DNA from: Thermococcus pacificus
GTDB taxonomy: Archaea > Methanobacteriota_B > Thermococci > Thermococcales > Thermococcaceae
Assembly: GCF_002214485.1 (NCBI RefSeq)
Contig: NZ_CP015102.1
Span: 806,001 to 870,000 of the forward strand
DNA: 64,000 nucleotides
Direction of reading: 5' to 3'
In this document: positions 1-64,000 of the stretch, piece by piece
Position numbering within the stretch: position 1 is the first letter of the stretch
Layout of the letters: each line of letters opens with the position of its first letter
Notes under the pieces: model-generated
What the model saw: only the letters and a program-made list of their open reading frames with translations
The model's database searches: none
What the model was told of the DNA's origin: nothing
Translations under genes and position numbers: made by a program

Positions 1-122
1 ACCAGCACCTCCGCGAGCTGGAGAGCATGGGGCTCATAGAGGAAACCCACAGGAAAGGAAGACGGGTCTATTACGGTCTGACCGAAAAGGGTCGGAAGTT
101 CCTTGAAACACTCGGCGGGTAG
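1..122 (+). CDS. C-terminal end of a winged-helix transcriptional regulator (partial)
   Basis: Only the last 39 residues are inside the window, read in the frame starting at base 3 and ending with TAG at 120-122. They spell a recognition-helix/wing segment (QHLRELESMGLIEETHRKGRR, then VYYGLTEKGRKFLETLGG), typical of ArsR/PadR/MarR-type winged helix proteins, where a basic wing precedes a Tyr-rich strand and LTEKGR. The family cannot be fixed without the upstream part. A 36-nt gap separates it from the membrane protein gene that follows, which seems to have its own promoter. Confidence 0.7.
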   Translation, partial: QHLRELESMGLIEETHRKGRRVYYGLTEKGRKFLETLGG

Positions 123-158
123 AAAGGTTTTAAAGCTCCTTTTAAAAGCTAAGCGTAG

Positions 159-536
159 GTGGAGAAGGTGAAGCTGGCTATTGAACACAAGTTCTCACTC
201 ACGGTCTACCTCTGGGGGACCATAACCGGGATAATCAGCGGAGTAGCGGCCGCCAAGATGGAATACGGGTGGCTCCTAGGAGTGGCGCTGTACTTCGTCA
301 TCGACAGGTTTGTGATGGCAGTTATCAAGGAGCTCCCACCGGAAATACCCGACGAGAGGCTTATACTGAGAAAGGCCTTCTGGGGCTGGCTCCTGTTCTG
401 GCTGTACTTCACTATGCTCAGCTACTCAATCATGACCCACTTCACTCCCCAGTGCTACTCCAATCAGAGCCTGCTCTACCAGATGGTAACGAACGGCAAC
501 GCGACCGTTCCCTGTAACGTAACTCCCGCGGGGTGA
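159..536 (+). CDS. EMC6-like small membrane protein
   Basis: A 125-residue protein starting at GTG 159. Three hydrophobic segments are visible at about residues 14-34, 38-56 and 73-93, followed by a Cys/Asn-containing tail that probably faces outside. The acidic PPEIPDERLILRK linker before the last helix fits the archaeal EMC6-like family, distant relatives of a subunit of the eukaryotic ER membrane insertase. A possible membrane-protein insertion role is inference from family. A TTTTAAAG box at about 127-134 lies at the right distance for a leaderless or nearly leaderless transcript. rpiA starts 4 nt after the stop, so the two are probably co-transcribed. Confidence 0.7.
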   Translation: MEKVKLAIEHKFSLTVYLWGTITGIISGVAAAKMEYGWLLGVALYFVIDRFVMAVIKELPPEIPDERLILRKAFWGWLLFWLYFTMLSYSIMTHFTPQCYSNQSLLYQMVTNGNATVPCNVTPAG

Positions 537-540
537 TGGT

Positions 541-1224
541 ATGGAGGAACTCAAAAGGGCTGTGGCAAAGGAGGCCCTGAAGTTCATCGAAGACGACATG
601 ATAGTTGGCCTCGGCACGGGCTCCACGACGGCATACTTCATTGAATATCTCGGAAAGCTCATCATGGAGGAGGAGCTTGAGGACGTCTACGGCGTTCCGA
701 CATCATACCAGTCAAGAATGCTCGCCATTGAGAACGGCGTTCCAGTCCTCGGCCTCGACGAGGTTGACGCGATAGACATAGCGGTTGACGGAGCGGACGA
801 GGTCGATCCACAGCTGAACCTCATAAAGGGCCGCGGGGCGGCTCTGACTATGGAGAAAATAATCGAGTACCGCGCAGGGACTTTCCTCGTGCTCGTCGAT
901 GAGAGCAAGCTCGTTGAAAGCCTCGGTCAGAAGATGCCCGTGCCAATAGAGGTTATCCCTGCTGCATGGAGGGCGATAGCCGAAGAAATAGAGGTCTTCA
1001 ACGCGACGGCAGAGCTCAGAATGGCTAGCAAGAAGGACGGGCCGGTCGTAACCGACAACGGCAACTTCATACTCGACGCAAGATTCCACCGCATAGAGGA
1101 CCCTCTAGACCTCGAGATAGAGCTCAACAACATCCCCGGCGTCGTCGAGAACGGCATCTTCGCGGACATAGCAGATATCGTCCTCGTTGGCACGAAGGAG
1201 GGTGTCAAGAGGCTGGAGCGCTGA
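541..1224 (+). CDS. rpiA: Ribose-5-phosphate isomerase A
   Basis: Interconverts ribose 5-phosphate and ribulose 5-phosphate. The 227-residue protein has the family's N-terminal phosphate-binding loop (GLGTGSTTAYF, about residues 23-33), the catalytic DGADEVDP segment and the following KGRGAALTMEKI. Length is normal. The start ATG at 541 follows GGTGATGGT. In Thermococcales, which lack a classical oxidative pentose pathway, ribulose 5-phosphate comes from fructose 6-phosphate through the HPS-PHI enzyme, encoded here at 13474-14694, and RpiA then makes ribose 5-phosphate for nucleotides. The stop codon directly abuts the first repeat of the island that follows. Confidence 0.95.
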   Translation: MEELKRAVAKEALKFIEDDMIVGLGTGSTTAYFIEYLGKLIMEEELEDVYGVPTSYQSRMLAIENGVPVLGLDEVDAIDIAVDGADEVDPQLNLIKGRGAALTMEKIIEYRAGTFLVLVDESKLVESLGQKMPVPIEVIPAAWRAIAEEIEVFNATAELRMASKKDGPVVTDNGNFILDARFHRIEDPLDLEIELNNIPGVVENGIFADIADIVLVGTKEGVKRLER

Positions 1225-2308
1225 AACTTTGCCTTTGCAAGGTTTCATCAAAGTTCGTGATTCCTTTTTAGGGCTCTTTATTTTTGGAGGGTTTCCACTA
1301 GGAGTTAAGCATTAAACGTTGGATTCTGCAGTATGGTTCTCATTGCGGTTGGTTCGCTTTCAACGCGCTCCGTTGAGCGTTAAAAAACCGAACCTTCACG
1401 AACAAGCTTTTGAAAAAAAGCCTCACCAAAAGTTCGTGGTTCTTCTTAAATTGTCGGTTTGAGAGTCGGTTTGAGAAGGATTCCATTGAGAGGAACTAGA
1501 GTGAATCTTGAATTCCACCTGTTAACCTAATGCTTGTTATGAGTTCAATTATAACCGACGCCCAAAGGGCGTCAAGGGAGGAGAACTCCCTGAGAAAGGG
1601 CTATAATTAGGGAATTCAAATCTAAAACAGCTCGTAAAAAGGAATCCCCTTGCGGTTAGCGCTGTCAAAAAGAACCACCAACCTTGATCAAACTCAACGG
1701 GGCTGTCGTCCCGTGCGTTGGAGCTTCACTCCAACGTCGCGCAGGCGAACAAGCTTTGGGAAAGCTTGACCAAAACAGTGCCCTTTTCATTAAATTGGCA
1801 GAGATTAAACGTGCACTAATCAAGAACAACATTTATAAGGGGTTACTCTCCAAACAGCCGTATTAAAACCGTTTCAACCTTTTTATTGGCGTCCTTTGGA
1901 CGCCGTTTGAAGATAGAAACACTTCACAAAACATATCAACAGGAAAGAAACCCATACTCACATTAGTTTGCATTAAAAAGAGGCACTTACTCTTCCGCCA
2001 GCGCGAAACTTTGCACTGCAAAGTTTCACCAAAGTTCGTGATTCCTAATTGAGGCTCACTCCCAGAAGGATTTCACGCTGAATTCTTGGCATTAAAGAGG
2101 GATTCACTAGATGGACTCCCCTTGAAGGGGTTCACTCTCACCGCGCTCCTCCGGAGCGCTAAAAACGCGAACCCACTTGAAAACGCTCCTGATAAAGAAT
2201 CCACAATTCTTCCAAAGAGCAATCTTAACGAGAAATCCCGCCAAAATTGCCGTTTTAAACAAGAATCACAAATTTTCCGTCAACGCTTTGCGTCAGCAAA
2301 GGGTTGTA
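1225..2308. repeat. Palindrome-rich non-coding island A (rpiA to tRNA-Val)
   Basis: About 1.1 kb without a credible gene, built from short inverted repeats. Two copies of a GAAACTTTGC...GCAAAGTTTC hairpin followed by AAAGTTCGTGATTC lie at 1223-1264 and 2004-2044. Other hairpins are CGCCC-AAA-GGGCG near 1560, CGTTGGAG-CTTCA-CTCCAACG near 1716, GGCGTCC-TTT-GGACGCC near 1889 and GCTCC-TCC-GGAGC near 2145. The words GAATCC/GGATTC recur. About 1500-1910 is related to 53800-54225, and about 2050-2280 to 41460-41690. The right edge lies just downstream of the tRNA-Val 3' end and shares a CCCTTT...GCGTTGACGGAA-like element with the tRNA-Pro and tRNA-Arg trailers. Confidence 0.75.
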
Positions 2309-2386
2309 TGGTGGGCCCGCGGGGATTCGAACCCCGGACCTCCACCTTGTCAGGGTGGCGTCATAACCAGTCTAGACCACGGGCCC
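2309..2386 (-). tRNA. tRNA-Val (anticodon GAC)
   Basis: On the minus strand the acceptor stem is GGGCCCG paired with CGGGCCC, followed by discriminator A and an encoded CCA. The T arm carries GGTTCGAATCC. The anticodon stem CCACC/GGTGG encloses the loop CTGACAA, giving anticodon GAC. No intron is seen. It lies 10 nt downstream of tRNA-Ala in the same direction, so the two are probably one transcript. Confidence 0.96.
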
Positions 2387-2396
2387 AACCCAGGGA

Positions 2397-2474
<78 letters not shown>

Positions 2475-2599
2475 ACTCCCATCGACGCCGTATTCACCTA
2501 TCAGAGTGGGTTTATAAATTTTGCGGTCATGAAAATCCGTTCAGACTCCTATCGAAAAGTTAATATTCATATTTAGCAATGGCCTATACGGTGAACACT

Positions 2600-3751
2600 A
2601 TGAGCCTCGACCCCGTTTCTGAGGCCAAAAAGATTGAAAAGGAGATAATAGCCTGGCGCAGGGACTTCCACATGCATCCAGAGCTCGGTTACGAGGAGGA
2701 AAGAACTTCAAAGATTGTGGAAGAACACCTGCGCAAGTGGGGCTACTCGATCAAGCGCGTCGGGACGGGAATAATAGCGGACATTGGCGAGGGAGGGAAG
2801 ACGATAGCCCTCCGCGCCGACATGGACGCTCTGCCCGTCCAGGAAGAGAACGACGTTCCATACAAATCGAAGATCCCGGGCAAGATGCACGCCTGCGGCC
2901 ACGACGCCCACACGGCGATGCTTTTGGGGGCAGCAAAGATAATAGCCGAGCATAGAGAGGAACTCAACGGAAGGGTTAGGCTCATCTTCCAGCCTGCCGA
3001 AGAAGGCGGAAACGGAGCTGTTAAGATGATCGAGGGAGGGGCTTTAGAAGGAGTCAACGCCATCTTCGGCTTCCACGTCTGGATGGACCTGCCGAGCGGA
3101 GTGATAGGGATAAGGGACGGCCCCTTCCTGGCAGGGGCGGGAATATTCGGCGGAAAAATAATCGGAAAGGGCGGCCACGGTGCTTCCCCCCACGAGACAG
3201 TTGATCCAATTCCGATAATGGCCGAGACTGTCCTTGCCTTCCAAGCCATCGTGAGCAGGAACGTTCCGCCGATAGAGACGGGAGTTGTCAGCGTCACGAG
3301 CGTGCACGGCGGGACTGCTTTCAACGTCATCCCGGAGGAGGTCGAGTTCAAGGGCACTTTCCGCTTCTTCAAGCCCGAAATCGGCGAGCTCATCCAGAGG
3401 AGGATGCGCGAGATTCTGGAAGGCGTGACAAAGGCCCATGGAGCCAAGTACGAGCTGAGCATAGAGGAGCTAACTCCCCCGACGATAAACTCCAAGGAGA
3501 TGGCCAATTTCGCGAGGAAAGTGGCAGAGAAGTACGGCCTCAAATACGGCGACGTCCCTCCGACGATGGGCGCCGAGGACTTCGCCTTCTACCTCCAGAA
3601 GGTTCATGGAGCATTCCTTGCCCTGGGAATCAGGAACGAGGAGAAGGGGATAATCTACCCCCACCACCATCCGAAGTTCGACGTGGATGAGGAGGTTCTC
3701 TACCTCGGCACCGCGATGGAAGTTGCCCTGGCCTTCGAGTTCCTCAGGTGA
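2600..3751 (+). CDS. M20-family metal-dependent amidohydrolase (N-acyl amino acid aminoacylase/carboxypeptidase type)
   Basis: Hydrolyses amide bonds of N-acylated amino acids or small peptides in the cytosol. M20 landmarks in order are HMHPELGYEE near the N-terminus, the metal site HACGHDAHTAMLLGAAK, PAEEGGNGAVKMIEGGAL with the catalytic Glu pair, a dimerisation domain around GKGGHGASPHETVDPI, and the C-terminal HHHPKFDVDEE. The start is ATG 2600 (MSLDPV), preceded by GGTGA 6 nt upstream; an in-frame start 21 nt earlier lacks a site. Length 383 residues fits hippurate hydrolase-like aminoacylases of Thermococcales. The natural substrate cannot be read from sequence. Confidence 0.9.
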   Translation: MSLDPVSEAKKIEKEIIAWRRDFHMHPELGYEEERTSKIVEEHLRKWGYSIKRVGTGIIADIGEGGKTIALRADMDALPVQEENDVPYKSKIPGKMHACGHDAHTAMLLGAAKIIAEHREELNGRVRLIFQPAEEGGNGAVKMIEGGALEGVNAIFGFHVWMDLPSGVIGIRDGPFLAGAGIFGGKIIGKGGHGASPHETVDPIPIMAETVLAFQAIVSRNVPPIETGVVSVTSVHGGTAFNVIPEEVEFKGTFRFFKPEIGELIQRRMREILEGVTKAHGAKYELSIEELTPPTINSKEMANFARKVAEKYGLKYGDVPPTMGAEDFAFYLQKVHGAFLALGIRNEEKGIIYPHHHPKFDVDEEVLYLGTAMEVALAFEFLR

Positions 3752-3837
3752 GAACTTCCAACTATCCCCATTTTTCTCATCTTTTGGACATATTTTCTAA
3801 TTCCCCCAACATCTAGTCATACGAGTCATTGTCAGGG

Positions 3838-4569
3838 TTACTTTTCCAGGCTCTCCTCACCGAGGTAGCCGAACTTCTTCAGGATGTGCATTACCGCCTC
3901 AGCACCGCCGTCACCGTAGGGCTTCTCCGTAACGTAGTCGGCTTTCTCCTTCAAGCTTTCAGGTGCTTGAGCTATTGCAACTCGGTAACCGACGACGCGG
4001 AAGGCATCGAGGTCGTTTTCCCCATCACCTACGTGGGCAACCTCTTTCGGGCTTATTCCCAAAAACTCGCAGGCCTTCTCTATCCCGGTGCCCTTGTTTA
4101 TCCAGGGCTTCTTGATGTGTATCGCAAAGCCGGAATCCACCGCGATTAGATTTAGCCCGAGCTCTGCTATAAGCTCCCTCACGGCCTCAACGGGAACCTT
4201 CCTCGTTATCACGAGGCCGGCTTTCCGCTCCATCGTTGAGTAGCTCAGCTCCGCCTCGGGATAGCGCTTTTTGAGCTCGCTCCAGAGAATCCACTCCTCG
4301 TCCATGTCGGTGAGAAAAACGCGCTTTCTCATTGTCCCCTCGCCCTTCAGGGAGAGCGCACCACCGTCCTCAGCTATAACCGGCCCGCTGGTGCCTATGA
4401 AAACGGCGGCAGCTTCGGCAAAGGGGACCGAGTTTCCGGTAACCAGCATAACCGGAACTCCCAGCCTTTCCGCGAGCCTTATAGCCTTGAGGGCATCTAT
4501 ACTCAGCGTTCTATCCCGATAGGTTATCGTGCCGTCTATGTCGAGCGATATTGCTTTAATCCTCCCCAT
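3838..4569 (-). CDS. Phosphoglycolate phosphatase, archaeal HAD (Cof-like) type
   Basis: Dephosphorylates 2-phosphoglycolate in the archaeal form of the enzyme. HAD motif I is [12 protein letters not shown] at about residues 8-19, motif II is LVTGNS, a type-C2 cap follows in the middle, a lysine lies in the NKGTGIEKA region, and motif IV is [10 protein letters not shown]. Length 243 residues is normal. The start ATG at 4569 (MGRIKAI) follows GGTGAG. The upstream in-frame TTG would put that site inside the gene and is rejected. Specificity within Cof-type phosphatases is less certain than the fold. Confidence 0.85.
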
Positions 4570-4620
4570 TCTCTCACCCAAAAAAAGGGACGAGGGGACG
4601 GATATAAGACTTTCTACCCA

Positions 4621-5871
4621 TCAATGGTCCTTCATTATCTCCCTCAAAACGCTCGTGGCGTAAACACCCTTCGGCAGAAAGAAGCGGAAGCACATGCCAG
4701 TATCGGGGACGTAGCCGTAGATCATCCCGAGGGGCCTTATCAGGAGCTCTCTCCTCCCCCCTGGCTCGGCCATCGGCTTTGGTAGATTTTTAAAGGTTTC
4801 AAGACTTATACCCTCCTCTTTGAGGATTCCCTCTTCGAGTCTCCCAGGAAGGCCCTTGGCCGTCCTCATGGAAAAGCCAAATAGGGGGCCTGAAACCATG
4901 GCCTGGTTTCGCCGTATCTTTTCGTTCACGAAGTCCTTGTTGGTCTCCGTGACGCGGTAGGTCCTGTCGCGGTAGGGTATACCTCCTTTCACCTGAACTA
5001 CTATATCTCCGACCAGTGCCTCGTTAAGGGGCAACCCCTCCTCAATGCGCCTCGAAATGTAGAGGTTGAAAAGGTAGCTCTGGTAGGCGTGAATGAAGAT
5101 GCGCATTATCGGGAGCGGTAGGGAGAGGAAGGCCCTCTTCCAGCTCCCCGTTTCCTTGTAGCGGTGAAGCATGGCCCTCTCGTACCTCAGGAAGTTCGGG
5201 AATTCCTCCAGCGCCCTGTCCACATCGCCAGTCTCCCAGAAGTTTTTCCTTGCCTCGTCCCCTTCCATTCCACCTTCGTGGGCACCGAGGAAGAGTCTCG
5301 CCGCCCCTTCAAAGTCCCCCTGGAGGAGCAGCTTTCCGATGAGGTGGTTGGTAACACGTCTCTCTCCAAAGCGCTGATAGCCGAAGTAGTTTGGAAAGCC
5401 GCCCTTCTCGCGGAGCTCCCTTACTATCTCCCTGGTTCTCTCAAAAGCCTCCTCACCGACGTCCCTAACTATTATCCTGAAGCGGTTCCCAATGAGGTGG
5501 CCGAGCTTGATGAAGCGGCCGTAGGAAACGAACCTCAACTCGATGTCCCTTATTTGAACGCCCTCAACTTTCTCCTTGGCTTGGGCGGGCACGCTTATGT
5601 ACTGGTAGGTCACGGCGTGCCTGTCCTTGGTTCCGGCGAAGCCAATATCGCGGTGCCTTATCCCGGCACGCTTGGCTATTTCCTTTACCGCCGCCATCGT
5701 GTCCCAGTTCCGCTTTTTGAGGAGAAATATCGCATACTTCTTCCCCTCGAAGATAGAAGGCAGGGGGTCTTCAATAACCACGAAATCCTCGGGGAAAACC
5801 TTAATCCTGCCACCAATTCCGGGCTTCTCACTCAGATAGTGGAATTGAGAAAAGAACTCGCGGTAGTCCAT
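4621..5871 (-). CDS. truD: tRNA pseudouridine(13) synthase TruD
   Basis: Isomerises U13 of certain tRNAs to pseudouridine. The TruD signature [18 protein letters not shown] is at about residues 77-94, and the Asp of TKDR (residue 83) is the expected nucleophile. [12 protein letters not shown] and the [10 protein letters not shown] segment of the TRUD insertion domain are also present. At 416 residues it is full length. It ends a minus-strand pair, its start lying 3 nt after the pth2 stop, so both probably come from one mRNA dedicated to tRNA maturation and recycling. Confidence 0.93.
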
Positions 5872-5874
5872 CTC

Positions 5875-6231
5875 TCACACCAGCTTCAGATGTCCGGTGA
5901 CCTTGTCAACCAGTTCTTCCGGGGCGGGACCAACCGCCAGGACCGTAATAGTCCCAGGCGGAATCTCAGTTAATCCAGCGTCTTTTATGAGCGCCGTCGG
6001 GATGCCGAGCTTCTCTGCCTCTGCCTTGAGCTTGAAGAGCTCCTCGAGGTTCTCAGCTTTTACCACGACCTTCTTCTGCCCCTCGTGGAACCAGGCCTTG
6101 AACCACTCCGGCTTCTCCTTCTGGGCTTTTAGTGCTGCTGTAACCGCGCCGTGAGCCACTTGAACCGCGAACTTGCCCTTGCTGAGCTTTAAATCCTTCC
6201 GCGAGACTATGACCTGTTTGTACTTGAACAT
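5875..6231 (-). CDS. pth2: Peptidyl-tRNA hydrolase, archaeal/eukaryotic type
   Basis: Releases tRNA from peptidyl-tRNA that has dropped off ribosomes. At 118 residues it matches the Pth2 family in length, with the N-terminal strand followed by [15 protein letters not shown] (Lys and His expected in the active region), the K-V-V-V-K-A strand, [26 protein letters not shown] and the C-terminal VTGHLKLV. It is the promoter-proximal gene of the pth2-truD pair. Confidence 0.95.
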
Positions 6232-6293
6232 GACCCATCCCGGGAAAAGTGGCTTGAATCGATTTATAAAGTTAAGGAAAACGAGGAGAAAAG

Positions 6294-8357
6294 TCAGAGC
6301 TCAACTATCTCCGAGCTCTCCTTGGACTCTTTCTCACCCTCCTTCTTCGGGAGTCCTCCAGGTCTGTGCTGCTTCTTCCTCTCGAGTTTTTCCCTGAGCT
6401 TTTGGGCCTCGTCCCAGTACTTATAGGCCATTCCCGCGAGTACGATGGTCAGGATGATGAAGATTATCGCGGTGGGCTGCCACGGGTTGCTCTTCTCCTC
6501 CTTGGGGAGGTAGTAAGTGGAGATGTTGGCGAGCTCGCTGGCCAGGGGCATGGGGTCCTCCATACCGGAGAGGGTCTTGTTGACGTAGTCCGGGAGCTCG
6601 TCCGGGGTCGGCCAGACCTTGACCTCCTCAACTATCACCTTGGGCGGGATGCTGTTTATGGTGACGATGTTGCCGAGGTCGAGCCTGTGTTGGCCGCCGA
6701 GCGGGTCGAGGTAGATGAGGGTTGCCCTGACGTTGGTTAGGTTCTCCTTGAGAACCTTGACGTCGAGGCTCACTACTTTCGTTTCGCCCGCCTTGAGCAT
6801 CCCAACATCAATAACGGGTTGTCCGTCCAGGTTCGATGTGAGGTCGAGGAGCAACGTGGCGTTCTTGATGAACTCATAGTCCGGGTTGCCGTCGGAGGCG
6901 CGGACGGTGAACTTGAGCTTAACCGTGTCATTGACCTTGGCCGAGACGTAGTTGCCCCAGGTGCCGTTGTAGGCTTGGGCCGTCACGTCGAGGGTCGGAA
7001 TGCTGTAGACCTTTATCCCGGTCAGGGGCTGGGAGTAAACGACCCTCTTCTTGCCTGTGTCAAGGCTCTTGTCGTCGTAGAAGGTCACGATGACCTTGCC
7101 TATGTCGAACTCGCCCACCTTGGTCGGCTTGAGGACGTATATGAGTGCGGGCATGTTGGTGAAGGCCGGCAAGTTCTTGAGGGTCCAGCTCTCAGCCATA
7201 CTGACCAGTTCGAAGTCGTCGGGTATCGGGGCGGCAACGTTCACGTCGTAGGCGTCGCCCCTTCCGAGGTTCTGGACGTTGATGGTGATGACGAGGTTGT
7301 CATCGAGCATTATCTCCTTTGGAATCGCGTCTATCTTGGCGACGAGGTTGGCCTGTCTGAGTATCGGCGTGACCTGAGCGCCCATTGGGGCGTACACCCT
7401 TATAGTGGCGCGCTGGTAGTCAGGTTCAACGCCTTGGACGGAGAGCTGGAGTGGGGTGTTGGGAACGTTCTTGGGGACGTCACCGACTTCCAAGAGCATG
7501 GTTCCGAGGCTCTGGCTTCCCTTGAGGATCTCTACCTTGGCAACGTCGGGTATGGTCGAGACCACCTTGACGTAGTATGTGGTGTTGTCGACCTTAACAG
7601 GGAGATTCTCGTCAACGTAGAGGAGGCCGTTGTAAACGAGGACGGTCTGCTCGGGGGTCTCCGAGGGTTGATTTCCATTTTCGTTGTTTCTTATTATTTT
7701 AAAATCCGTAGATGCTACCCGTGGAGCGTATACAGTAAACTTAACTCCATCTTTGGAAATACTTAAAACATCAATATACACATAGTTTGAGTAAATATAA
7801 CCCCCTGGAAGGCGGTAATCTATCCCATCCCCTTCTCCTTCTTGTAGTGTTAGATGCTCAGTGTCTCCATATGGATAAGATATTTCAAAGGTCACTTTCT
7901 TTGACTCCGTTGAAATTGAATCTACATAAATTTGAATATCCGGGAAACCCGCTGGCAAAGAGACATGGTCTCCTTTTTTCAATGGGTTTTCTGTAGTCAT
8001 TATTTCTCTCAGAGGTGCCTTAATGGATATAACCACTTTACCGGAAGCTTCACTCACCCACACTAGACGGATGGCCAGATACTGATCACCTTCACTAGGA
8101 TAATAAAAAACATCCCCATCGGTCCCTACAAAGATCTTCGAACCACTCGGACCACTGACCTCAAAACTTACTCTTTTCCAGTCTGGGTCAGCGTCTGAAA
8201 ATTTCACAGAATATGGCCCTATCTTGACCTGGTCTTTTAGGCCCAAAGAGACATCGTTTATGGCAGCATATTTAACTTGGTTCTCTGCAAATACGCTCCA
8301 ACTAGAGAACAAGGACAGTATCAACAGGCTAGCCAATATTAAAGCCGGTTTCCTCAT
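6294..8357 (-). CDS. Secreted, membrane-anchored S-layer-like protein (COG1361 type)
   Basis: A 687-residue extracytoplasmic protein: a signal peptide (residues 1-24, ending SVFA), Ig-like beta repeats, a conserved beta-sandwich region (about 330-600) with [19 protein letters not shown], one transmembrane helix ([21 protein letters not shown], about 635-655) and a basic then acidic cytoplasmic tail. Residues about 28-115, 116-212 and 235-324 look like three related modules, each ending in V-x-I/F-x-V/I-Y/K-A-P. DNA for the first ~230 residues (7670-8357) is clearly AT-richer than the rest, suggesting module replacement by recombination. The role is unknown; such proteins are cell-surface components in Thermococcales. 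Confidence 0.75.
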
Positions 8358-8431
8358 GATCTAGACCTCCAACATCGTTCTTGTTCATTAAGTAGATGTC
8401 ATAACCAAAAGGAAAAGGTGATATAAAGGCG

Positions 8432-9748
8432 TTACGGTGTGAGCCTTCTCCTGTCCCTCGGGAAGAGTATGACCTCACGGATGTTGTTGAGGTCGAGCAT
8501 CTGTTTTATCAGCCTCTCTGCTCCGAGGCCGAAGCCGCCGTGCGGAGGCATGCCGTAGCGGAAGGTCCTTAGATAGAACTCGAAGTTCTCTGGATTGAGT
8601 CCCTTCTCCCTTATCTGCTCCTCCAGGATATCAACGCGGTGTTCCCTCTGGCCGCCGGAGGTTATCTCCACTCCACGGTACTCGAGATCGAAGGCGCGGC
8701 AGATTTCGGGCTTGTCATCGTACTTCATTATGTAGAACGGCTTCGCTTCGCTTGGGTACTGGTAGAGGAAGTAGAGCGGTGCTTCCTCGTTCTCGAGCAT
8801 GTATTTCCCGAGGAGCTTCTCGCCCTCGGTGTCTATATCTTCTCCCCACGGGATTTCCTTGCCGAGGTCGGAGAGGATTTCAAGGGCTTTGTCGTAGCTC
8901 ACGCGCGGGAAGGGCAGTTTGGGCTCCTCAAGCTCGAAGTTTAGGATTTCCAGCTCTTTCGCGTTGTGCTCGCGGACGTAGTTGATTGTATAAGCGACCA
9001 GCCTCTCGAGGAGGTTCATTACTTCCTCCTCGTTCTCGATGAAGGCCATCTCCGCGTCGATGCTCCAGGCCTCGTTTAAATGGCGCGTAGTGTTGTGCTC
9101 CTCGGCCCTGAAAATCGGCGCTATCTCGTAGACCCTGTCCAAGCCGGAAGCCATCATAATCTGCTTGTAGAGCTGGGGACTCTGAGCCAAGAAGGCGTCC
9201 TTCTCGAAGTACTTCATCGGGAAGAGCTCGGTTCCGCCCTCGGTCGCGGTGGCGATTATTTTCGGCGTGTGTATCTCTATGAAGCCCTCGCCGTGGAAGA
9301 AGTCCCTCACGGCCTTGAAAACGCTCGACCGTATCTTGAATATCGCCATTACCTCGGGCCTTCTGAGGTCCATAAAGCGGTTGTCCAGACGGGTGTCGAG
9401 TTCCGCCTTAACCTTCCCGGTGGGGTCGAGCGGGAGTGGGCTTTCCGCCCGGTTAAGGATTTCGAGCTTCTCGGGGAGGATTTCAAAGCCAAGCTTCGCC
9501 TTTGGCGTGAAGTTGACGATGCCTTCAACGGCCACAACGTCCTCACTGTTGAGCTTCGGGATGAGCTTGAAGAGCTCCGGATCGACCTTCTTCTTTGGGG
9601 CCGTTATCTGGACTATGCCCTCCCTGTCCCTCAGCCAGAGGAACTTTATTCCGCCCAGATCCTTGATCTCCCATACCCAGCCCGCTACCCTAACGCGCTG
9701 GCCGTTGAGTTCCTCCGTAATCTCACTTGAGTAGTGCGTCCTGTACAT
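8432..9748 (-). CDS. aspS: Aspartyl-tRNA synthetase
   Basis: Class II synthetase charging tRNA-Asp. An N-terminal OB fold (about residues 1-100, RVAGWVWEIKDLGGIKFLWLRDREG) is followed by the catalytic core with FMDLRRPEVMAIF, motif 2 FRAEEHNTTRHLNEAWSID and motif 3 GGFGLGAERLIKQMLDL. At 438 residues it has archaeal length. Start is ATG 9748 (MYRTHYSS), 7 nt after a perfect GGAGGT; an upstream ATG within the same frame would place that site in the coding region. Whether it also charges tRNA-Asn is not decided here. Confidence 0.95.
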   Translation of the reverse strand: MYRTHYSSEITEELNGQRVRVAGWVWEIKDLGGIKFLWLRDREGIVQITAPKKKVDPELFKLIPKLNSEDVVAVEGIVNFTPKAKLGFEILPEKLEILNRAESPLPLDPTGKVKAELDTRLDNRFMDLRRPEVMAIFKIRSSVFKAVRDFFHGEGFIEIHTPKIIATATEGGTELFPMKYFEKDAFLAQSPQLYKQIMMASGLDRVYEIAPIFRAEEHNTTRHLNEAWSIDAEMAFIENEEEVMNLLERLVAYTINYVREHNAKELEILNFELEEPKLPFPRVSYDKALEILSDLGKEIPWGEDIDTEGEKLLGKYMLENEEAPLYFLYQYPSEAKPFYIMKYDDKPEICRAFDLEYRGVEITSGGQREHRVDILEEQIREKGLNPENFEFYLRTFRYGMPPHGGFGLGAERLIKQMLDLNNIREVILFPRDRRRLTP

Positions 9749-9793
9749 TCCATCTACCTCCATTGGCAAACCTGTAGGGGAAGAAAAGGAAGT

Positions 9794-10306
9794 TTAAATA
9801 AAGTTTATCTTTACCTCTGCCCCGGCCATCTGGGACAGTATGCTCTCAAGGACGTCGGCCTTCTCGGGGAGCTTCTTCCTGTCCCTGCTCAGGACGAGAA
9901 CCTTGTAGTAGTTCCCGCCGCCGGGCTTGTAGACGATGTTGACTCCAAAGACACCCGCGGGGTAGAGCAGGTCCGTGGCAAGCTTCTTGAGGTCCTCGGT
10001 GTCTTTGACCTCAACGGCCTCAATGACGCGTATCCTCTTGCCGAGCTCCCTCATGAGGGCTTTTATGTTCTTACCGCCCTTTCCGATGGTTACCGGGACG
10101 TCTCCCTCTCCGACCATGATAACTATGATGTCGCCGGCCTCGACGGCCTTCTTGAACTCAATATCAACGTCCCCGAGAAGTTTGTAGAGTAAGCGTGCCA
10201 CCTTTACATCAAGCTCTGAGATTAGACCCTCCTGGAGCTTCTTCTCATCAGCGGGGCACAGAATGTCGTCGGTCTTCAAACACACCTCACAGATTGGCGC
10301 CTTCAT
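9794..10306 (-). CDS. KH-domain RNA-binding protein (NusA-like) with N-terminal cysteine cluster
   Basis: A 170-residue protein. It begins with MKAPICEVCLKTDDILC, a Cys6-x2-Cys9-x7-Cys17 set that could bind metal, then a NusA-type KH region with the GxxG loop in PVTIGKGGKNIKALMRELGKRIRVIEAV (about residues 92-119), and a second domain ending in KADVLESILSQMAGAEVKINFI. The KH part resembles archaeal NusA proteins, but the Cys-bearing N-terminus and C-terminal extension differ from minimal archaeal NusA. It binds RNA by inference; the target is unknown. It lies 45 nt upstream of aspS in the same direction. Confidence 0.75.
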   Translation of the reverse strand: MKAPICEVCLKTDDILCPADEKKLQEGLISELDVKVARLLYKLLGDVDIEFKKAVEAGDIIVIMVGEGDVPVTIGKGGKNIKALMRELGKRIRVIEAVEVKDTEDLKKLATDLLYPAGVFGVNIVYKPGGGNYYKVLVLSRDRKKLPEKADVLESILSQMAGAEVKINFI

Positions 10307-10407
10307 CCTCTCACCTCCCTCGCCTGAAGAATTACATTAAAGGGGCTAACCCTTAATTCCAGGAGGCATTTAAAAACCTTATTATGGGAGAAAAACCGGC
10401 GAAAAGT

Positions 10408-11028
10408 TCAGATTTCGCCCTCTATCTCGCGCCTTATGCGCTCGATAAACTCAACTGTAAAGCGGTGCCTTTCCTCGGCGAGCCTCTTAGCGGTCTGGGT
10501 GTACATCAAGTCCTTCAGCTTCAGTATCTTCTCCTCAAAGTGAGCCAGTGAGTCCTCGATGCTCCTCCCGTGCTCGCCGGAGTACATGAAGACCCTTGCT
10601 ATTCCTATGGCCCCTATAGCGTCCAGTTTGTCGGCATCGCTCAGGATTTTTGCCTCCAGTGTTTCCGGCTCCGGGCCGCGGGAGAAGCGGTGGGCCTCTA
10701 TGGCGTGCGCAACTGCCTCAACCTTCTCCTTAGGATAGCCGATGCTCCTCAGGAAGTGTCTCGCTATCCTCGCTCCCTCAGCGGCGTGGTCCTCAACCTT
10801 TCCGGCGCTCTCAAGGGGCCTCGCGACGTCGTGGAGGAGAGCCGCCAGGGCCAGAACTTCAAGATCGGCACTCTCCTCTCTGCCTATGTGCATGCAGAGG
10901 TTGAACACGCGCTCAACGTGGCTGAAGCCGTGAGTTCCTTCCCTCTCAAAGAAGTGCTTTGCGTACTCCCTCGTGCGCTCTATCAGCTCGATGCTCTTGG
11001 GGTCGCTTATGAAGTCGGCGAGTCTCAT
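10408..11028 (-). CDS. HD-superfamily phosphohydrolase
   Basis: A 206-residue metal-dependent phosphohydrolase. Metal ligands in order are His37 (HGFSHVERV), His66-Asp67 (ALLHDVARP), a central histidine region (VEDHAAEGARIARHFL) and Asp in KILSDADKLDAIGAIG. This arrangement fits the single-domain HD family, many of which hydrolyse nucleotides. The substrate is not evident. It is the last gene of a minus-strand unit of five tightly packed genes reaching back to 13423, with a 4-nt gap to DUF4392. Confidence 0.85.
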   Translation of the reverse strand: MRLADFISDPKSIELIERTREYAKHFFEREGTHGFSHVERVFNLCMHIGREESADLEVLALAALLHDVARPLESAGKVEDHAAEGARIARHFLRSIGYPKEKVEAVAHAIEAHRFSRGPEPETLEAKILSDADKLDAIGAIGIARVFMYSGEHGRSIEDSLAHFEEKILKLKDLMYTQTAKRLAEERHRFTVEFIERIRREIEGEI

Positions 11029-11032
11029 CGAA

Positions 11033-11842
11033 TCACCCGAGGGCCTCGTTGACGAGTGCCTTTAAAAGCTCAACGATTCCCCTGTGAACTTCAAGGGGGA
11101 TGCCGTCCACTGTGGGGGCCAGCTTCTTTGAGACGCCGTCTATCAGCCCGGCATTCATCATGGCCTTAACGGCCTTCTCTTCGTCCCAATCTGCCAGCAG
11201 GTTTCTCCCCAGTTCAACCGACGCCTCAGCGAGGAGCCCATAGGCGCCCCAGTTCGAGACGGCCGAGAGAACCAGCTCCTCGACCTCAACAACGCTCGCT
11301 ATTCTCTCCCCGTGGGGGACGTGCCGCTCCACGAGTTTCCTTATCTTCCCCATGCCCGCCTCGTTGCCGCCGTCTCCGATTCCTATCGTCGGGATGCCGA
11401 GTTTCTGGGCCTCAATAACCGCCCAGTCAAAGGTCTCCCTCGTTATCTCAAGCCCGCTCATGGAGTAGTACTTCCCGTCGGCGGCCCTTCCAGGGGTTTC
11501 GACCGCAATCACAAGGGAGTAATTGCCCAATTCGGGTTTTTCCGCGAGCTTGACCCCAAAGCGCTCCAAGGCCTTTCCAACTTCAGGGTAAGTCAGGACT
11601 TCGGCTCTCCCACCGAGCGATTGGACAGCCTTCGCAAGCGCCAGCGCCCCGGGCGGCCCATCCGTCTCTGGGGTCATATCAGGTGGGATGGGGAAGCCCG
11701 TTACTATGAGAACTCTTGAATAATTATCCAAAAACATCTCTGCAGAATTATGTAAAAAATTAGGATTCTCGCGGCGGTAGTCCAGGTAGACCCCCAGGAC
11801 TCCGCGGTTCCCCACGTCAGTGGTTATAAGGTGGGCTATCAT
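11033..11842 (-). CDS. DUF4392 protein (D-glutamate cyclase-like C-terminal domain family)
   Basis: A 269-residue protein with the DUF4392 signature: VLIVTGFPIPPDMTPETDGPPGALALAKAVQSLG near the N-terminus, SLVIAVETPGRAADGKYYSMSG in the middle, and the Gly-rich IGIGDGGNEAGMGKIRK loop. The mammalian relative of this domain hydrates or cyclises 5-oxo-D-proline/D-glutamate. Here the substrate is unknown and the similarity is at family level only. It starts 3 nt after the stop of the 58-residue gene, in the same operon-like chain. Confidence 0.75.
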   Translation of the reverse strand: MIAHLITTDVGNRGVLGVYLDYRRENPNFLHNSAEMFLDNYSRVLIVTGFPIPPDMTPETDGPPGALALAKAVQSLGGRAEVLTYPEVGKALERFGVKLAEKPELGNYSLVIAVETPGRAADGKYYSMSGLEITRETFDWAVIEAQKLGIPTIGIGDGGNEAGMGKIRKLVERHVPHGERIASVVEVEELVLSAVSNWGAYGLLAEASVELGRNLLADWDEEKAVKAMMNAGLIDGVSKKLAPTVDGIPLEVHRGIVELLKALVNEALG

Positions 11843-11845
11843 CGC

Positions 11846-12022
11846 TCATTCCTCTTCGTAGACGACGATCCTAACCTTTCTGCCCTTAACGGCCTCCTTA
11901 AGCTTCCACCACAGCTCCGTCGGCTCCTCGCTCCTGTGCGTCAGCTCATGGCCGTTCTCCATTCTGACCTTTTTCTCTTCATACTTCACAAAAACACCGC
12001 TTTCATTGAATATCTCCTTCAT
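11846..12022 (-). CDS. Small uncharacterised charged protein (58 aa)
   Basis: A short gene in the otherwise unexplained gap between the HAD and DUF4392 genes. The reading is MKEIFNESGVFVKYEEKKVR, then MENGHELTHRSEEPTELWWK, then LKEAVKGRKVRIVVYEEE. Its ATG overlaps the TGA of the HAD gene (ATGA), and the next gene starts 3 nt after its stop, strong signs of translational coupling. It is rich in Lys and Glu with a TELWWKLKEAV helix and no known motif. I do not recognise a family. Confidence 0.7.
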   Translation of the reverse strand: MKEIFNESGVFVKYEEKKVRMENGHELTHRSEEPTELWWKLKEAVKGRKVRIVVYEEE

Positions 12023-12663
12023 TCCACTCCCCCCAGGATTTTCCTAAGCTCGTGAAGGGTTCTTATTTCATAGTCTGCCATGTGATAGCCGGGTTCTCCA
12101 TCGCGGTTTATCCAAACGGCTGTCATCCCAACGTTCTTCGCGCCGTAAACGTCCTGGCTGAGGGAATCGCCGACCATTAAAGCCTCCTCCGGCTCAACCC
12201 CTGCATTCTCCAGGGCGTGGAGGAAGATCTTTGGTTCGGGCTTTATCGCCTTTACATCATCCCTCGTGACGATTACATCGAAGTAGCCGCTCAAACCAGT
12301 GAGTTCAAGCTTGAGCCTCTGATAGGCAGGCCCGCTGGTGATGACGCCGAGTTTGTAGCCCTCACCCTTGAGCCACTCGAGGGTCGGAAGGGTGTCTGGG
12401 TAAACATGAATCTTGTGGGGGTAGCGCTTCATCAGTTCAGAGTAGTCCATGTCAAGGTCGAAGAGCTTGAAGAAGAAGTTCCAGTCGTGCCAGTCGTAGG
12501 TGTCCCTCCTGCCGAATATCTCCCTTAGAAAGCGCTCCCTGGCACTCTCCCTGTCGATTCCGAGCTTCTTTGAGAGTTTCTCGTAGACCTGGGGCAGGAA
12601 CAGCTCTATGAGTGGCATTTCGGTTAGCAGGGTTCCGTCTATGTCGAAGAACACCGCCTTCAT
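12019..12663 (-). CDS. HAD-superfamily hydrolase
   Basis: A 214-residue phosphatase-like protein starting at ATG 12663 (MKAVFFDIDGT). Motif I is FFDIDGTLLTE, a helical type-C1 cap follows (about residues 15-85), motif II lies in LGVITSGPA, the motif III Lys in IKPEPKIF, and motif IV is MVGDSLSQDVYGAKNVGM. It resembles the phosphoglycolate phosphatase/haloacid dehalogenase-like group common in Thermococcales; the substrate is unknown. Its start is 4 nt after the stop of the FtsZ-like gene and its stop overlaps the next start. Confidence 0.85.
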   Translation of the reverse strand: MKAVFFDIDGTLLTEMPLIELFLPQVYEKLSKKLGIDRESARERFLREIFGRRDTYDWHDWNFFFKLFDLDMDYSELMKRYPHKIHVYPDTLPTLEWLKGEGYKLGVITSGPAYQRLKLELTGLSGYFDVIVTRDDVKAIKPEPKIFLHALENAGVEPEEALMVGDSLSQDVYGAKNVGMTAVWINRDGEPGYHMADYEIRTLHELRKILGGVE

Positions 12664-12667
12664 GCTA

Positions 12668-13423
12668 TCACCACTTCCTGACCAGTAGGGAGAGTATCTC
12701 AACCTCCCTGTCGAGGTTCTCGTCGATTATGACGCCCCAGATTATGTCCTTTTCGGAGAGTATCTCCTGGAAGTTCTTAAGTATTCTGTGGGCGTTCATG
12801 AGGGGGAACTCGTTGCCCACAAGTATGCCTATAAGCCCGCGCTCCCAGATCCCCCAGTGCCAGTTAAAGTCCACCTTGCGGAGAAGGCGGAGGATCCCAA
12901 CGTTTCCGCCCTTTATCATGTTGAAGAGGTCTGCGTAGTCTATGTTCACCAGCATCTGATTCTCCAAGTAGTAGTGCAGGCGGGAGAACATCTCCGCTAT
13001 GTGCCGCGAGGCGGCGTAAAACGCCGTGGCAAGGGGCTCGTCAGGCCCCCTGAAAAATTCCCAAAGGGAGTCGTAGAAGACAGTCTCAAACTGTTCAGCC
13101 CAGGGGGGCTTTTTTTCCGTAACCAGCTCCCTCTTGGGTGTGAGCACGTAGGCGAGGTTTATTGTGTCGGAAGGGACACTGTCAAGTATTATCTCGCGAA
13201 CCAGGTGGTTTGCCTCCTTATCTTCAAATATGAGCCACAGAAACGTGTTCTCCGGAAGGCGGGAGAAGAAGTCCCTGAGCTTCTTCTCATGGGCTTGAGC
13301 ACGGGGCATGAGAAGATACGCGGGGTTAACGGTCACCCTAACCGTCCCGTCGGCATGTATGTTGTTCACGATTCTAGCACCCGCGTTCCCGATTCCAACA
13401 AAAAGGTGGGTAAAAGATTGCAT
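12668..13423 (-). CDS. Divergent FtsZ/tubulin-fold protein lacking the GTPase signature
   Basis: A 251-residue protein; ATG 13423 (MQSFTHLFVG) is chosen because the homology begins there. It aligns along its length with the true FtsZ at 48810-49934. FVGIGNAGARIVNNI matches Fts[38 protein letters not shown] matches [22 protein letters not shown], and IIWGVIIDENLDREVEIL matches [18 protein letters not shown]. The FtsZ tubulin signature GGGTGTG is replaced by a segment around LIFEDKEANHLVREIIL (residues 65-80), so GTP hydrolysis by a filament is doubtful. It heads the packed five-gene unit and follows the HPS-PHI gene by 50 nt. Confidence 0.7.
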   Translation of the reverse strand: MQSFTHLFVGIGNAGARIVNNIHADGTVRVTVNPAYLLMPRAQAHEKKLRDFFSRLPENTFLWLIFEDKEANHLVREIILDSVPSDTINLAYVLTPKRELVTEKKPPWAEQFETVFYDSLWEFFRGPDEPLATAFYAASRHIAEMFSRLHYYLENQMLVNIDYADLFNMIKGGNVGILRLLRKVDFNWHWGIWERGLIGILVGNEFPLMNAHRILKNFQEILSEKDIIWGVIIDENLDREVEILSLLVRKW

Positions 13424-13473
13424 AGCCACCCCTAAAAGGAAAAGGGTGGCCGGTTCATATCCTTTTCGGTTCC

Positions 13474-14694
13474 TCACTCCAGAGTGGCGTGCTTCCTCTT
13501 CATGTCCTTCTCGGTCTTCTGGAAGGTGGCCATTAGGAGAGCTATAACGCCGTCGAGGAATATCATCGTTGAGTCCTCGAAGAGCGTTCCCATCGGGGCT
13601 ATCCACTTGTACTTGGTGAGCATCTGGCGGGCTATGTAGTCGGTCGGAACGTCGCTCTTAGTTCTTCCCGGTATCTCAAGGACGACATCGGCGAGCTTTC
13701 CAAGGGTGGAATTGGCGTAGGACGTTATTGCGACAACCTTTCCGCCCTGGGCCCTTGCTATCTGAGCAGCGTCGACGATGCTCTTGGTTTCTCCGGAACC
13801 GCTGATGGCTATTAGGAGGTCCCCCTGCTCGAATGCCGGCGTTATCGTCTCACCGACGACGTAGACGTTGAAGTCGAGGTGCATGAGCCTCATGGCGAAG
13901 GCCTTTCCAACGAGGCCGCTCCTTCCTGCACCGTAGATGAATATCTTGTTCGCCCCTATCATGGCGTCAACGAAGCCGCGAACCTGCTCCAGCTTGAGGC
14001 TCTCCGCAACCCCGTTTATGTGCTCGGTTATGTCGGTCATGGCCTTCCTTATCGTCATCATATACTCGCCCCAGAAGAGGTCTATTATCTTCCTCGTAAC
14101 GTCCTCCGGATCCTCGGCCTTCGTTATGGCGCCGCCTACGATTATTATGGTGGCACCGAGCTCTACCACCTTCGGAATGGTCTGGAGGTTGAGGCCGCCC
14201 GCAACTGCAACGGGAACCTTGACGGCCTTGACGACCTTCTCAAGGTCTTCGAGCGGGCTCTTCCCCTGGACCTGCTCGTCTATACCGGTGTGGACGAGTA
14301 TGTAGTGAACGCCCATCTTCTCGAGTTCCTTGGCGCGCTTCACCTTGTCCTTGACGCCTATGAGGTCGACCATGACCCTTATCCCGTAGCGTCTGGCGAC
14401 TTCAACCGCGTCCATTATGGTTTTGTCGTCGGCAACGCCGAGGATGGAGACGACGTCCGCGCCGTGCCTCGCCGCCATCTCGACTTCGAGGGCCCCGGTG
14501 TCCATGGTCTTTAGATCGGCGACGATTTTCCTGTCCGGGAAGCGCCTCTTCATGAGTTCGACGGCGCGCATTCCCTCCTTCTTGATGAGTGGAGTTCCGA
14601 CCTCAAGCCAGTGGGCACCGCCGCGTGCGGCTTTCTCGGCAATAGAAATGGCCTGTTCAATGTCAGTAAGGTCAAGGGCAACTTGAAGTATCAT
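13474..14694 (-). CDS. Fused 3-hexulose-6-phosphate synthase / 6-phospho-3-hexuloisomerase
   Basis: A bifunctional ribulose monophosphate pathway enzyme, run in Thermococcales mainly in reverse, turning fructose 6-phosphate into ribulose 5-phosphate plus formaldehyde. Residues about 1-210 form the HPS barrel (ADLKTMDTGALEVEMAARHGADVVSILG, VDLIGVKDK, VHTGIDEQ, VAVAGGLN). Residues about 220-406 form the SIS-domain isomerase (IFIYGAGRSGLVGKAFAMRLMHLDF, LLIAISGSGETKSIVD). Start is ATG 14694 (MILQVALDL), where the barrel begins. The fusion is the usual state in this order. It links to rpiA at 541-1224. Confidence 0.94.
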   Translation of the reverse strand: MILQVALDLTDIEQAISIAEKAARGGAHWLEVGTPLIKKEGMRAVELMKRRFPDRKIVADLKTMDTGALEVEMAARHGADVVSILGVADDKTIMDAVEVARRYGIRVMVDLIGVKDKVKRAKELEKMGVHYILVHTGIDEQVQGKSPLEDLEKVVKAVKVPVAVAGGLNLQTIPKVVELGATIIIVGGAITKAEDPEDVTRKIIDLFWGEYMMTIRKAMTDITEHINGVAESLKLEQVRGFVDAMIGANKIFIYGAGRSGLVGKAFAMRLMHLDFNVYVVGETITPAFEQGDLLIAISGSGETKSIVDAAQIARAQGGKVVAITSYANSTLGKLADVVLEIPGRTKSDVPTDYIARQMLTKYKWIAPMGTLFEDSTMIFLDGVIALLMATFQKTEKDMKRKHATLE

Positions 14695-14833
14695 CTCCTC
14701 GCCTCCGAAGAGTTTTCGATTTAAGCTTGCAGTGCTACTTTTTAAACTTTGGCTTCCTGAATTGACACAAAAATGTCCAAGTCCTTCGCCAAGGTTTAAA
14801 AGAGATTGGGACAACTCACGCCGGTGGAATCAA

Positions 14834-15559
14834 ATGGTAACGTTCATTCCCTTCGGCGAGAAGCCCAACCGCGACGGCGTTCTCTACGTTCTCCAGTTCC
14901 TGAAGAGGAACAAGCTCATAGAGGACTACATGATAGTGGAGTCCAGCCGGGTTGAGCTGTTGCCCGATAGGATACCCCAGGACCGTGCATACATAATAGG
15001 CGAGCACCTCGCCACATACGGCATCGTGGAAAAACTCAGACCGAACTCACTCCTCAGCATAGACGCCCACACTGATCTGATGCACGACTACCTCGACCAC
15101 GGCTCCTGGCTGGCCTACGCCCTCAAAGAAAGGCTGGTAAACAGGGCCGTGGTTCTGGCGCCTGTTCTCATGATACCCACCACGGAGAGAACCCAGCTAT
15201 GGACGAGGCGTGTCAAGATCTTCCCGGCCCTGCTGAGAAGCAGGAAGGTCCGCGGGAAGTGGAGGGCTTACAAGAACCTCCAGACGAACGATTTGCTTGA
15301 GATACTCGACGAGACGAAGAAGTACCTCGGAAGGGAGATATACCTGACCGTCGACCTCGACGTCCTCCGGCCGGAGTACAAGATAGCCCGCTTCCAGCAC
15401 GGTGAACTGACGCTCGAGGAGCTTCTGGAGATCCTGGAAGAGGTCAAGAAGAACTTTAAAATAAGTGCCTTTGACATAGCAGAGGTCTCGGACAGGATTA
15501 GACGCTCAAAGCTCGGGAAAAAGGCCTTTGCTGAAGTCTTCCAGCTCCTAACGGGGTGA
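14834..15559 (+). CDS. Ureohydrolase (arginase/agmatinase)-fold protein
   Basis: A 241-residue protein starting at ATG 14834 behind GGTGG. It keeps arginase-family metal motifs: SIDAHTDLMHDYLDHGSWLAYAL (Asp-Ala-His-x-Asp plus the HGS turn) and YLTVDLDVLRPEY (Asp-x-Asp), with an upstream IIGEH that may supply the first His. It is shorter and more divergent than agmatinase, so the substrate should not be assumed. The next two genes follow with a 4-nt gap and a 4-nt overlap, forming one unit with a Zn-ribbon and a winged-helix protein. Transcription diverges from the HPS-PHI gene. Confidence 0.75.
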   Translation: MVTFIPFGEKPNRDGVLYVLQFLKRNKLIEDYMIVESSRVELLPDRIPQDRAYIIGEHLATYGIVEKLRPNSLLSIDAHTDLMHDYLDHGSWLAYALKERLVNRAVVLAPVLMIPTTERTQLWTRRVKIFPALLRSRKVRGKWRAYKNLQTNDLLEILDETKKYLGREIYLTVDLDVLRPEYKIARFQHGELTLEELLEILEEVKKNFKISAFDIAEVSDRIRRSKLGKKAFAEVFQLLTG

Positions 15560-15563
15560 TTCC

Positions 15564-15887
15564 ATGAAGGGCCCAACCGAGTGGGAGATGCGGAACATCA
15601 TAATGCCCCTCCTGCTCTCCGGCGCGAAGATGCTCGACAGACACTGCCCCAAGTGCGGCTCGCCCCTCTTTGAGAAGGACGGCAGGGTTTTCTGCCCCGT
15701 CTGCGAGCACAGGGCGAAGCAGGAAAAGAGCGAGATGAGGGGCGTCGAGGAGAGGCTGAAGGAGAAACTCTCCGAGCTAGCAAACTCCCTGCCGGATGAT
15801 ATCGACGAACTGGAGAAACACTTAAGGGCAATGGAGAAGATAATAGAACTGCTGGAGCGCTACAGAAAACTGGAGGGAGGAGAATGA
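15564..15887 (+). CDS. Zinc-ribbon protein of the Sjogren/scleroderma autoantigen 1 type
   Basis: A 107-residue protein: an N-terminal helix (EWEMRNIIMPLLLSGAKMLDRH), then a two-Cys-pair ribbon HCPKCGSPLFEKDGRVFCPVCEHRA (residues about 29-53), then a charged coiled-coil tail. This matches the archaeal homologues of the human autoantigen p27, whose molecular role is unclear. It lies 4 nt after the ureohydrolase-like gene and overlaps the next gene by 4 nt. Confidence 0.8.
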   Translation: MKGPTEWEMRNIIMPLLLSGAKMLDRHCPKCGSPLFEKDGRVFCPVCEHRAKQEKSEMRGVEERLKEKLSELANSLPDDIDELEKHLRAMEKIIELLERYRKLEGGE

Positions 15888-16096
15888 AGAACGTGAAGGT
15901 GCTGGAGGCCCTTAACGACGGCCCGAAGACCATCGAGGAGATAGCCGAGAAAACGGGCATAAAGCCTATGGAGGTAAGGCGCTACCTGCTCCGCTTCGTC
16001 GAGCAGGGGAAGGTTGAGAGCTATCAGAAGGAAGGCAAGCTCTTCTGGAAGATCAAGGAGAAGAGCGAGGAAGAAGAGGAGTTTAAGTACGTCTGA
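15884..16096 (+). CDS. Small winged-helix DNA-binding protein
   Basis: A 70-residue protein with a clear helix-turn-helix, ALNDGPKTIEEIAEKTGIKPMEVRRYLLRFVEQGKVESYQKEGK, where the last part forms the wing. It may regulate its own unit, since its start overlaps the zinc-ribbon gene stop by 4 nt. No sensor domain is present. Targets are not deducible. Confidence 0.8.
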   Translation: MKNVKVLEALNDGPKTIEEIAEKTGIKPMEVRRYLLRFVEQGKVESYQKEGKLFWKIKEKSEEEEEFKYV

Positions 16097-16218
16097 ACTC
16101 TTTTGGAGACTGCGTAACCGGTTTTTACCCCTAATTTTTGTTTGTATTGTTGCAATCTTGACAGGTAGAAGGTCAATAGCTTTTTTGTATTCAAGTTGCA
16201 GAGGCTGGCGATACTAAC

Positions 16219-16478
16219 TTGTCTCCTCTGCGATCGCTGGTCGTCAACTGGACCCAGTTTCCAGTCTATTTCACACTCAGGAAGGGCAATCTGACGAAGA
16301 ACAGCATCCTCTTCTACATCAACACGACCGACACGATAAACGGCTTCTGGTTTCCCGATGACGTTAAAATCGTCAACGTAACTGCATGCAAGGCCAGTAC
16401 GAATACATCCCCCAGTACGGCAGGGGGACTAACTGGCTGCCGCAGTACCTCTGTGAGAAGAGTAAACCGCTAAAATAG
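16219..16478 (+). pseudogene. Frameshifted remnant of a small extracytoplasmic or membrane protein gene
   Basis: One frame reads RSLVVNWTQFPVYFTLRKGN then LTKNSILFYINTTDTINGF and WFPDDVKIVNVTACK. It continues sensibly only in another frame as GQYEYIPQYGRGTNWLPQYL then CEKSKPLK and TAG at 16476-16478. The switch is near 16391, as if one base were lost from an AAGG run. No start with a ribosome site is seen. The Asn-Thr-rich first half suggests an exported domain. It sits in the 393-nt gap before trmBL2 and converges with it. Confidence 0.5.
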
Positions 16479-16489
16479 TGGGAGAAAAA

Positions 16490-17284
16490 TCAGGCCTTCT
16501 TGGCCTTCTCCCAGTACTCGTTGAACTTGGCCTCGAACAGGGCCTTCACCCTGAAGTCCTTGATCCATATCTGGGTCTCGTAGTTGAAGTACCTTGCTGC
16601 CATGTCCTCGAGGGCGAAGAAGACCTCGTCGTCGCAGATGAGCATCGGGAGCTCGAACTTGTCGAGGACCTTGAGCTCGAGCTTGCCCTTCTTGTAGTAG
16701 TCCATTATCTTAGACGTGCCGAGCCTCTGGAGGACGTTCGGGGTAACGATTATCTTGGCCTTGGCACCGTTGTCTATCGCCTTGATGAGGTCGCTCTCAA
16801 GGTTTATGGCGATGTAGCCGTCGTCCGCTAAGAGAATCTGCTCCTTGACTTCCTCGAACATCTCCTTGGTCTTGAGGGTGGCGTTCCTTATGCCCCTGAC
16901 AACCCAGACCTTCTCGACGCCGTACTTGGGAATCTCGGTCTCAATGAGGGGCCTCATGAGCTGGAGGAGCTCTTCCTTCGCCTTCTTCTTGGCCTCAAGC
17001 TCCTCCTTGACGCGCTCCTGCCACTCCTCGATGAACTTCTCGAGGATGTTCTCCGGGTGGACGGGCCTGTACTTGTTGACCTTGCCTGGCTGGCTTATGG
17101 CGAAGCCCTTCTTCTCAAGGCTCCTGAGAACGTCGTAGGTTCTCGGTGCCGGAACCTCCGAGACGCTGGCAAGCTCGGCCGGTGTCAGAACTCCAAAGCC
17201 GACCAGTGCCACGTACGCCCTTGCCTCGTAGAGGTTCAACTCAAAGTGCTCCTGGAGGAGCTCTACCATCTTGTCCTTAACCAT
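16490..17284 (-). CDS. trmBL2: TrmB-like chromatin protein TrmBL2
   Basis: An abundant non-specific DNA-binding protein that coats Thermococcus DNA as thick filaments and acts as a global repressor. The 264 residues begin MVKDKMVELLQEHFELNLYE, with the TrmB winged helix at about 20-80 (LTPAELASVSEVPAPRTYDVLRSLEKKGF), a coiled-coil linker rich in Lys/Glu (about 95-125), and a C-terminal domain without a clear sugar-binding site. Start ATG 17284 matches the known family N-terminus; an upstream in-frame start would add 14 unrelated residues. A TATA-like box (minus-strand AGTTATATGG at about 17327-17336) precedes it. Reverse gyrase lies just upstream on the same strand. Confidence 0.92.
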   Translation of the reverse strand: MVKDKMVELLQEHFELNLYEARAYVALVGFGVLTPAELASVSEVPAPRTYDVLRSLEKKGFAISQPGKVNKYRPVHPENILEKFIEEWQERVKEELEAKKKAKEELLQLMRPLIETEIPKYGVEKVWVVRGIRNATLKTKEMFEEVKEQILLADDGYIAINLESDLIKAIDNGAKAKIIVTPNVLQRLGTSKIMDYYKKGKLELKVLDKFELPMLICDDEVFFALEDMAARYFNYETQIWIKDFRVKALFEAKFNEYWEKAKKA

Positions 17285-17592
17285 CTTTACCACCACCGTA
17301 TTTTCTATTTTGCATTTCGATTCCATCCCATATAACTTTTTTCCAAAGCATGTTAGTTCCAGCCGTTAGCTATCCACAATTTGTGGAGATGACTTCGCGG
17401 GATATTACGCCCATTGCGTATGCATGCAAACCCATTACTACATCAATGTTTTAAAAATTTTTGGTTTTACTTAACAGCAAATCCAAGACTGAAACTTTAA
17501 GGTAGACACAAAGCCCACTAAAATCGAGAAATATCACATGACGTCAAAGATGGACTCTCCACAAACATACCAAAGCCCAAAGAGAATGGGGG
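17285..17592. other. AT-rich intergenic stretch between rgy and trmBL2
   Basis: About 300 nt with no gene. It holds the trmBL2 promoter region at its left end (TATA-like box at about 17327-17336 read on the minus strand), and a T-rich run near 17456-17466 that could end the rgy transcript. No repeats are seen. Confidence 0.5.
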
Positions 17593-20500
17593 TCAGCTCG
17601 CAGCACCCTTTCCAACCCCCATGTGCTCCATTATCTCACGGTACAGCTCACCGAGAACCTCCTGGTAGTTTACCCCGTTCTCCTCGATAAGATCCATGAC
17701 CCCCTCCAGCTCCCTCGTCTTCTCCTCGCTGACGAGTTCCTTATACTTGCTTATGAGATAGTGGTAGACCTTGATGCCCTGGTCCGTCGGCACGAGCTTC
17801 TTCCTTCCGCGCGTCTCGAGAACGTAATAGCGTTTTATCAGGGTCTCCAGGATTTTCGCATAGGTCGATGGCCTGCCTATCTTCCTCTCCTTCATGAGAG
17901 CTATGATATCGCCCTGGCTGTAGAGCGAAACCTTTGGAGCCTTCCACTTCTTGGCCTCGACTACCTTCAGCCTCGCGCCCTCCTCAAGCCTCGGGAGCTG
18001 CCTGAAAGGAGGTGAGCGGAGCTTCGTCCAGCCGTCCTCGATTACCTCAACGTAGCCTTCGAGCTCGGCCTTTCCAACACCCGCGTCGATAACCGCTCTC
18101 TCCATGAGGAGCTTCGCAGATTTCATCTGACTCGTCATAAAGCGCCTGAATATCATATCGTAGAGCCTGTAGTGGTTCCGCGTAAGGTTCTTAGGAAGCT
18201 GGATAACGCCATCGCGGACGAGCTGCATGAGCCTGCCGGTGTCTATCGGCCTCGTCGGCCTTATCGCCTCGTGGGTTCCCTCTTCGCCCCACGGCCTCGG
18301 CTTGAAGTACTCCTCGCCTATCTCCTGGGTTATGTACTCCTTCGCTATCTCTATTCCGGTGTTGCTGACGTGGGTGCTGTCTGTGCGGTGATAACTCGTC
18401 AGCCCCGCCTCAAAGAGGTCCTGAGCCAATCTCATCGTCTCAGGCGCCGAAAGCTTCAGGAACGTCGAGGCGTCCTTCAGCATTGCATCAGTGGTGTACG
18501 GTGGGGATGGGTTGAACTCCCTCTCCTCGAGGTGAACCTCTTCAACCGTGACGTACTCCGGCGGCTCGACATTCTTCCCATCCTTACCTATCTCTACTGT
18601 CACCTGGAGGCCGTTCTCAAGGGTTAGACCAAGGAAGTAGGTCTCGCTCTCGCTGAACTCCTTATAGCGCTCGATTATCCAGCCGAGAACTGGAGTCTGA
18701 ACCCTTCCAGCCGAGAGGTTTCTGTTTTCAAAGACGCGCTGGAGCTCCTGGCTCAGTTCGAAGCCTATCCACCTGTCCTCTATCCTCCTGACGATCTGGG
18801 CGTTTACCCTGCCCTCGTTGACGTCCCTCGCCTCCTGGATGGCGCGCATTATGGCGGGCCTCGTCACCTCGTGGAACTCTATGCGCTTGATGTTCGGAGT
18901 ATAAGGACTCAGCACGTTCCTTATGTCCCAGGCTATCTTCTCACCCTCGGTATCGGGGTCGGTCGCTATGAGAATCTCGTCTACCTCTTGGGCCAGCTCG
19001 CGCATCGCCCTGACGTTCTCGAGGGCGTCACGCACATTAGTGGAGCCACAGCGCGGGCAGACGCCCTTGTCCTCCCAATCAACGAACTGGTGACCGCAGT
19101 CGCGGCAGCGCTTTATGGTGTCATAGACAGGGATGAACCTCATCATGCCGTCCTTCTCGTCAATTAGAACACCATGATAGCCCTCATTCGTCACAAGGTC
19201 AAACATGTGGCCGCCGCTCGCTAAAATCGTCAGCATCATGTTCCCAATGCTGACCTCGTAGGCGACTAAGTCACCTATCCTCGTCTTGCTCGGCTGGCCG
19301 AAGAAGTTGGCTATGGTCCTGGCCTTGTTCGGGCTCTCGACTATCATGAGGGCAGACTTGACAAGGTCCTTGACCTTGGCGCTTATCTTGCCCTCCATCA
19401 CCAGCCTAACTTTCTCCCTGTCCTCGTCAATCTGTTTCAGCACCTCGTCGAGGTCAAGCTCCTCGAAGGGCACCATCTTGAACTCTGTGAAGCGCCAGCG
19501 CATCTGCCTCACTAAGCCGTTGAAGACCTTCTCGTTATCAACCAGGAGAACGCTGAGGCCTTTGGTAATTCCACCGGCGAAGAGCCTGCTCGTTCTCCCG
19601 GTGGCCTGGATGTAGGTTCTCACGTCTGGAATCTCGATGTACCACTTGCCGCCTTCTTCCGTCAGGCTCACGAAGGGGTCTTCGGCGAGCTTCTTCAGAA
19701 CCTCCTCGTCGTGAAGAACTCTCCTCAGAAACTCGACCAGCTCGCGGAAGACTCCCAAAACGTGGTTGTGGAACTCGTTCTCTATGGGCAGGCCCTCGGC
19801 CAAAGCTTCCTCTATCTTGAGGAGTTCGAACTGCGGTATGTTCCTTATGAGCCTCCTCAGCCTTGCGTGGAGCTTTTCAGCCTGCTTCCGGTCCTCGTCG
19901 CTCAGGAAGTCCATTACCTCACTGAGCAGGCCTAAAGCCCTGTATATCGTCGGCCTCTCAAGGTCTATCGAAAACCTAAACTTCGGGACGCCGGTAAAAA
20001 CCGCGTAGCGGATTAGGTGCGGCAGGTCGAGGCCCCTAACGAGGGAGCCGTAGTAGGTGGCAGAACCGACGAGGTAGTCAGCCTCGCCGTTCTCAAACCT
20101 CTCGATGGCTTTCCTGTTCTTCGAGCTGACGAGTTCAACCTTAAAACCGCGCTCGCGGAGATAGTTGACGAGCTCTTCCGCGTAGCCGAGGCCCTGGTCG
20201 ATGGGCGTGAAGATTATTCCACCCTTGCCAAGCATCGTCAGGAGTTCTTCCACGTGCTCCTTGATGTCCTTCGTCGGCTTCAGATAGCTGTCCACCACGT
20301 TCCTGAGTGCGCTCCTACCACTTCCCACTTCAAAGCCGAGAAGCTCGCGGTAGAGCTTTATCCTGTCGCCCCGGGCCGAGCCTGTGGCAGAGGCGATGAT
20401 CATGATGCCGATGTCGTTATTCGATTTAAACTCCTCAATCTCGCGCTGGAGCTTTGCTATGCTCTCGTTAAGCTCCTTGAGCATCTCCTCCCGGTCCTGG

Positions 20501-21279
20501 GCGCGGCCGTTGAGGTACTTCGACATCTGCTTCTTCAGGCGAATTATCTCCCAGGCCTTCCCTATAACCTCGTCGTTGAAGCCGAGGAGGTAGAGGGAAC
20601 GGTCTATGTTCTTGCTCGCCTTGAGGAAGGCATCAACGTCATCGACGAAGATGAAGTCGAAGTGCCTGTCCTTGAGCACCTCGTCAAACTTTCTGGCCAT
20701 CCACTGGGCGCTGGTGACGAGGATGTCGTAATCACCGCCGGTTATTTTTGCAAGCATCTCCTCCTTCTCCTTCTTCCGAAGGTTGCCGTGGTAGTAGGCG
20801 AGGTTTACCTCAACGCCGGCCTTCCCGGCTATGGCCTGGATTTTCCTCACAGTTTGGATAACCAGCGGCGTCGTTGGGACGACTATGTAGCTCTTCTTGC
20901 CCCTGGTAGCGTGCCAGACGGCCATGAAAGCCCCAAAGGTGCTCTTGCCCATTCCGGTCGGGGCTATAATGGAGAAGCTCCTCCCCTTCAAAAGGCGCTT
21001 CACCCACGTCCTCTGGGCGCTCCAGAAGGTGAAGCCGGTGGCCTTCTCAAAGAAGTCTTCAACCTCGCGGAGGTTCTTCTCGAGGGAATAGATCCGCTCC
21101 CACTCCTTCAGCGTGCCTTTAACCTGCAGGGCGTTTCTAACGGAGGTGACGAGCTCGAAATAGGAATCAGAGTGAACGGGGTTATCGAGACACTCGTCGC
21201 AGGGGTTTTTTTCTACAAGCCTTTCATCGGAGATTCTACCCAGGCAGTTCGGGCACATCTCCCTGTATATCGCCTTCAT
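17593..21279 (-). CDS. rgy: Reverse gyrase
   Basis: Introduces positive supercoils using ATP; the hallmark enzyme of hyperthermophiles. The 1228 residues comprise an N-terminal zinc finger (CPNCLGRI...CDEC), a helicase-like domain with Walker [12 protein letters not shown] and DDVDAF in the DEAD position, and a topoisomerase IA domain starting near [21 protein letters not shown]. The latter has a second zinc finger (CRDCGHQF...CPRCG), [12 protein letters not shown] and the active-site Tyr in [14 protein letters not shown]. No intein interrupts it, unlike some Thermococcales copies. It lies upstream of trmBL2 on the same strand. Confidence 0.97.
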
Positions 21280-21331
21280 TTTCCCACCCTCTAAGCTTCA
21301 GTTTGGAGTTTTGAGGATTTATAAGGCTTTT

Positions 21332-21871
21332 TTAGAGGGCCGTCTTAAGCTCCCTGAGTTCATCCTCCAGCTTCAGGGAGAGCTCGTAGTCGCTGAAGAC
21401 GTGCTTGTACTCCTCAACGGCATCTTCCAGAAAGTGGAGGGCCTCCCTCTTTCCGGTGGCTTCGGTGAGCTTCAGGGCCCTTCTGAGGAGCCTGGCCACT
21501 TCACTACCGCTCTCATCGGTGCTCAGAGCGAAGCGGAGCTCCTTGAGGATAACGTCGAGGGCCAGCTCGGGAACCTCAGCCAGAAACTCCATCGCAACGG
21601 CCTCTGGGAAGAGCTCGGCGTGTCTATCAAAGGTCTCAAAGTAGAAGCCGCTCTCATGGGCCTTCATTACGGCAGCGACGTGCTTGCAGTCGCCCCCCAA
21701 AGGGCAGGTGCAACGATTTTCGCCAGTCCGGAGGTCCAGCTCGACGTAGTAGGGGTAGGTTCCAAGAACCTTGGAGAAAAGCCTGTCCCCATACTTGACG
21801 ACCCAGAGAACCTTTCCGGATTTATAATAGCGCTCGCCCTTCCTGAGGGTCTTCTCGTCCATGGCTCCCAT
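21332..21871 (-). CDS. SWIM zinc-finger protein
   Basis: A 179-residue protein with the SWIM pattern Cys54-x-Cys56-xn-Cys62-x-His64 (ENRCTCPLGGDCKHVAAVM) preceded by GERYYKSGKVLWVVKYGDRLFSKVLGTYPYYVEL, the usual strands of the domain. The C-terminal half is helical and acidic. SWIM domains bind DNA or proteins; no enzyme domain is fused here. Another ATG three codons downstream (21862) could be the start. Confidence 0.8.
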   Translation of the reverse strand: MGAMDEKTLRKGERYYKSGKVLWVVKYGDRLFSKVLGTYPYYVELDLRTGENRCTCPLGGDCKHVAAVMKAHESGFYFETFDRHAELFPEAVAMEFLAEVPELALDVILKELRFALSTDESGSEVARLLRRALKLTEATGKREALHFLEDAVEEYKHVFSDYELSLKLEDELRELKTAL

Positions 21872-21954
21872 GGTGGACGCTCGGTCAAGTCCGCTTTAAG
21901 CCTTTCGGACGAAAGCGTTTTATCGGCTTTGCCGTACTATAATTGGTGGTGTCC

Positions 21955-22188
21955 ATGGACGTTTTCGAGCTGGCGAGAAAATATCACGACGAGCTCGGGA
22001 TAAAGGAACCGAGCATGGCCACGATGGCGGCAGAGTTCTTCGACGACCTGGGCCTCAAGATGGCGGAGTTCCTCAAAGGCGAAGGCTACACGATAGTCGG
22101 GACGAAGTTCATCGACTACGACAAGAGCCTGGTTATAGACACAACAAAAGGGGAAAAGAGGTTCGAGATAACGCTCAGGAAGAGCTGA
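21955..22188 (+). CDS. Uncharacterised small acidic protein (77 aa)
   Basis: Starts at ATG 21955 (MDVFELARKYHDEL) just after GGTGGTGTCC; an earlier in-frame start would include this site. An N-terminal helical half is followed by strands (YTIVGTKFIDYDKSLVIDTTKGEKRFEITLRKS). No known motif. Its stop codon directly abuts the stop of the DUF4139 gene on the other strand. Confidence 0.7.
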   Translation: MDVFELARKYHDELGIKEPSMATMAAEFFDDLGLKMAEFLKGEGYTIVGTKFIDYDKSLVIDTTKGEKRFEITLRKS

Positions 22189-23493
22189 TCACCAGCGGTT
22201 CTCGTAGTCGAAGACTATCTCTTCCCTTTCCCCAGGTTTCAGGGTGACGCTGAACTCCACATAGTTAGCCGTCTCGTCAACTGGCTGGACGCTCGAAGTT
22301 ATTATCTTCCCCCACTTGTGGTGTCTCACGATAATTGTCTTGGTCTCGTTCCCGAAGTTCTCAAGGGTCACTTTTATCTTGTAGTAGGCATAGCCATCGC
22401 CGTTCTTCTGTTCGAGCACCGTTGTGGTCCCCTTGAGGTCGTAGTCCCTGCCGATGCCTATCCTCAGCGTATCGCCCTTGGGCGCGTGCTCTATCCCCCT
22501 CTCCCCTATCAGGAGGGCCCCGTCGCTGGTTTCCCTGTAAATCTCCACTATTCCCTCGGGGAGAACCTTGTCGGTCTTGAACGCTATCGACTCGTAGACC
22601 GGCCTCTCACCGTTCCCGGGCCAGCTCTCGTAGAGGTACTCCCTCTCGAAGGGGGCCTCCATCGATATGTACGGGTACATCATGGTGCTGGACGGGTTGA
22701 GGTCGACGATTCCGAGCCTGTAGAGGTAGAAGGCCTCCACCTTTTGGGGCTGGCTCACCTCAACGGCCTCGACGCCCGCCTCGGCCTTCGCGTATAGGGT
22801 TCTCGGCTGCGGGAGGGCTTGGTAGAGCTGGACGTCGCCAGCGACGAGGAGAACCTTTGCGTCCTTGAACTCCTGCGCCGTCGGGTTGTTCAGCACGATG
22901 TAGCCGTAGAGTTTAGCGTTATCGCCTATGTAGAGTTTGTACCTGCTCTCCCAGCTCATGTTGGCGACGCGGTATGTGACGCTCACGTTGTACCTGCCAG
23001 CATTATCGGCCTGCAGAACCGCGTAGACGCTCGCGGTTCCTTCGAGATTCTTGGCCTTGAAGTATGAGACCTCGTCCGGGTTTACAAGGTAGTAGCCGTC
23101 GCCCTCGACGGTTATCTTCCCGTCCTTGAAGCCGAGGAACTTCCCGGTTATCGTCCCGCCGCTCCTGAGCTTTATCTCCACCTCGCTGCCCACGTTGGCG
23201 CTGTAAACGTCGCCGTTCGAACCCCTGCTGAAGACGCCGAGAACCCGAACCCCGTCATCCAGCGGCATCACCGTGACCTCGGCTATGTTCAGCCCCGCCA
23301 GCTCGTTGAGGGGAACCTCGTTGAGACCCTCCTTCAGCTCGACCTCCTTGGTCTCCTCGATGACGCCGATCCTCGCCGAGCTATAGAGGACAACGGTGGT
23401 ATCGCCCACGGCCGCCTTCTCGCCCTGGAAGGAGAACACCGCAAAGAGCAGCAGCATTATCCCGCCGAGGGCGGCTATAGCTTTCTTCTTCAT
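22189..23493 (-). CDS. Exported DUF4139-type protein
   Basis: A 434-residue protein with an N-terminal signal or anchor (MKKKAIAALGGIMLLLFAVFSF) and the DUF4139 layout: TTVVLYSSARIGVIEETKEVELKEGLNEVPL at the start, a middle section ending VTYRVANMSWESRYKLYI, then NPTAQEFKDAKVLLVAGDV and a C-terminal VSVTLKPGEREEIVFDYENRW. The family is described as mucoidy-inhibitor-like but its biochemistry is unknown. Start is ATG 23493, after AGGTGATTGTT; the GTG three codons earlier lies within the ribosome site. It acts outside the cytoplasm by inference. Confidence 0.75.
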   Translation of the reverse strand: MKKKAIAALGGIMLLLFAVFSFQGEKAAVGDTTVVLYSSARIGVIEETKEVELKEGLNEVPLNELAGLNIAEVTVMPLDDGVRVLGVFSRGSNGDVYSANVGSEVEIKLRSGGTITGKFLGFKDGKITVEGDGYYLVNPDEVSYFKAKNLEGTASVYAVLQADNAGRYNVSVTYRVANMSWESRYKLYIGDNAKLYGYIVLNNPTAQEFKDAKVLLVAGDVQLYQALPQPRTLYAKAEAGVEAVEVSQPQKVEAFYLYRLGIVDLNPSSTMMYPYISMEAPFEREYLYESWPGNGERPVYESIAFKTDKVLPEGIVEIYRETSDGALLIGERGIEHAPKGDTLRIGIGRDYDLKGTTTVLEQKNGDGYAYYKIKVTLENFGNETKTIIVRHHKWGKIITSSVQPVDETANYVEFSVTLKPGEREEIVFDYENRW

Positions 23494-23638
23494 AACAATC
23501 ACCTGTATCCTATTTGGGGCTCGGGGTATTTATACCCCCTGCATCGCTTCAAACCGGGCCGAAACGAAAGTTGGCAAATGGAAACCCTTTTAACTGCCCG
23601 GTCGGATTGGGAAATGTCAGGCTGATGAGGTGATTGAT

Positions 23639-24337
23639 ATGGACAGGATTGAAAAGGCTAAGGCAATCATCGAGAAGGCTAAGGCCGAGAACAGGCCGCT
23701 CGTCGAGCCCGAAGCGAAGGAGATACTCAAGCTCTACGGCGTCCCGGTTCCGGACTTTAAGGTCGCCACCAACGAGGAAGAAGCTGTAAAGTTCGCCAGG
23801 GAGATCGGCTACCCGGTCGTCATGAAGATCGTTTCTCCGCAGATCATCCACAAGAGCGACGCCGGTGGAGTCAAGGTCAACATCAAGAACGACGAGGAGG
23901 CCAAGCAGGCCTTCAGGACCATCATGGAAAACGCCAGGAACTACAAGCCGGACGCCGACCTCTGGGGCGTTATCATCTACCGCATGCTCCCGCTCGGTAA
24001 AGAGGTCATCGTCGGTATGATCCGCGACCCGCAGTTCGGTCCAGCTATAATGTTCGGTCTCGGTGGAATCTTCGTCGAGATACTCAAGGACGTCAGCTTC
24101 CGTGTCGCCCCGATAACCAAGGACGAGGCCCTCGACATGATCAAGGAGATCAAGGCCTATCCGATTCTGGCTGGAGCGCGCGGCGAGAAGCCGGTGGACA
24201 TCGAGGCCCTTGCCGACATAATCGTCAAGGTCGGCGAGCTCGCCCTTGAGCTTCCGGAGATCAAGGAGCTCGACATCAACCCGATCTTCGCCTACGAGGA
24301 CAGCGCCGTTGCCGTTGACGCGAGGATGCTTCTCTGA
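23639..24337 (+). CDS. acdB: Acetyl-CoA synthetase (ADP-forming), beta subunit
   Basis: An ATP-grasp subunit of the enzyme that makes ATP from ADP and phosphate while converting acetyl-CoA or other acyl-CoA to the acid, the main energy-conserving step of peptide and sugar fermentation in Thermococcales. The 232 residues contain GYPVVMKIVSPQIIHKSDAGGVKVNI, VGMIRDPQFGPAIMFGLGGIFVEILKDVSFRVAP and the C-terminal ELDINPIFAYEDSAVAVDARMLL. Start is ATG 23639, 6 nt after AGGTG. The alpha subunit is not adjacent, as is usual for this order. Which acyl-CoA isozyme it serves is not clear. Confidence 0.93.
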   Translation: MDRIEKAKAIIEKAKAENRPLVEPEAKEILKLYGVPVPDFKVATNEEEAVKFAREIGYPVVMKIVSPQIIHKSDAGGVKVNIKNDEEAKQAFRTIMENARNYKPDADLWGVIIYRMLPLGKEVIVGMIRDPQFGPAIMFGLGGIFVEILKDVSFRVAPITKDEALDMIKEIKAYPILAGARGEKPVDIEALADIIVKVGELALELPEIKELDINPIFAYEDSAVAVDARMLL

Positions 24338-27205
<2,868 letters not shown>

Positions 27206-27228
<23 letters not shown>

Positions 27229-27598
27229 GGATTTAATTGTTTCCTTGTTAGGGGCTATAGACGGTCTTATAGACTGGGGATCTATGGGAGACAAAGTTCG
27301 CAGAAAAAAGTATTCGATCCTTGCGAAGAGGATAGCAGTAGTCGCCAAGAGCTCCAATGGCCTCAATGAGTTTGTTGAGAAGCTACTCAGCCAGATGGCT
27401 GGTGATTCCCTCTTTGTTTCACGAGAAAAAGGAGAGAACTTCAGGAACGTATACAAGAGAGCAAAAGAGCATGAAGAGGAAGTTCTCAGGTTCCTGAAGG
27501 ACTATCCCTACCTGAGCACGGTTCTATATGCAGCGTATGTTGAGAGCATATCTGGGGGTGGCAAAAATGAGGGTAATATTGAAGATGAAGGCTCTTGA
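27206..27598 (+). CDS. Cas11-like small subunit
   Basis: A 130-residue, almost wholly helical protein. GTG 27206 is chosen because GGAGGTGG lies just before it; a longer reading frame from 27128 lies inside the previous gene. Sequence (VEDLIVSLLGAIDGLIDWGS...AYVESISGG) has no catalytic motif, as expected for Cas11-type subunits lining the effector backbone. The assignment rests on size, helicity and position between large subunit and Cas7. It overlaps the upstream gene by 23 nt and the downstream one by 32 nt, implying coupled translation. Confidence 0.5.
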
Positions 27599-28556
27599 GC
27601 CTATAAGCGTAGGGTATGAGTCCATAGGGATAGAAACCCTACTCTATTCCCTGCCTATAGTTAAGGAAGATGGCACTGCACTCGAGGTTCCAGTGATTCC
27701 GGGCAATAGCCTTAGAGGGGTTTTGAGAGATCAGATGGCGCTCCAGTTCCTGGAGGATGTAAAAAGTGCCATACTGGAATCGAAGAATGAAACTGAAGCT
27801 CCAGAAAAACAGGAGTCTTTAAATGCACACATCGGAACGCTCCTGTCTCTCTTTAGTGGAGGAATACTAAGCGGTGAAGAGAAAGCCCAGGGCATGCCCA
27901 ACATCAAAGAGATAATGGAGAAGTACGTCTATCCTCTCCTGCCACTCTCTATAATGGGCGTTGCCCTAAAGAAAATAATCATCCCAGGAAAGATTAAGGT
28001 GGGCATTGGATATCCAGTTACTGAAGAAACAAAGCCCTTGCTGACTGATCTCGGGGTTTCTCCCAACGATAGTGCACCTGCTCTTTCAGAGATTACCGCT
28101 TCGGTTTTAATAACCCGCAAGGACGACACGAACAAAGTAATGCAACTAAAGGACCTGCTAAACGTTGAGGGTGAGGTTGAAGAGGCTAAAGCTGGAGACA
28201 GCGCAGTACAACAGAGGCTATACAGGCAGGTGGTTGTTCCAGGAACAGTATTCTACAGCTATGTCGAAGATGTAATCCCGATGACAGACGCAGAATGGGG
28301 CCTAGTTCTAAAGACCTTGGAACGCTTAGATAAGATCGGTGGCCGTGTTGCAGGAGGCCTTGGGAAAGTAAAAATCGAGCTCTCTGGTATTGACAACGAA
28401 AAAAGGGAAGCGTTTATTGAAGCTTATACTAACTACATCGGGGACAACTTAAACACCATATTAAAAGCACTGAAAACAAACCCCAACGACTTTTTCAAAA
28501 GCTCCCCGAATTCTAGCGAGAGTGTAAAAACCAATGAGAAAAGCCCAGAGACATGA
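27567..28556 (+). CDS. Cas7-like RAMP backbone subunit (Csf2-like)
   Basis: A 329-residue RAMP protein; ATG 27567 follows GGTGG. The N-terminal strand-loop LEVPVIPGNSLRGVLRDQMA (about residues 39-58) is the typical Cas7 element, and a glycine-rich loop GGRVAGGLGKVKI lies near the C-terminus. A long insertion with FSGGILSGEEKAQG separates them. It is the only Cas7-like protein in the locus, unlike type III systems, which have several. It would form the crRNA-binding backbone. The Csf2 assignment is inference from operon context and the PGNSLRG motif, not from a search. Confidence 0.65.
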   Translation: MRVILKMKALEPISVGYESIGIETLLYSLPIVKEDGTALEVPVIPGNSLRGVLRDQMALQFLEDVKSAILESKNETEAPEKQESLNAHIGTLLSLFSGGILSGEEKAQGMPNIKEIMEKYVYPLLPLSIMGVALKKIIIPGKIKVGIGYPVTEETKPLLTDLGVSPNDSAPALSEITASVLITRKDDTNKVMQLKDLLNVEGEVEEAKAGDSAVQQRLYRQVVVPGTVFYSYVEDVIPMTDAEWGLVLKTLERLDKIGGRVAGGLGKVKIELSGIDNEKREAFIEAYTNYIGDNLNTILKALKTNPNDFFKSSPNSSESVKTNEKSPET

Positions 28557-28589
28557 TGAACTTAAAATTGGCTTGCCGGAGGTGCAGTA

Positions 28590-29483
28590 ATGTACTTGGT
28601 AACCCTAAGGTTCAGAGCTTATCCCCTATCCTTCTCTCTTTCTAGCCCAAATGAGCTTTCTCAGGAATTGATGCCATTAGACGGCCCCTTAGCATTTGCG
28701 GAGTACTACAGAACAAAGCTCTCACATGATCCAGATTGGAGGATTAAATACCTAGAAGACGTCTTAACTGCAAGAGAACTGGAATGGGTATCCAATATCA
28801 GAAGTTCGTATTTGTTACCTTGCACTGTAAATGAAGAACGTCTTACAATAACAACACCTATGGGGTTCAAGGTGGTATTTAATGTTAATGGCGAAGCTCG
28901 TTATGAGTTCTCAGAGAGACAACATCCTAAAAAGTGGGAGTCATCCCAAATATTCTTACGGCTTGGACGGAGAGATGACATAATCAAGGTCGAAATTTTG
29001 CGTAATTCTCTGGGAGTTAGCTTAACAAAGAGAACCAAAGGACTGCCAAGTTCCCAGAGTGGTCCCTATAAGGCCGTGGATTATTCACTAAGGTTATACA
29101 CTCCAAACCTGATGTGGGCCTCAATTGTGGATGGTATCTCTCAAAGAAAGCTTAGGGAGCTCCTATACATCTTGAGGAAATTTGGAGTAGGCAAGAAACG
29201 CAATATGGGGTGGGGAGACCTTCTGGAGTACCATATCTATGAGCTAAAGAGCAGGAATATAACATCTAGTTATATCCTTCATGCACAAGGAGAGTCAAGA
29301 TTCTTAGAAACATGGAGACCAATCTCACCAGAAAAAATTGCAGGTATGATAACAAAACCACCGAAAGGCGTGGAGTATAATAGGCTCTCTCTTTTAGACT
29401 CCAAAATTGGATACGGTGCAGAGAGGCCACCGTACTGGAGAAGGAACTTGGTAGTCAAGTCAGCATTATTCCTTGCAGAATAA
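28590..29483 (+). CDS. Cas5-like RAMP protein (Csf3-like)
   Basis: A 297-residue protein behind a strong GGAGGTG. It has a ferredoxin-like N-terminal strand (YLVTLRFRAYPLSFSL) and a C-terminal glycine/arginine loop FGVGKKRNMGWGDLLEY (about 198-214), similar to the G-rich loop of Cas5/Csf3-type RAMPs that cap the crRNA 5' handle. AT-rich codon use is shared with the three genes upstream. It ends the foreign-looking cassette; about 50 nt later the GC-rich cas4 begins. Confidence 0.6.
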   Translation: MYLVTLRFRAYPLSFSLSSPNELSQELMPLDGPLAFAEYYRTKLSHDPDWRIKYLEDVLTARELEWVSNIRSSYLLPCTVNEERLTITTPMGFKVVFNVNGEARYEFSERQHPKKWESSQIFLRLGRRDDIIKVEILRNSLGVSLTKRTKGLPSSQSGPYKAVDYSLRLYTPNLMWASIVDGISQRKLRELLYILRKFGVGKKRNMGWGDLLEYHIYELKSRNITSSYILHAQGESRFLETWRPISPEKIAGMITKPPKGVEYNRLSLLDSKIGYGAERPPYWRRNLVVKSALFLAE

Positions 29484-29532
29484 CAAATGGCTGCATAAAA
29501 ACTACTGGTGGCGTGGTTCTGAGGTGATATAA

Positions 29533-30207
29533 ATGGAAAACCCTGACAGGCTCGAAACGTTCAACCGGGAGATTAGGAACAGGATAGCAGGAAGGAGGTC
29601 GCCGAGGAAGATATGGGTGACCTCCCTGAGCTTCTGCCTCAGGAAGGCGGCGCTCTCGACGTATCTTGAGACCTTCAAGTACGAGCGCACCGGGGAGATG
29701 CTCCTCGGGACGCTGCTCCACAGGTGGGTTCAGGAGAACGTTGACCTGGAGGAGATAGAGTTCGAGGTGCCGTTGGAGTACGAGATCACGGACGGCTGGG
29801 TTCTTGTCGGAAGGGCGGACGCGATACTTGGGGACAAAGTTTTAGAGTTCAAGCTCAAGGGCTTCAACCCGGAGAACGGGCCCGGAAGCCTCGACGAGAT
29901 GGAGGAGCCCTCGAAGATATGGAAGGAGCAGCTCAACGCCTACCTCAACATGGCCGGCCTGGAGGAGGGTTACATCTATGTCTTCGACAGGGACGGCCTC
30001 GACTTCAGGCACTTCAAAGTGGAGAGGGAGGGGGAGGCGTTCAGTAAGATGCTTGGACGCGCAAGGGTTGTGATAAACGGCGTGGAGGCCCTTGAGCAGG
30101 GGAAGTTCCCGGCATGGATAAGGCCGCGCTACTCCAGGGAATGCGAGTCGTGCATCTTCAGGCCGATATGCGGCGCTATAGACAAACCGTGGGAGAAGTC
30201 TAGATGA
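29533..30207 (+). CDS. cas4: Cas4 nuclease (RecB-like, Fe-S)
   Basis: An adaptation-stage exonuclease that trims prespacers. The 224 residues carry the first cluster Cys in SFCLRKAAL, the RecB motifs [10 protein letters not shown] (His), [18 protein letters not shown] (Asp and Glu-x-Lys), [10 protein letters not shown], and the C-terminal [11 protein letters not shown] cluster Cys triad. All catalytic residues are intact, although its usual partner cas1 is absent and cas2 is truncated. GC-rich like cas6. ATG 29533 follows GAGGTGAT. The last 8 nt overlap the convergent cas2 fragment. Confidence 0.9.
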
Positions 30208-30385
30208 TGTCCTCCAGCGGGTTCTTTTCCACCCCCATTACCTCCCTCTGCGGCATCGAGCGGAGTTTGTAGATGACAATGGAGTCCTCTTCCTCGTTTA
30301 TAAGCTCCCGGAGGCCGGCCTTTATTCGTTCGAACTCTGCCCGGGTCACTTCCCCCTCGAAGACGCTGTTCTGGACCCAGTGAAT
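30200..30385 (-). pseudogene. cas2: 3' fragment of cas2
   Basis: The minus strand from about 30385 reads [20 protein letters not shown], then [20 protein letters not shown], then [20 protein letters not shown] and TAG. This is the C-terminal two-thirds of an archaeal Cas2, ending at the correct place. Upstream an in-frame TAA at 30389-30391 and unrelated AT-rich DNA replace the first ~25 residues, including the N-terminal strand with the catalytic Asp. No start codon or ribosome site is usable. The break suggests a deletion that also removed cas1. Confidence 0.85.
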
Positions 30386-30821
30386 ATGTTACGTGATTTG
30401 GCACAAATTGTAACGAAATTTTTTCGGAGTTCTGAACGGGGGGTGATGAGAAGTTAAAACACCACCAACCCTACGGAAATTGGGACATTTTTGAATTAAG
30501 GAATTTAACCCCTGTTTTAACTGGTTTATGCTTCTCTCCTCCCTCTGGAAGTCTCGTGCACATAAAAATACCTCCTGGAAAGTGCCTTACGGGCCAGCGC
30601 TGCCTGCTGAATCCTGCCTTTTAGGGGGAGAAAATCCAGCTGTTTCTGAGTTTTTCTGAGACCCTTTGGTGTTGTTTGGTTAATACTGGGGAGCTCTTTT
30701 TTGTACATGGGAATGAGACATAAGTTGGTTATAATCTAAATTTGTCCAAACAAACTATATCCAAAATTAACGTCCAACATTGTGTATTAATTGAATTGCA
30801 CGTGATACAATCCAGCAGGTC
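30386..30821. other. AT-rich intergenic stretch after the cas2 break
   Basis: About 435 nt. The sequence next to the cas2 break shows no resemblance that I recognise to a leader, a repeat or an IS end. A short minus-strand frame at 30526-30708 (60 codons) has no ribosome site and no recognisable motif, and is not called. This is the probable deletion or rearrangement scar. Confidence 0.4.
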
Positions 30822-31424
30822 TCATCTTGATAACTTGAAGGGGAATTCCCCTGCTTTTACCATGTAAACGCCCAGTAATGCTCCAAGCGTGTCCATGAGT
30901 AAATCCCTAGCCTTGTTACCCAAGCTTTCTCGTATGTATGATATCTTACTCTCGCTTAGCCTTTCAGTAATCTCCCACCCCACGCCTAATACAAGCATAA
31001 TAACAAAGGAATAAAAGATAATTTGCCTTTCAGAAAAACCACAAGTTTTTGAAATCTCATTCAACACTTCAGCCACAATAACCCAAACCGTCAGCCCACC
31101 CAAAAAGTGGCTTATAATGTCTGCATTGGTCCACTCCTTGTGAAAGAGATCAATGGTAGTGAAGGGCACATTCACGAGTGAAACATGAACGGCAATGAAA
31201 ATTCCCAGGATTGCCATGGTTTTATCATTGTAGAGCGGCTTTAAGAACGGCTGAAGCCTCTTAGGCGGAGCAACTTTCCTTTGGAAGAACTCTAGAATTA
31301 AAAGGCCAACGAGTGCCACAGCACTCCTGTAAATATGGTCAACCCTCATGTACATTAACCCGCTTATTAGCCCGAGAAAAACAACAAAACGACACACATT
31401 CAAAACAAACCTCCACCTGCTCAT
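30822..31424 (-). CDS. Multi-pass membrane protein, VanZ-like C-terminus
   Basis: A 200-residue protein starting at ATG 31424 ([20 protein letters not shown]), preceded by GGTGAGGGT. About five transmembrane stretches are visible, including [38 protein letters not shown] and [20 protein letters not shown], followed by [17 protein letters not shown]. The [13 protein letters not shown] and [12 protein letters not shown] segments resemble VanZ/DUF2238-type membrane proteins. Function is unknown. Its start overlaps the stop of the radical SAM remnant by 4 nt, so it was once the second gene of that unit. Confidence 0.6.
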
Positions 31425-32530
31425 ACCCTCACCCACTGATTCTCCTGGCGGCATCTTGTCATTGGAAACTTCCAATATTCCCAAGTTCCTCTTTCTTTTT
31501 CTTGAACATAGAGTAGGCAATTATGCATCCGGGATCTGGGGCCAAGTAATCTCTGAAGTAAGCGTAAGCCCTTTGCCCTGCAACCCCCGCAAACATACTT
31601 ATAATTGCAGTTTCCACAAATCTCAAGTTTATCTTTATCCCTAAGCCTTTCTAAAACTTCGTTAGTCCTCCAAAACTCTAAGAATTCATCGCCATTCTTG
31701 AATTCTTTTATGTTCCCAAGCTTAAGTGGGAAGAAAACACACGGCTGCATGTCACCATTGGGCTTTAGGCTCATGTAAAACCTTCCCGCACCACAACCCC
31801 CTACAAAGTCTGCCAAAGCCGTTAAGCGACCTTCAAGCCTAGCATTATAAAAGTGTGTTGCCAAGTAATACTTCTCGTGCTGTAGGGCAATTCTCGCATA
31901 GTACGGGGCTGTAGAAAGGAAGCTTACCTTTGTGCTCTCGTCGTTAAGCTTTTTCCAAAGCATTTCCAAAAGTTCTTCCCTCTCTTCTGCAGTTAGATCA
32001 ATATCAAAAGTTCCCCTTCCTGTTGGAATAAAATTGTATAACATGAAATAGTTAACGCCAAGCTCTTCCGCCAAATCCATGACCTTTGGGACGTCCTTAT
32101 AGTTAAGCTTTGTAGCGGTCATTGATATGCAAGTTGTTATTCCACTTTCAACGGCGTTTTTTATGCCTTCCACAGTTCTTTCATAAATTCCGGGAATTCC
32201 CCTAAAGGCTTCGTGGGTGTCTTTGGTTCCATCTAAACTTATCTGAATGAAGTCTAAGCCGTGTTCTTCAAGCTTTTTAACGTTCTCCTTTGTCAGAAGA
32301 GTTCCATTTGTTGCGATTGAAACGTGCATTTCATATCTTTAGCCCTGTCAATTAGCTTGAAAAGGTCTTTTCTAACCAAAGGTTCTCCCCCAGAAAAGGC
32401 TAAAGCGGCAACTCCCGCCTCTCCAAGAGTGTCAATGACTGTTAATGCATCTTCCGTTGTGAGTTCATCTCTTAATAGCTTTCCAGCATTGGCATAGGTA
32501 TATACCTGCTCTTCGTAGGTGATTGGTGGA
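31421..32530 (-). pseudogene. Broken radical SAM/SPASM protein gene
   Basis: From 32329 down, the minus strand encodes [20 protein letters not shown] onward, with SPASM-type cysteines [24 protein letters not shown] and [17 protein letters not shown]. The preceding part of the fold ([20 protein letters not shown], then [20 protein letters not shown] and [16 protein letters not shown]) is in another frame, consistent with loss of one A in the AAA run near 32330. Further up, the expected Cys-x3-Cys-x2-Cys cluster is missing: [11 protein letters not shown] stands where CxxCxxCYANAG is expected. The relatives are NirJ/AhbD-like or tungsten-cofactor-type radical SAM enzymes; it is probably dead. 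Confidence 0.65.
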
Positions 32531-32907
32531 AATATCGGGGAAAATAGATGTAATCAAATTCATATAGCTGGGCTTTTACATTTTTCTTTTGAAAGCCTTG
32601 TCCTTCACGGCAAGGAGGATGTCATATATAACCCAATCCGCTGTTTCGAGGTGCCTAAGGATGAACCGATGCGCTCTCATAGAGGTGGAAAAACTCTTGG
32701 ACATTGACGAGAAGCTGAGAAAACCTGCAGAAACTATAATGAAGAAGAATTCCAACGAGTATTATATCCATGGTGCGCTAGTCAAAATATCTATTCTAAG
32801 ATGCTTGGAAAAGGTTGTATGCTCCTTCCACTCAAAGAGTTATCTAAAGTTGATCCAAAGCTCTGCAGAGTCTGCTGATTCATAAAATAGAGAGAAAAGA
32901 TTCACAG
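32531..32907. other. Degenerate stretch between the radical SAM remnant and the transporter
   Basis: About 375 nt. A plus-strand frame near 32650-32885 reads MNRCALIEVEKLLDIDEKLR then KPAETIMKKNSNEYYIHGAL, which looks protein-like but has no ribosome site and no recognised family. It may be a fragment of a lost gene. No repeats are seen. Confidence 0.35.
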
Positions 32908-34212
32908 TTACTCGTCGATCATGCCCTCTTTCTTGGCGACAATATACGTACAACATAGGTCTCCAGTGACATTGTTCATGGTCTCAAACATGTCTATGAG
33001 GGGATTGACTCCCAGAGCAAGGGCAACTATTGTTGCTATCTGGTTGGGCTCAAGACCGAGTGTCCCAAGTACTATGAAGAGAAGCATTAAACTTCCTCCG
33101 GGGACTCCTCCTGTACCTATTGCCGATAAAACGGTGGTTATTATGATTATTACTAAGGAGCTAACTGTGAGGTCAATGTTAAAAACATCCGTTGCGAAGA
33201 CAGCCCACATCGGAAGGTGTATACACACTCCATTCATGTTTATTGTTGCACCAACGGGAAGAGAAAATTCTGCAAGCTCTTTCTTTATCTTAAATGACTC
33301 TATCGCAGTTTTAATGGTAACCGGAAGTGTAGCGGCACTGCTTCTGGTGAAGAACGAGGTTATCATGACCTCTTTAGCCCTCTTGAAGAAGTCAATTGGG
33401 TTCTCTTTGAGGATAAGTGAAAGCAAGATGGGGTAAATGATGAATACCATTATGGCAATCCCTGAGATAACTCCCAAAACTGCCTTTAGGTAGGGTCCAA
33501 TTATTGAGGGTCCATAAAGTCCAAAATTGACAACTGCCAGTGAGAACACACCTATTGGGAAGTACTCCAAAATCCAAGAAACTATTTTGAACATTACTGA
33601 GTTCGCACCTGAGGCAAAATCAAGTATTGACTGGATCTGTTTTCTCTCGGTTTCGTTTTGGGTATGGTCAAGCAGAACCCTGGCCGCAAGACCAAACAGG
33701 AGTGCAAAGACTATTATTGGGAGGAATTCGCCATTTGCCAGTGCCTCAAAGGGGTTTGTGAACATTTTAAGAATTAAGTCTGTTAACCCCGATGGTGGAG
33801 TTATCGAGGGGCCTCCTTCCTCCATGGAACTCCCCAGCTTCTCTACATCAACTGCAACGCCTTGCCCCGGGTGTACAAACATTGCAATACCTACCCCAAT
33901 AACAGCCGCAAGAAATGAGGTGAGCATGTACCACAAAATTACCTTTCCACCGACTCTTCCTAGCTTCTTTGGTGAAAGTCCCGAAGATCCCACTATAAGA
34001 GAGAAGAACACTATAGGGATAACGACCATTTTGAGCATCCTTACCAGCACTGCACCAAATGGGGAGACATAAGTTGCTACCCCTTGACCGAGATTGCTTC
34101 CATTAGCCATGTCATAATACCACAGAACCAGTCCAAATGTGACACCCAACAAAAATGCAACGCCAACCCTATATGGCAGAGGTATACTGATATACCTTTT
34201 TAGTATACTCAC
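32908..34212 (-). CDS. Sodium/dicarboxylate-symporter family (glutamate transporter fold) protein with altered binding site
   Basis: A 434-residue member of the GltPh/GltTk family; GTG 34212 follows GGAGGTGGGCCTG. Family features are HP1 TRSSAATLPVT, the TM7 motif, HP2 SAIGTGGVPGGSLMLL and TM8 DMFETMNNVTGDL. Two key residues differ from acidic amino acid transporters. The TM7 motif is NMNG instead of NMDG, removing a sodium-site Asp (GltPh D312). TM8 reads DMFET instead of DMGRT, putting Glu (residue 410) where Arg397 binds the substrate side-chain carboxylate. An acidic substrate is therefore unlikely. It lies in the AT-rich accessory zone. Confidence 0.85.
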   Translation of the reverse strand: MSILKRYISIPLPYRVGVAFLLGVTFGLVLWYYDMANGSNLGQGVATYVSPFGAVLVRMLKMVVIPIVFFSLIVGSSGLSPKKLGRVGGKVILWYMLTSFLAAVIGVGIAMFVHPGQGVAVDVEKLGSSMEEGGPSITPPSGLTDLILKMFTNPFEALANGEFLPIIVFALLFGLAARVLLDHTQNETERKQIQSILDFASGANSVMFKIVSWILEYFPIGVFSLAVVNFGLYGPSIIGPYLKAVLGVISGIAIMVFIIYPILLSLILKENPIDFFKRAKEVMITSFFTRSSAATLPVTIKTAIESFKIKKELAEFSLPVGATINMNGVCIHLPMWAVFATDVFNIDLTVSSLVIIIITTVLSAIGTGGVPGGSLMLLFIVLGTLGLEPNQIATIVALALGVNPLIDMFETMNNVTGDLCCTYIVAKKEGMIDE

Positions 34213-34526
34213 CAGGCCCACCTCCAAATGGGGTCCATGAACTTTTTTACACCTAATTGTCATGGAGATATGGTATATAACCTTTTGTGTCTATTAAATC
34301 TCATTAATACATCAATGTGTTTTATTAAACAGGAAAGTATTTCCGATGGGCAACATATTCCATAAGATATCTAAAATGTCCCTTAGCCACGCTGATTGTC
34401 CAAATTTGTTCAATTCGATTTCTTCATTAACCTGATATGGCTTTCGTAGAGATAACAAATGATTGTTGAAAGATCATTCATAAATTTATTTTTAAATTTA
34501 TTTAAACTTTTCTTGAGGTGAGAAGC
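34213..34526. other. AT-rich intergenic stretch upstream of the symporter gene
   Basis: About 310 nt, strongly AT-rich. It contains the symporter promoter (minus-strand TATA-like box GGTTATATACC at about 34272-34282) and probably a plus-strand promoter near 34490-34505 (TTTATTTAAACTT). No gene is seen. Confidence 0.45.
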
Positions 34527-34632
34527 ATGGATGAACCTGAAGTGAAAGGAGAAAAAAGATGCTTGAGCTCATGAAAAAGCAGACATAATCAAGGTCAAGC
34601 CTAAAAAGCCAAGAGTTGTCATCGAGTTATAA
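34527..34632 (+). pseudogene. Frameshifted tiny gene
   Basis: ATG 34527 follows GAGGTGAGAAGC and reads MDEPEVKGEKRCLSS then stops. Skipping frame, the sequence continues ELMKKADIIKVKPKKPRVVIEL and TAA at 34630-34632. Together they would make a peptide of about 35 residues with a Lys-rich strand end, resembling small Thermococcus hypothetical proteins. At least one indel breaks it. It lies immediately before the CRISPR remnant. Confidence 0.35.
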
Positions 34633-34648
34633 AGGAAAAAGCCGCCCT

Positions 34649-34750
34649 GTTGCAATAAGACTCCAACTTGGGAGAATTGAAAGGAGGGCGGTAAATATTA
34701 TCTTGGGGAGGTAATGGGGCGTTGCAATAAGACTCTAGGAGAACTGAAAT
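34649..34750 (+). CRISPR. One-spacer CRISPR remnant
   Basis: Two copies of a Thermococcus-type repeat. The right one (34721-34750, 30 nt) starts GTTGCAATAAGACTCTAGGA and ends GAACTGAAAT. The left one (34649-34683) starts GTTGCAATAAGACTCC, carries about 5 extra bases (AACTT) and ends GGGAGAATTGAAAG. They flank one 37-nt spacer (34684-34720), a normal spacer length for the genus. The repeats match the family known from T. kodakarensis. Degeneration of both copies suggests a dead tail of an array, 4.3 kb from the cas2 break. Confidence 0.8.
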
Positions 34751-34759
34751 AAACTCTCA

Positions 34760-35683
34760 TCATCCCTTCAGAGAGGACATTTCGAGAACCCTCTCGAACA
34801 CCGCCCTGTGGTTGCCGAAGGCCTCGAACATCCTGTCCGAGTAGCCGCTGGACGCGGTTTCGAGGAACTCCCTCAGGTGCCTGCTTATCTCGTCGTTCAT
34901 GGGGACGTGGAGCGGTGCGGGCTCGTAGTAGTCGAGGCCCTTCATGAGAGCCGTTGAGAAGTACCAGAGCGTCTTCCGGACTTTTCTGCCCTTTATCCGC
35001 GAGAAGCTGGCCTCCATGCAGTTGAAGGCCGCATGGAGGAGGACTATCATGTCGATCTCAACGCCGTCCCTGAGCAGCTTTTTCCTCTCGTCGTCCATCC
35101 CCATGTCCTTGATCCTGTATCCACTCCTCGTCTGCTCGTCGTATGGAACCTCGACGTCGTAGATGCCCTCGACCCGCGGGTCGTAGACGAGGACCTCAGT
35201 CCCGCCGACTATGTAGAGCCTGCCGTCCCTGACCTCGACGACCGTGTTCTCGGTGCTCAGAACGGGAAGCCCGTGGCCCAGTGCAAGGACGGACATTGTG
35301 CTCTTGCCCGTGTGAGGGTAGCCCACGAACAGAACCGCCTTCCCATTGGGGGTGACGACGCCAACGGAGTCGGTGATGAACATCCTGCCGGATTTGGCCC
35401 CGGCCCTCGCGGCCGCCTGGAGAATAAAGAAGATCGGCGCCTCGTTGCCGTAGGCAGACGGGACGCCCGATTCTATCTTGTAAGAATCGACGCCCATGTG
35501 GTCATAGCTGGCGCTGAATACCCTGAACTCATCCCCTTTGAAGCGCTCAACGATCACCTGCGGGTCGCCGGAGCGAACTCCAACATCGGGAAGGTAGCGC
35601 CTCGCAAAAAGCCCGAAAAAAGCATCCCTGAAACCATCATCAAGCTCTCCCGTGAATCGAATGTTAACTCCGCCCGTTCTCAT
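34760..35683 (-). CDS. P-loop protein resembling HPr kinase-type domains
   Basis: A 307-residue protein with Walker A GYPHTGKST at residues 121-129, after the strand KAVLFV, followed by a helix and LPVLSTENTVVEV. This resembles the HprK/PEP-carboxykinase-like fold, where the P-loop is followed by a strand ending in acidic residues. A separate N-terminal domain (about 1-110) and a helical C-terminus are not recognised. Kinase activity is inference. GC-rich like the core chromosome, so the accessory zone ends just before it. Confidence 0.55.
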   Translation of the reverse strand: MRTGGVNIRFTGELDDGFRDAFFGLFARRYLPDVGVRSGDPQVIVERFKGDEFRVFSASYDHMGVDSYKIESGVPSAYGNEAPIFFILQAAARAGAKSGRMFITDSVGVVTPNGKAVLFVGYPHTGKSTMSVLALGHGLPVLSTENTVVEVRDGRLYIVGGTEVLVYDPRVEGIYDVEVPYDEQTRSGYRIKDMGMDDERKKLLRDGVEIDMIVLLHAAFNCMEASFSRIKGRKVRKTLWYFSTALMKGLDYYEPAPLHVPMNDEISRHLREFLETASSGYSDRMFEAFGNHRAVFERVLEMSSLKG

Positions 35684-35808
35684 ATCCTCTGACCCTCCCT
35701 GTATGGAAGCCCGCGAGGGTGTTTATAACGTTTCCGCAAAAAGGTCATTTCCAAAAGGGGGGGAATTGACAGAAACTTGAAAATCCAGAAAAGCAGAGGA
35801 GAAGGCCC

Positions 35809-36489
35809 TCACTCGAGGGCGGCGAGGAGCTTCTCAAGGAACATCTTCTCCGGGTAGGCACCCTCGAACTGGACCTTGTCCTCGCCGTCGACCTGTATGA
35901 CGATCTTCGGGACGGCCATGACGCTGTACTGGTCGGCCCACTCAGGATACTCGATGGCCTCGACCATGTCGCCGAGTATCTTGCCCTTGCCGGCGTTGGT
36001 GTTCTCGATGGCGAACTTGTGGGCCATCCTGACTGCGAGCGGGCAGTACGGGCAGGTCGGAGTGACGAAGACGAGTATCCTGACGTCCCTGTCGATCTTG
36101 GCGAGCTCCTCCTTGCTCTCGGGCATGAGGTCGGTGGTCGCGTTGCTGACGTCTACTATGTCCTCAAGGAAGGAACCGAACTCGTGGCCAGCTGGAAGGC
36201 CAAAGTAGCGGACGCCCATGTCCTTGCCGTCCTGGGTTATGGTGACGGCCGGGGCGCGGTCTATCCTGTACTTCTCGGCGACCTCCTTGCCCTCCGGCGT
36301 GTCGAAGTCGTGGAACTCATAGGTGAGCTTGTCGGTGAGCTCGCTGAGCTCCTGGACGAGCTGCTTGAGCTGGTCGCAGTACTGGCAGTGCTCCCTGCCC
36401 GTGAATCCGATGATCTTGACCGGGTTGGTCAGCTTGGAGAAGAACTCCTCCTTTATTACCTTCTTGTCGGCATCGCTAATCAGTCCCAT
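35809..36489 (-). CDS. pdo: Protein disulfide oxidoreductase (glutaredoxin-like, double thioredoxin fold)
   Basis: A thiol-disulfide exchange enzyme of hyperthermophiles. The 226 residues hold two thioredoxin units with Cys35-Gln-Tyr-Cys38 and Cys146-Pro-Tyr-Cys149, the same positions as in the Pyrococcus enzyme; the second is the more active site in that protein. Start ATG 36489 lies behind GGAGGTG. It is divergently transcribed from surR, and the shared intergenic region carries a SurR operator. PDO is reduced by a thioredoxin-reductase-like partner and can act on SurR's Cys pair, linking redox state to sulfur regulation (known from Thermococcales). Confidence 0.95.
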   Translation of the reverse strand: MGLISDADKKVIKEEFFSKLTNPVKIIGFTGREHCQYCDQLKQLVQELSELTDKLTYEFHDFDTPEGKEVAEKYRIDRAPAVTITQDGKDMGVRYFGLPAGHEFGSFLEDIVDVSNATTDLMPESKEELAKIDRDVRILVFVTPTCPYCPLAVRMAHKFAIENTNAGKGKILGDMVEAIEYPEWADQYSVMAVPKIVIQVDGEDKVQFEGAYPEKMFLEKLLAALE

Positions 36490-36510
36490 TCTCAACACCT
36501 CCATATCTAA

Positions 36511-36520
36511 AGGTTTATAA
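36511..36520 (-). promoter_or_regulatory. TATA-like box of pdo
   Basis: On the minus strand the sequence reads TTATAAACCT at 36511-36520, about 22-31 nt upstream of the pdo start codon at 36489, suggesting a very short leader. Confidence 0.45.
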
Positions 36521-36557
36521 CGCTTTGAACGCAATCTACCCAGGAGTTAAATCTCCG

Positions 36558-36574
36558 GTTTGCAACCTAAGGTT
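36558..36574 (+). promoter_or_regulatory. SurR operator
   Basis: The sequence GTTTGCAACCTAAGGTT fits the extended SurR site GTTn3AACn5GTT exactly. It lies about 10 nt upstream of the surR TATA-like box (ACTATATAAG, 36583-36592) and about 40 nt upstream of the pdo TATA-like box on the other strand. It can therefore serve both genes, most simply as autoregulation of surR and control of pdo. Confidence 0.85.
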
Positions 36575-36623
36575 GAATGTTCACTATATAAGCTTTGCGT
36601 CACAGATTTGGGTGGTGTGGGTC

Positions 36624-37340
36624 ATGCCTGAAACCGAACCGGATGTGTTTTATATCCTGGGAAACAAGGTCCGCAGGGACCTCCTGAGCCATTTAACCTG
36701 TACAGAGTGCTACTTCAGCTTTCTAAGCAGTAAAGTCAGCGTTTCTTCAACCGCTGTTGCCAAGCACCTCAAGATAATGGAACGCGAGGGCATTCTGAAG
36801 TCATACGAGAGAGAGGGCCCCTTCCTCGGGCCCGCGAGGAAGTACTACGAGATCAACATCTCAAAGACCTTCGTGACCACGATAACTCCCCACATATTCT
36901 GGTACAGGGGTCTCGACCTCAATGAGGCCTCCACGGAAAAGGCCACCATCGACATATCGACAGTGGATACTGAGAGCGGCGACCTCTACACCCAGATAGA
37001 GAGCTTCCTCCAGCTGACCAGGGAGCTCGATAAAATCCTGTCTCTTCTCCAGGCCGTGGAACACAAGAGGGACAAGCTCATGGCCCGGATCAAGGAGACC
37101 TACCTCAATGAGATAGGCGACATGACCCAGCTTGCTATACTCCACTACGTCCTTCTCAACGGAGAAGCCACAATAGACGAGCTCAGCGACAGGCTCAACC
37201 TCAAGGAGAGGGAAGTCCTCGTAAAGGCACAGGAACTGGAGAGATTCGTTCCGTTAAAAATAAAAGACAATACCATCAAGATTGACGAAGAAAGGTTAAA
37301 ACAAAGAATTGGCGGTGAAAACGATGCCGGAGAAGATTAG
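36624..37340 (+). CDS. surR: Sulfur-response regulator SurR
   Basis: A redox-sensing ArsR-type regulator that activates hydrogenase genes and represses sulfur-reduction genes until sulfur oxidises its Cys pair. The 238 residues start at ATG 36624 (MPETEPDVFYILGNKVRRDL). The winged helix contains Cys26-Thr-Glu-Cys29, the redox switch, and SSTAVAKHLKIMEREGIL. The C-terminal half has a second HTH-like segment (GEATIDELSDRLNLKEREV). A longer in-frame start upstream would run into the promoter and is rejected. The ferredoxin gene starts inside its last codons (17-nt overlap). Confidence 0.95.
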   Translation: MPETEPDVFYILGNKVRRDLLSHLTCTECYFSFLSSKVSVSSTAVAKHLKIMEREGILKSYEREGPFLGPARKYYEINISKTFVTTITPHIFWYRGLDLNEASTEKATIDISTVDTESGDLYTQIESFLQLTRELDKILSLLQAVEHKRDKLMARIKETYLNEIGDMTQLAILHYVLLNGEATIDELSDRLNLKEREVLVKAQELERFVPLKIKDNTIKIDEERLKQRIGGENDAGED

Positions 37341-37527
37341 AGTCGTTGTAAACGAAGACCGCTGCTACCTCTGCGGCGGTTGCGCCGGTGTCTGTCCGGC
37401 CCTGGCAATAGAGGTCCACTCAAGCGGCTGGGAGTTTCTGCAGGACAAGTGCATAAGCTGCAGGATATGTATCAACGCCTGTCCGGTAGGAGCGCTCAGC
37501 GCTGAGCCGCTGGAGGTGAAAGAATGA
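37324..37527 (+). CDS. Two [4Fe-4S] ferredoxin
   Basis: A 67-residue bacterial-type ferredoxin with both clusters' Cys sets: Cys14-x2-Cys17-x2-Cys20-x3-Cys24-Pro and Cys43-x2-Cys46-x2-Cys49-x3-Cys53-Pro. Start ATG 37324 lies behind GGCGGTGAAAACG inside the surR 3' end, and its stop overlaps the geranylgeranyl reductase start by 4 nt. This arrangement suggests that it is the dedicated electron donor to that reductase. Confidence 0.92.
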
Positions 37528-38714
37528 GCGAGATGAAATACGACGTTGTCGTCGTAGGTGCCGGAATCGCCGGCCCGATTGTCGCTAGAAACGTTGCCAA
37601 AGCAGGTTACTCGGTTCTGCTCATCGATAAGAAGCCCGCCATCGGCACTCCAAAGCAGTGCGCCGAGGGCATAAGCATAAAGGTCTTCGACAAGTACGAC
37701 ATCCCCTACGACAAGCGCTACATCAACCGCGAAATCTACGGTGCCAGGCTCTACTCCCCGAGTGGCTACGAGCTTGAACTCCGCTATAATGAAGTGAGCG
37801 GTGTAATCCTTGAGAGGAAGGTCTTCGACAAGATGCTGGCCTACTATGCCGCCAAAGCAGGTGCAGATGTTCTCGCCAGGACTGAGGCCAGGGACGTCAT
37901 AAGGAAGGACGGCAAGGTCGCAGGAATCAAGGCAAAGCACGAAGACGAGCCGGTCGAGATTTACGCGGACATTATCGTCGCGGCAGATGGCGTTGAGAGC
38001 ATGATAGCGAGGAAGGCGGGAATAAACACCTACGCTCCCCCTCACGAGTTCGACTCAAGCTACGAATACGAGATGCTCATCGAGGGCTACGACCCCGACC
38101 TCATACACCTCTGGTTCGGCAACGAGGTTGCCCCAAGGGGCTACGTCTGGGTCTTCCCGAAGGACGAAGACAGGGCCAACGTTGGAATCGGCATCAACTC
38201 CGACAATCCAAACACCGCTAAATACTACCTCGACAAGTGGCTGAAGGAGAACAACATCCCAATGAGCAGAATACTCGAGGTCAATGTCGGCATTGTCCCC
38301 GTCGGCGGCTTCGTGAAGGAGCTTGCCAAGGACAACGTGGTCGTCGTTGGCGACGCGGCAAGGCAGGTCAACCCGATGCACGGTGGTGGAATGGCCGAGG
38401 CGATGGAGGCTGGAACCATAGCGAGCAAGTGGATAGTCAAGGCCCTCGAGGAGGAGAATCTCTCACTGCTCCAGAACTACACGAAGGAGTGGTGGGAAAC
38501 CGACGGAAAGAGGCTTGAGAGAGTTCTCAAGGTCAGAAAGGTCACGGAGAAGCTGACGGATGAGGATCTCGACCTGTTCATCCAGCTCCTCAGCGGTGCT
38601 GACGCGGAGAAGATAGCCGGCGGCGACTACGTCGAGGTCATCAAAGCACTCCTCAAACACCCGAAGGTCCTCATGAGCAAGCGCAGGCTCTCCCTGCTCA
38701 AACAGCTCCTCTGA
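37524..38714 (+). CDS. Geranylgeranyl reductase family flavoprotein
   Basis: An FAD enzyme that saturates the isoprenoid chains of archaeal lipids (digeranylgeranylglycerophospholipid reductase type). The 396 residues show the dinucleotide-binding [21 protein letters not shown] near the N-terminus, the C-A-E-G region PKQCAEGIS, and the second FAD motif [24 protein letters not shown]. It overlaps the upstream ferredoxin gene by 4 nt and meets topA stop-to-stop. Electron supply from that ferredoxin is inferred from the overlap. Involvement of SurR is suggested only by co-transcription. Confidence 0.9.
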
Positions 38715-40901
38715 TCATTTCTTTCCCTTCTTCCAGTCCCTGCAGTTCATGTCGATGCATATCTCGTACTCCTTCTTTCCCTCGCGGATTTTGACGACGG
38801 GGGCACCGTTGCAGCAGGTCTTATCGGTAGGGATTATTTCGCCGCGCTGGAGGAGGGGATAAGTTACGTCGCACTTGGGCCAGTTCGAGCAGCCGACGAA
38901 GCGCTTCCCCGTTTTCCGGTTGTAGCGAACTACCAGGTCGCCGCCGCACTTGGGACACTTGCCGATGACGAGCGCCTTTTTCGCGGGCTTTTTGCTCTCC
39001 GCGTTCTCAGAACTGGCTTTCCCATCAACGGCCCTCTGAACCTCGCGCTCTTCTTCCTCACTCAGCTCTTTAACCGCGCCCCCCTTCCTCGCCGAAGATT
39101 TGGACGGAGTAACACCAGTTCCGGTGCTCTCAAGGAGCATCTTCCCGATGTCCATCTCCTTCTCCTTGAAGACCTTAAGGATTTTAACCAGCTGGTTCTT
39201 GCTCTCCTCAATGACCTGCTCTTTTTCAGCTTTTCCGGCCATTATATCCTCCATCTTCTCCTCGAAGGCCCTGGTTAGCTCGACGCTGACTATATCTGGA
39301 ACATTCTTCTCAAGGGCCTCAACGACGCGCATTCCGAGCGGGGTCACCTTTATCTTCCTCTTGCCCTCGATGTAGCCCCTGCTGTAGAGCGTCTCGAGTA
39401 TCTGGGCACGCGTGGCCTTGGTTCCGATACCCAAATCCTCCATCTTCTTTATCACTGCCGCCGGAGAGTAGCGGGCTGGAGGCTTCGTCTTCTTCTTTTC
39501 GCGCTTTATCTGGAGAACCTTTACGGGTTCACCCTCCTTGAAGGCCGGGAGGATAACCTCGTCGAACTTGACGTATTTGCCGTAGACCTTCAGCCAGCCC
39601 TCTTTGACCGTTCTCGCGCCGCTCAGGATGAAGCGGTGGTTGTTGGAGTTTATGATGACTTTCATCGTCTCTCTGACAGCTGGCTCCATGAAGAGGGCCA
39701 AAAAGCGCCTGACAACGAGGTCATAGATGTTCTGCTCATCCTTGGTGAGGTCGCCGGGCTTGGGAAGTTCGCCTGTGGGGTAGATGGCCGGATGAGCAGG
39801 GTCGTCCTTCTTGCCCTCAACGGGCTTGAGATTCTCCTTTCCAAGGAGGGCGTGGGCGAAGGGCTTGTACTCGGGAAGCTTTGCCAGGTTCTGAAGTATG
39901 GCGCGGAAGTTGAGGTTCTTGGGGAGCTTCTGTGAGCTGGTGCGCGGATAGCTCGTGAGAGATTTTTCATACAGCTTCTGTGCAATCTCTAAAGTCTTCT
40001 TCGGGCTGTATCCGAACGCTGAGTATGCCTCCCTCTGGAGGGTTCCGAGGTCGAATGGAGCCGGTGGGTTCCTGTTCTGCTGCTTTACCTCGACCTTTTC
40101 AACGAATGCAGGCCCTTTCTTCGCCTCCTCGACGATGCGCTTCGCCTCCTCCTCGTCAAGGATGCGCTCCTTCTCGTAGGTTGCGGTGTACTGCTCGCCG
40201 TTCTTCTCGAGGAGCATCTTGATGACCCAGTAAGGGGTCGGCTTGAAGTTCTGAATCTCCTTCTCTCTGTCCACGAGGAACTTGAGGGTGGGGCCCTGAA
40301 CCCTTCCAGTTGAGAGAACCATCCACTTGCCGCTCGCGCGCTTTATGGCCGAGGTGAGAGCACGAGAAAGGTTGACGCCCCAGTACCAGTCGAGGACGTG
40401 CCTCGCAACGCCGGCGTCGGCCATCCCAAAGTTTATCGTCGGTTCGAGGTTGTACCATGCTTTGAGGAGGTCTTTCTTCGTCAAAGCGGAGAACTTCATG
40501 CGCTTTGCCTTCGAGGGGTCAACGCCGCAGGCGTATTTGAGGGCTGTGTAGCCTATGACCTCTCCCTCGGTATCATAGTCACAGGCAACGACGAATTCAT
40601 CAGCCTGCTTCGCAAGTGTCGCAAGGGCCTTGATGTAGTCCTTGGCATAGCTCTTCCCCTTCTCGGCGACGTAAACGGGCACCCATTCGATGTCGAAGAT
40701 TGGGTAGCCGTAGGTCTTAACTTTGGGGGCAAGGGAGAAGAGATGACCAACCGCAGGGGCGACGATGACCCGCTTCCCATCGCGGGTGAACTCGTAGTAG
40801 GAGACCTTTCCTATCGTTTTCCTCACGGGTTTTCCTTCTGCTAGGGCGTAGGCGATCTTTCTGGCAACGTTGGGCTTCTCCGCGATGATGAGTGTGACCA
40901 T
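38715..40901 (-). CDS. topA: DNA topoisomerase I (type IA)
   Basis: Relaxes negative supercoils and unlinks single strands. The 728 residues have the Toprim start [32 protein letters not shown], the active-site Tyr in [14 protein letters not shown], and [22 protein letters not shown]. The C-terminus carries zinc fingers [18 protein letters not shown]...GCSNWPKC and a CCNGAP...CIDMNC segment. A basic Lys/Glu linker (about 600-650) separates core and fingers. It converges with the geranylgeranyl reductase gene. A minus-strand TATA-like box lies at about 40931-40940. Confidence 0.95.
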
Positions 40902-41076
40902 GGTGACACCTTGAGAATGTAGCTCAGGGGTTATAAAAATCCTGCGGAGGGGGAGTTGCCCAGACGGTTAAGCAGGAATTCCATCCATACCTTAGGAGCT
41001 TAAGCACAACCCTCACTGTGTACCTCCACCAGCGAAAAGCTTAATAAGGAACCCGCTATTTCACTACCGCTGGCAT
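40902..41076. other. Intergenic stretch between topA and tRNA-Pro
   Basis: Divergent promoter region. The TATA-like ATTTTTATAACC of topA is read on the minus strand near 40931-40942. A tRNA promoter box AGCTTAATAAGG lies near 41038-41049. No gene is seen in it. Confidence 0.45.
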
Positions 41077-41154
41077 GGGGCCGTGGGGTAGCTTGGCCTA
41101 TCCTGCGGGCTTTGGGAGCCCGTGACCCGGGTTCGAATCCCGGCGGCCCCACCA
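41077..41154 (+). tRNA. tRNA-Pro (anticodon TGG)
   Basis: Acceptor GGGGCCG pairs with CGGCCCC, then A and an encoded CCA. The T arm is GGGTTCGAATCCC. The anticodon stem CGGGC/GCCCG encloses TTTGGGA, giving anticodon TGG. No intron. A TATA-like TTAATAAGG lies about 35 nt upstream. Confidence 0.96.
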
Positions 41155-41716
41155 CAACAGCCCTTGCAAAGCAAGCGCTGGCGGAAGAGGCGCGTGCTGT
41201 TTTAAAAATGCTAATTTTTAGAGAGGGTTACTCATTAATCACATCTCTCAAGTGTTTGCCATCCTCAAGGCGCCCTTCGGGCGTTATACTCGCAGTGAAA
41301 CACTGCAAAACCTGTTAGTGAAAGAGCAAACCCCTCTCAAAACTGGAATTGTAGAAGTGACATGCAAGCCTTGATCAAACTTCATGAACAAGCTTTTTAG
41401 AAAAGCTTGACCAAAGAAACTTTGCCTTTGCAAAGTTTCATCAAAGTTCGTGATTCTCCACCGATACTCCCCATCTGAGGGATTTCAAGCCGAGATTATA
41501 GCATTAACGACTGGATTTGAGGAAGGATCTCTTCATGAGGGGTTTACTCTCATCGCGCTCCGTTGGAGCGCTAAAAACCTTAACCCACTTGGAAAACGCT
41601 CCTGATAAAGAATCCCCTCTTAAACGGCACTTTAAAGAGAAATCCCGCCAAAATTGCTGTTTTAAAGGAGAATCACGAACCTTGATCAAACTTCACGAAG
41701 GCAAAGTTTGTTAGAA
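41155..41716. repeat. Palindrome-rich non-coding island B (tRNA-Pro to tRNA-Thr)
   Basis: About 560 nt between two tRNA genes whose 3' ends face each other. The left part begins with CCCTTGC...GCGCTGGCGGAA right after tRNA-Pro, the same trailer element as beside tRNA-Arg, here in the opposite orientation. The hairpin CGCCC-TTC-GGGCG is near 41271. The GAAACTTTGC...GCAAAGTTTC unit with AAAGTTCGTGATTC is at 41416-41456. GCTCC-GTT-GGAGC is near 41556, followed by CGCTCCTGATAAAGAATCC and CCCGCCAAAATTGC, both also in island A. The right part lies directly beside the tRNA-Thr 3' end. Confidence 0.75.
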
Positions 41717-41793
41717 TGGAGCCCCGGGCGGGGTTTGAACCCGCGACCTGCCGCTTACCAAGCGGCCGCTCCACCAGGCTGAGCCACCGGGGC
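41717..41793 (-). tRNA. tRNA-Thr (anticodon GGT)
   Basis: On the minus strand the acceptor GCCCCGG pairs with CCGGGGC, then discriminator T and an encoded CCA. The D arm is GGCTCAGCCTGG and the T arm is GGGTTCAAACCCC. The anticodon stem GCCGC/GCGGC encloses TTGGTAA, giving anticodon GGT. No intron. Confidence 0.95.
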
Positions 41794-41819
41794 GTCGATG
41801 ATACGATGCAGGAGAGGCT

Positions 41820-42419
41820 TTATAAATTTTTCCCTTTGGTGAGCCTCTCGGACAAGCCTTCAAGGACCTCCTTGAAGTTAGCCGCGTCTACCCACTTGAT
41901 GCCCATCTTCTGGGCCCACGTGAGTATGCCGACGTCGGCGGAGACTATTGTCGCGTCGAGCTCTTTGGCCAGGAGTATAAGCTCAAAGTCTTCCTTGCTG
42001 TCCACTATCCCCTCGCGGAGTGCCTTGCGGTAGTTCCTCCTGAGCTTCTGGATTATCCTGTCGACGTTGTCCGTCTCGATGACACTCTCGCGGACTGCTT
42101 TCTCGGCAACGCGGAGCCCCTTATCTATTCTCCGCCTTATGTCATCGATGAGCTCGTAGACCACGAAGGCGGGAATCTTGATGTCGTGCACGTTCGGCGG
42201 CTTCTTGATTATATAGAGCTCGATTTCGGGCAGGAGCTCCTCCTCATCGACGAAGTGCATGACCTCACGGTAGATGCCGGGCGGCATATAGAACTCCACT
42301 CTCCCGAAGAGCCTCTCGGCGTAACCGAGGAACGTTCTCATGGCCTCGGTAGGGTTGTCCCCGAACTTCCCCCGTATCTCCGGGTTGACAAAGATGCTCG
42401 TGTCGAGGACGAACCTCAT
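41820..42419 (-). CDS. RNA ligase partner protein (PIN-like domain)
   Basis: A 199-residue archaeal protein with a PIN-like start MRFVLDTSIFVNPEIRGKFG, the family-typical VEFYMPPGIYREVMHFVD, a long helical insert, and SKEDFELILLAKELDATIVSADVGILTWAQKMGIKWVDAA, which supplies the remaining acidic residues. In many archaea this gene sits next to an ATP-dependent RNA ligase; no ligase is in this window. ATG 42419 is preferred over the GTG two codons upstream. It is divergent from the isomerase-like gene. Confidence 0.8.
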   Translation of the reverse strand: MRFVLDTSIFVNPEIRGKFGDNPTEAMRTFLGYAERLFGRVEFYMPPGIYREVMHFVDEEELLPEIELYIIKKPPNVHDIKIPAFVVYELIDDIRRRIDKGLRVAEKAVRESVIETDNVDRIIQKLRRNYRKALREGIVDSKEDFELILLAKELDATIVSADVGILTWAQKMGIKWVDAANFKEVLEGLSERLTKGKNL

Positions 42420-42479
42420 CGTCACGCTACCACCACAAGTTTATTTAGGGTCGAGAGTTTAAAACGGTTGGGTGAAAGC

Positions 42480-43688
42480 ATGAAAGTAGGAGTCGTTTTT
42501 GGAGTCAGCGAACTGGCGAACCCGAAAGCCTTTGAAAAGAAAGCGTCGGAGTTCATAACAAACCTCGCGAAGGATTTTGAGGTTGTTGGGGGCTTCTTTG
42601 TCTCAACGAAGAGAGACTTCAAGGAGGCGAAGGAAGAGGTCGACTTCAACGAGGTCGACGCGATAGTCCTCTACCCGCTCACGGGCGGCACCGAGGGCCC
42701 ACTTAAGGAGTTCTCCGTCTACAGGAGGCCGATAGTCATCTACGGCGACCCCTTCAACAACTCGATAGCCGCAGGTATAGAGCTCAGGGAGTACTTCCGC
42801 GAGAGGCTCGTTCCCTCAACCCTCGTCAAGGACCTAAACGAGCTCAAGGCGGCACTCCTTGGCTATGAGGATATGAAGGAAACCCTGGACAAGTTCCTCA
42901 GGATGCGCATCGGATTAATAGGTCGCGTTTCACCGTGGCTCATAAACGAGCGCTTTGAACTCCCCTACACCAGCATAAGCCTCAAGAAGTTCTACGAGTA
43001 CTACGATGCGGTTACTGACGAGGAGGGCTGGAGTGCTGTTGAGGATATCGTCTCCAAGGCGGTTGAGATCAAGGAGCCGGACAGGGAAGCTTTGACAAAG
43101 GCAGGAAGGATATACGTGGCCATAAAGCGTATCCTTGATGACTACAAACTGGACGGCTTCACAATCGGCTGCTTTGACCTCATAGGGAAGATAGGTTCGA
43201 CCCCATGTCTGGCCTTGGCCATGTTCAACGCTCAGGGAATCCCGGCGGCGTGCGAGGGGGAGCTCAACTCACTCGTTGGCATGATGATAGCGAGGCGCTT
43301 CTTTGACAAACCCGCCTTCATGGGTAACATAGCGGACTACGGGGACGACTACCTCATCCTCGCCCACTGCACCGCGCCTCTCATCGGGAAGTACATCATA
43401 CGCTCCCACTTCGAGAGCGGAATGGGAGTTGGCGTTGACGTCCAGCTGCCGAAGGGGAAGGCAAGTCTCCTAAAGATACGCGGGAGGAAAGCGGTCGTCG
43501 CCGGTGTGGAAGTGGTTGGCCAGGAGCACAGCAACATGCGCTGCAGGACTCAGGTTAAGCTCAGGATCGAGGACGCGATGGATTTCATAGACGGAACCCT
43601 CGGCAACCACCACCTATTGATCTACGTCGACAGCGAGGAGCTTGCAGACCTGCTCAGCGAGCTGGGCTTTGAGGTCATGCTCTACTGA
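42480..43688 (+). CDS. L-fucose/L-arabinose isomerase-like protein
   Basis: A 402-residue sugar-isomerase-fold protein starting at ATG 42480 (MKVGVVFGVSELANP), after GGTGAAAGC. The N-terminal Rossmann-like part contains VDAIVLYPLTGGTEGPLKEF. The C-terminal part has CEGELNSLVGMMIARRFFDKPAFMGNIADYGDDYLILAHCTAPL and GVGVDVQLPKGKASLLKIRGRKAVV, the usual fucose-isomerase C-terminal elements with a conserved Glu and His. The true sugar is unknown; family members in Thermococcales are uncharacterised as far as I know. Confidence 0.75.
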   Translation: MKVGVVFGVSELANPKAFEKKASEFITNLAKDFEVVGGFFVSTKRDFKEAKEEVDFNEVDAIVLYPLTGGTEGPLKEFSVYRRPIVIYGDPFNNSIAAGIELREYFRERLVPSTLVKDLNELKAALLGYEDMKETLDKFLRMRIGLIGRVSPWLINERFELPYTSISLKKFYEYYDAVTDEEGWSAVEDIVSKAVEIKEPDREALTKAGRIYVAIKRILDDYKLDGFTIGCFDLIGKIGSTPCLALAMFNAQGIPAACEGELNSLVGMMIARRFFDKPAFMGNIADYGDDYLILAHCTAPLIGKYIIRSHFESGMGVGVDVQLPKGKASLLKIRGRKAVVAGVEVVGQEHSNMRCRTQVKLRIEDAMDFIDGTLGNHHLLIYVDSEELADLLSELGFEVMLY

Positions 43689-43764
43689 GGGTTCCTTTGT
43701 GTCTCTTTCTTCTTTGACCCTTTTAGAACAGACTTCCAGAGATAAGGAAAAAGAAAAAGGGGAT

Positions 43765-46098
43765 TCAGCCCCTCTTGCCGAGGAACTTGATGGCCAGCAC
43801 CGCCGCGAGCCCAATGCCCACGATTATCGGGTTGAGAGTCGCAGAGAGCACTCCTACAGCAGCCAGCAGTGCCCTGAGCTCCTTCCTTATGTGGACGCCA
43901 AACCAGCCCGTGAGGCTTATTGCTAGGATGTACATCACGAGCAGCGTTGCCCCGAAGTCGTAGATGACCGTCAGCGCCATCCTCGCAGTCCACTCCTGCA
44001 CGGTTATGATGAACATCTCTGGGTGGGTGAAGTAGATGTATGGCCCTATGTAGCCAGCCAGCGCGTACTTCACGGCGTTCATGGCGGTCTTCCAGAAGTC
44101 CCCGCCGGCCAAAGCTGAACCCGCGTAGCTTGCCAGCGCCACGGGCGGCGTGACATCGGCCAGTATTCCAAAGTAAAACACGAAGAAGTGGGCCGCAAGG
44201 AGCGCTATTGGAGTTCCGAAGCCCGGAACCGGTGAGCTGTATGGCTGGAGTCCGAGGACGGCGTTGTATATCGCAGGCGCTGCAACGAGGGACGTTATGA
44301 TATAGTTTGCCGTTGTCGGGACCCCCATTCCGAGGATGAGGCTGAAGATCATCGTCAGGAGGAGGAGCAGCCAAAGGTTCCCTGCTGTGAGGTCAACGAG
44401 GCGGTAGCCTAGGCTCGTGACGAGGCCCGTCATTGTGAGGACGCCCTGTATAAGGCCAGCACTGGCAGCGGCAAGCATAACGCTCGTGCTCGTCTTCCCC
44501 GCGTCTATCATGGACTGGTAGGTCGCTTCGTACATCTTCTTTCCGCTCTCGCTCTTTGAGACGTAACCTACTATGAGAGAGAACACTATGCCCATGACAC
44601 CGCTCATGAGGAGTATCTGCTCTTTGGACATGCCGAGGAACTTGGTCAGGGCCACGAAGAGTATGAAGAGCAGGCTGATGTAGAGCTTCTCGTTGAGCTC
44701 GACGAGGTCGCTAACGAAGGCCAGCGCCACCAGTGCCAGTCCTGTGAGGAGCAGTATCCCAGCCACCGGCACCGCTATGGATTTGCTAGTGAACATGAGC
44801 ACTGTGGTCAGGAGGACCAGCCCAACGTAAAGCCCTTCGTGTCCCTCTATCTCGTCCTTCGCTATCCATGCCACCCAGATGGCTATGCCCAAAGAGGAGA
44901 TGGCCGAGATGTGCGGAGGGATACCCCACACGAGGGCCACGGTGATGACCGCTATCGGGAGCAGGATGTAGAGCTTCCTGAGGAAGTACTTCAGCGGGGC
45001 GAAGTGCTCAGAGGGCATTCCCTTGAGGCCGAGTCTCTTCGTTTCAAGGTCTATGAAGAGGTAAACTCCTGTGTAGTACACCAGCGCCGGGAGAACGGCC
45101 GCTATGATGAGCTTGTTGTAGGGCACACCGAGGAACTCCGCCATGATGAAGGCGGCGGCGCCCATGATCGGTGGCATCAGCTGGCCACCTGTGGAAGCGA
45201 CCGGCTCAACTGCACCCGCTATCTCCGGGGGATAACCGGCTTTCTTCATGAGAGGTATTGTGAAAGTTCCCGTCGTGAGGACGTTGGCGACGCTCGAACC
45301 GCTGACGGTTCCCATCAGACCACTGGAGACGACGGCCGCCTTCGCGGGTCCACCTGGTCTCTTTCCAAAGAGTGTTATCATGAACTCCGTGATGTAGTCG
45401 CTTATGCCGATCTTGAGCAGGAACGCCCCGAAGAACACGAAGGCGAAGACGTATATCGTCATGACGAAGAACGGGATTCCGAAGATGCCCTCGTCAAAGT
45501 AGAGCTGCTGCGTGAAGCGGACCCAGTTGAACCCGATGTTCTGGATTCCGTAGAGGAGAAATATCGTCACGACGAGAGGGAGAACCCACCCGAGAACCCT
45601 GCGCGTTGCCTCGAGCACCAGGATTATCGCGAGTACTCCGAAGACGACGTCGAGCGTGTAAACTTCAGCGAACTCCGCGTAGCGCTGGTAGACGACGAAG
45701 AGATAGAGCGATGAGATTACCCCAAGTGCCGCCAAGATGTAGTCGTAGAACGGTACCTTCCGTAGCTCTTCCTCACGTTTGCGCAGCGGATAGATCAGGA
45801 AAGTTATCAGCAGTATCATGGCAAGAACGAAGGCCTCCCCCTGCTTCGTCTGGAGGGTTACCCTCAGGAGGTCTATCTTGAGGCCCATCCTTGCGAACAT
45901 GTCGTAGAGCGTGTAGTTGAAGTTGAAGATGAACAGTATTTCATAGATACCGATGAGTATGGCGGCCGCTTTTATCAGCAATTCGAGCTTTGGTGTAAGG
46001 GTTCTGGTCTTTTCGAAGACTTCTTCAACCTTCTCCTCCATTTCCTTCAACTCTTCAAGTTCCTCCAACCCCTTCGGCTCTTTATCAATATCAGGCAT
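43765..46098 (-). CDS. TRAP transporter, fused small/large membrane subunit (TAXI type)
   Basis: A 777-residue permease with about 16-18 membrane helices. A small DctQ-like unit at the N-terminus (about 45-190) is fused to a DctM-like unit with FGKRPGGPAKAAVVSSGLMGTVSGSSVANVLTTGTFTIPLMKKAGYPPEIAGAVEPVASTGGQLMPPIMGAAAF and IVAPAIYN-type loops (ASAGLIQGVLTMTGL, LGMGVPTTANYIITSLVAAPAI). This is the fused form that works with TAXI binding proteins, driven by sodium or protons. The two partners follow upstream on the same strand, the DUF1850 gene ending 1 nt before it. Confidence 0.92.
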   Translation of the reverse strand: MPDIDKEPKGLEELEELKEMEEKVEEVFEKTRTLTPKLELLIKAAAILIGIYEILFIFNFNYTLYDMFARMGLKIDLLRVTLQTKQGEAFVLAMILLITFLIYPLRKREEELRKVPFYDYILAALGVISSLYLFVVYQRYAEFAEVYTLDVVFGVLAIILVLEATRRVLGWVLPLVVTIFLLYGIQNIGFNWVRFTQQLYFDEGIFGIPFFVMTIYVFAFVFFGAFLLKIGISDYITEFMITLFGKRPGGPAKAAVVSSGLMGTVSGSSVANVLTTGTFTIPLMKKAGYPPEIAGAVEPVASTGGQLMPPIMGAAAFIMAEFLGVPYNKLIIAAVLPALVYYTGVYLFIDLETKRLGLKGMPSEHFAPLKYFLRKLYILLPIAVITVALVWGIPPHISAISSLGIAIWVAWIAKDEIEGHEGLYVGLVLLTTVLMFTSKSIAVPVAGILLLTGLALVALAFVSDLVELNEKLYISLLFILFVALTKFLGMSKEQILLMSGVMGIVFSLIVGYVSKSESGKKMYEATYQSMIDAGKTSTSVMLAAASAGLIQGVLTMTGLVTSLGYRLVDLTAGNLWLLLLLTMIFSLILGMGVPTTANYIITSLVAAPAIYNAVLGLQPYSSPVPGFGTPIALLAAHFFVFYFGILADVTPPVALASYAGSALAGGDFWKTAMNAVKYALAGYIGPYIYFTHPEMFIITVQEWTARMALTVIYDFGATLLVMYILAISLTGWFGVHIRKELRALLAAVGVLSATLNPIIVGIGLAAVLAIKFLGKRG

Positions 46099-46099
46099 T

Positions 46100-46570
46100 T
46101 CAGCACCTCCCTAGGAGTGTCTCCACAAGTATGCAGCGTTTGACCCTAAACCTCATGAGGGTCTCTTCTCTGGGGGCGAATACAGTCTCGCCGTTAACCT
46201 TTATTTCAGCTTTGTTTAAGGGGATGAACCAGAAGTCCAGGCTCCTCCCGAGGGGGATGTTTGTCTTCTTGACGTAGAAGCCATCCTCCATGTACTGGAT
46301 GTCCTCCGGCAGTCCTGCACCAAAGTCCTTCCACCACATCTCTTTAGCGTAGAGCCCGCTGGAGTTGGCCTCAAGCACCTCCCGAATTTCGCTCCTCTCG
46401 ACGCTGTGGATGTAGTCTATCTCCACCATCACATCCCCCACCAGAGGGTATACGCGGGATGAGTGCCCGTCGCTTATGACTAGGGCATGAGTGGGCACCA
46501 GGAATGGCGCCAGCAACAGGAATACAAAAAAAAGTGGGGGAGGTCCCCTCAACGACCTCACCCTGTTCAC
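46100..46570 (-). CDS. Exported DUF1850 protein of the TRAP operon
   Basis: A 156-residue protein starting at GTG 46570, overlapping the stop of the TAXI protein gene by 4 nt. It has an N-terminal signal sequence (PPLFFVFLLLAPFLVPTHA) and the DUF1850 core VEIDYIHSVERSEIREVLEANSSGLYAKEMWWKDFGAGLP. DUF1850 genes are often found between TAXI binding proteins and fused permeases, but their role is unknown. Confidence 0.82.
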   Translation of the reverse strand: MNRVRSLRGPPPLFFVFLLLAPFLVPTHALVISDGHSSRVYPLVGDVMVEIDYIHSVERSEIREVLEANSSGLYAKEMWWKDFGAGLPEDIQYMEDGFYVKKTNIPLGRSLDFWFIPLNKAEIKVNGETVFAPREETLMRFRVKRCILVETLLGRC

Positions 46571-47553
46571 GGCTTAAGCTCAGCTGGGACGCTAATGCCC
46601 TTCTCCTCGTAGTACTTGATGGCTCCCGGGTGGAGCGGGATGCTCATACCGTCGAGGGCCGTGTCGAGGCTTATGTATTTGGTCTTGGCGTGGACCTGGT
46701 GGAGTTCGTCGAGGTTGTCGAAGAGTATCTTGGTCATCTGATAGACAGTGTCGTCCGGGAGGTCTGCACTGACGGCGAGCATAGCCTTAACGGCTATCGT
46801 CGGGGTGTCCTCCTCCATGCCGTTGTAGGTGTCCTTCGGGAGGACCTGGCGGACGTAGAATATGTAGCCCTGGTCCTTGAGCTTGCTGAGGACGTCGTCG
46901 GGTATCGGGATGACCCGAACGGGGGTCTGAACCGCTATCTGGTTGACGGCCGGAGTGGGTGCACCCGAAACTATGACCGCGACGTCAACTTGGCCGAGCT
47001 TGAGGCTCTGGGCGGCCTCGCTGAACTTCTGGTTCACCTTCTCGATGCTGTCCCAAACTCCAGCTGCCTTGAGGACCTGCTCGGCGGCCACCGCGGTACC
47101 GCTTCCGGCGGCGCCTATGGCGACCTTCTTACCCTTAAAGTCCTGGAGGGTCTTAATGTCGCTGTCCGCCCTCACAACGAACTGGATGGTCTCGGGGTAG
47201 AGGGCAGCGACACCGCGGATGTTCGGAATCTTGCTCCCCTCGAACATGTAGAGGCCGTTGTAGGCGTAGTATGCAACGTCGTTCTGGAGGATAGCCGCCT
47301 GGGCGGTACCGTCTCCGATGGCCTTGGCGTTTGAAACGCTCGCACCGCTCGTCACAGCCTTGGCCTTAACGCCGTTCTTGTTGAGTATTTCGGCGTACTT
47401 AGAACCGAGCGGGAAGTAGACACCGCTTGTACCCCCGGTGTAGATGGTTATTTCCTGGGTCTGGGTGGCCGTTCCACCGCCTTCGGACTGGATGCAGCCC
47501 GCCGCCACAATTGCAAAGGCGAGCACCAACATCAAACCAATTGCCTTCAACTT
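46567..47553 (-). CDS. TAXI-family TRAP transporter substrate-binding lipoprotein
   Basis: A 328-residue extracytoplasmic binding protein. It starts at ATG 47553 (MKLKAIGLMLVLAFAIVAAGCIQS), with a lipobox ending AAGC after the signal peptide and preceded by GGAGGTTTG. The TAXI signature is ITIYTGGTSGVYFPLGSKYAEILNKNGVKAKAVTSGASVSNAKAIGDG; later IGAAGSGTAVAAEQVL and the C-terminal LHPGAIKYYEEKGI are also typical. Known TAXI proteins bind glutamate or related acids; the substrate here is unknown. It is the first gene of the transporter operon. Confidence 0.92.
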   Translation of the reverse strand, partial: KLKAIGLMLVLAFAIVAAGCIQSEGGGTATQTQEITIYTGGTSGVYFPLGSKYAEILNKNGVKAKAVTSGASVSNAKAIGDGTAQAAILQNDVAYYAYNGLYMFEGSKIPNIRGVAALYPETIQFVVRADSDIKTLQDFKGKKVAIGAAGSGTAVAAEQVLKAAGVWDSIEKVNQKFSEAAQSLKLGQVDVAVIVSGAPTPAVNQIAVQTPVRVIPIPDDVLSKLKDQGYIFYVRQVLPKDTYNGMEEDTPTIAVKAMLAVSADLPDDTVYQMTKILFDNLDELHQVHAKTKYISLDTALDGMSIPLHPGAIKYYEEKGISVPAELKP

Positions 47554-47870
47554 CATTTTTTCAAACCTCCGCACCTTTGCGGAATGGTTTCCCAACTAGT
47601 TGATTACAGTAAAAACATGTGCATCGGCACGATTATATACTTTACGGTTTCAACTTTTACTAGGGTGTAATTCTCAACGTTTTCAGAAGTACCGAAAAAT
47701 ATCCGGTGAATTTTCGACAAAATTTTGCAGTTTGCAATACCTAACGCCGAGGAGAATTATCTCGTTAACAGGAGGCACCACATGCAAACTTTATATTTGT
47801 AAAGGTAATCTCCCCCCGCTCTGCGGCAAACTTTTTATCCCGCCTCATAAGGGAGGTATGGTGCTTGAAG
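47554..47870. other. Divergent intergenic region between the TRAP operon and dtdA
   Basis: About 315 nt, AT-rich in its left half. It holds the promoter of the TAXI gene (minus-strand AGTATATAAT at about 47632-47641) and that of dtdA near 47789-47797 (CTTTATATT). No gene is supported, although open frames exist across it. Confidence 0.45.
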
Positions 47871-48689
47871 ATGAAGGTTATAATGACAACCAAGATCGAC
47901 CCGGCATCGATGAACATACTGGGAAAGCTCGTGGAGAACTTCGGCTTCAAGGAGACGGAGAGGGTGTTCGATGGCAACCCAGTCTACTCAAGAGAAAATA
48001 CTCTGATTCTGACCACCAACGACGAGATGATCTACTATGACAACCTCGATGCTGAAATAGAAAGGCAGCTTGGGGAGAGGCCCGAGATAATAGTCTTCGC
48101 CTCGAGGCACTCTAGCAAGCAGAAGCTCCCGGCTTTAACCACCCACGTCACTGGCAACTGGGGGGAGGCAGTGTACGGCGGAAAGGACGGGAGCCTGGCT
48201 GTAGCGCATCCTGCCGCGATGAAACTTGCCCTCTTAAAGATGAACGAGCTGAACGACCTCGGCTGGACGGTCTGCTACGAGGCCACGCACCACGGGCCAA
48301 GCGAGCTCGACGTGCCGAGCCTCTTCATAGAGATAGGCTCAAGCGAGGAAGAGTGGCGCAACGAGAGGGCCGGCGAGATAATAGCGGAAACGATAGTTCA
48401 CGTACTCAAGAACTACGAAAAGGCCAAGTTTCCCGTAGCAATCGGAATAGGCGGCGGCCACTACGCGCCGAAGCAGACGAAGAGGGTCCTTGAAACTGAC
48501 ATCGCCTTTAGCCACATAGCTCCGAAGTACGTTCACCCCGTGGACAGGCAGCTCCTCCTTAGGGCCATTGAGAAAACCTATGGCGGCGTCGATGCCATCT
48601 ATGTTGACTGGAAGGGGAGTAGAGGAGAAACGAGGCAGATGGCCAGGAGCCTCGCCGAAGAGCTGGGCCTGGAGTTTATAAGGGACTGA
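47871..48689 (+). CDS. dtdA: D-aminoacyl-tRNA deacylase (archaeal type)
   Basis: Removes D-amino acids mis-attached to tRNA. At 272 residues it matches archaeal DtdA length, with [24 protein letters not shown], the [30 protein letters not shown] segment and [32 protein letters not shown], all family signatures with several conserved His. Start is ATG 47871; the TTG two codons upstream is less likely. It stands alone upstream of ftsZ. Confidence 0.93.
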
Positions 48690-48747
48690 ACGGGCGAAAT
48701 CTTTAAAGATATTAAGCGGGATTTTAAAATCAGCACCCGCCTTAGCT

Positions 48748-48759
48748 AAATTTATATAG
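48748..48759 (+). promoter_or_regulatory. TATA box of the ftsZ operon
   Basis: AAATTTATATAG at 48748-48759 is a strong archaeal TATA element. It predicts a transcript start near 48782, between two candidate start codons, which supports the downstream ATG (48810) as the ftsZ start. Confidence 0.65.
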
Positions 48760-48809
48760 TGGATGCATACAAAGTGAAACAGATGTTAAATTGCCCGGAG
48801 GGTGAAAAG

Positions 48810-49934
48810 ATGCTGAAGCTGATTGAAGACGCCATTGAAAGGACCTCCGCCGCCCCCAACAAAATCCCGGAGGCTCAGGCTCCGCAAACTGATATCGATG
48901 AGGAGCTCAAGAGGATTCTTGAGCAGATCCAGGCAAAGATATATGTTGTTGGTGTCGGCGGTGCCGGATGCAACACCATTAACAGGATGATGCAGGTCGG
49001 TATACAGGGGGCAAAGGTCATAGCAATTAACACCGATGCCCAGGATCTCCTAAAGGTTCGCGCCCACAAGAAGATACTCATCGGTAAGGAGCTTACCCGG
49101 GGTCTCGGTGCCGGAAACAATCCCAAGATGGGTGAGGAAGCCGCTAAGGAGAGCGAGAGGGAAATACGGGAGGCCCTTGAAGGGGCGGATATGGTCTTCA
49201 TCACCTGCGGTCTCGGTGGCGGAACTGGAACCGGTGCTGCTCCGGTCGTTGCCGAGATGGCCAAGAAGATGGGCGCTCTGACTGTTTCAGTGGTTACCCT
49301 TCCGTTTACGGTAGAGGGAATAAGGCGCATTAAGAACGCAGAGTACGGTCTCGAGAGGCTCAGGAAGAACAGCGACACCGTCATAGTCATCCCGAACGAC
49401 AAGCTCATGGAGGTTGCCCCGAACCTCCCGATCCACATGGCCTTTAAAGTGGCCGACGAGATACTCGTCCAAGCGGTCAAGGGCATCACCGAGCTCATTA
49501 CCAAGCCCGGACTGGTGAACCTCGACTTCAACGACGTTAGGGCCGTCATGAAGGACGGCGGAGTTGCCATGATCGGTATAGGCGAGAGTGACAGCGAGAA
49601 GCGCGCCCTCGAAGCCGCCCAGCAGGCTTTGAACAGCCCGCTCCTCGACGTCGACATCAGCGGTGCAAAGGGCGCTTTGATAAGCATCAGCGGAAGCGAC
49701 GTCAAGCTTGAGGAGGCCCAGCAGATAATCGAGCTCGTCACGAGCAAGCTTGACCCCGAGGCACAGGTCATCTGGGGCATCCAGCTCGACGAGGAACTTA
49801 ACAAAATGATAAGGATCCTCATAGTAGTCACCGGCGTCAGCTCACCCTACGCCGTCGCGGGGGAAGAGGAGACATCCTACTACGGTGAGGAGCAGGAGAG
49901 AAAAATTATTAAGCTCGACCTTGAGGAGCTTTGA
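48810..49934 (+). CDS. ftsZ: Cell division GTPase FtsZ
   Basis: A tubulin-like GTPase forming the division ring. The 374 residues start at ATG 48810 behind GGAGGGTG, after an N-terminal tail of about 50 residues. The core has [16 protein letters not shown], the tubulin signature [27 protein letters not shown] and the T7-loop region [13 protein letters not shown]. The C-terminal end is acidic ([23 protein letters not shown]). It leads the conserved ftsZ-secE-spt5-ribosomal protein run. Compare the divergent paralogue at 12668-13423. Confidence 0.96.
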
Positions 49935-49972
49935 CGATCCTTTCGTTTTCAAAATTTAGTGAGGTGACAAGC

Positions 49973-50158
49973 GTGGCGACTACGACGGAAAAGCTTAAAA
50001 ATTTCTTCGCAGAGTCCCGGAGGGTTTTGCTGGTTACAAAAAAGCCGGGAATGAAGGAGTTTAAGTTGGCCGTCAAGATTACCGGCACTGGAATGATACT
50101 CATAGGCTCCGTCGGCCTTGTAATTCGCATGATCGGCTACCTCATTAGTGGCCAGTGA
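49973..50158 (+). CDS. secE: Protein translocase subunit SecE (Sec61 gamma)
   Basis: A 61-residue single-span protein. GTG 49973 is chosen because GAGGTGACAAGC precedes it and the helix organisation fits: an amphipathic first helix (TEKLKNFFAESRRVLLVTKKPGMKEF) and one membrane helix (GTGMILIGSVGLVIRMIGYLI). It is part of the SecYEG pore. Spt5 follows after about 20 nt, as in many archaea. Confidence 0.9.
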   Translation: MATTTEKLKNFFAESRRVLLVTKKPGMKEFKLAVKITGTGMILIGSVGLVIRMIGYLISGQ

Positions 50159-50179
50159 GCTGGAGATAGGTGATAGGAG

Positions 50180-50638
50180 ATGAGCGACGGCAAGATATTT
50201 ACAGTGCGCGTCACGGTGGGCCAGGAAGAGACCACCGCCAAGCTGATATACAGCAAGGTCAAGACCTACAACCTTCCCGTTTACGCGATATTGACGCCCT
50301 CAAAGGTTAAGGGTTACATCTTCGTGGAGGCCCCGAACAAGAGTGCCGTTGACGAAGCAATAAAGGGAATCCGACACGCTAAGGGGACCCTCCCGGGAGA
50401 GGTTAAGTTCGAGGAGATAGAGCACTTCCTCGAGGAGAAGCCCGCTGTGAGCGGCTTTGAGCCTGGAGACATCGTCGAACTCATCGCTGGCCCGTTCAAG
50501 GGTGAGAAGGCCAAGGTCGTCAGGGTTGATGAGGGCAAGGACGAGATAGTCGTCGAACTCGTCGGTTCAATCGTCCCGATACCGGTCACGGTGAGGGGCG
50601 AATACGTTAGACTTATAAGCAAACGTCAGAAGGAGTGA
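50180..50638 (+). CDS. spt5: Transcription elongation factor Spt5 (NusG)
   Basis: A processivity factor that binds the RNA polymerase clamp. The 152 residues have an NGN domain (about 1-85, [48 protein letters not shown]) and a KOW domain ([35 protein letters not shown]). Position between secE and rpl11 is the standard archaeal arrangement. Confidence 0.95.
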
Positions 50639-50662
50639 AAGAACCATTCAGAGGTGAGAAAG

Positions 50663-51154
50663 ATGGCACAGGTTGTTGAGGTGCTCGTTGAAGGAGGAAA
50701 GGCTTCACCCGGACCGCCGCTCGGTCCTGCTATCGGTCCTCTCGGACTCAACGTTAAACAGGTCGTTGACGAGATAAACAAGGCCACCAAGGACTTCGAG
50801 GGAATGCAGGTTCCCGTCAAGATCATTGTCACCGACCCCAAGAAGAAGACCTTCGAGATCGAGGTCGGTGTCCCGCCGGTCAGCCAGCTCATCAAGAAGG
50901 AGATCGGCGCCCCGAAGGGTTCAAGCGAGCCAGGACACAGCCCGGTCGGGAACCTTACCATGGAGCAGGTCATCAGGATAGCCAAGGCCAAGCAGGAGCA
51001 GATGCTCGCGGCTGACCTCAAGGCCGCGGCCAAGGAGGTCATAGGCACCGCTCTGAGCATGGGCGTCACCGTTGAGGGCAAGGACCCAAGGGAAGTCCAG
51101 AAGGAAATCGACGAAGGCGTTTACGACGAGATTTTCGCCAACGCCGAGGAGTGA
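50663..51154 (+). CDS. rpl11: 50S ribosomal protein L11 (uL11)
   Basis: Binds 23S rRNA at the GTPase-associated centre. ATG 50663 ([20 protein letters not shown]) follows GAGGTGAGAAAG. The L11 signature [35 protein letters not shown] and the C-terminal rRNA-binding part [26 protein letters not shown] are present. 163 residues, normal for the order. Confidence 0.96.
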
Positions 51155-51159
51155 GGGAA

Positions 51160-51176
51160 AAGTTTAAAAATCCCTC
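51160..51176 (+). promoter_or_regulatory. Possible internal promoter upstream of rpl1
   Basis: The 79-nt gap between rpl11 and rpl1 holds AAAAGTTTAAAAATCCC, a BRE/TATA-like element, followed by a T-run (CTTTTT near 51176-51181). This could start an rpl1-rpl10-rpl12 transcript independent of ftsZ, or end the previous one. Confidence 0.4.
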
Positions 51177-51233
51177 TTTTTACGCATCTTTGACTTTTTC
51201 GGGCTTAAATCAAAACCGAAAGGAGGGCTGTAA

Positions 51234-51884
51234 ATGGCCTTTGACAGGCAGAAAATCGCGGAAGCGGTGAAGGAGGCGAAGGCCCGGGCTAAGCCGCGTA
51301 ACTTCACACAGACCGTCGAGATGGCAGTCAACCTCAAGGATATAGACCTGAAGAAGCCTGAGAACAGGTTCAAGCTTGAGGTTGTACTGCCCCACGGTCG
51401 TGGGAAGGAGCCCAAAATCGCGGTCATCGCTGATGGTGCCGTTGCCGAGGCGGCTAAAAAGCTCGGGCTTGATGTGATTAGTGGAGAGCAGCTTGAGGAG
51501 CTGGCAAAGAACCCCAGAGAGGCAAGGAAGCTTGCCAAGAAGTACGACATGTTTATAGCGGCCGCACCGCTGATGCCAAAGATCGGTAGGTACCTCGGTA
51601 AGTACCTCGGTCCGAGGAACAAGATGCCGCAGGTCGTTCCGCCGACCATGACGAACCTCGAACCGATAGTTGCCAGGCTCAAAAGGACAGTAAGGATACA
51701 GCTCAAGAACAACCCGGTCGTTCACGCGCCGATAGGAACCGAGGACATGGACGACGAGAAGCTCGCGGAGAACGCAGAGGCGGTTCTCAACGCGATCCTT
51801 GGAAAGCTTGAGCGCGGAGAGAACCAGGTGAAGTCAGTGTACGTCAAAACCACCATGGGACCGGCCGTCAAGGTGGAGAGGTGA
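51234..51884 (+). CDS. rpl1: 50S ribosomal protein L1 (uL1)
   Basis: Forms the L1 stalk. The 216 residues contain [30 protein letters not shown], the interdomain [34 protein letters not shown], and [18 protein letters not shown] at the end. ATG 51234 follows GGAGGGCTGTAA. Archaeal L1 commonly represses its own mRNA; I did not identify the mimic site in the leader. The stop is followed by rpl10 after 5 nt. Confidence 0.96.
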
Positions 51885-51889
51885 GGGAA

Positions 51890-52912
51890 ATGGCCCACGT
51901 AGCCGAGTGGAAGAAGAAGGAAGTTGAGGAACTCACCAAGATCATCAAGAGTTACCCAGTGATAGCGCTCGTTGACGTGGCCGGCGTCCCAGCCTATCCG
52001 CTCAGCAAGATGCGTGAGAAGCTCCGCGGCAAGGCACTCCTCAGGGTCAGCAGGAACACCCTCATAGAGCTGGCCATAAAGAGGGCCGCGGAGGAGCTTA
52101 ACAACCCCGAACTCGAGAAGCTCATCGACCACATTCAGGGCGGGGCCGGAATACTCGCCACCGAGATGAACCCTTTCAAGCTCTACAAGCTCCTTGAGGA
52201 GAGCAAGACCCCGGCTCCGGCCAAGCCGGGTGCGGTTGTTCCGCACGACGTCGTCATCCCGGCCGGACCGACTTCACTCGCGCCGGGTCCCCTCGTTGGT
52301 GAGATGCAGGCCCTCGGAATTCCGGCGAGGATCGAGAAGGGTAAGGTCAGCATACAGAAGGACTACACCGCCCTCAAGGCAGGGGAAGTCATAACCGACC
52401 AGATGGCAAGGATACTGAACGCGCTCGGAATTGAGCCGCTCGAGGTCGGCCTCAACCTGCTCGCCGCTTACGAGGACGGCATAGTCTACACTCCGGAAGT
52501 CCTTGCCATCGACGAGAGCGAGTACATCAACATGCTCCAGCAGGCCTACATGCACGCGTTCAACTTGTCCGTCAACACGGCCTACCCGACCAAGCAGACC
52601 ATCGAGGCTATCATCCAGAAGGCATTCCTTGGAGCAAAGAACGTCGCTGTCGAGGCTGGCTACATCACCAAGGAAACTGTGGAGGACATCTTTGGCAGGG
52701 CCCTTCGTGCAGTCCTGCTCATAGCCCAGAACCTGCCGGAGGAACTGCTTGACGAGAAGACCAAAGAGCTTTTAAACGCTCAGGCACAAATGGCAGTTGC
52801 CGCGGCTCCTCAGCCGACTGAAGAGAAGGTTGAGGAGGCCGAGGAAGAGGAAGAAGAGGAGGAAGCCAGCGAAGAGGACGCGCTTGCTGGACTGGGCGCG
52901 CTCTTCGGCTGA
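51890..52912 (+). CDS. rpl10: 50S ribosomal protein L10 (uL10, P0)
   Basis: The stalk base that anchors L12 dimers. The 340 residues start at ATG 51890 ([15 protein letters not shown]), after GTGAGGG. The rRNA-binding domain with [23 protein letters not shown] and an archaeal insertion domain are followed by a helical spine for L12 binding and the acidic end [23 protein letters not shown], shared with L12. Confidence 0.96.
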
Positions 52913-52991
52913 ACTTTCCATTTCCCTCGTATCCCTGAACGAATCCGTGTGAAATGAATGAAAAAAATGAAGATGATTGGAGGTGCGAAAA

Positions 52992-53312
52992 ATGGAGTAC
53001 GTGTATGCCGCTCTGCTGCTCCACGCCGCTGGTAAGGAGATAACCGAGGAGAACCTCAAGGCAGTCCTTGAGGCCGCCGGCGTTAGCGCCGACGAGGCCA
53101 GGATAAAGGCCCTCGTTGCCGCCCTCGAGGGCGTCAACATCGACGAGGTCATCGAGAAGGCCGCCATGCCGGTCGCCGCCCCGGTTGCCGTTGCCGCTGC
53201 TCCGGCCGCTGAGGGTGGCGCCGCTGAGGCCGCTGCTGAGGAAGAGGAGGAGGAAGAGGAGGAGGCCAGCGAGGAGGAGGCCCTCGCCGGTCTCGGTGCC
53301 CTCTTCGGCTGA
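52992..53312 (+). CDS. rpl12: 50S ribosomal protein L12 (P1 type)
   Basis: The stalk protein that recruits translation factors. The 106 residues start at ATG 52992 ([22 protein letters not shown]) behind GGAGGTGCGAAAA. The N-terminal helical dimer domain leads to an Ala-rich hinge ([20 protein letters not shown]) and the acidic tail ending [12 protein letters not shown]. It closes the ribosomal protein run; island C begins directly after it. Confidence 0.96.
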
Positions 53313-54326
53313 ACCCTCTTCCATTTTGTCCGCCCTCGGGCGGACGCCTCAAACATTTTCTTTGAAGCTTTTCTAAAAGCTCCATCAAAAGTTTGTAGCT
53401 CCTCTCTAAGAAGTGTGTGAATAGGATTTCGGTCTTATAGGTGATTCTCTCTTGGGAACGTTTTAATCGGGCACATCGGCGATGGTTTACTCTTCTTTGA
53501 GACCAGTTAGGCGTCGGTTTGGAGTTAGACCCCTTGCTGGGTCAAATTTAAAATATTCCCACTTGAAAGTGGCTTTTTAAGAGGAAAATCACTTGGTTTC
53601 TGGCTTTTACAGGGAGCCACTAACTTTGATGAGACTTTGCGAAGGAAAATTTAAAGGGGGTGCGGGGGCGTTAGCCCCCCAGTAGCTTAAGAGAAAAGGG
53701 GTTGCGGGGTTTCACCCCGCATCGGGGGGTTTGAGAGTGCAGGAAACTTTGCACTGCAAAGTTTCATCAAAGTTTGTGATTCTATTGAAATTTGCCGTTT
53801 GAGAGAGAATTCCACGTGAAAAAAAGCTAGAATAAATCCTGAATTTTGCACTTCTAACGGGTCTCTTAACCAGAGTCCATTTACAACCGACGTCCGAAGG
53901 GCGTCAAACGAGAGGAACTACTCAAAACAATGGATATGAAAGAATTCAAGTCAAATGGTGCAGTAAAAAACGGAATTCACTTGCAATCCCCCATGAGAAG
54001 AATCACAAACCTTGATCAAACTCAACGGGACGTGCGTTGGAGCTTCGCTCCAACGTCGCGCAGGCGAACAAGCTTGATCAAAAGATTCCCTTTTTGTGTA
54101 CATGAGCAAAATATTAGGCGTGTGCTCTGTTGAGGCATAATTATCAGGGGTTTCTATGAAAAAGGGCCCTTTAAAACCGTTTCAACTTTATTATTGGCGT
54201 CCTTTGGACGCCGTTTGTAGGGTGAAACCCTTGCCGAAGAGCGAGTGGGTGAAAACCCCACTTAGAATTTTTAGCCGTTTAAACTGGCACTTATTTTCCG
54301 CCAGCGCTTTCGTTAGAAAGGGCTGA
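53313..54326. repeat. Palindrome-rich non-coding island C (rpl12 to tRNA-Arg)
   Basis: About 1 kb with no credible gene. Hairpin units are CGCCCTC-GGGCG near 53330, AAGCTTTT-CT-AAAAGCTT-like near 53366, GGGGC-GTTA-GCCCC near 53666, GCGGGGT-TTC-ACCCCGC near 53705 and GAAACTTTGCACTGCAAAGTTTC at 53743-53765. Further units are GACGTCC-GAA-GGGCGTC near 53889, CGTTGGAG-CTTCG-CTCCAACG near 54035 and GGCGTCC-TTT-GGACGCC near 54196. The 53800-54225 part parallels 1500-1910 of island A, including the strings CTCCAACGTCGCGCAGGCGA and TTATTGGCGTCCTTTGGACG. The right edge CCGCCAGCGCTTTCG...AAAGGGC is the tRNA-Arg trailer element. Confidence 0.75.
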
Positions 54327-54402
<76 letters not shown>

Positions 54403-54449
54403 TCGGAAGTGTTTTAAGGGCCGGCAAAATAAAGCTTGCGGTGGTTGGA

Positions 54450-54917
54450 ATGATGCTCCCTGACTGGAAAATCAGAAAGGAGATTCTCATCGAGCCCTTC
54501 AACGAGAAGTCCCTTCAGCCTGCTGGCTACGACCTGCGCGTTGGGAAAGAGGCGTACATAAACGGAAGACTCATCAACGTAGAGAAGGAGGGTAAAGTCG
54601 TAATCCCGCCCAAGACCCACGCGCTCATCCTAACCCTCGAGCGTGTGAAGCTCCCAGACGACGTGATGGGGGACATGAAGCTCAGGAGCAGCCTCGCGAG
54701 GGAAGGTTTACTCGGCTCCTTCGCCTGGGTCGACCCTGGGTGGGACGGCAACCTCACGCTCATGCTCTTCAACGCCTCGGAGGAACCCGTTGAGCTAAAT
54801 TACGGGGAAAGGTTCGTGCAGATAGCGTTTATACGCCTTGAGGGCCCAGCAAAAAACCCCTACCGCGGCAACTACCAGGGAAGCCAGCATCTTGTTCTCT
54901 CGAAGAGGAGAAAGTGA
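54450..54917 (+). CDS. dCTP deaminase/dUTPase family protein, probably dUTPase
   Basis: A 155-residue trimeric-fold enzyme that keeps dUTP out of DNA. The start is ATG 54450 or the adjacent ATG 54453 (MLPDWKIRKE), behind GGTGG. Family motifs are LQPAGYDLRVGKEA, DMKLRSSLAREGLLGSFAWVDPGWDGNLTLMLFNAS and RFVQIAFIRLEGPAKNPYRGNYQGS. The Asp of WVDPGWDG, needed by dUTPases, is present. The Glu that acts as general base in dCTP deaminases (in a ...VLEFYN-like strand) is Met here (TLMLFN). This agrees with the Pyrococcus relative known as a dUTPase despite deaminase-like sequence. Confidence 0.85.
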   Translation: MMLPDWKIRKEILIEPFNEKSLQPAGYDLRVGKEAYINGRLINVEKEGKVVIPPKTHALILTLERVKLPDDVMGDMKLRSSLAREGLLGSFAWVDPGWDGNLTLMLFNASEEPVELNYGERFVQIAFIRLEGPAKNPYRGNYQGSQHLVLSKRRK

Positions 54918-55254
54918 TCTCTTCCAAAAACCCACCTTTTTCTTATCCTAGGCGCTTCATATCCAAACTTGAACAAAAGTCCGCCATTACCCCTATCTTT
55001 TAGCTCCGCTTTTTTTCAAAGTGTCCAACGGCTCCTAAAAAGCGCCACCTGGGTGAGCCCCCCGATGGTTTCCTATGGCCCGTCCACAAATTCAGGGACG
55101 AAGCGGGTACTTAGTGATAGCCATATCCCCGAGCTGGATGTATTTAAGGGTGCATCCGCCTGTAAATCCTCGGAAATGGCCCCGTTTACCGAAAGGTTTA
55201 TATATCTCCAATTCCCAAAAGAAAACCGAAAAGCCCTTTAAGGAGGTGTTGTGA
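54918..55254. other. Intergenic region upstream of the histone gene, with a GC-rich patch
   Basis: About 335 nt. The first part is AT-rich with T-runs (terminator-like). At about 55030-55130 a GC-rich patch (AGCGCCACCTGGGTGAGCCC to GACGAAGCGGGTAC) has no reading frame that looks coding. It could be a small structured RNA, but I found no C/D box pair and no convincing H/ACA hairpin by eye. The histone promoter follows. Confidence 0.35.
55191..55206 (+). promoter_or_regulatory. Histone gene promoter (BRE/TATA)
   Basis: CGAAAGGTTTATATATC around 55190-55206 is an almost ideal archaeal BRE plus TATA box. It predicts a transcript start about 55230, 25 nt before the ATG, and GGAGGTG follows at about 55241-55247. 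Confidence 0.75.
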
Positions 55255-55458
55255 ATGGCCGAGCTTCCGATTGCTCCGATTGACAGGCTTATAAGGAAGG
55301 CCGGCGCTGAGAGGGTCAGCGAGGAGGCTGCCAAGGTCCTCGCCGAGTACCTCGAGGAGTACGCCATAGAGCTTGCCAAGAAGGCCAACGACTTCGCCAG
55401 GCACGCTGGCAGGAAGACCATCAAAGCCGAGGACATCAAGCTTGCCATCAAGGCCTGA
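55255..55458 (+). CDS. Archaeal histone
   Basis: A 67-residue histone-fold protein that wraps DNA as dimers and polymers: [20 protein letters not shown], helix 2 with [46 protein letters not shown]. No N- or C-terminal tail. It closely resembles Thermococcus/Pyrococcus histones A and B; which paralogue cannot be decided from one copy. Confidence 0.97.
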
Positions 55459-55528
55459 AGGCCTTTTTGGCTTTTCTACTCATTTCTGAACCGTTACCGT
55501 TTTAAGCCCCTTCTCTCGGCTTCAGACC

Positions 55529-56803
55529 ATGCCGGAGATAGCCGTCAGGATGACCAAGCGCAACCACAATGCATTCGTCCACCTCCTTGGCGCCTTGGAA
55601 AGCCAAGGCTTTGATCTAAGCGAGCTTCTGATAACCAAGGACTTCAACGAAATTCTGAAGGCCAGGCCCAAGGTCGTCCTCTATTCCTTCTTCACCGAGG
55701 AAATATGGGGTTCCCTGCAGGAGGAGGTCAGGCTACTCAAAGAGCGGGGAGCGCTTTTAATTGCCGGCGGCTACCACGCGATAGCGATGCCAAAACACAC
55801 CCTCAGCCACCTCGGTTTTGACATAGCCGTCATCGGCGAAGGGGAGGAGGTTCTCTTCCAGCTCCTGAACGTCCTGAAGAGGACGGGCTACAGGATAACC
55901 AAAGACCTTCTAGACATCAGGGGGCTTGCCTTCCACATCAACGGCGAGTTTATCTTCACGGGCTTCGCGAAGGTCGAGGACTTCTGGCGCTTTCCACCTT
56001 ATCCTGAGAGCGTCCGCCTCATCTCACCGATAGAGATAACCCGTGGCTGTCCCTTCGGCTGCTACTATTGCCAGACGCCTTACATCAAGGGGCTGAGAAT
56101 GAGACACAGGCCGATAGACCAGATAGTGAAATACTCGAGAAGGATGAGAGACATGCGCTACATAACGCCGAACGCCTTCGCCTACGGAAGTCCCGGCGCC
56201 ATACTTAAGCTCGACAAGCTCGAGGCGCTCCTAAAGGCGCTTCAACCGCTGAGAAAAGAGGGGAGACGGCTCTTCTACGGCACCTTCCCAAGTGAGGTCA
56301 GGCCGGAGTTCGTACTCCCCGAGACGCTGGAGCTCCTCATTGACTACGCGGACAACAGGCGCTTGGCTATAGGCGCCCAGAGCGGTGATGATGCCATGTT
56401 AAGGGCCATGCACAGGCTACACAAAGTCGAGCACGTGCAGAGGGCCGTTGAGTACATGCTGGAATACGGCTTCGAGCCGGTCGTAGACTTCATCGTGGGC
56501 CTGCCCAACGAGAGTGAGGAAAGCCAGAGGAAGAGCATAGAGCTCATGAAGTGGATAATGAACAAGGGCGGAAAGGTTCGCGCCCACTATTTCATGCCCC
56601 TCCCCGGCACACCCTGGTCGAGGTGTAAGCCCTCACCCCTCAGTCCGGAAATGAAGAAGTTTTTGGGAAGAATGGCGGCGAAGGGGAAGATAGAGGGTTC
56701 GTGGGGCAAGCAGGTGGAGCTCTCGAGGAGGCTGCAGAGGCTCATCGATGAGTTTTACGAGGAGCCGATGAGCCACACGGTTCCGGTCAGGAACGTCTGC
56801 TAG
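55529..56803 (+). CDS. B12-binding-domain radical SAM protein (TIGR04013-like)
   Basis: A 424-residue protein. The N-terminal B12-binding-like Rossmann domain has ARPKVVLYSFFTEEIWGSLQEEVRLLKERGALLIAGGYHAIAMPKHTLSHLGFDIAVIGEGEEVLFQLL. The radical SAM core has the cluster motif CPFGCYYCQTP in SPIEITRGCPFG, then GAQSGDDAMLRAMHRLHKVEHV and VDFIVGLPNESEES. The substrate is unknown. ATG 55529 lies 70 nt after the histone stop; a separate transcript is likely. Confidence 0.82.
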   Translation: MPEIAVRMTKRNHNAFVHLLGALESQGFDLSELLITKDFNEILKARPKVVLYSFFTEEIWGSLQEEVRLLKERGALLIAGGYHAIAMPKHTLSHLGFDIAVIGEGEEVLFQLLNVLKRTGYRITKDLLDIRGLAFHINGEFIFTGFAKVEDFWRFPPYPESVRLISPIEITRGCPFGCYYCQTPYIKGLRMRHRPIDQIVKYSRRMRDMRYITPNAFAYGSPGAILKLDKLEALLKALQPLRKEGRRLFYGTFPSEVRPEFVLPETLELLIDYADNRRLAIGAQSGDDAMLRAMHRLHKVEHVQRAVEYMLEYGFEPVVDFIVGLPNESEESQRKSIELMKWIMNKGGKVRAHYFMPLPGTPWSRCKPSPLSPEMKKFLGRMAAKGKIEGSWGKQVELSRRLQRLIDEFYEEPMSHTVPVRNVC

Positions 56804-56847
56804 CGTTAGGCTTTTATGATCTTTTTCCAAAGATTCAACCGGGGGAG

Positions 56848-57189
56848 ATGTCGAAGTGGCTCGTCCCTGCGGTCTCTATAGGTCTGTTCTTGGCTTTCTC
56901 ATACATTGCATGGGGAGTTGAGAGCCTCATCTCTGCGGTCATACTTTCGGTGATACTCCTGCTCTCGACCTCGAGTCCAGGGCGGGCTGGGATTATCTTC
57001 TACTTCTTCATCGGCTTCCTTGCCGGCTTTGTGGTGGCTATAGTGATTGGCGTCAAAACGAACGCAACTGGCTGGGAGTCGGCGGTGCTTTTGACCCTGC
57101 CCTTTATTGGAGCACTCGTTGCCCTGCTCTACGGGAGAAGGAGCGACTACATGAGCTGGCCCGTCTTTGGCTTCAGGTACAAACGCTGA
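56848..57189 (+). CDS. Small four-helix membrane protein
   Basis: A 113-residue hydrophobic protein: segments LVPAVSIGLFLAFSYIAWGV, LISAVILSVILLLSTS, GIIFYFFIGFLAGFVVAIVIGV and SAVLLTLPFIGALVALLYG, followed by a short basic tail (GRRSDYMSWPVFGFRYKR). No functional motif. ATG 56848 follows GGGGGAG. Confidence 0.6.
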   Translation: MSKWLVPAVSIGLFLAFSYIAWGVESLISAVILSVILLLSTSSPGRAGIIFYFFIGFLAGFVVAIVIGVKTNATGWESAVLLTLPFIGALVALLYGRRSDYMSWPVFGFRYKR

Positions 57190-57243
57190 AGGTACGCCAA
57201 TAAGCTTATAACCGCATCCAATCGTTATCCAAGCGACGGCGAA

Positions 57244-57645
57244 ATGTACGCCGAAAACTATAAAAGATTCCTGGAGCTTATAGACAAACTGCGAGAGTTT
57301 GAGGGTGCCCTCATAGTTGAGGGCATGCGAGACGAGGTGGCTCTGAGGAATCTGGGGGTCAGGGCGGAGATAATAAGGCTCTCACGCCTGCCTTTGACCG
57401 AGGTTGCGCTCATCGCGTCATCGTATAAAGAGGTCATGATACTCACAGACTTCGACAGAAAGGGTGAAGAGCTCGCAAGGAAGCTCCTCCAGTATCTGGA
57501 GGGCTATCCCTGCAGGGTCGACGCAGAGACGCGCAGAGAGCTCAAGAGAATAGCAAGGAAGGACATCAAAGGGGTGGAGGACCTCTACGGCCTCTACCTG
57601 AAGGTCATCTCCGTTTCTGACCCCCTTCCGGAGGGGATTCGATGA
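57244..57645 (+). CDS. Toprim-domain protein (UPF0292 type)
   Basis: A 133-residue single Toprim domain with the catalytic Glu in ALIVEGMRDEVALRNLGV and the Asp-x-Asp in MILTDFDRKGEELARKLL. No fused helicase, primase or nuclease part. Its last codons overlap an in-frame upstream extension of dnaG, which itself has a Toprim domain, so the two are probably translated from one mRNA and may act in the same RNA or DNA process. Function is not established. Confidence 0.75.
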   Translation: MYAENYKRFLELIDKLREFEGALIVEGMRDEVALRNLGVRAEIIRLSRLPLTEVALIASSYKEVMILTDFDRKGEELARKLLQYLEGYPCRVDAETRRELKRIARKDIKGVEDLYGLYLKVISVSDPLPEGIR

Positions 57646-57719
57646 AGAGAAAGAAGACAGTGCTGCATCACATTTTGACTGAAAAGCAGAAGTTTGAAAA
57701 ACGGAAAGAGGGTGATGGT

Positions 57720-59057
57720 ATGTCAGCCAAAGACGAATTTGGAACGACCAAATATGTAATCTACGCCGAATTTGAGGCGAACGGAATCGTTGAAAGGCCC
57801 GACGTCGTCGGTGCTATTTTTGGACAGACTGAAGGTCTTCTCGGTGACGATCTTGATCTTAGAGAACTCCAAAAAACCGGAAGGATTGGGAGGATACGGG
57901 TTGAAGTTCACACCAAGGCCGGAAAGACCTACGGAACGATAACCGTCCCGTCGAGCCTCGACAGAGTAGAGACGGCGATCCTCGCGGCCGCCTTGGAGAC
58001 GATAGACCGTGTTGGCCCCGCCGAGGCCAAGATAAAGGTCCTCCGCATCGAGGACGTCAGGGCGACCAAGAGGAAGTACATCATAGAGAGGGCCAAGGAG
58101 ATACTGGAAGGGCTCATGGAACAGGAGATTCCTGAGACCCAGGAGCTCACCGAGGAGGTCAAGAAGGCGGTAAGGGCTAAGGAGCTCATAGAGTACGGCC
58201 CCGAGAAGCTCCCTGCCGGCCCGCACGTGCCGTTTTCCGACTCAATCATAGTGGTCGAGGGTAGAGCGGATGTCCTCAACCTGCTCAAGCACGGAATAAA
58301 GAACGCCATAGCCGTCGAGGGAACCTCCGTCCCCGAGACCATCATAAAGCTCAGCAAGGAGCGCATCGTCACAGCATTCACTGATGGCGACCGCGGCGGA
58401 GAGCTTATCCTCAAGGAGCTCCTCCAGGTGGCCGACGTTGACTACGTGGCGAGGGCGCCGGAGGGCAAAGAAGTTGAGGAGCTCACCAAGAAGGAGATAG
58501 TTAAGTCCCTTAGGAGCAAAGTCCCGGCCGAGCAGGTCATCACCGAAATATTCTACAAAGGCAGGAACTTCTACGATGTCATCAAGGAGACGGAGAAGGC
58601 CCGTGAGGAGAAAAAGGAAGAGAAGAAGCCAACTCCCGTACCGGTTCCAGCTCCCGCGCAGGTTCCCGCACAGAGGCACGTTGAAGAGAGGAAGCCGGAG
58701 AGGCCCGAGAGGCCGGAGCCCAAAAAGGAAGAGAAGATAATAAGGCCCATCCAGCAGTCGAGGCCGAGCGAGCTTGAGGAGTTCGGAAGCTTCATCGAGA
58801 AGGTCAAGAGCGCAAGGGAATCCACTGCGATACTCCTTGACAAGGACAAGAACGTCATAGCTGAGATTCCCGTCAGAGAGCTCACCAACCAGCTCAAGGA
58901 GCGCAAGGACGTCTACGCGGTGGTATTCAACGGCGTCATAACCCAGAGGCTCATAGATACCGTCAGCGAGAGCGGTGTCAAGTACCTCATTGGAGCGAGG
59001 AAGTACAACGTCGTCAGGCGCCCGATAAACCTCAAGATAGTCACCTTCGCGGAGTGA
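57720..59057 (+). CDS. dnaG: DnaG-type primase / exosome-associated DnaG
   Basis: In archaea DnaG is found mostly with the RNA exosome, where it helps recruit poly-A-rich RNA, although some have primase activity. The 445 residues start at ATG 57720 (MSAKDEFGTTKYVIYAEFEANGIVE), behind GAGGGTGATG. The central Toprim domain is IIVVEGRADVLNLLKHGI...TAFTDGDRGGELILKELL. A Pro/Glu/Lys-rich linker (about 300-365) leads to a conserved C-terminal domain. An in-frame ATG at 57642 would add 26 basic residues and overlap the upstream gene by 4 nt; it cannot be excluded. Confidence 0.9.
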   Translation: MSAKDEFGTTKYVIYAEFEANGIVERPDVVGAIFGQTEGLLGDDLDLRELQKTGRIGRIRVEVHTKAGKTYGTITVPSSLDRVETAILAAALETIDRVGPAEAKIKVLRIEDVRATKRKYIIERAKEILEGLMEQEIPETQELTEEVKKAVRAKELIEYGPEKLPAGPHVPFSDSIIVVEGRADVLNLLKHGIKNAIAVEGTSVPETIIKLSKERIVTAFTDGDRGGELILKELLQVADVDYVARAPEGKEVEELTKKEIVKSLRSKVPAEQVITEIFYKGRNFYDVIKETEKAREEKKEEKKPTPVPVPAPAQVPAQRHVEERKPERPERPEPKKEEKIIRPIQQSRPSELEEFGSFIEKVKSARESTAILLDKDKNVIAEIPVRELTNQLKERKDVYAVVFNGVITQRLIDTVSESGVKYLIGARKYNVVRRPINLKIVTFAE

Positions 59058-59177
59058 CTTTCTTTCCTATCCCTTCTTATTCTGTTCGTGTTCCTCCCAC
59101 GTCACTGGTTCAGAATGTGGAGAGCCAAAGACTAACCTTTATAACTTCCCCGTCTCTTCTCTCCCCGGTGGTGAAAG

Positions 59178-60896
59178 ATGGAAGTCGAGACACTGGTCTG
59201 GAAGTATGCCCTAGTTAACGCTTACACCCACAAGGGAAAGGCAAACCCAAAAGCCGTTATAGGCAAGGTCCTCGGTGAGAACCCCGAGCTAAGACCAAAG
59301 GCCAAGGAGATAATCCCGCTCGTCAACGAGATAGTTGAGAAAGTTAACGCCCTGAGCATTGAGGAGCAGGAGGCGAAGCTCCGCGAGATTTACCCAGAGT
59401 TCTTTGAGGAGAAGAGGGAAAAGAAGGAGGAAAAGAAAGGCCTCCCGCCACTTCCTAAAGCGGAGAAAGGAAAGGTCGTTACCCGCTTCGCTCCCAATCC
59501 CGACGGTGCCTTCCATCTCGGGAACGCGAGGGCTGCCATCCTGAGCCACGAGTATGCCCGCATGTACGACGGCAAGTTCATCCTCCGCTTTGACGACACC
59601 GACCCGAAGGTCAAGAGGCCCGAACCCATCTTTTATGAGTGGATCAATGAGGATCTGGAGTGGCTCGGCTTCAGGGTGGACGAGATACACATCGCCAGCG
59701 ACAGGCTTGAGATATACTACGACTACGCCGAGAAGCTGATTAAGATGGGCAAGGCTTACGTTTGCACCTGCCCGCCCGAGAAGTTCCGCGAGCTCCGCGA
59801 CAAGGGAATCGCCTGCCCGCACAGGGATGAGCCAGTGGAGGTTCAGCTCGAACGCTGGAGGAAGATGCTCAACGGTGAGTATAAGGAAGGAGAGGCGGTG
59901 GTCAGGATAAAGACCGACCTCAAGCATCCGAACCCCGCTGTTCGCGACTGGCCAGCCCTTAGGATCATAGACAACCCGGACCACCCGCGCGTCGGCGACA
60001 AGTACCGCGTCTGGCCGCTATACAACTTCGCGTCAGCGATAGACGACCACGAGTTGGGAGTTACCCACATCTTCCGCGGGCAGGAGCACGCTGAGAACGA
60101 GACAAGGCAGAGGTATGTTTACGACTACCTAGGCTGGGAGTATCCAGTTACCGTTCACCACGGAAGGCTGAGCATAGAGGGCGTCATCCTCAGCAAGTCG
60201 AAGACGAGGAAGGGAATTGAGGAAGGTAAATACCTCGGCTGGGATGATCCAAGGCTTGGAACCATTAGGGCACTTAGGAGGCGCGGAATCCAGCCTGAGG
60301 CTATCAGGGAACTCATCATAGAGGTCGGCCTCAAGAGGAGCGACACCACGATAAGCTGGGACAACCTGGCGGCGATAAACAGGCGTATAGTCGAGCCGAT
60401 AGCGAACCGCTACTTCTTCGTCGCCGACCCGATTCCGATGTACATTGAGGGAGCCGAGGAGTTCACAGCAGAGATACCGCTCCACCCGGACCACCTGGAG
60501 AGGGGCGTTAGGAGGCTCAAGTTTGAACCAGGCAAACCAGTCTACGTCTCCAAGGACGACATGGAGCTGTTCAGGCCGGGCAACTTCGTCCGCCTGAAAG
60601 ACCTCTTCAACGTCGAGGTAGTTGAAGTCAGCGAGAACGGCATCAAGGCTAAGTTCCACAGCGTCGACTACGAGATAGCCAGGGAGAACCGCTGGAGGAT
60701 GGTTCACTGGGTAACCGAGGGCAAGGCCTGCGAGGTTCTCGTCCCGGATGGAGACGAACTTCTCGTGAGGAAAGGCCTCCTTGAAGCCGATGCAGAGGTT
60801 AAAGTTGACGAGGTCGTTCAGTTCGAGCGCTTCGGCTTCGTAAGGATCGACGAAGTTACTCCTGAGAAGGTCGTGGCGATATTTGCCCACAAGTGA
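59178..60896 (+). CDS. gltX: Glutamyl-tRNA synthetase (archaeal type)
   Basis: A class I synthetase charging tRNA-Glu. The 572 residues have a helical N-terminal extension (about 1-95, acidic/basic EEKREKKEEKKG linker), the HIGH-type motif VTRFAPNPDGAFHLGNARAA, the KMSKS-type motif EGVILSKSKTRKGIEEG and the archaeal/eukaryotic beta-barrel anticodon-binding C-terminus (EIPLHPDHLERGVRRLKF). ATG 59178 follows GGTGGTGAAAG. Full length. Confidence 0.96.
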   Translation: MEVETLVWKYALVNAYTHKGKANPKAVIGKVLGENPELRPKAKEIIPLVNEIVEKVNALSIEEQEAKLREIYPEFFEEKREKKEEKKGLPPLPKAEKGKVVTRFAPNPDGAFHLGNARAAILSHEYARMYDGKFILRFDDTDPKVKRPEPIFYEWINEDLEWLGFRVDEIHIASDRLEIYYDYAEKLIKMGKAYVCTCPPEKFRELRDKGIACPHRDEPVEVQLERWRKMLNGEYKEGEAVVRIKTDLKHPNPAVRDWPALRIIDNPDHPRVGDKYRVWPLYNFASAIDDHELGVTHIFRGQEHAENETRQRYVYDYLGWEYPVTVHHGRLSIEGVILSKSKTRKGIEEGKYLGWDDPRLGTIRALRRRGIQPEAIRELIIEVGLKRSDTTISWDNLAAINRRIVEPIANRYFFVADPIPMYIEGAEEFTAEIPLHPDHLERGVRRLKFEPGKPVYVSKDDMELFRPGNFVRLKDLFNVEVVEVSENGIKAKFHSVDYEIARENRWRMVHWVTEGKACEVLVPDGDELLVRKGLLEADAEVKVDEVVQFERFGFVRIDEVTPEKVVAIFAHK

Positions 60897-60947
60897 AGCC
60901 TTCCCTGCTTTTATACTTTATCTGCAAAGAATCAAAAAGAAAAGAGC

Positions 60948-62231
60948 TCAGGTAGAGCTCTGGGGCATCAGGCTGTCGCCGATTAGGCCAAAGAGGATTA
61001 TGAGGGCTGCCAGTATTCCAGAGACTATGTAAACTCCGCCGGCCTTGAAGACGCCGAAGAACGCGTAGAGGCCTCCCACCACAAACACCAGCGCCGCTAC
61101 TCCGACTGCGACCATTGCTGGAGCCGAGAGCTTCTCTCTGACAACCGGATAGAGCTCGAATATTGGTGTAAAGAACGTGGCCGCGACAACTGCCTTGAGA
61201 ACCATATCCGCTATCGTCGGCGGGGAGTCAAAGATGCCTATCAGGAGAGAGATCCCAACGAGGTAGGTGGCCGCCTTCGTTCTGCTGATTCCCATAATGG
61301 GCTCAATTATCTGAAGGCCGACTTCTGCCGTTGGGAGCAGAGAGGTGAGGCCGGCTAAGAACCCTGATATTGCTATGAGAACAAGCAGGCTCTGGTAGTC
61401 AGCCAAGATGTCCGGCAGGTCTCCCAATAGCTGAAGGGCAGCCTCCTCCCCACCATAGACGTACGTTAAAAGCCTCTCGGGACTAGTTGGCGCCAGTCCA
61501 TAGACGACGACTATCGTTGACATAACGCCTATGAGGAGCTGGACTAGAACTCCGGTGCCAATGATGACCTTGGCGTTGAAGCGCTCGTTTATGAAGCTAC
61601 CCAGCATGAGGTAGAAGGCCATTCCAAGGCCGACTCCGTAGATGGCCCTCTCGGCGGCGGCCCTCACCATGGCGAGCGTTATTCCTTGCCTGGCAACGAG
61701 CATGTGCTTTGCCATTCCGAGGAAGGTCGCGTTCTCAGGTATCTGAGTCTTGAAGGCTACCGCAGTCACGAGAATCGCAACGAAGAAGAACACCGAGCCA
61801 AGGGCCATTATGGTAAATGTCCTCTCCTTGGCCCTCGTGAGTATCAGGAATACGAGGGCGAACATTAGGATCTTGGCGACGAGCCTCGCCACTGTACCCG
61901 TTCCAAGCACAGGGCCGAGTATCGAGAGCATCGTGTTGCTTGTGTAGTATGATAGAAACATTGCTATGACGGCGAATATTGAGAGTATCATCGCCGGCCG
62001 ATTGGCAGCCTTAGTATAGAGCTCGACGAAGTGGTAACCGGACTTCATGACCACCTCGGCTTCAAGTATGGCCACATAAGTCAGCACCGCCAGGAACACC
62101 AGATGCACTGCCAGTCCGGTGATGCCGTACTGGAGCCAGAACTGCGGGAACAGAGCTATGCTTCCGACGCCTGTGGCAAAACCTGCGACAAGAAATACCA
62201 GGTAGAGGGTCCACTTTTTGATCTCGTCCAT
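60948..62231 (-). CDS. Neurotransmitter:sodium symporter-like transporter
   Basis: A 427-residue membrane protein with about 11-12 helices. The first helix pair, AGFATGVGSIALFPQFWLQYGITGLAVHLVFLAVLTYVAILEAEVVMKSGYH, resembles the NSS/LeuT start (GxxxGxGNxWRFP...G...E), but the Trp-Arg-Phe-Pro is changed to Ala-Leu-Phe-Pro. An unwound TM6-like region lies near SGFLAGLTSLLPTAEVGLQIIEP. It is a divergent member; the substrate, perhaps an amino acid, is unknown. It stands alone between convergent gltX and the phosphorylase. Confidence 0.7.
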   Translation of the reverse strand: MDEIKKWTLYLVFLVAGFATGVGSIALFPQFWLQYGITGLAVHLVFLAVLTYVAILEAEVVMKSGYHFVELYTKAANRPAMILSIFAVIAMFLSYYTSNTMLSILGPVLGTGTVARLVAKILMFALVFLILTRAKERTFTIMALGSVFFFVAILVTAVAFKTQIPENATFLGMAKHMLVARQGITLAMVRAAAERAIYGVGLGMAFYLMLGSFINERFNAKVIIGTGVLVQLLIGVMSTIVVVYGLAPTSPERLLTYVYGGEEAALQLLGDLPDILADYQSLLVLIAISGFLAGLTSLLPTAEVGLQIIEPIMGISRTKAATYLVGISLLIGIFDSPPTIADMVLKAVVAATFFTPIFELYPVVREKLSAPAMVAVGVAALVFVVGGLYAFFGVFKAGGVYIVSGILAALIILFGLIGDSLMPQSST

Positions 62232-62355
62232 TATTACACCCCCATTGTCCTAACAACTAGCGAAATCCCTGCTAAAAATATTTTGGTTACCCGCCGACTG
62301 GCACCCCCTCAAAGGGGACTTCAAGAGGGAGGATAAAAATGAAAACATGTAACGC

Positions 62356-64000
62356 TCAGATCAAGTCTCTCCATTTTACAAAGCCGAGCAGGAATCTGTG
62401 GGGCAGCTTCTCGTGGTGCGGGTGAATTCTCACCGCGTAGTGCCAGCAGGGATCGCCAAGATGCCTGAGAGCGTTGCCCTCGTAAACGTAGAGCCACTCG
62501 CCCTCTCCAACTTCCTGAGGATGCCTGAGCTCGACTATGTGGGGCTTCTCTATTTCGTAGCCCTGAGCCCTGACGCCGTAGTAAAGTTCAACCTCGACGT
62601 CCTCTGGCTTGAGTCCGTCAAGGTAAACCCTGACATCAAGCCTGCTGCCCTCAACCTTGGCCTCTTTTATCTCCACCCTGTCCCAGGACGAGGTAACCCT
62701 GTCCTTCCAGGCCGCTATTTCCTTGGCTCCCCTGTAGTTCTCCCTCGTGAGCCATATGTAGTTGCTCATGGCCTTTGAGTAGAACTTGTCCATGTACTCC
62801 TTGACCATTCTGTGCGTGCTGAAGCGCGGGGCTATACTCTTTATGCTCTCCTTCATCATGTATATCCAGCGCTCGCGGTTGTCGTAGTAGGTCGGGATTA
62901 TTTCCTCCTCGAGTAGGGTGTAGAGGCTCTCAGCGTCCTTCACGTCATCTTCCTCGGTCTCAGGCTCGGTGGTTTCCTCCCCGATAACCCAGCCGTTCTT
63001 GCCGTTGTAGCCCTCGACCCACCACCCATCGTAGATGCTCGCGTTGAGGACACCGTTAAGGCCGGCCTTCATACCGCTTGTTCCGCTGGCTTCAAGCGGT
63101 CTGCGTGGGTTGTTGAGCCAGACGTCAACTCCTGCTACCATAAGCCTCGCGCTTCCCATGTCGTAGTTCTCGAGGACGAATATCTTGCCCCTGAACTCTG
63201 GCATCTGGCTGACCTCGTAAACCCTTCTCAGGAACTCCTTTCCAGCTTCATCGCGTGGATGGGCCTTTCCACCGAAGACAATGTACACTGGCCTTTCTGG
63301 GTTGTTAAGTATCTTCTTCAGCCTCTCGAGATCGCTCAGGATGAGTGTTGCCCTCTTGTAGGTTGCAAAGCGCCTGGCAAAGCCTATTATGAGAGCGTTC
63401 TCGTCTATCTCCGGTATTGGGTCATCAGTTCCAAGTCTCTTGTTTCTCTCCATTATTTTCTCTCTGAGGAGCTCTATGAACTGCCTCTTTGCCTCGAGGT
63501 GGGCCTCCCATAGTTCTTCATCGGGAATCATTTCCACAGCGTACCAGATACCCTCAAGGTTTGTGTGCTCACGCCAGACCTTGCCGATGTAACGGTCGAA
63601 GAGCTTCCTCATACTGTTGTGGACCCACGTCATTGTGTGGACGCCGTTGGTTATGCCCTCGATGGGTATCTCGTTGAGGGGAACCCCTGGCCAGAGATCC
63701 TTCCACATGCGCTTGCTTACCTCCGCGTGGAGCTGGCTTACGCCGTTGACATAGCTTGAAGTCCTTATGGCTAAGAGGGTCATGTTTATCTGGTCACCCT
63801 CGCGACCGAGTTCGAGGAGCTCTTCTCTCCCCTCAAGGAATTTTGAAAGCCTCTTTCTCACCTCTTCAATAGGGAATCTGTCGTGGCCTGCCGGAACCGG
63901 CGTGTGGGTTGTGAAAATGGTCGTTCCCCTGACGATGCTCAAAGCTTCCGTGAAGGTGAGACCTTTTTCCGTGTACCATGCTATCCTCTGAAGGTTGGCG
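62356..64000 (-). CDS. Glycogen/maltodextrin phosphorylase, C-terminal part (5' end outside the window)
   Basis: Releases glucose 1-phosphate from alpha-1,4-glucans. The frame stays open to the window edge (ANLQRIAWYTEKGLTFTEAL at the right end), so the N-terminus is missing. Visible landmarks are TTHTPVPAGHDRFPIEEV, the GVHTMTWVHNSMRKLFDRYIG region, FARRFATYKRATLILSDLERL and the PLP-lysine segment EASGTSGMKAGLNGVLNASIYDGWWVEGYNGKNGWVIG, followed by a beta-rich C-terminal domain. This is the short archaeal GT35 type, close to the Thermococcus maltodextrin phosphorylase. Confidence 0.92.
   Translation of the reverse strand, partial: ANLQRIAWYTEKGLTFTEALSIVRGTTIFTTHTPVPAGHDRFPIEEVRKRLSKFLEGREELLELGREGDQINMTLLAIRTSSYVNGVSQLHAEVSKRMWKDLWPGVPLNEIPIEGITNGVHTMTWVHNSMRKLFDRYIGKVWREHTNLEGIWYAVEMIPDEELWEAHLEAKRQFIELLREKIMERNKRLGTDDPIPEIDENALIIGFARRFATYKRATLILSDLERLKKILNNPERPVYIVFGGKAHPRDEAGKEFLRRVYEVSQMPEFRGKIFVLENYDMGSARLMVAGVDVWLNNPRRPLEASGTSGMKAGLNGVLNASIYDGWWVEGYNGKNGWVIGEETTEPETEEDDVKDAESLYTLLEEEIIPTYYDNRERWIYMMKESIKSIAPRFSTHRMVKEYMDKFYSKAMSNYIWLTRENYRGAKEIAAWKDRVTSSWDRVEIKEAKVEGSRLDVRVYLDGLKPEDVEVELYYGVRAQGYEIEKPHIVELRHPQEVGEGEWLYVYEGNALRHLGDPCWHYAVRIHPHHEKLPHRFLLGFVKWRDLI

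Follow-up and report, generated by a model that had tools for sequence, protein, structure and literature searches.

An FtsZ-Like Protein of the Thermococcaceae Lacks Most GTP-Contacting Residues and Retains the T7 Catalytic Loop

Almost all sequenced members of Thermococcus, Pyrococcus, and their close relatives encode a fourth relative of FtsZ within the tubulin superfamily, one that has gone unannotated. Judged from its alignment with FtsZ, this pseudo-FtsZ, here termed FZL, has undergone a one-sided loss: its cis contacts with GTP are gone, save for the T1 glycines, whereas the T7 residues that FtsZ supplies in trans are invariant. The chances are a little short of even that FZL, an FtsZ paralogue with only the catalytic T7 face, docks on FtsZ, caps it, and activates its GTPase.

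Gene and Distribution

The FZL gene occupies positions 12668..13423 on the minus strand of the window (the whole stretch of Thermococcus pacificus DNA that was analysed, 64,000 nucleotides) and encodes 251 residues plus a stop. The open reading frame begins with ATG, with an SD-like GGGGTGG closely 5' to it. The preliminary description of this gene proposed that conservation across the Thermococcales be checked. Orthologs are present in 89 of 94 Thermococcaceae genomes, and in 72 of the 74 good genomes, covering all six genera; each of the five genomes with no match is a fragmented draft. Ortholog identities reach down to about 50%, and across the 76 distinct sequences conservation is 98% or higher at 52 of the 251 positions. 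FZL is a real, core gene of the Thermococcaceae.

One draft genome (G095) holds, beside an intact copy, a second FZL copy that is broken (L154, G095:C2:360947-361698; two frames, one stop). The assembly may be mixed, or a strain variant may carry a frameshift.

No orthologs were found outside the Thermococcaceae among 396 archaeal genomes searched, which are samples comprising 21 genomes from the same phylum and 23, 200, and 152 from three further archaeal phyla. That search yielded no full-length match, and the seven partial matches inspected are all canonical FtsZ with the GTP signature. A BFVD search returned only phage FtsZ/PhuZ-like matches and no nearer relative.

FtsZ1, FtsZ2 (region G000:C1:25847-26353), CetZ, and SepF are all present in the window's genome. 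Among 31 Thermococcaceae genomes, FtsZ1 is present in each, and the three canonical members in all but one incomplete draft. Weak Tubulin-domain matches also occur within open frames of more than 1100 aa in two genomes (G064:C1:1627565 and G078:C1:725233); these may be extra divergent superfamily proteins, as reported for a few Thermococcus strains.

Descent and Predicted Fold

Single-sequence searches with FZL match the FtsZ model TIGR00065 at E 8e-5 and Methanocaldococcus jannaschii FtsZ at E 0.0036. The TIGR00065 score is 22.1 bits against a curated cut-off of 295, placing FZL outside the FtsZ equivalog. Every FZL score against Pfam and NCBIfam lies below cut-off; Pfam matches to QSOX_Trx1 and BrxB were rejected on this ground.

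Profiles reveal the relationship more plainly. An FZL profile matches M. jannaschii FtsZ in the PDB at E 1.3e-7. Profile alignments (hhalign) score 84.3 for FtsZ2, 63.7 for FtsZ1, and 94.5 for a joint FtsZ/CetZ profile, while the highest scores after column shuffling are 37.3, 28, and 28.6, respectively; the FZL-FtsZ relation is significant (scores of 84-95 versus shuffle maxima of 26-37). The comparison with CetZ alone is not significant (probability 1.3; score 22 versus a shuffle maximum of 21), and a CetZ origin is rejected on these profile scores.

Significance in the profile match comes from residues 110-251, the C-terminal half. By sequence, the N-terminal half taken alone has no significant match; its assignment follows from the full-length alignment and the predicted fold. 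In that alignment, FZL VGIGNAG lies opposite T1 VGVGGAG, and FZL VTVNPAYLL opposite the FtsZ S2-T2-H2 segment.

In a tree, FZL falls toward FtsZ2, with a branch length of 3.7 substitutions per site. Profile scores and tree agree in suggesting, although they do not prove, that FZL is nearer to FtsZ2 than to FtsZ1, a kinship that is error-prone because very long branches can be misplaced.

With the window's FZL as first sequence, AF2 gave a model of pLDDT 66.7 and a TM of about 0.4 to FtsZ, which is weak support. With an ortholog (L010) first among the same 13 sequences, the model reached pLDDT 85 and pTM 0.86. Its elements run S1 H1 S2 H2 H3 S4 H4 S5 S6 H6 H7 T7 H8 S7 (loop) S8 H10 S9 S10, the FtsZ order minus H9, with a central H7 of 24 residues. 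A Foldseek search with the ortholog model gave 138 PDB matches at E <= 0.001; every one of the best 50 of the 138 is an FtsZ, with a lowest E of 4.9e-12 and a TM that reaches 0.73 for 1fsz. By predicted fold and by descent, FZL is thus a tubulin/FtsZ-fold protein and a member of the superfamily. The preliminary description had called it an FtsZ-fold paralogue, naming structure prediction and fold search as the test and a fold unlike tubulin/FtsZ as the refuting outcome; no such fold was seen, and the profile matches far above shuffles concur. The shortened middle that it noticed is likewise evident: a T3 stretch of about 26 aa, 8 aa of T4, T5/H5, and H9 are absent.

Residues Lost and Kept

FZL was compared with its relatives in an alignment of the 76 distinct FZL sequences with 41 FtsZ1/FtsZ2 and 11 CetZ sequences from the same organisms. 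The principal features are these:

13379..13396, minus strand: T1-loop equivalent, G10-I-G12-N-A-G15; glycines invariant or in 75 of 76 sequences.
13208..13228, minus strand: site of the T4 signature, residues 66-72; GGGTGTG deleted, FED-K-x-x-N instead, N72 invariant.
13067..13090, minus strand: F112-ETVFYD-S119, the most conserved stretch; S6/former T6, on the former nucleotide face; base-contacting Asn absent.
12929..12955, minus strand: T7 loop, M157-LVNIDYA-D165; N160, D162, A164, and D165 invariant in all 76.
12836..12862, minus strand: tryptophan loop, W188-H-W-G-I-W-E-R-G196; replaces FtsZ helix H9; family-specific.
12671..12754, minus strand: S9-S10 hairpin, EKDIIWGV...VEILSLLVRKW; ends at invariant W251, without the FtsZ C-terminal tail.
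48810..49934, plus strand: canonical FtsZ1, the comparison protein; GGGTGTG and T7 NLDFND present.

The landmarks first picked out from the sequence are all recognizable here: the nucleotide-loop start is the T1-like GIGNAG, the T7-loop-like region is MLVNIDYAD, and the C-terminal strands are IIWGVIIDENLDREVEIL. The chain stops at S10, and the C-terminal tail for the membrane anchor SepF is missing.

Thermococcaceae FtsZ1 and FtsZ2 share 128 invariant positions, 14 of which are kept in FZL: G10, G12, and G15 (T1); P96; D118; A134; A138; N160, D162, and D165 (T7); L181; L208; W229; and G230. The presence of all three T7 catalytic residues among these 14 has a hypergeometric P of about 0.001. 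The T7 catalytic loop NxDxxD is found in all 76 FZL sequences. The T4 signature GGGTG(S/T)G, its absence already remarked in the window's protein, is lacking from all 76 along with the other GTP-binding loops: deletions have removed the T4 loop and the T3 glycines, and the T2 Asp/Gln, T3 Gly, T5 Arg, T6 Asn, and H7 Asp each occur in none.

In SaFtsZ, the catalytic residues N208, D210, and D213 belong to the T7 loop of the adjacent subunit, acting on its neighbor's GTP: in the top subunit, D210 and D213 hold the water that makes the attack, and N208 touches the bottom subunit through both backbone and side chain (PMC8936486). With the GTP contacts beyond T1 in none of the 76 sequences and the T7 triad in all, FZL has thus given up its own GTP site while keeping the half that works in trans. 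The initial proposal that the protein has given up polymer-driven hydrolysis is therefore unsupported as worded, because catalytic residues come from the neighbor's T7 loop, and that triad is invariant here; what has been lost is FZL's own GTP binding. The T7 residues could, nevertheless, be retained for folding.

Conservation peaks at F112-S119 (seven of ten positions), with five of ten in T7. Further invariant residues are W63, N72, E99, L100, P106, W108, and the tryptophan loop W188-W193; in the S2-T2-H2 segment, none of 12 positions is invariant. The former nucleotide face has been rebuilt around invariant E99, W108, and F112-S119, not left to decay, and so probably binds something else. 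Many further FtsZ-conserved positions that closely follow T7 or lie in S10 are changed in FZL (G268, A270, G273, and R352 in the numbering of the window's FtsZ1), so the putative docking surface is not a plain FtsZ copy.

A Putative Partner for FtsZ

Bearing a T7 face without a GTP site, FZL could serve only as the upper partner at an FtsZ interface. In the proposed mechanism, FZL would attach by its T7 face to an FtsZ subunit, probably of FtsZ2, where GTP lies exposed, and N160, D162, and D165 would enter and complete that subunit's GTPase site. FZL would present no GTP to a next subunit, blocking the longitudinal contact and capping the filament. FtsZ grows at its bottom, T7-exposing end (PMC8936486); FZL would therefore act at the opposite, shrinking end. 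By capping this nucleotide-exposing end and activating the GTPase in trans, it would help FtsZ filament turnover. Profile comparison and the long-branch tree make FtsZ2 a more likely partner than FtsZ1 (48810-49934).

A fuller version of this proposal is distinctly tentative. It describes a T7-only pseudo-FtsZ that serves as in-trans GTPase activator and GTP-end cap, with half of the active site deleted and a new partner on the vacated face, and that is a core division factor of the Thermococcaceae.

Were the docking proposal true, FZL would represent a natural separation of the FtsZ half-sites, so that adding a single protein would allow a direct test of the end polarity of FtsZ filaments and of their catalysis in trans. 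It would also be a candidate regulator of FtsZ in the archaea, whose known divisome factors are few.

Gene Neighborhood and Alternative Readings

FZL adjoins neither ftsZ nor sepF, which counts against the FtsZ-docking proposal. Its immediate neighbors in the window are:

13474..14697, minus strand: hps-phi (OMPdecase/HUMPS plus SIS domains), upstream of FZL.
12019..12663, minus strand: HAD-family phosphatase gene, downstream; 4 nt past the FZL stop codon.

The order hps-phi, FZL, HAD phosphatase is found in 53 of 53 loci from the six genera; in most of these, -4 to about 60 nt separate the genes. Because FZL always lies between these genes, a metabolic role remains a rival: FZL may have left the cytoskeleton to become a binding or regulatory subunit for HPS-PHI or the HAD phosphatase, or a metabolite sensor, with the rebuilt top face as its site of action and a T7 loop that is a structural remnant. 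That conservation is strongest at S6/former T6, and not at T7, also fits this role. However, the flanks out to AspRS (GLUCM-like, HD, AspRS) are conserved in most loci too, so the synteny is weak evidence, and a remnant leaves unexplained the invariance of N, D, and D, plus an extra A, in the catalytic loop. A metabolic role is on balance unlikely, although worth serious consideration.

The sole apparent fusion of hps-phi and FZL, a single open frame of 662 aa (L159, G098:C13:16500-19500), was rejected as evidence for such a role: a longer A run is present near the hps-phi end, and the fusion is likely a sequencing error or a recent frameshift.

Small genes also accompany the locus. A small protein encoded at 15567-15884 in the window has a match of zinc-ribbon type (Auto_anti-p27, PF06677). 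It is adjoined by a 70-aa open reading frame at 15884-16096 and is conserved next to the FZL locus in many relatives. A short open reading frame of about 70-90 aa lies between the HAD and GLUCM-like genes in 26 of the 53 loci (L066:5659-5928 and relatives); no such frame was seen there in the window.

The survival of G10, G12, and G15 among the 14 kept positions might be read to mean that FZL still binds a nucleotide or dinucleotide through its T1 GxGxxG and has acquired a new ligand, on which it would act as an enzyme or respond as a switch. This is improbable: the remaining nucleotide contacts are all gone, the T2 strand has no invariant residue, and the glycines may be retained for the turn.

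There is only a slim chance that FZL uses both faces to join FtsZ filaments as a subunit without GTP, or to build oligomers of itself that lack nucleotide, and so weakens or stabilizes the lattice. The FtsZ fold is whole except for T3, T4, T5/H5, and H9, and invariant residues lie on both faces, but the T2 and T3 surfaces, which in FtsZ filaments meet the T7 loop of the following subunit, have been lost or vary (0 of 12 positions invariant in S2-T2-H2).

Finally, the lost GTPase motif and the broken second copy in one draft genome might suggest a decaying paralogue without function, an idea of negligible probability that is already refuted by the conservation of FZL (52 of 251 positions at 98% or more in 76 sequences; gene in 72 of 74 good genomes).

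Comparison with Known Systems

FZL resembles archaeal FtsZ2 and FtsZ1 (TIGR00065, PF00091 plus PF12327) in its predicted fold, S1-S10 order, long central H7, T7 NxDxxD, and archaeal IWG strand S9. It differs in lacking the T3/T4/T5/T6 nucleotide contacts, H9, and the C-terminal tail; in its length of 251 aa; and in scoring below all curated cut-offs. CetZ belongs to the same superfamily and occurs in the same genomes; in contrast to FZL, the CetZ of the window's genome keeps GGGTGAG, and CetZ lacks the T7 Asn (0 of 11); its profile match to FZL is not significant.

The FtsZl1 and FtsZl2 proteins are, like FZL, divergent superfamily members known by distant similarity (Makarova and Koonin 2010, PMC2875224). 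They were detected through the GGGTG(S/T)G loop or through resemblance in its vicinity, so FZL, having no such loop, would escape a search of this kind. Within the accessible portions of three surveys of the archaeal tubulin superfamily (PMC2875224, PMC9856176, PMC8178401), FZL goes unmentioned. Literature text searches, of incomplete coverage, found no description of FZL, and a prior description is possible. An extra divergent superfamily protein is reported in PMC9856176 from two Thermococcus strains only; FZL is near-universal, which rules out their identity. If FZL is what it appears to be, these widely used model hyperthermophiles carry a fourth tubulin-superfamily protein that is uncalled by Pfam and NCBIfam and invisible to GTP-signature searches, and counts of FtsZ-superfamily proteins made by that signature are incomplete.

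SulA blocks FtsZ ends by binding the filament interface. MciZ also binds this interface and caps FtsZ growth (PMC8936486). Whereas these proteins cover the bottom T7 face, FZL would bring a T7 face of its own and cap filaments at the other end, where GTP is exposed.

Going by its descriptions, chloroplast ARC3 comes closest in action to the proposed role. This FtsZ-derived protein is described as acting on FtsZ2, preventing bundling and enhancing GTPase activity (Shaik et al. 2018, as cited in PMC8142252), and as a chimera that joins prokaryotic FtsZ to a PIP5K part (Shimada 2004, as cited in PMC5877594). ARC3, so described, is a plant protein with a eukaryotic PIP5K-derived part, whereas FZL is a single domain of 251 aa with an intact T7 triad.
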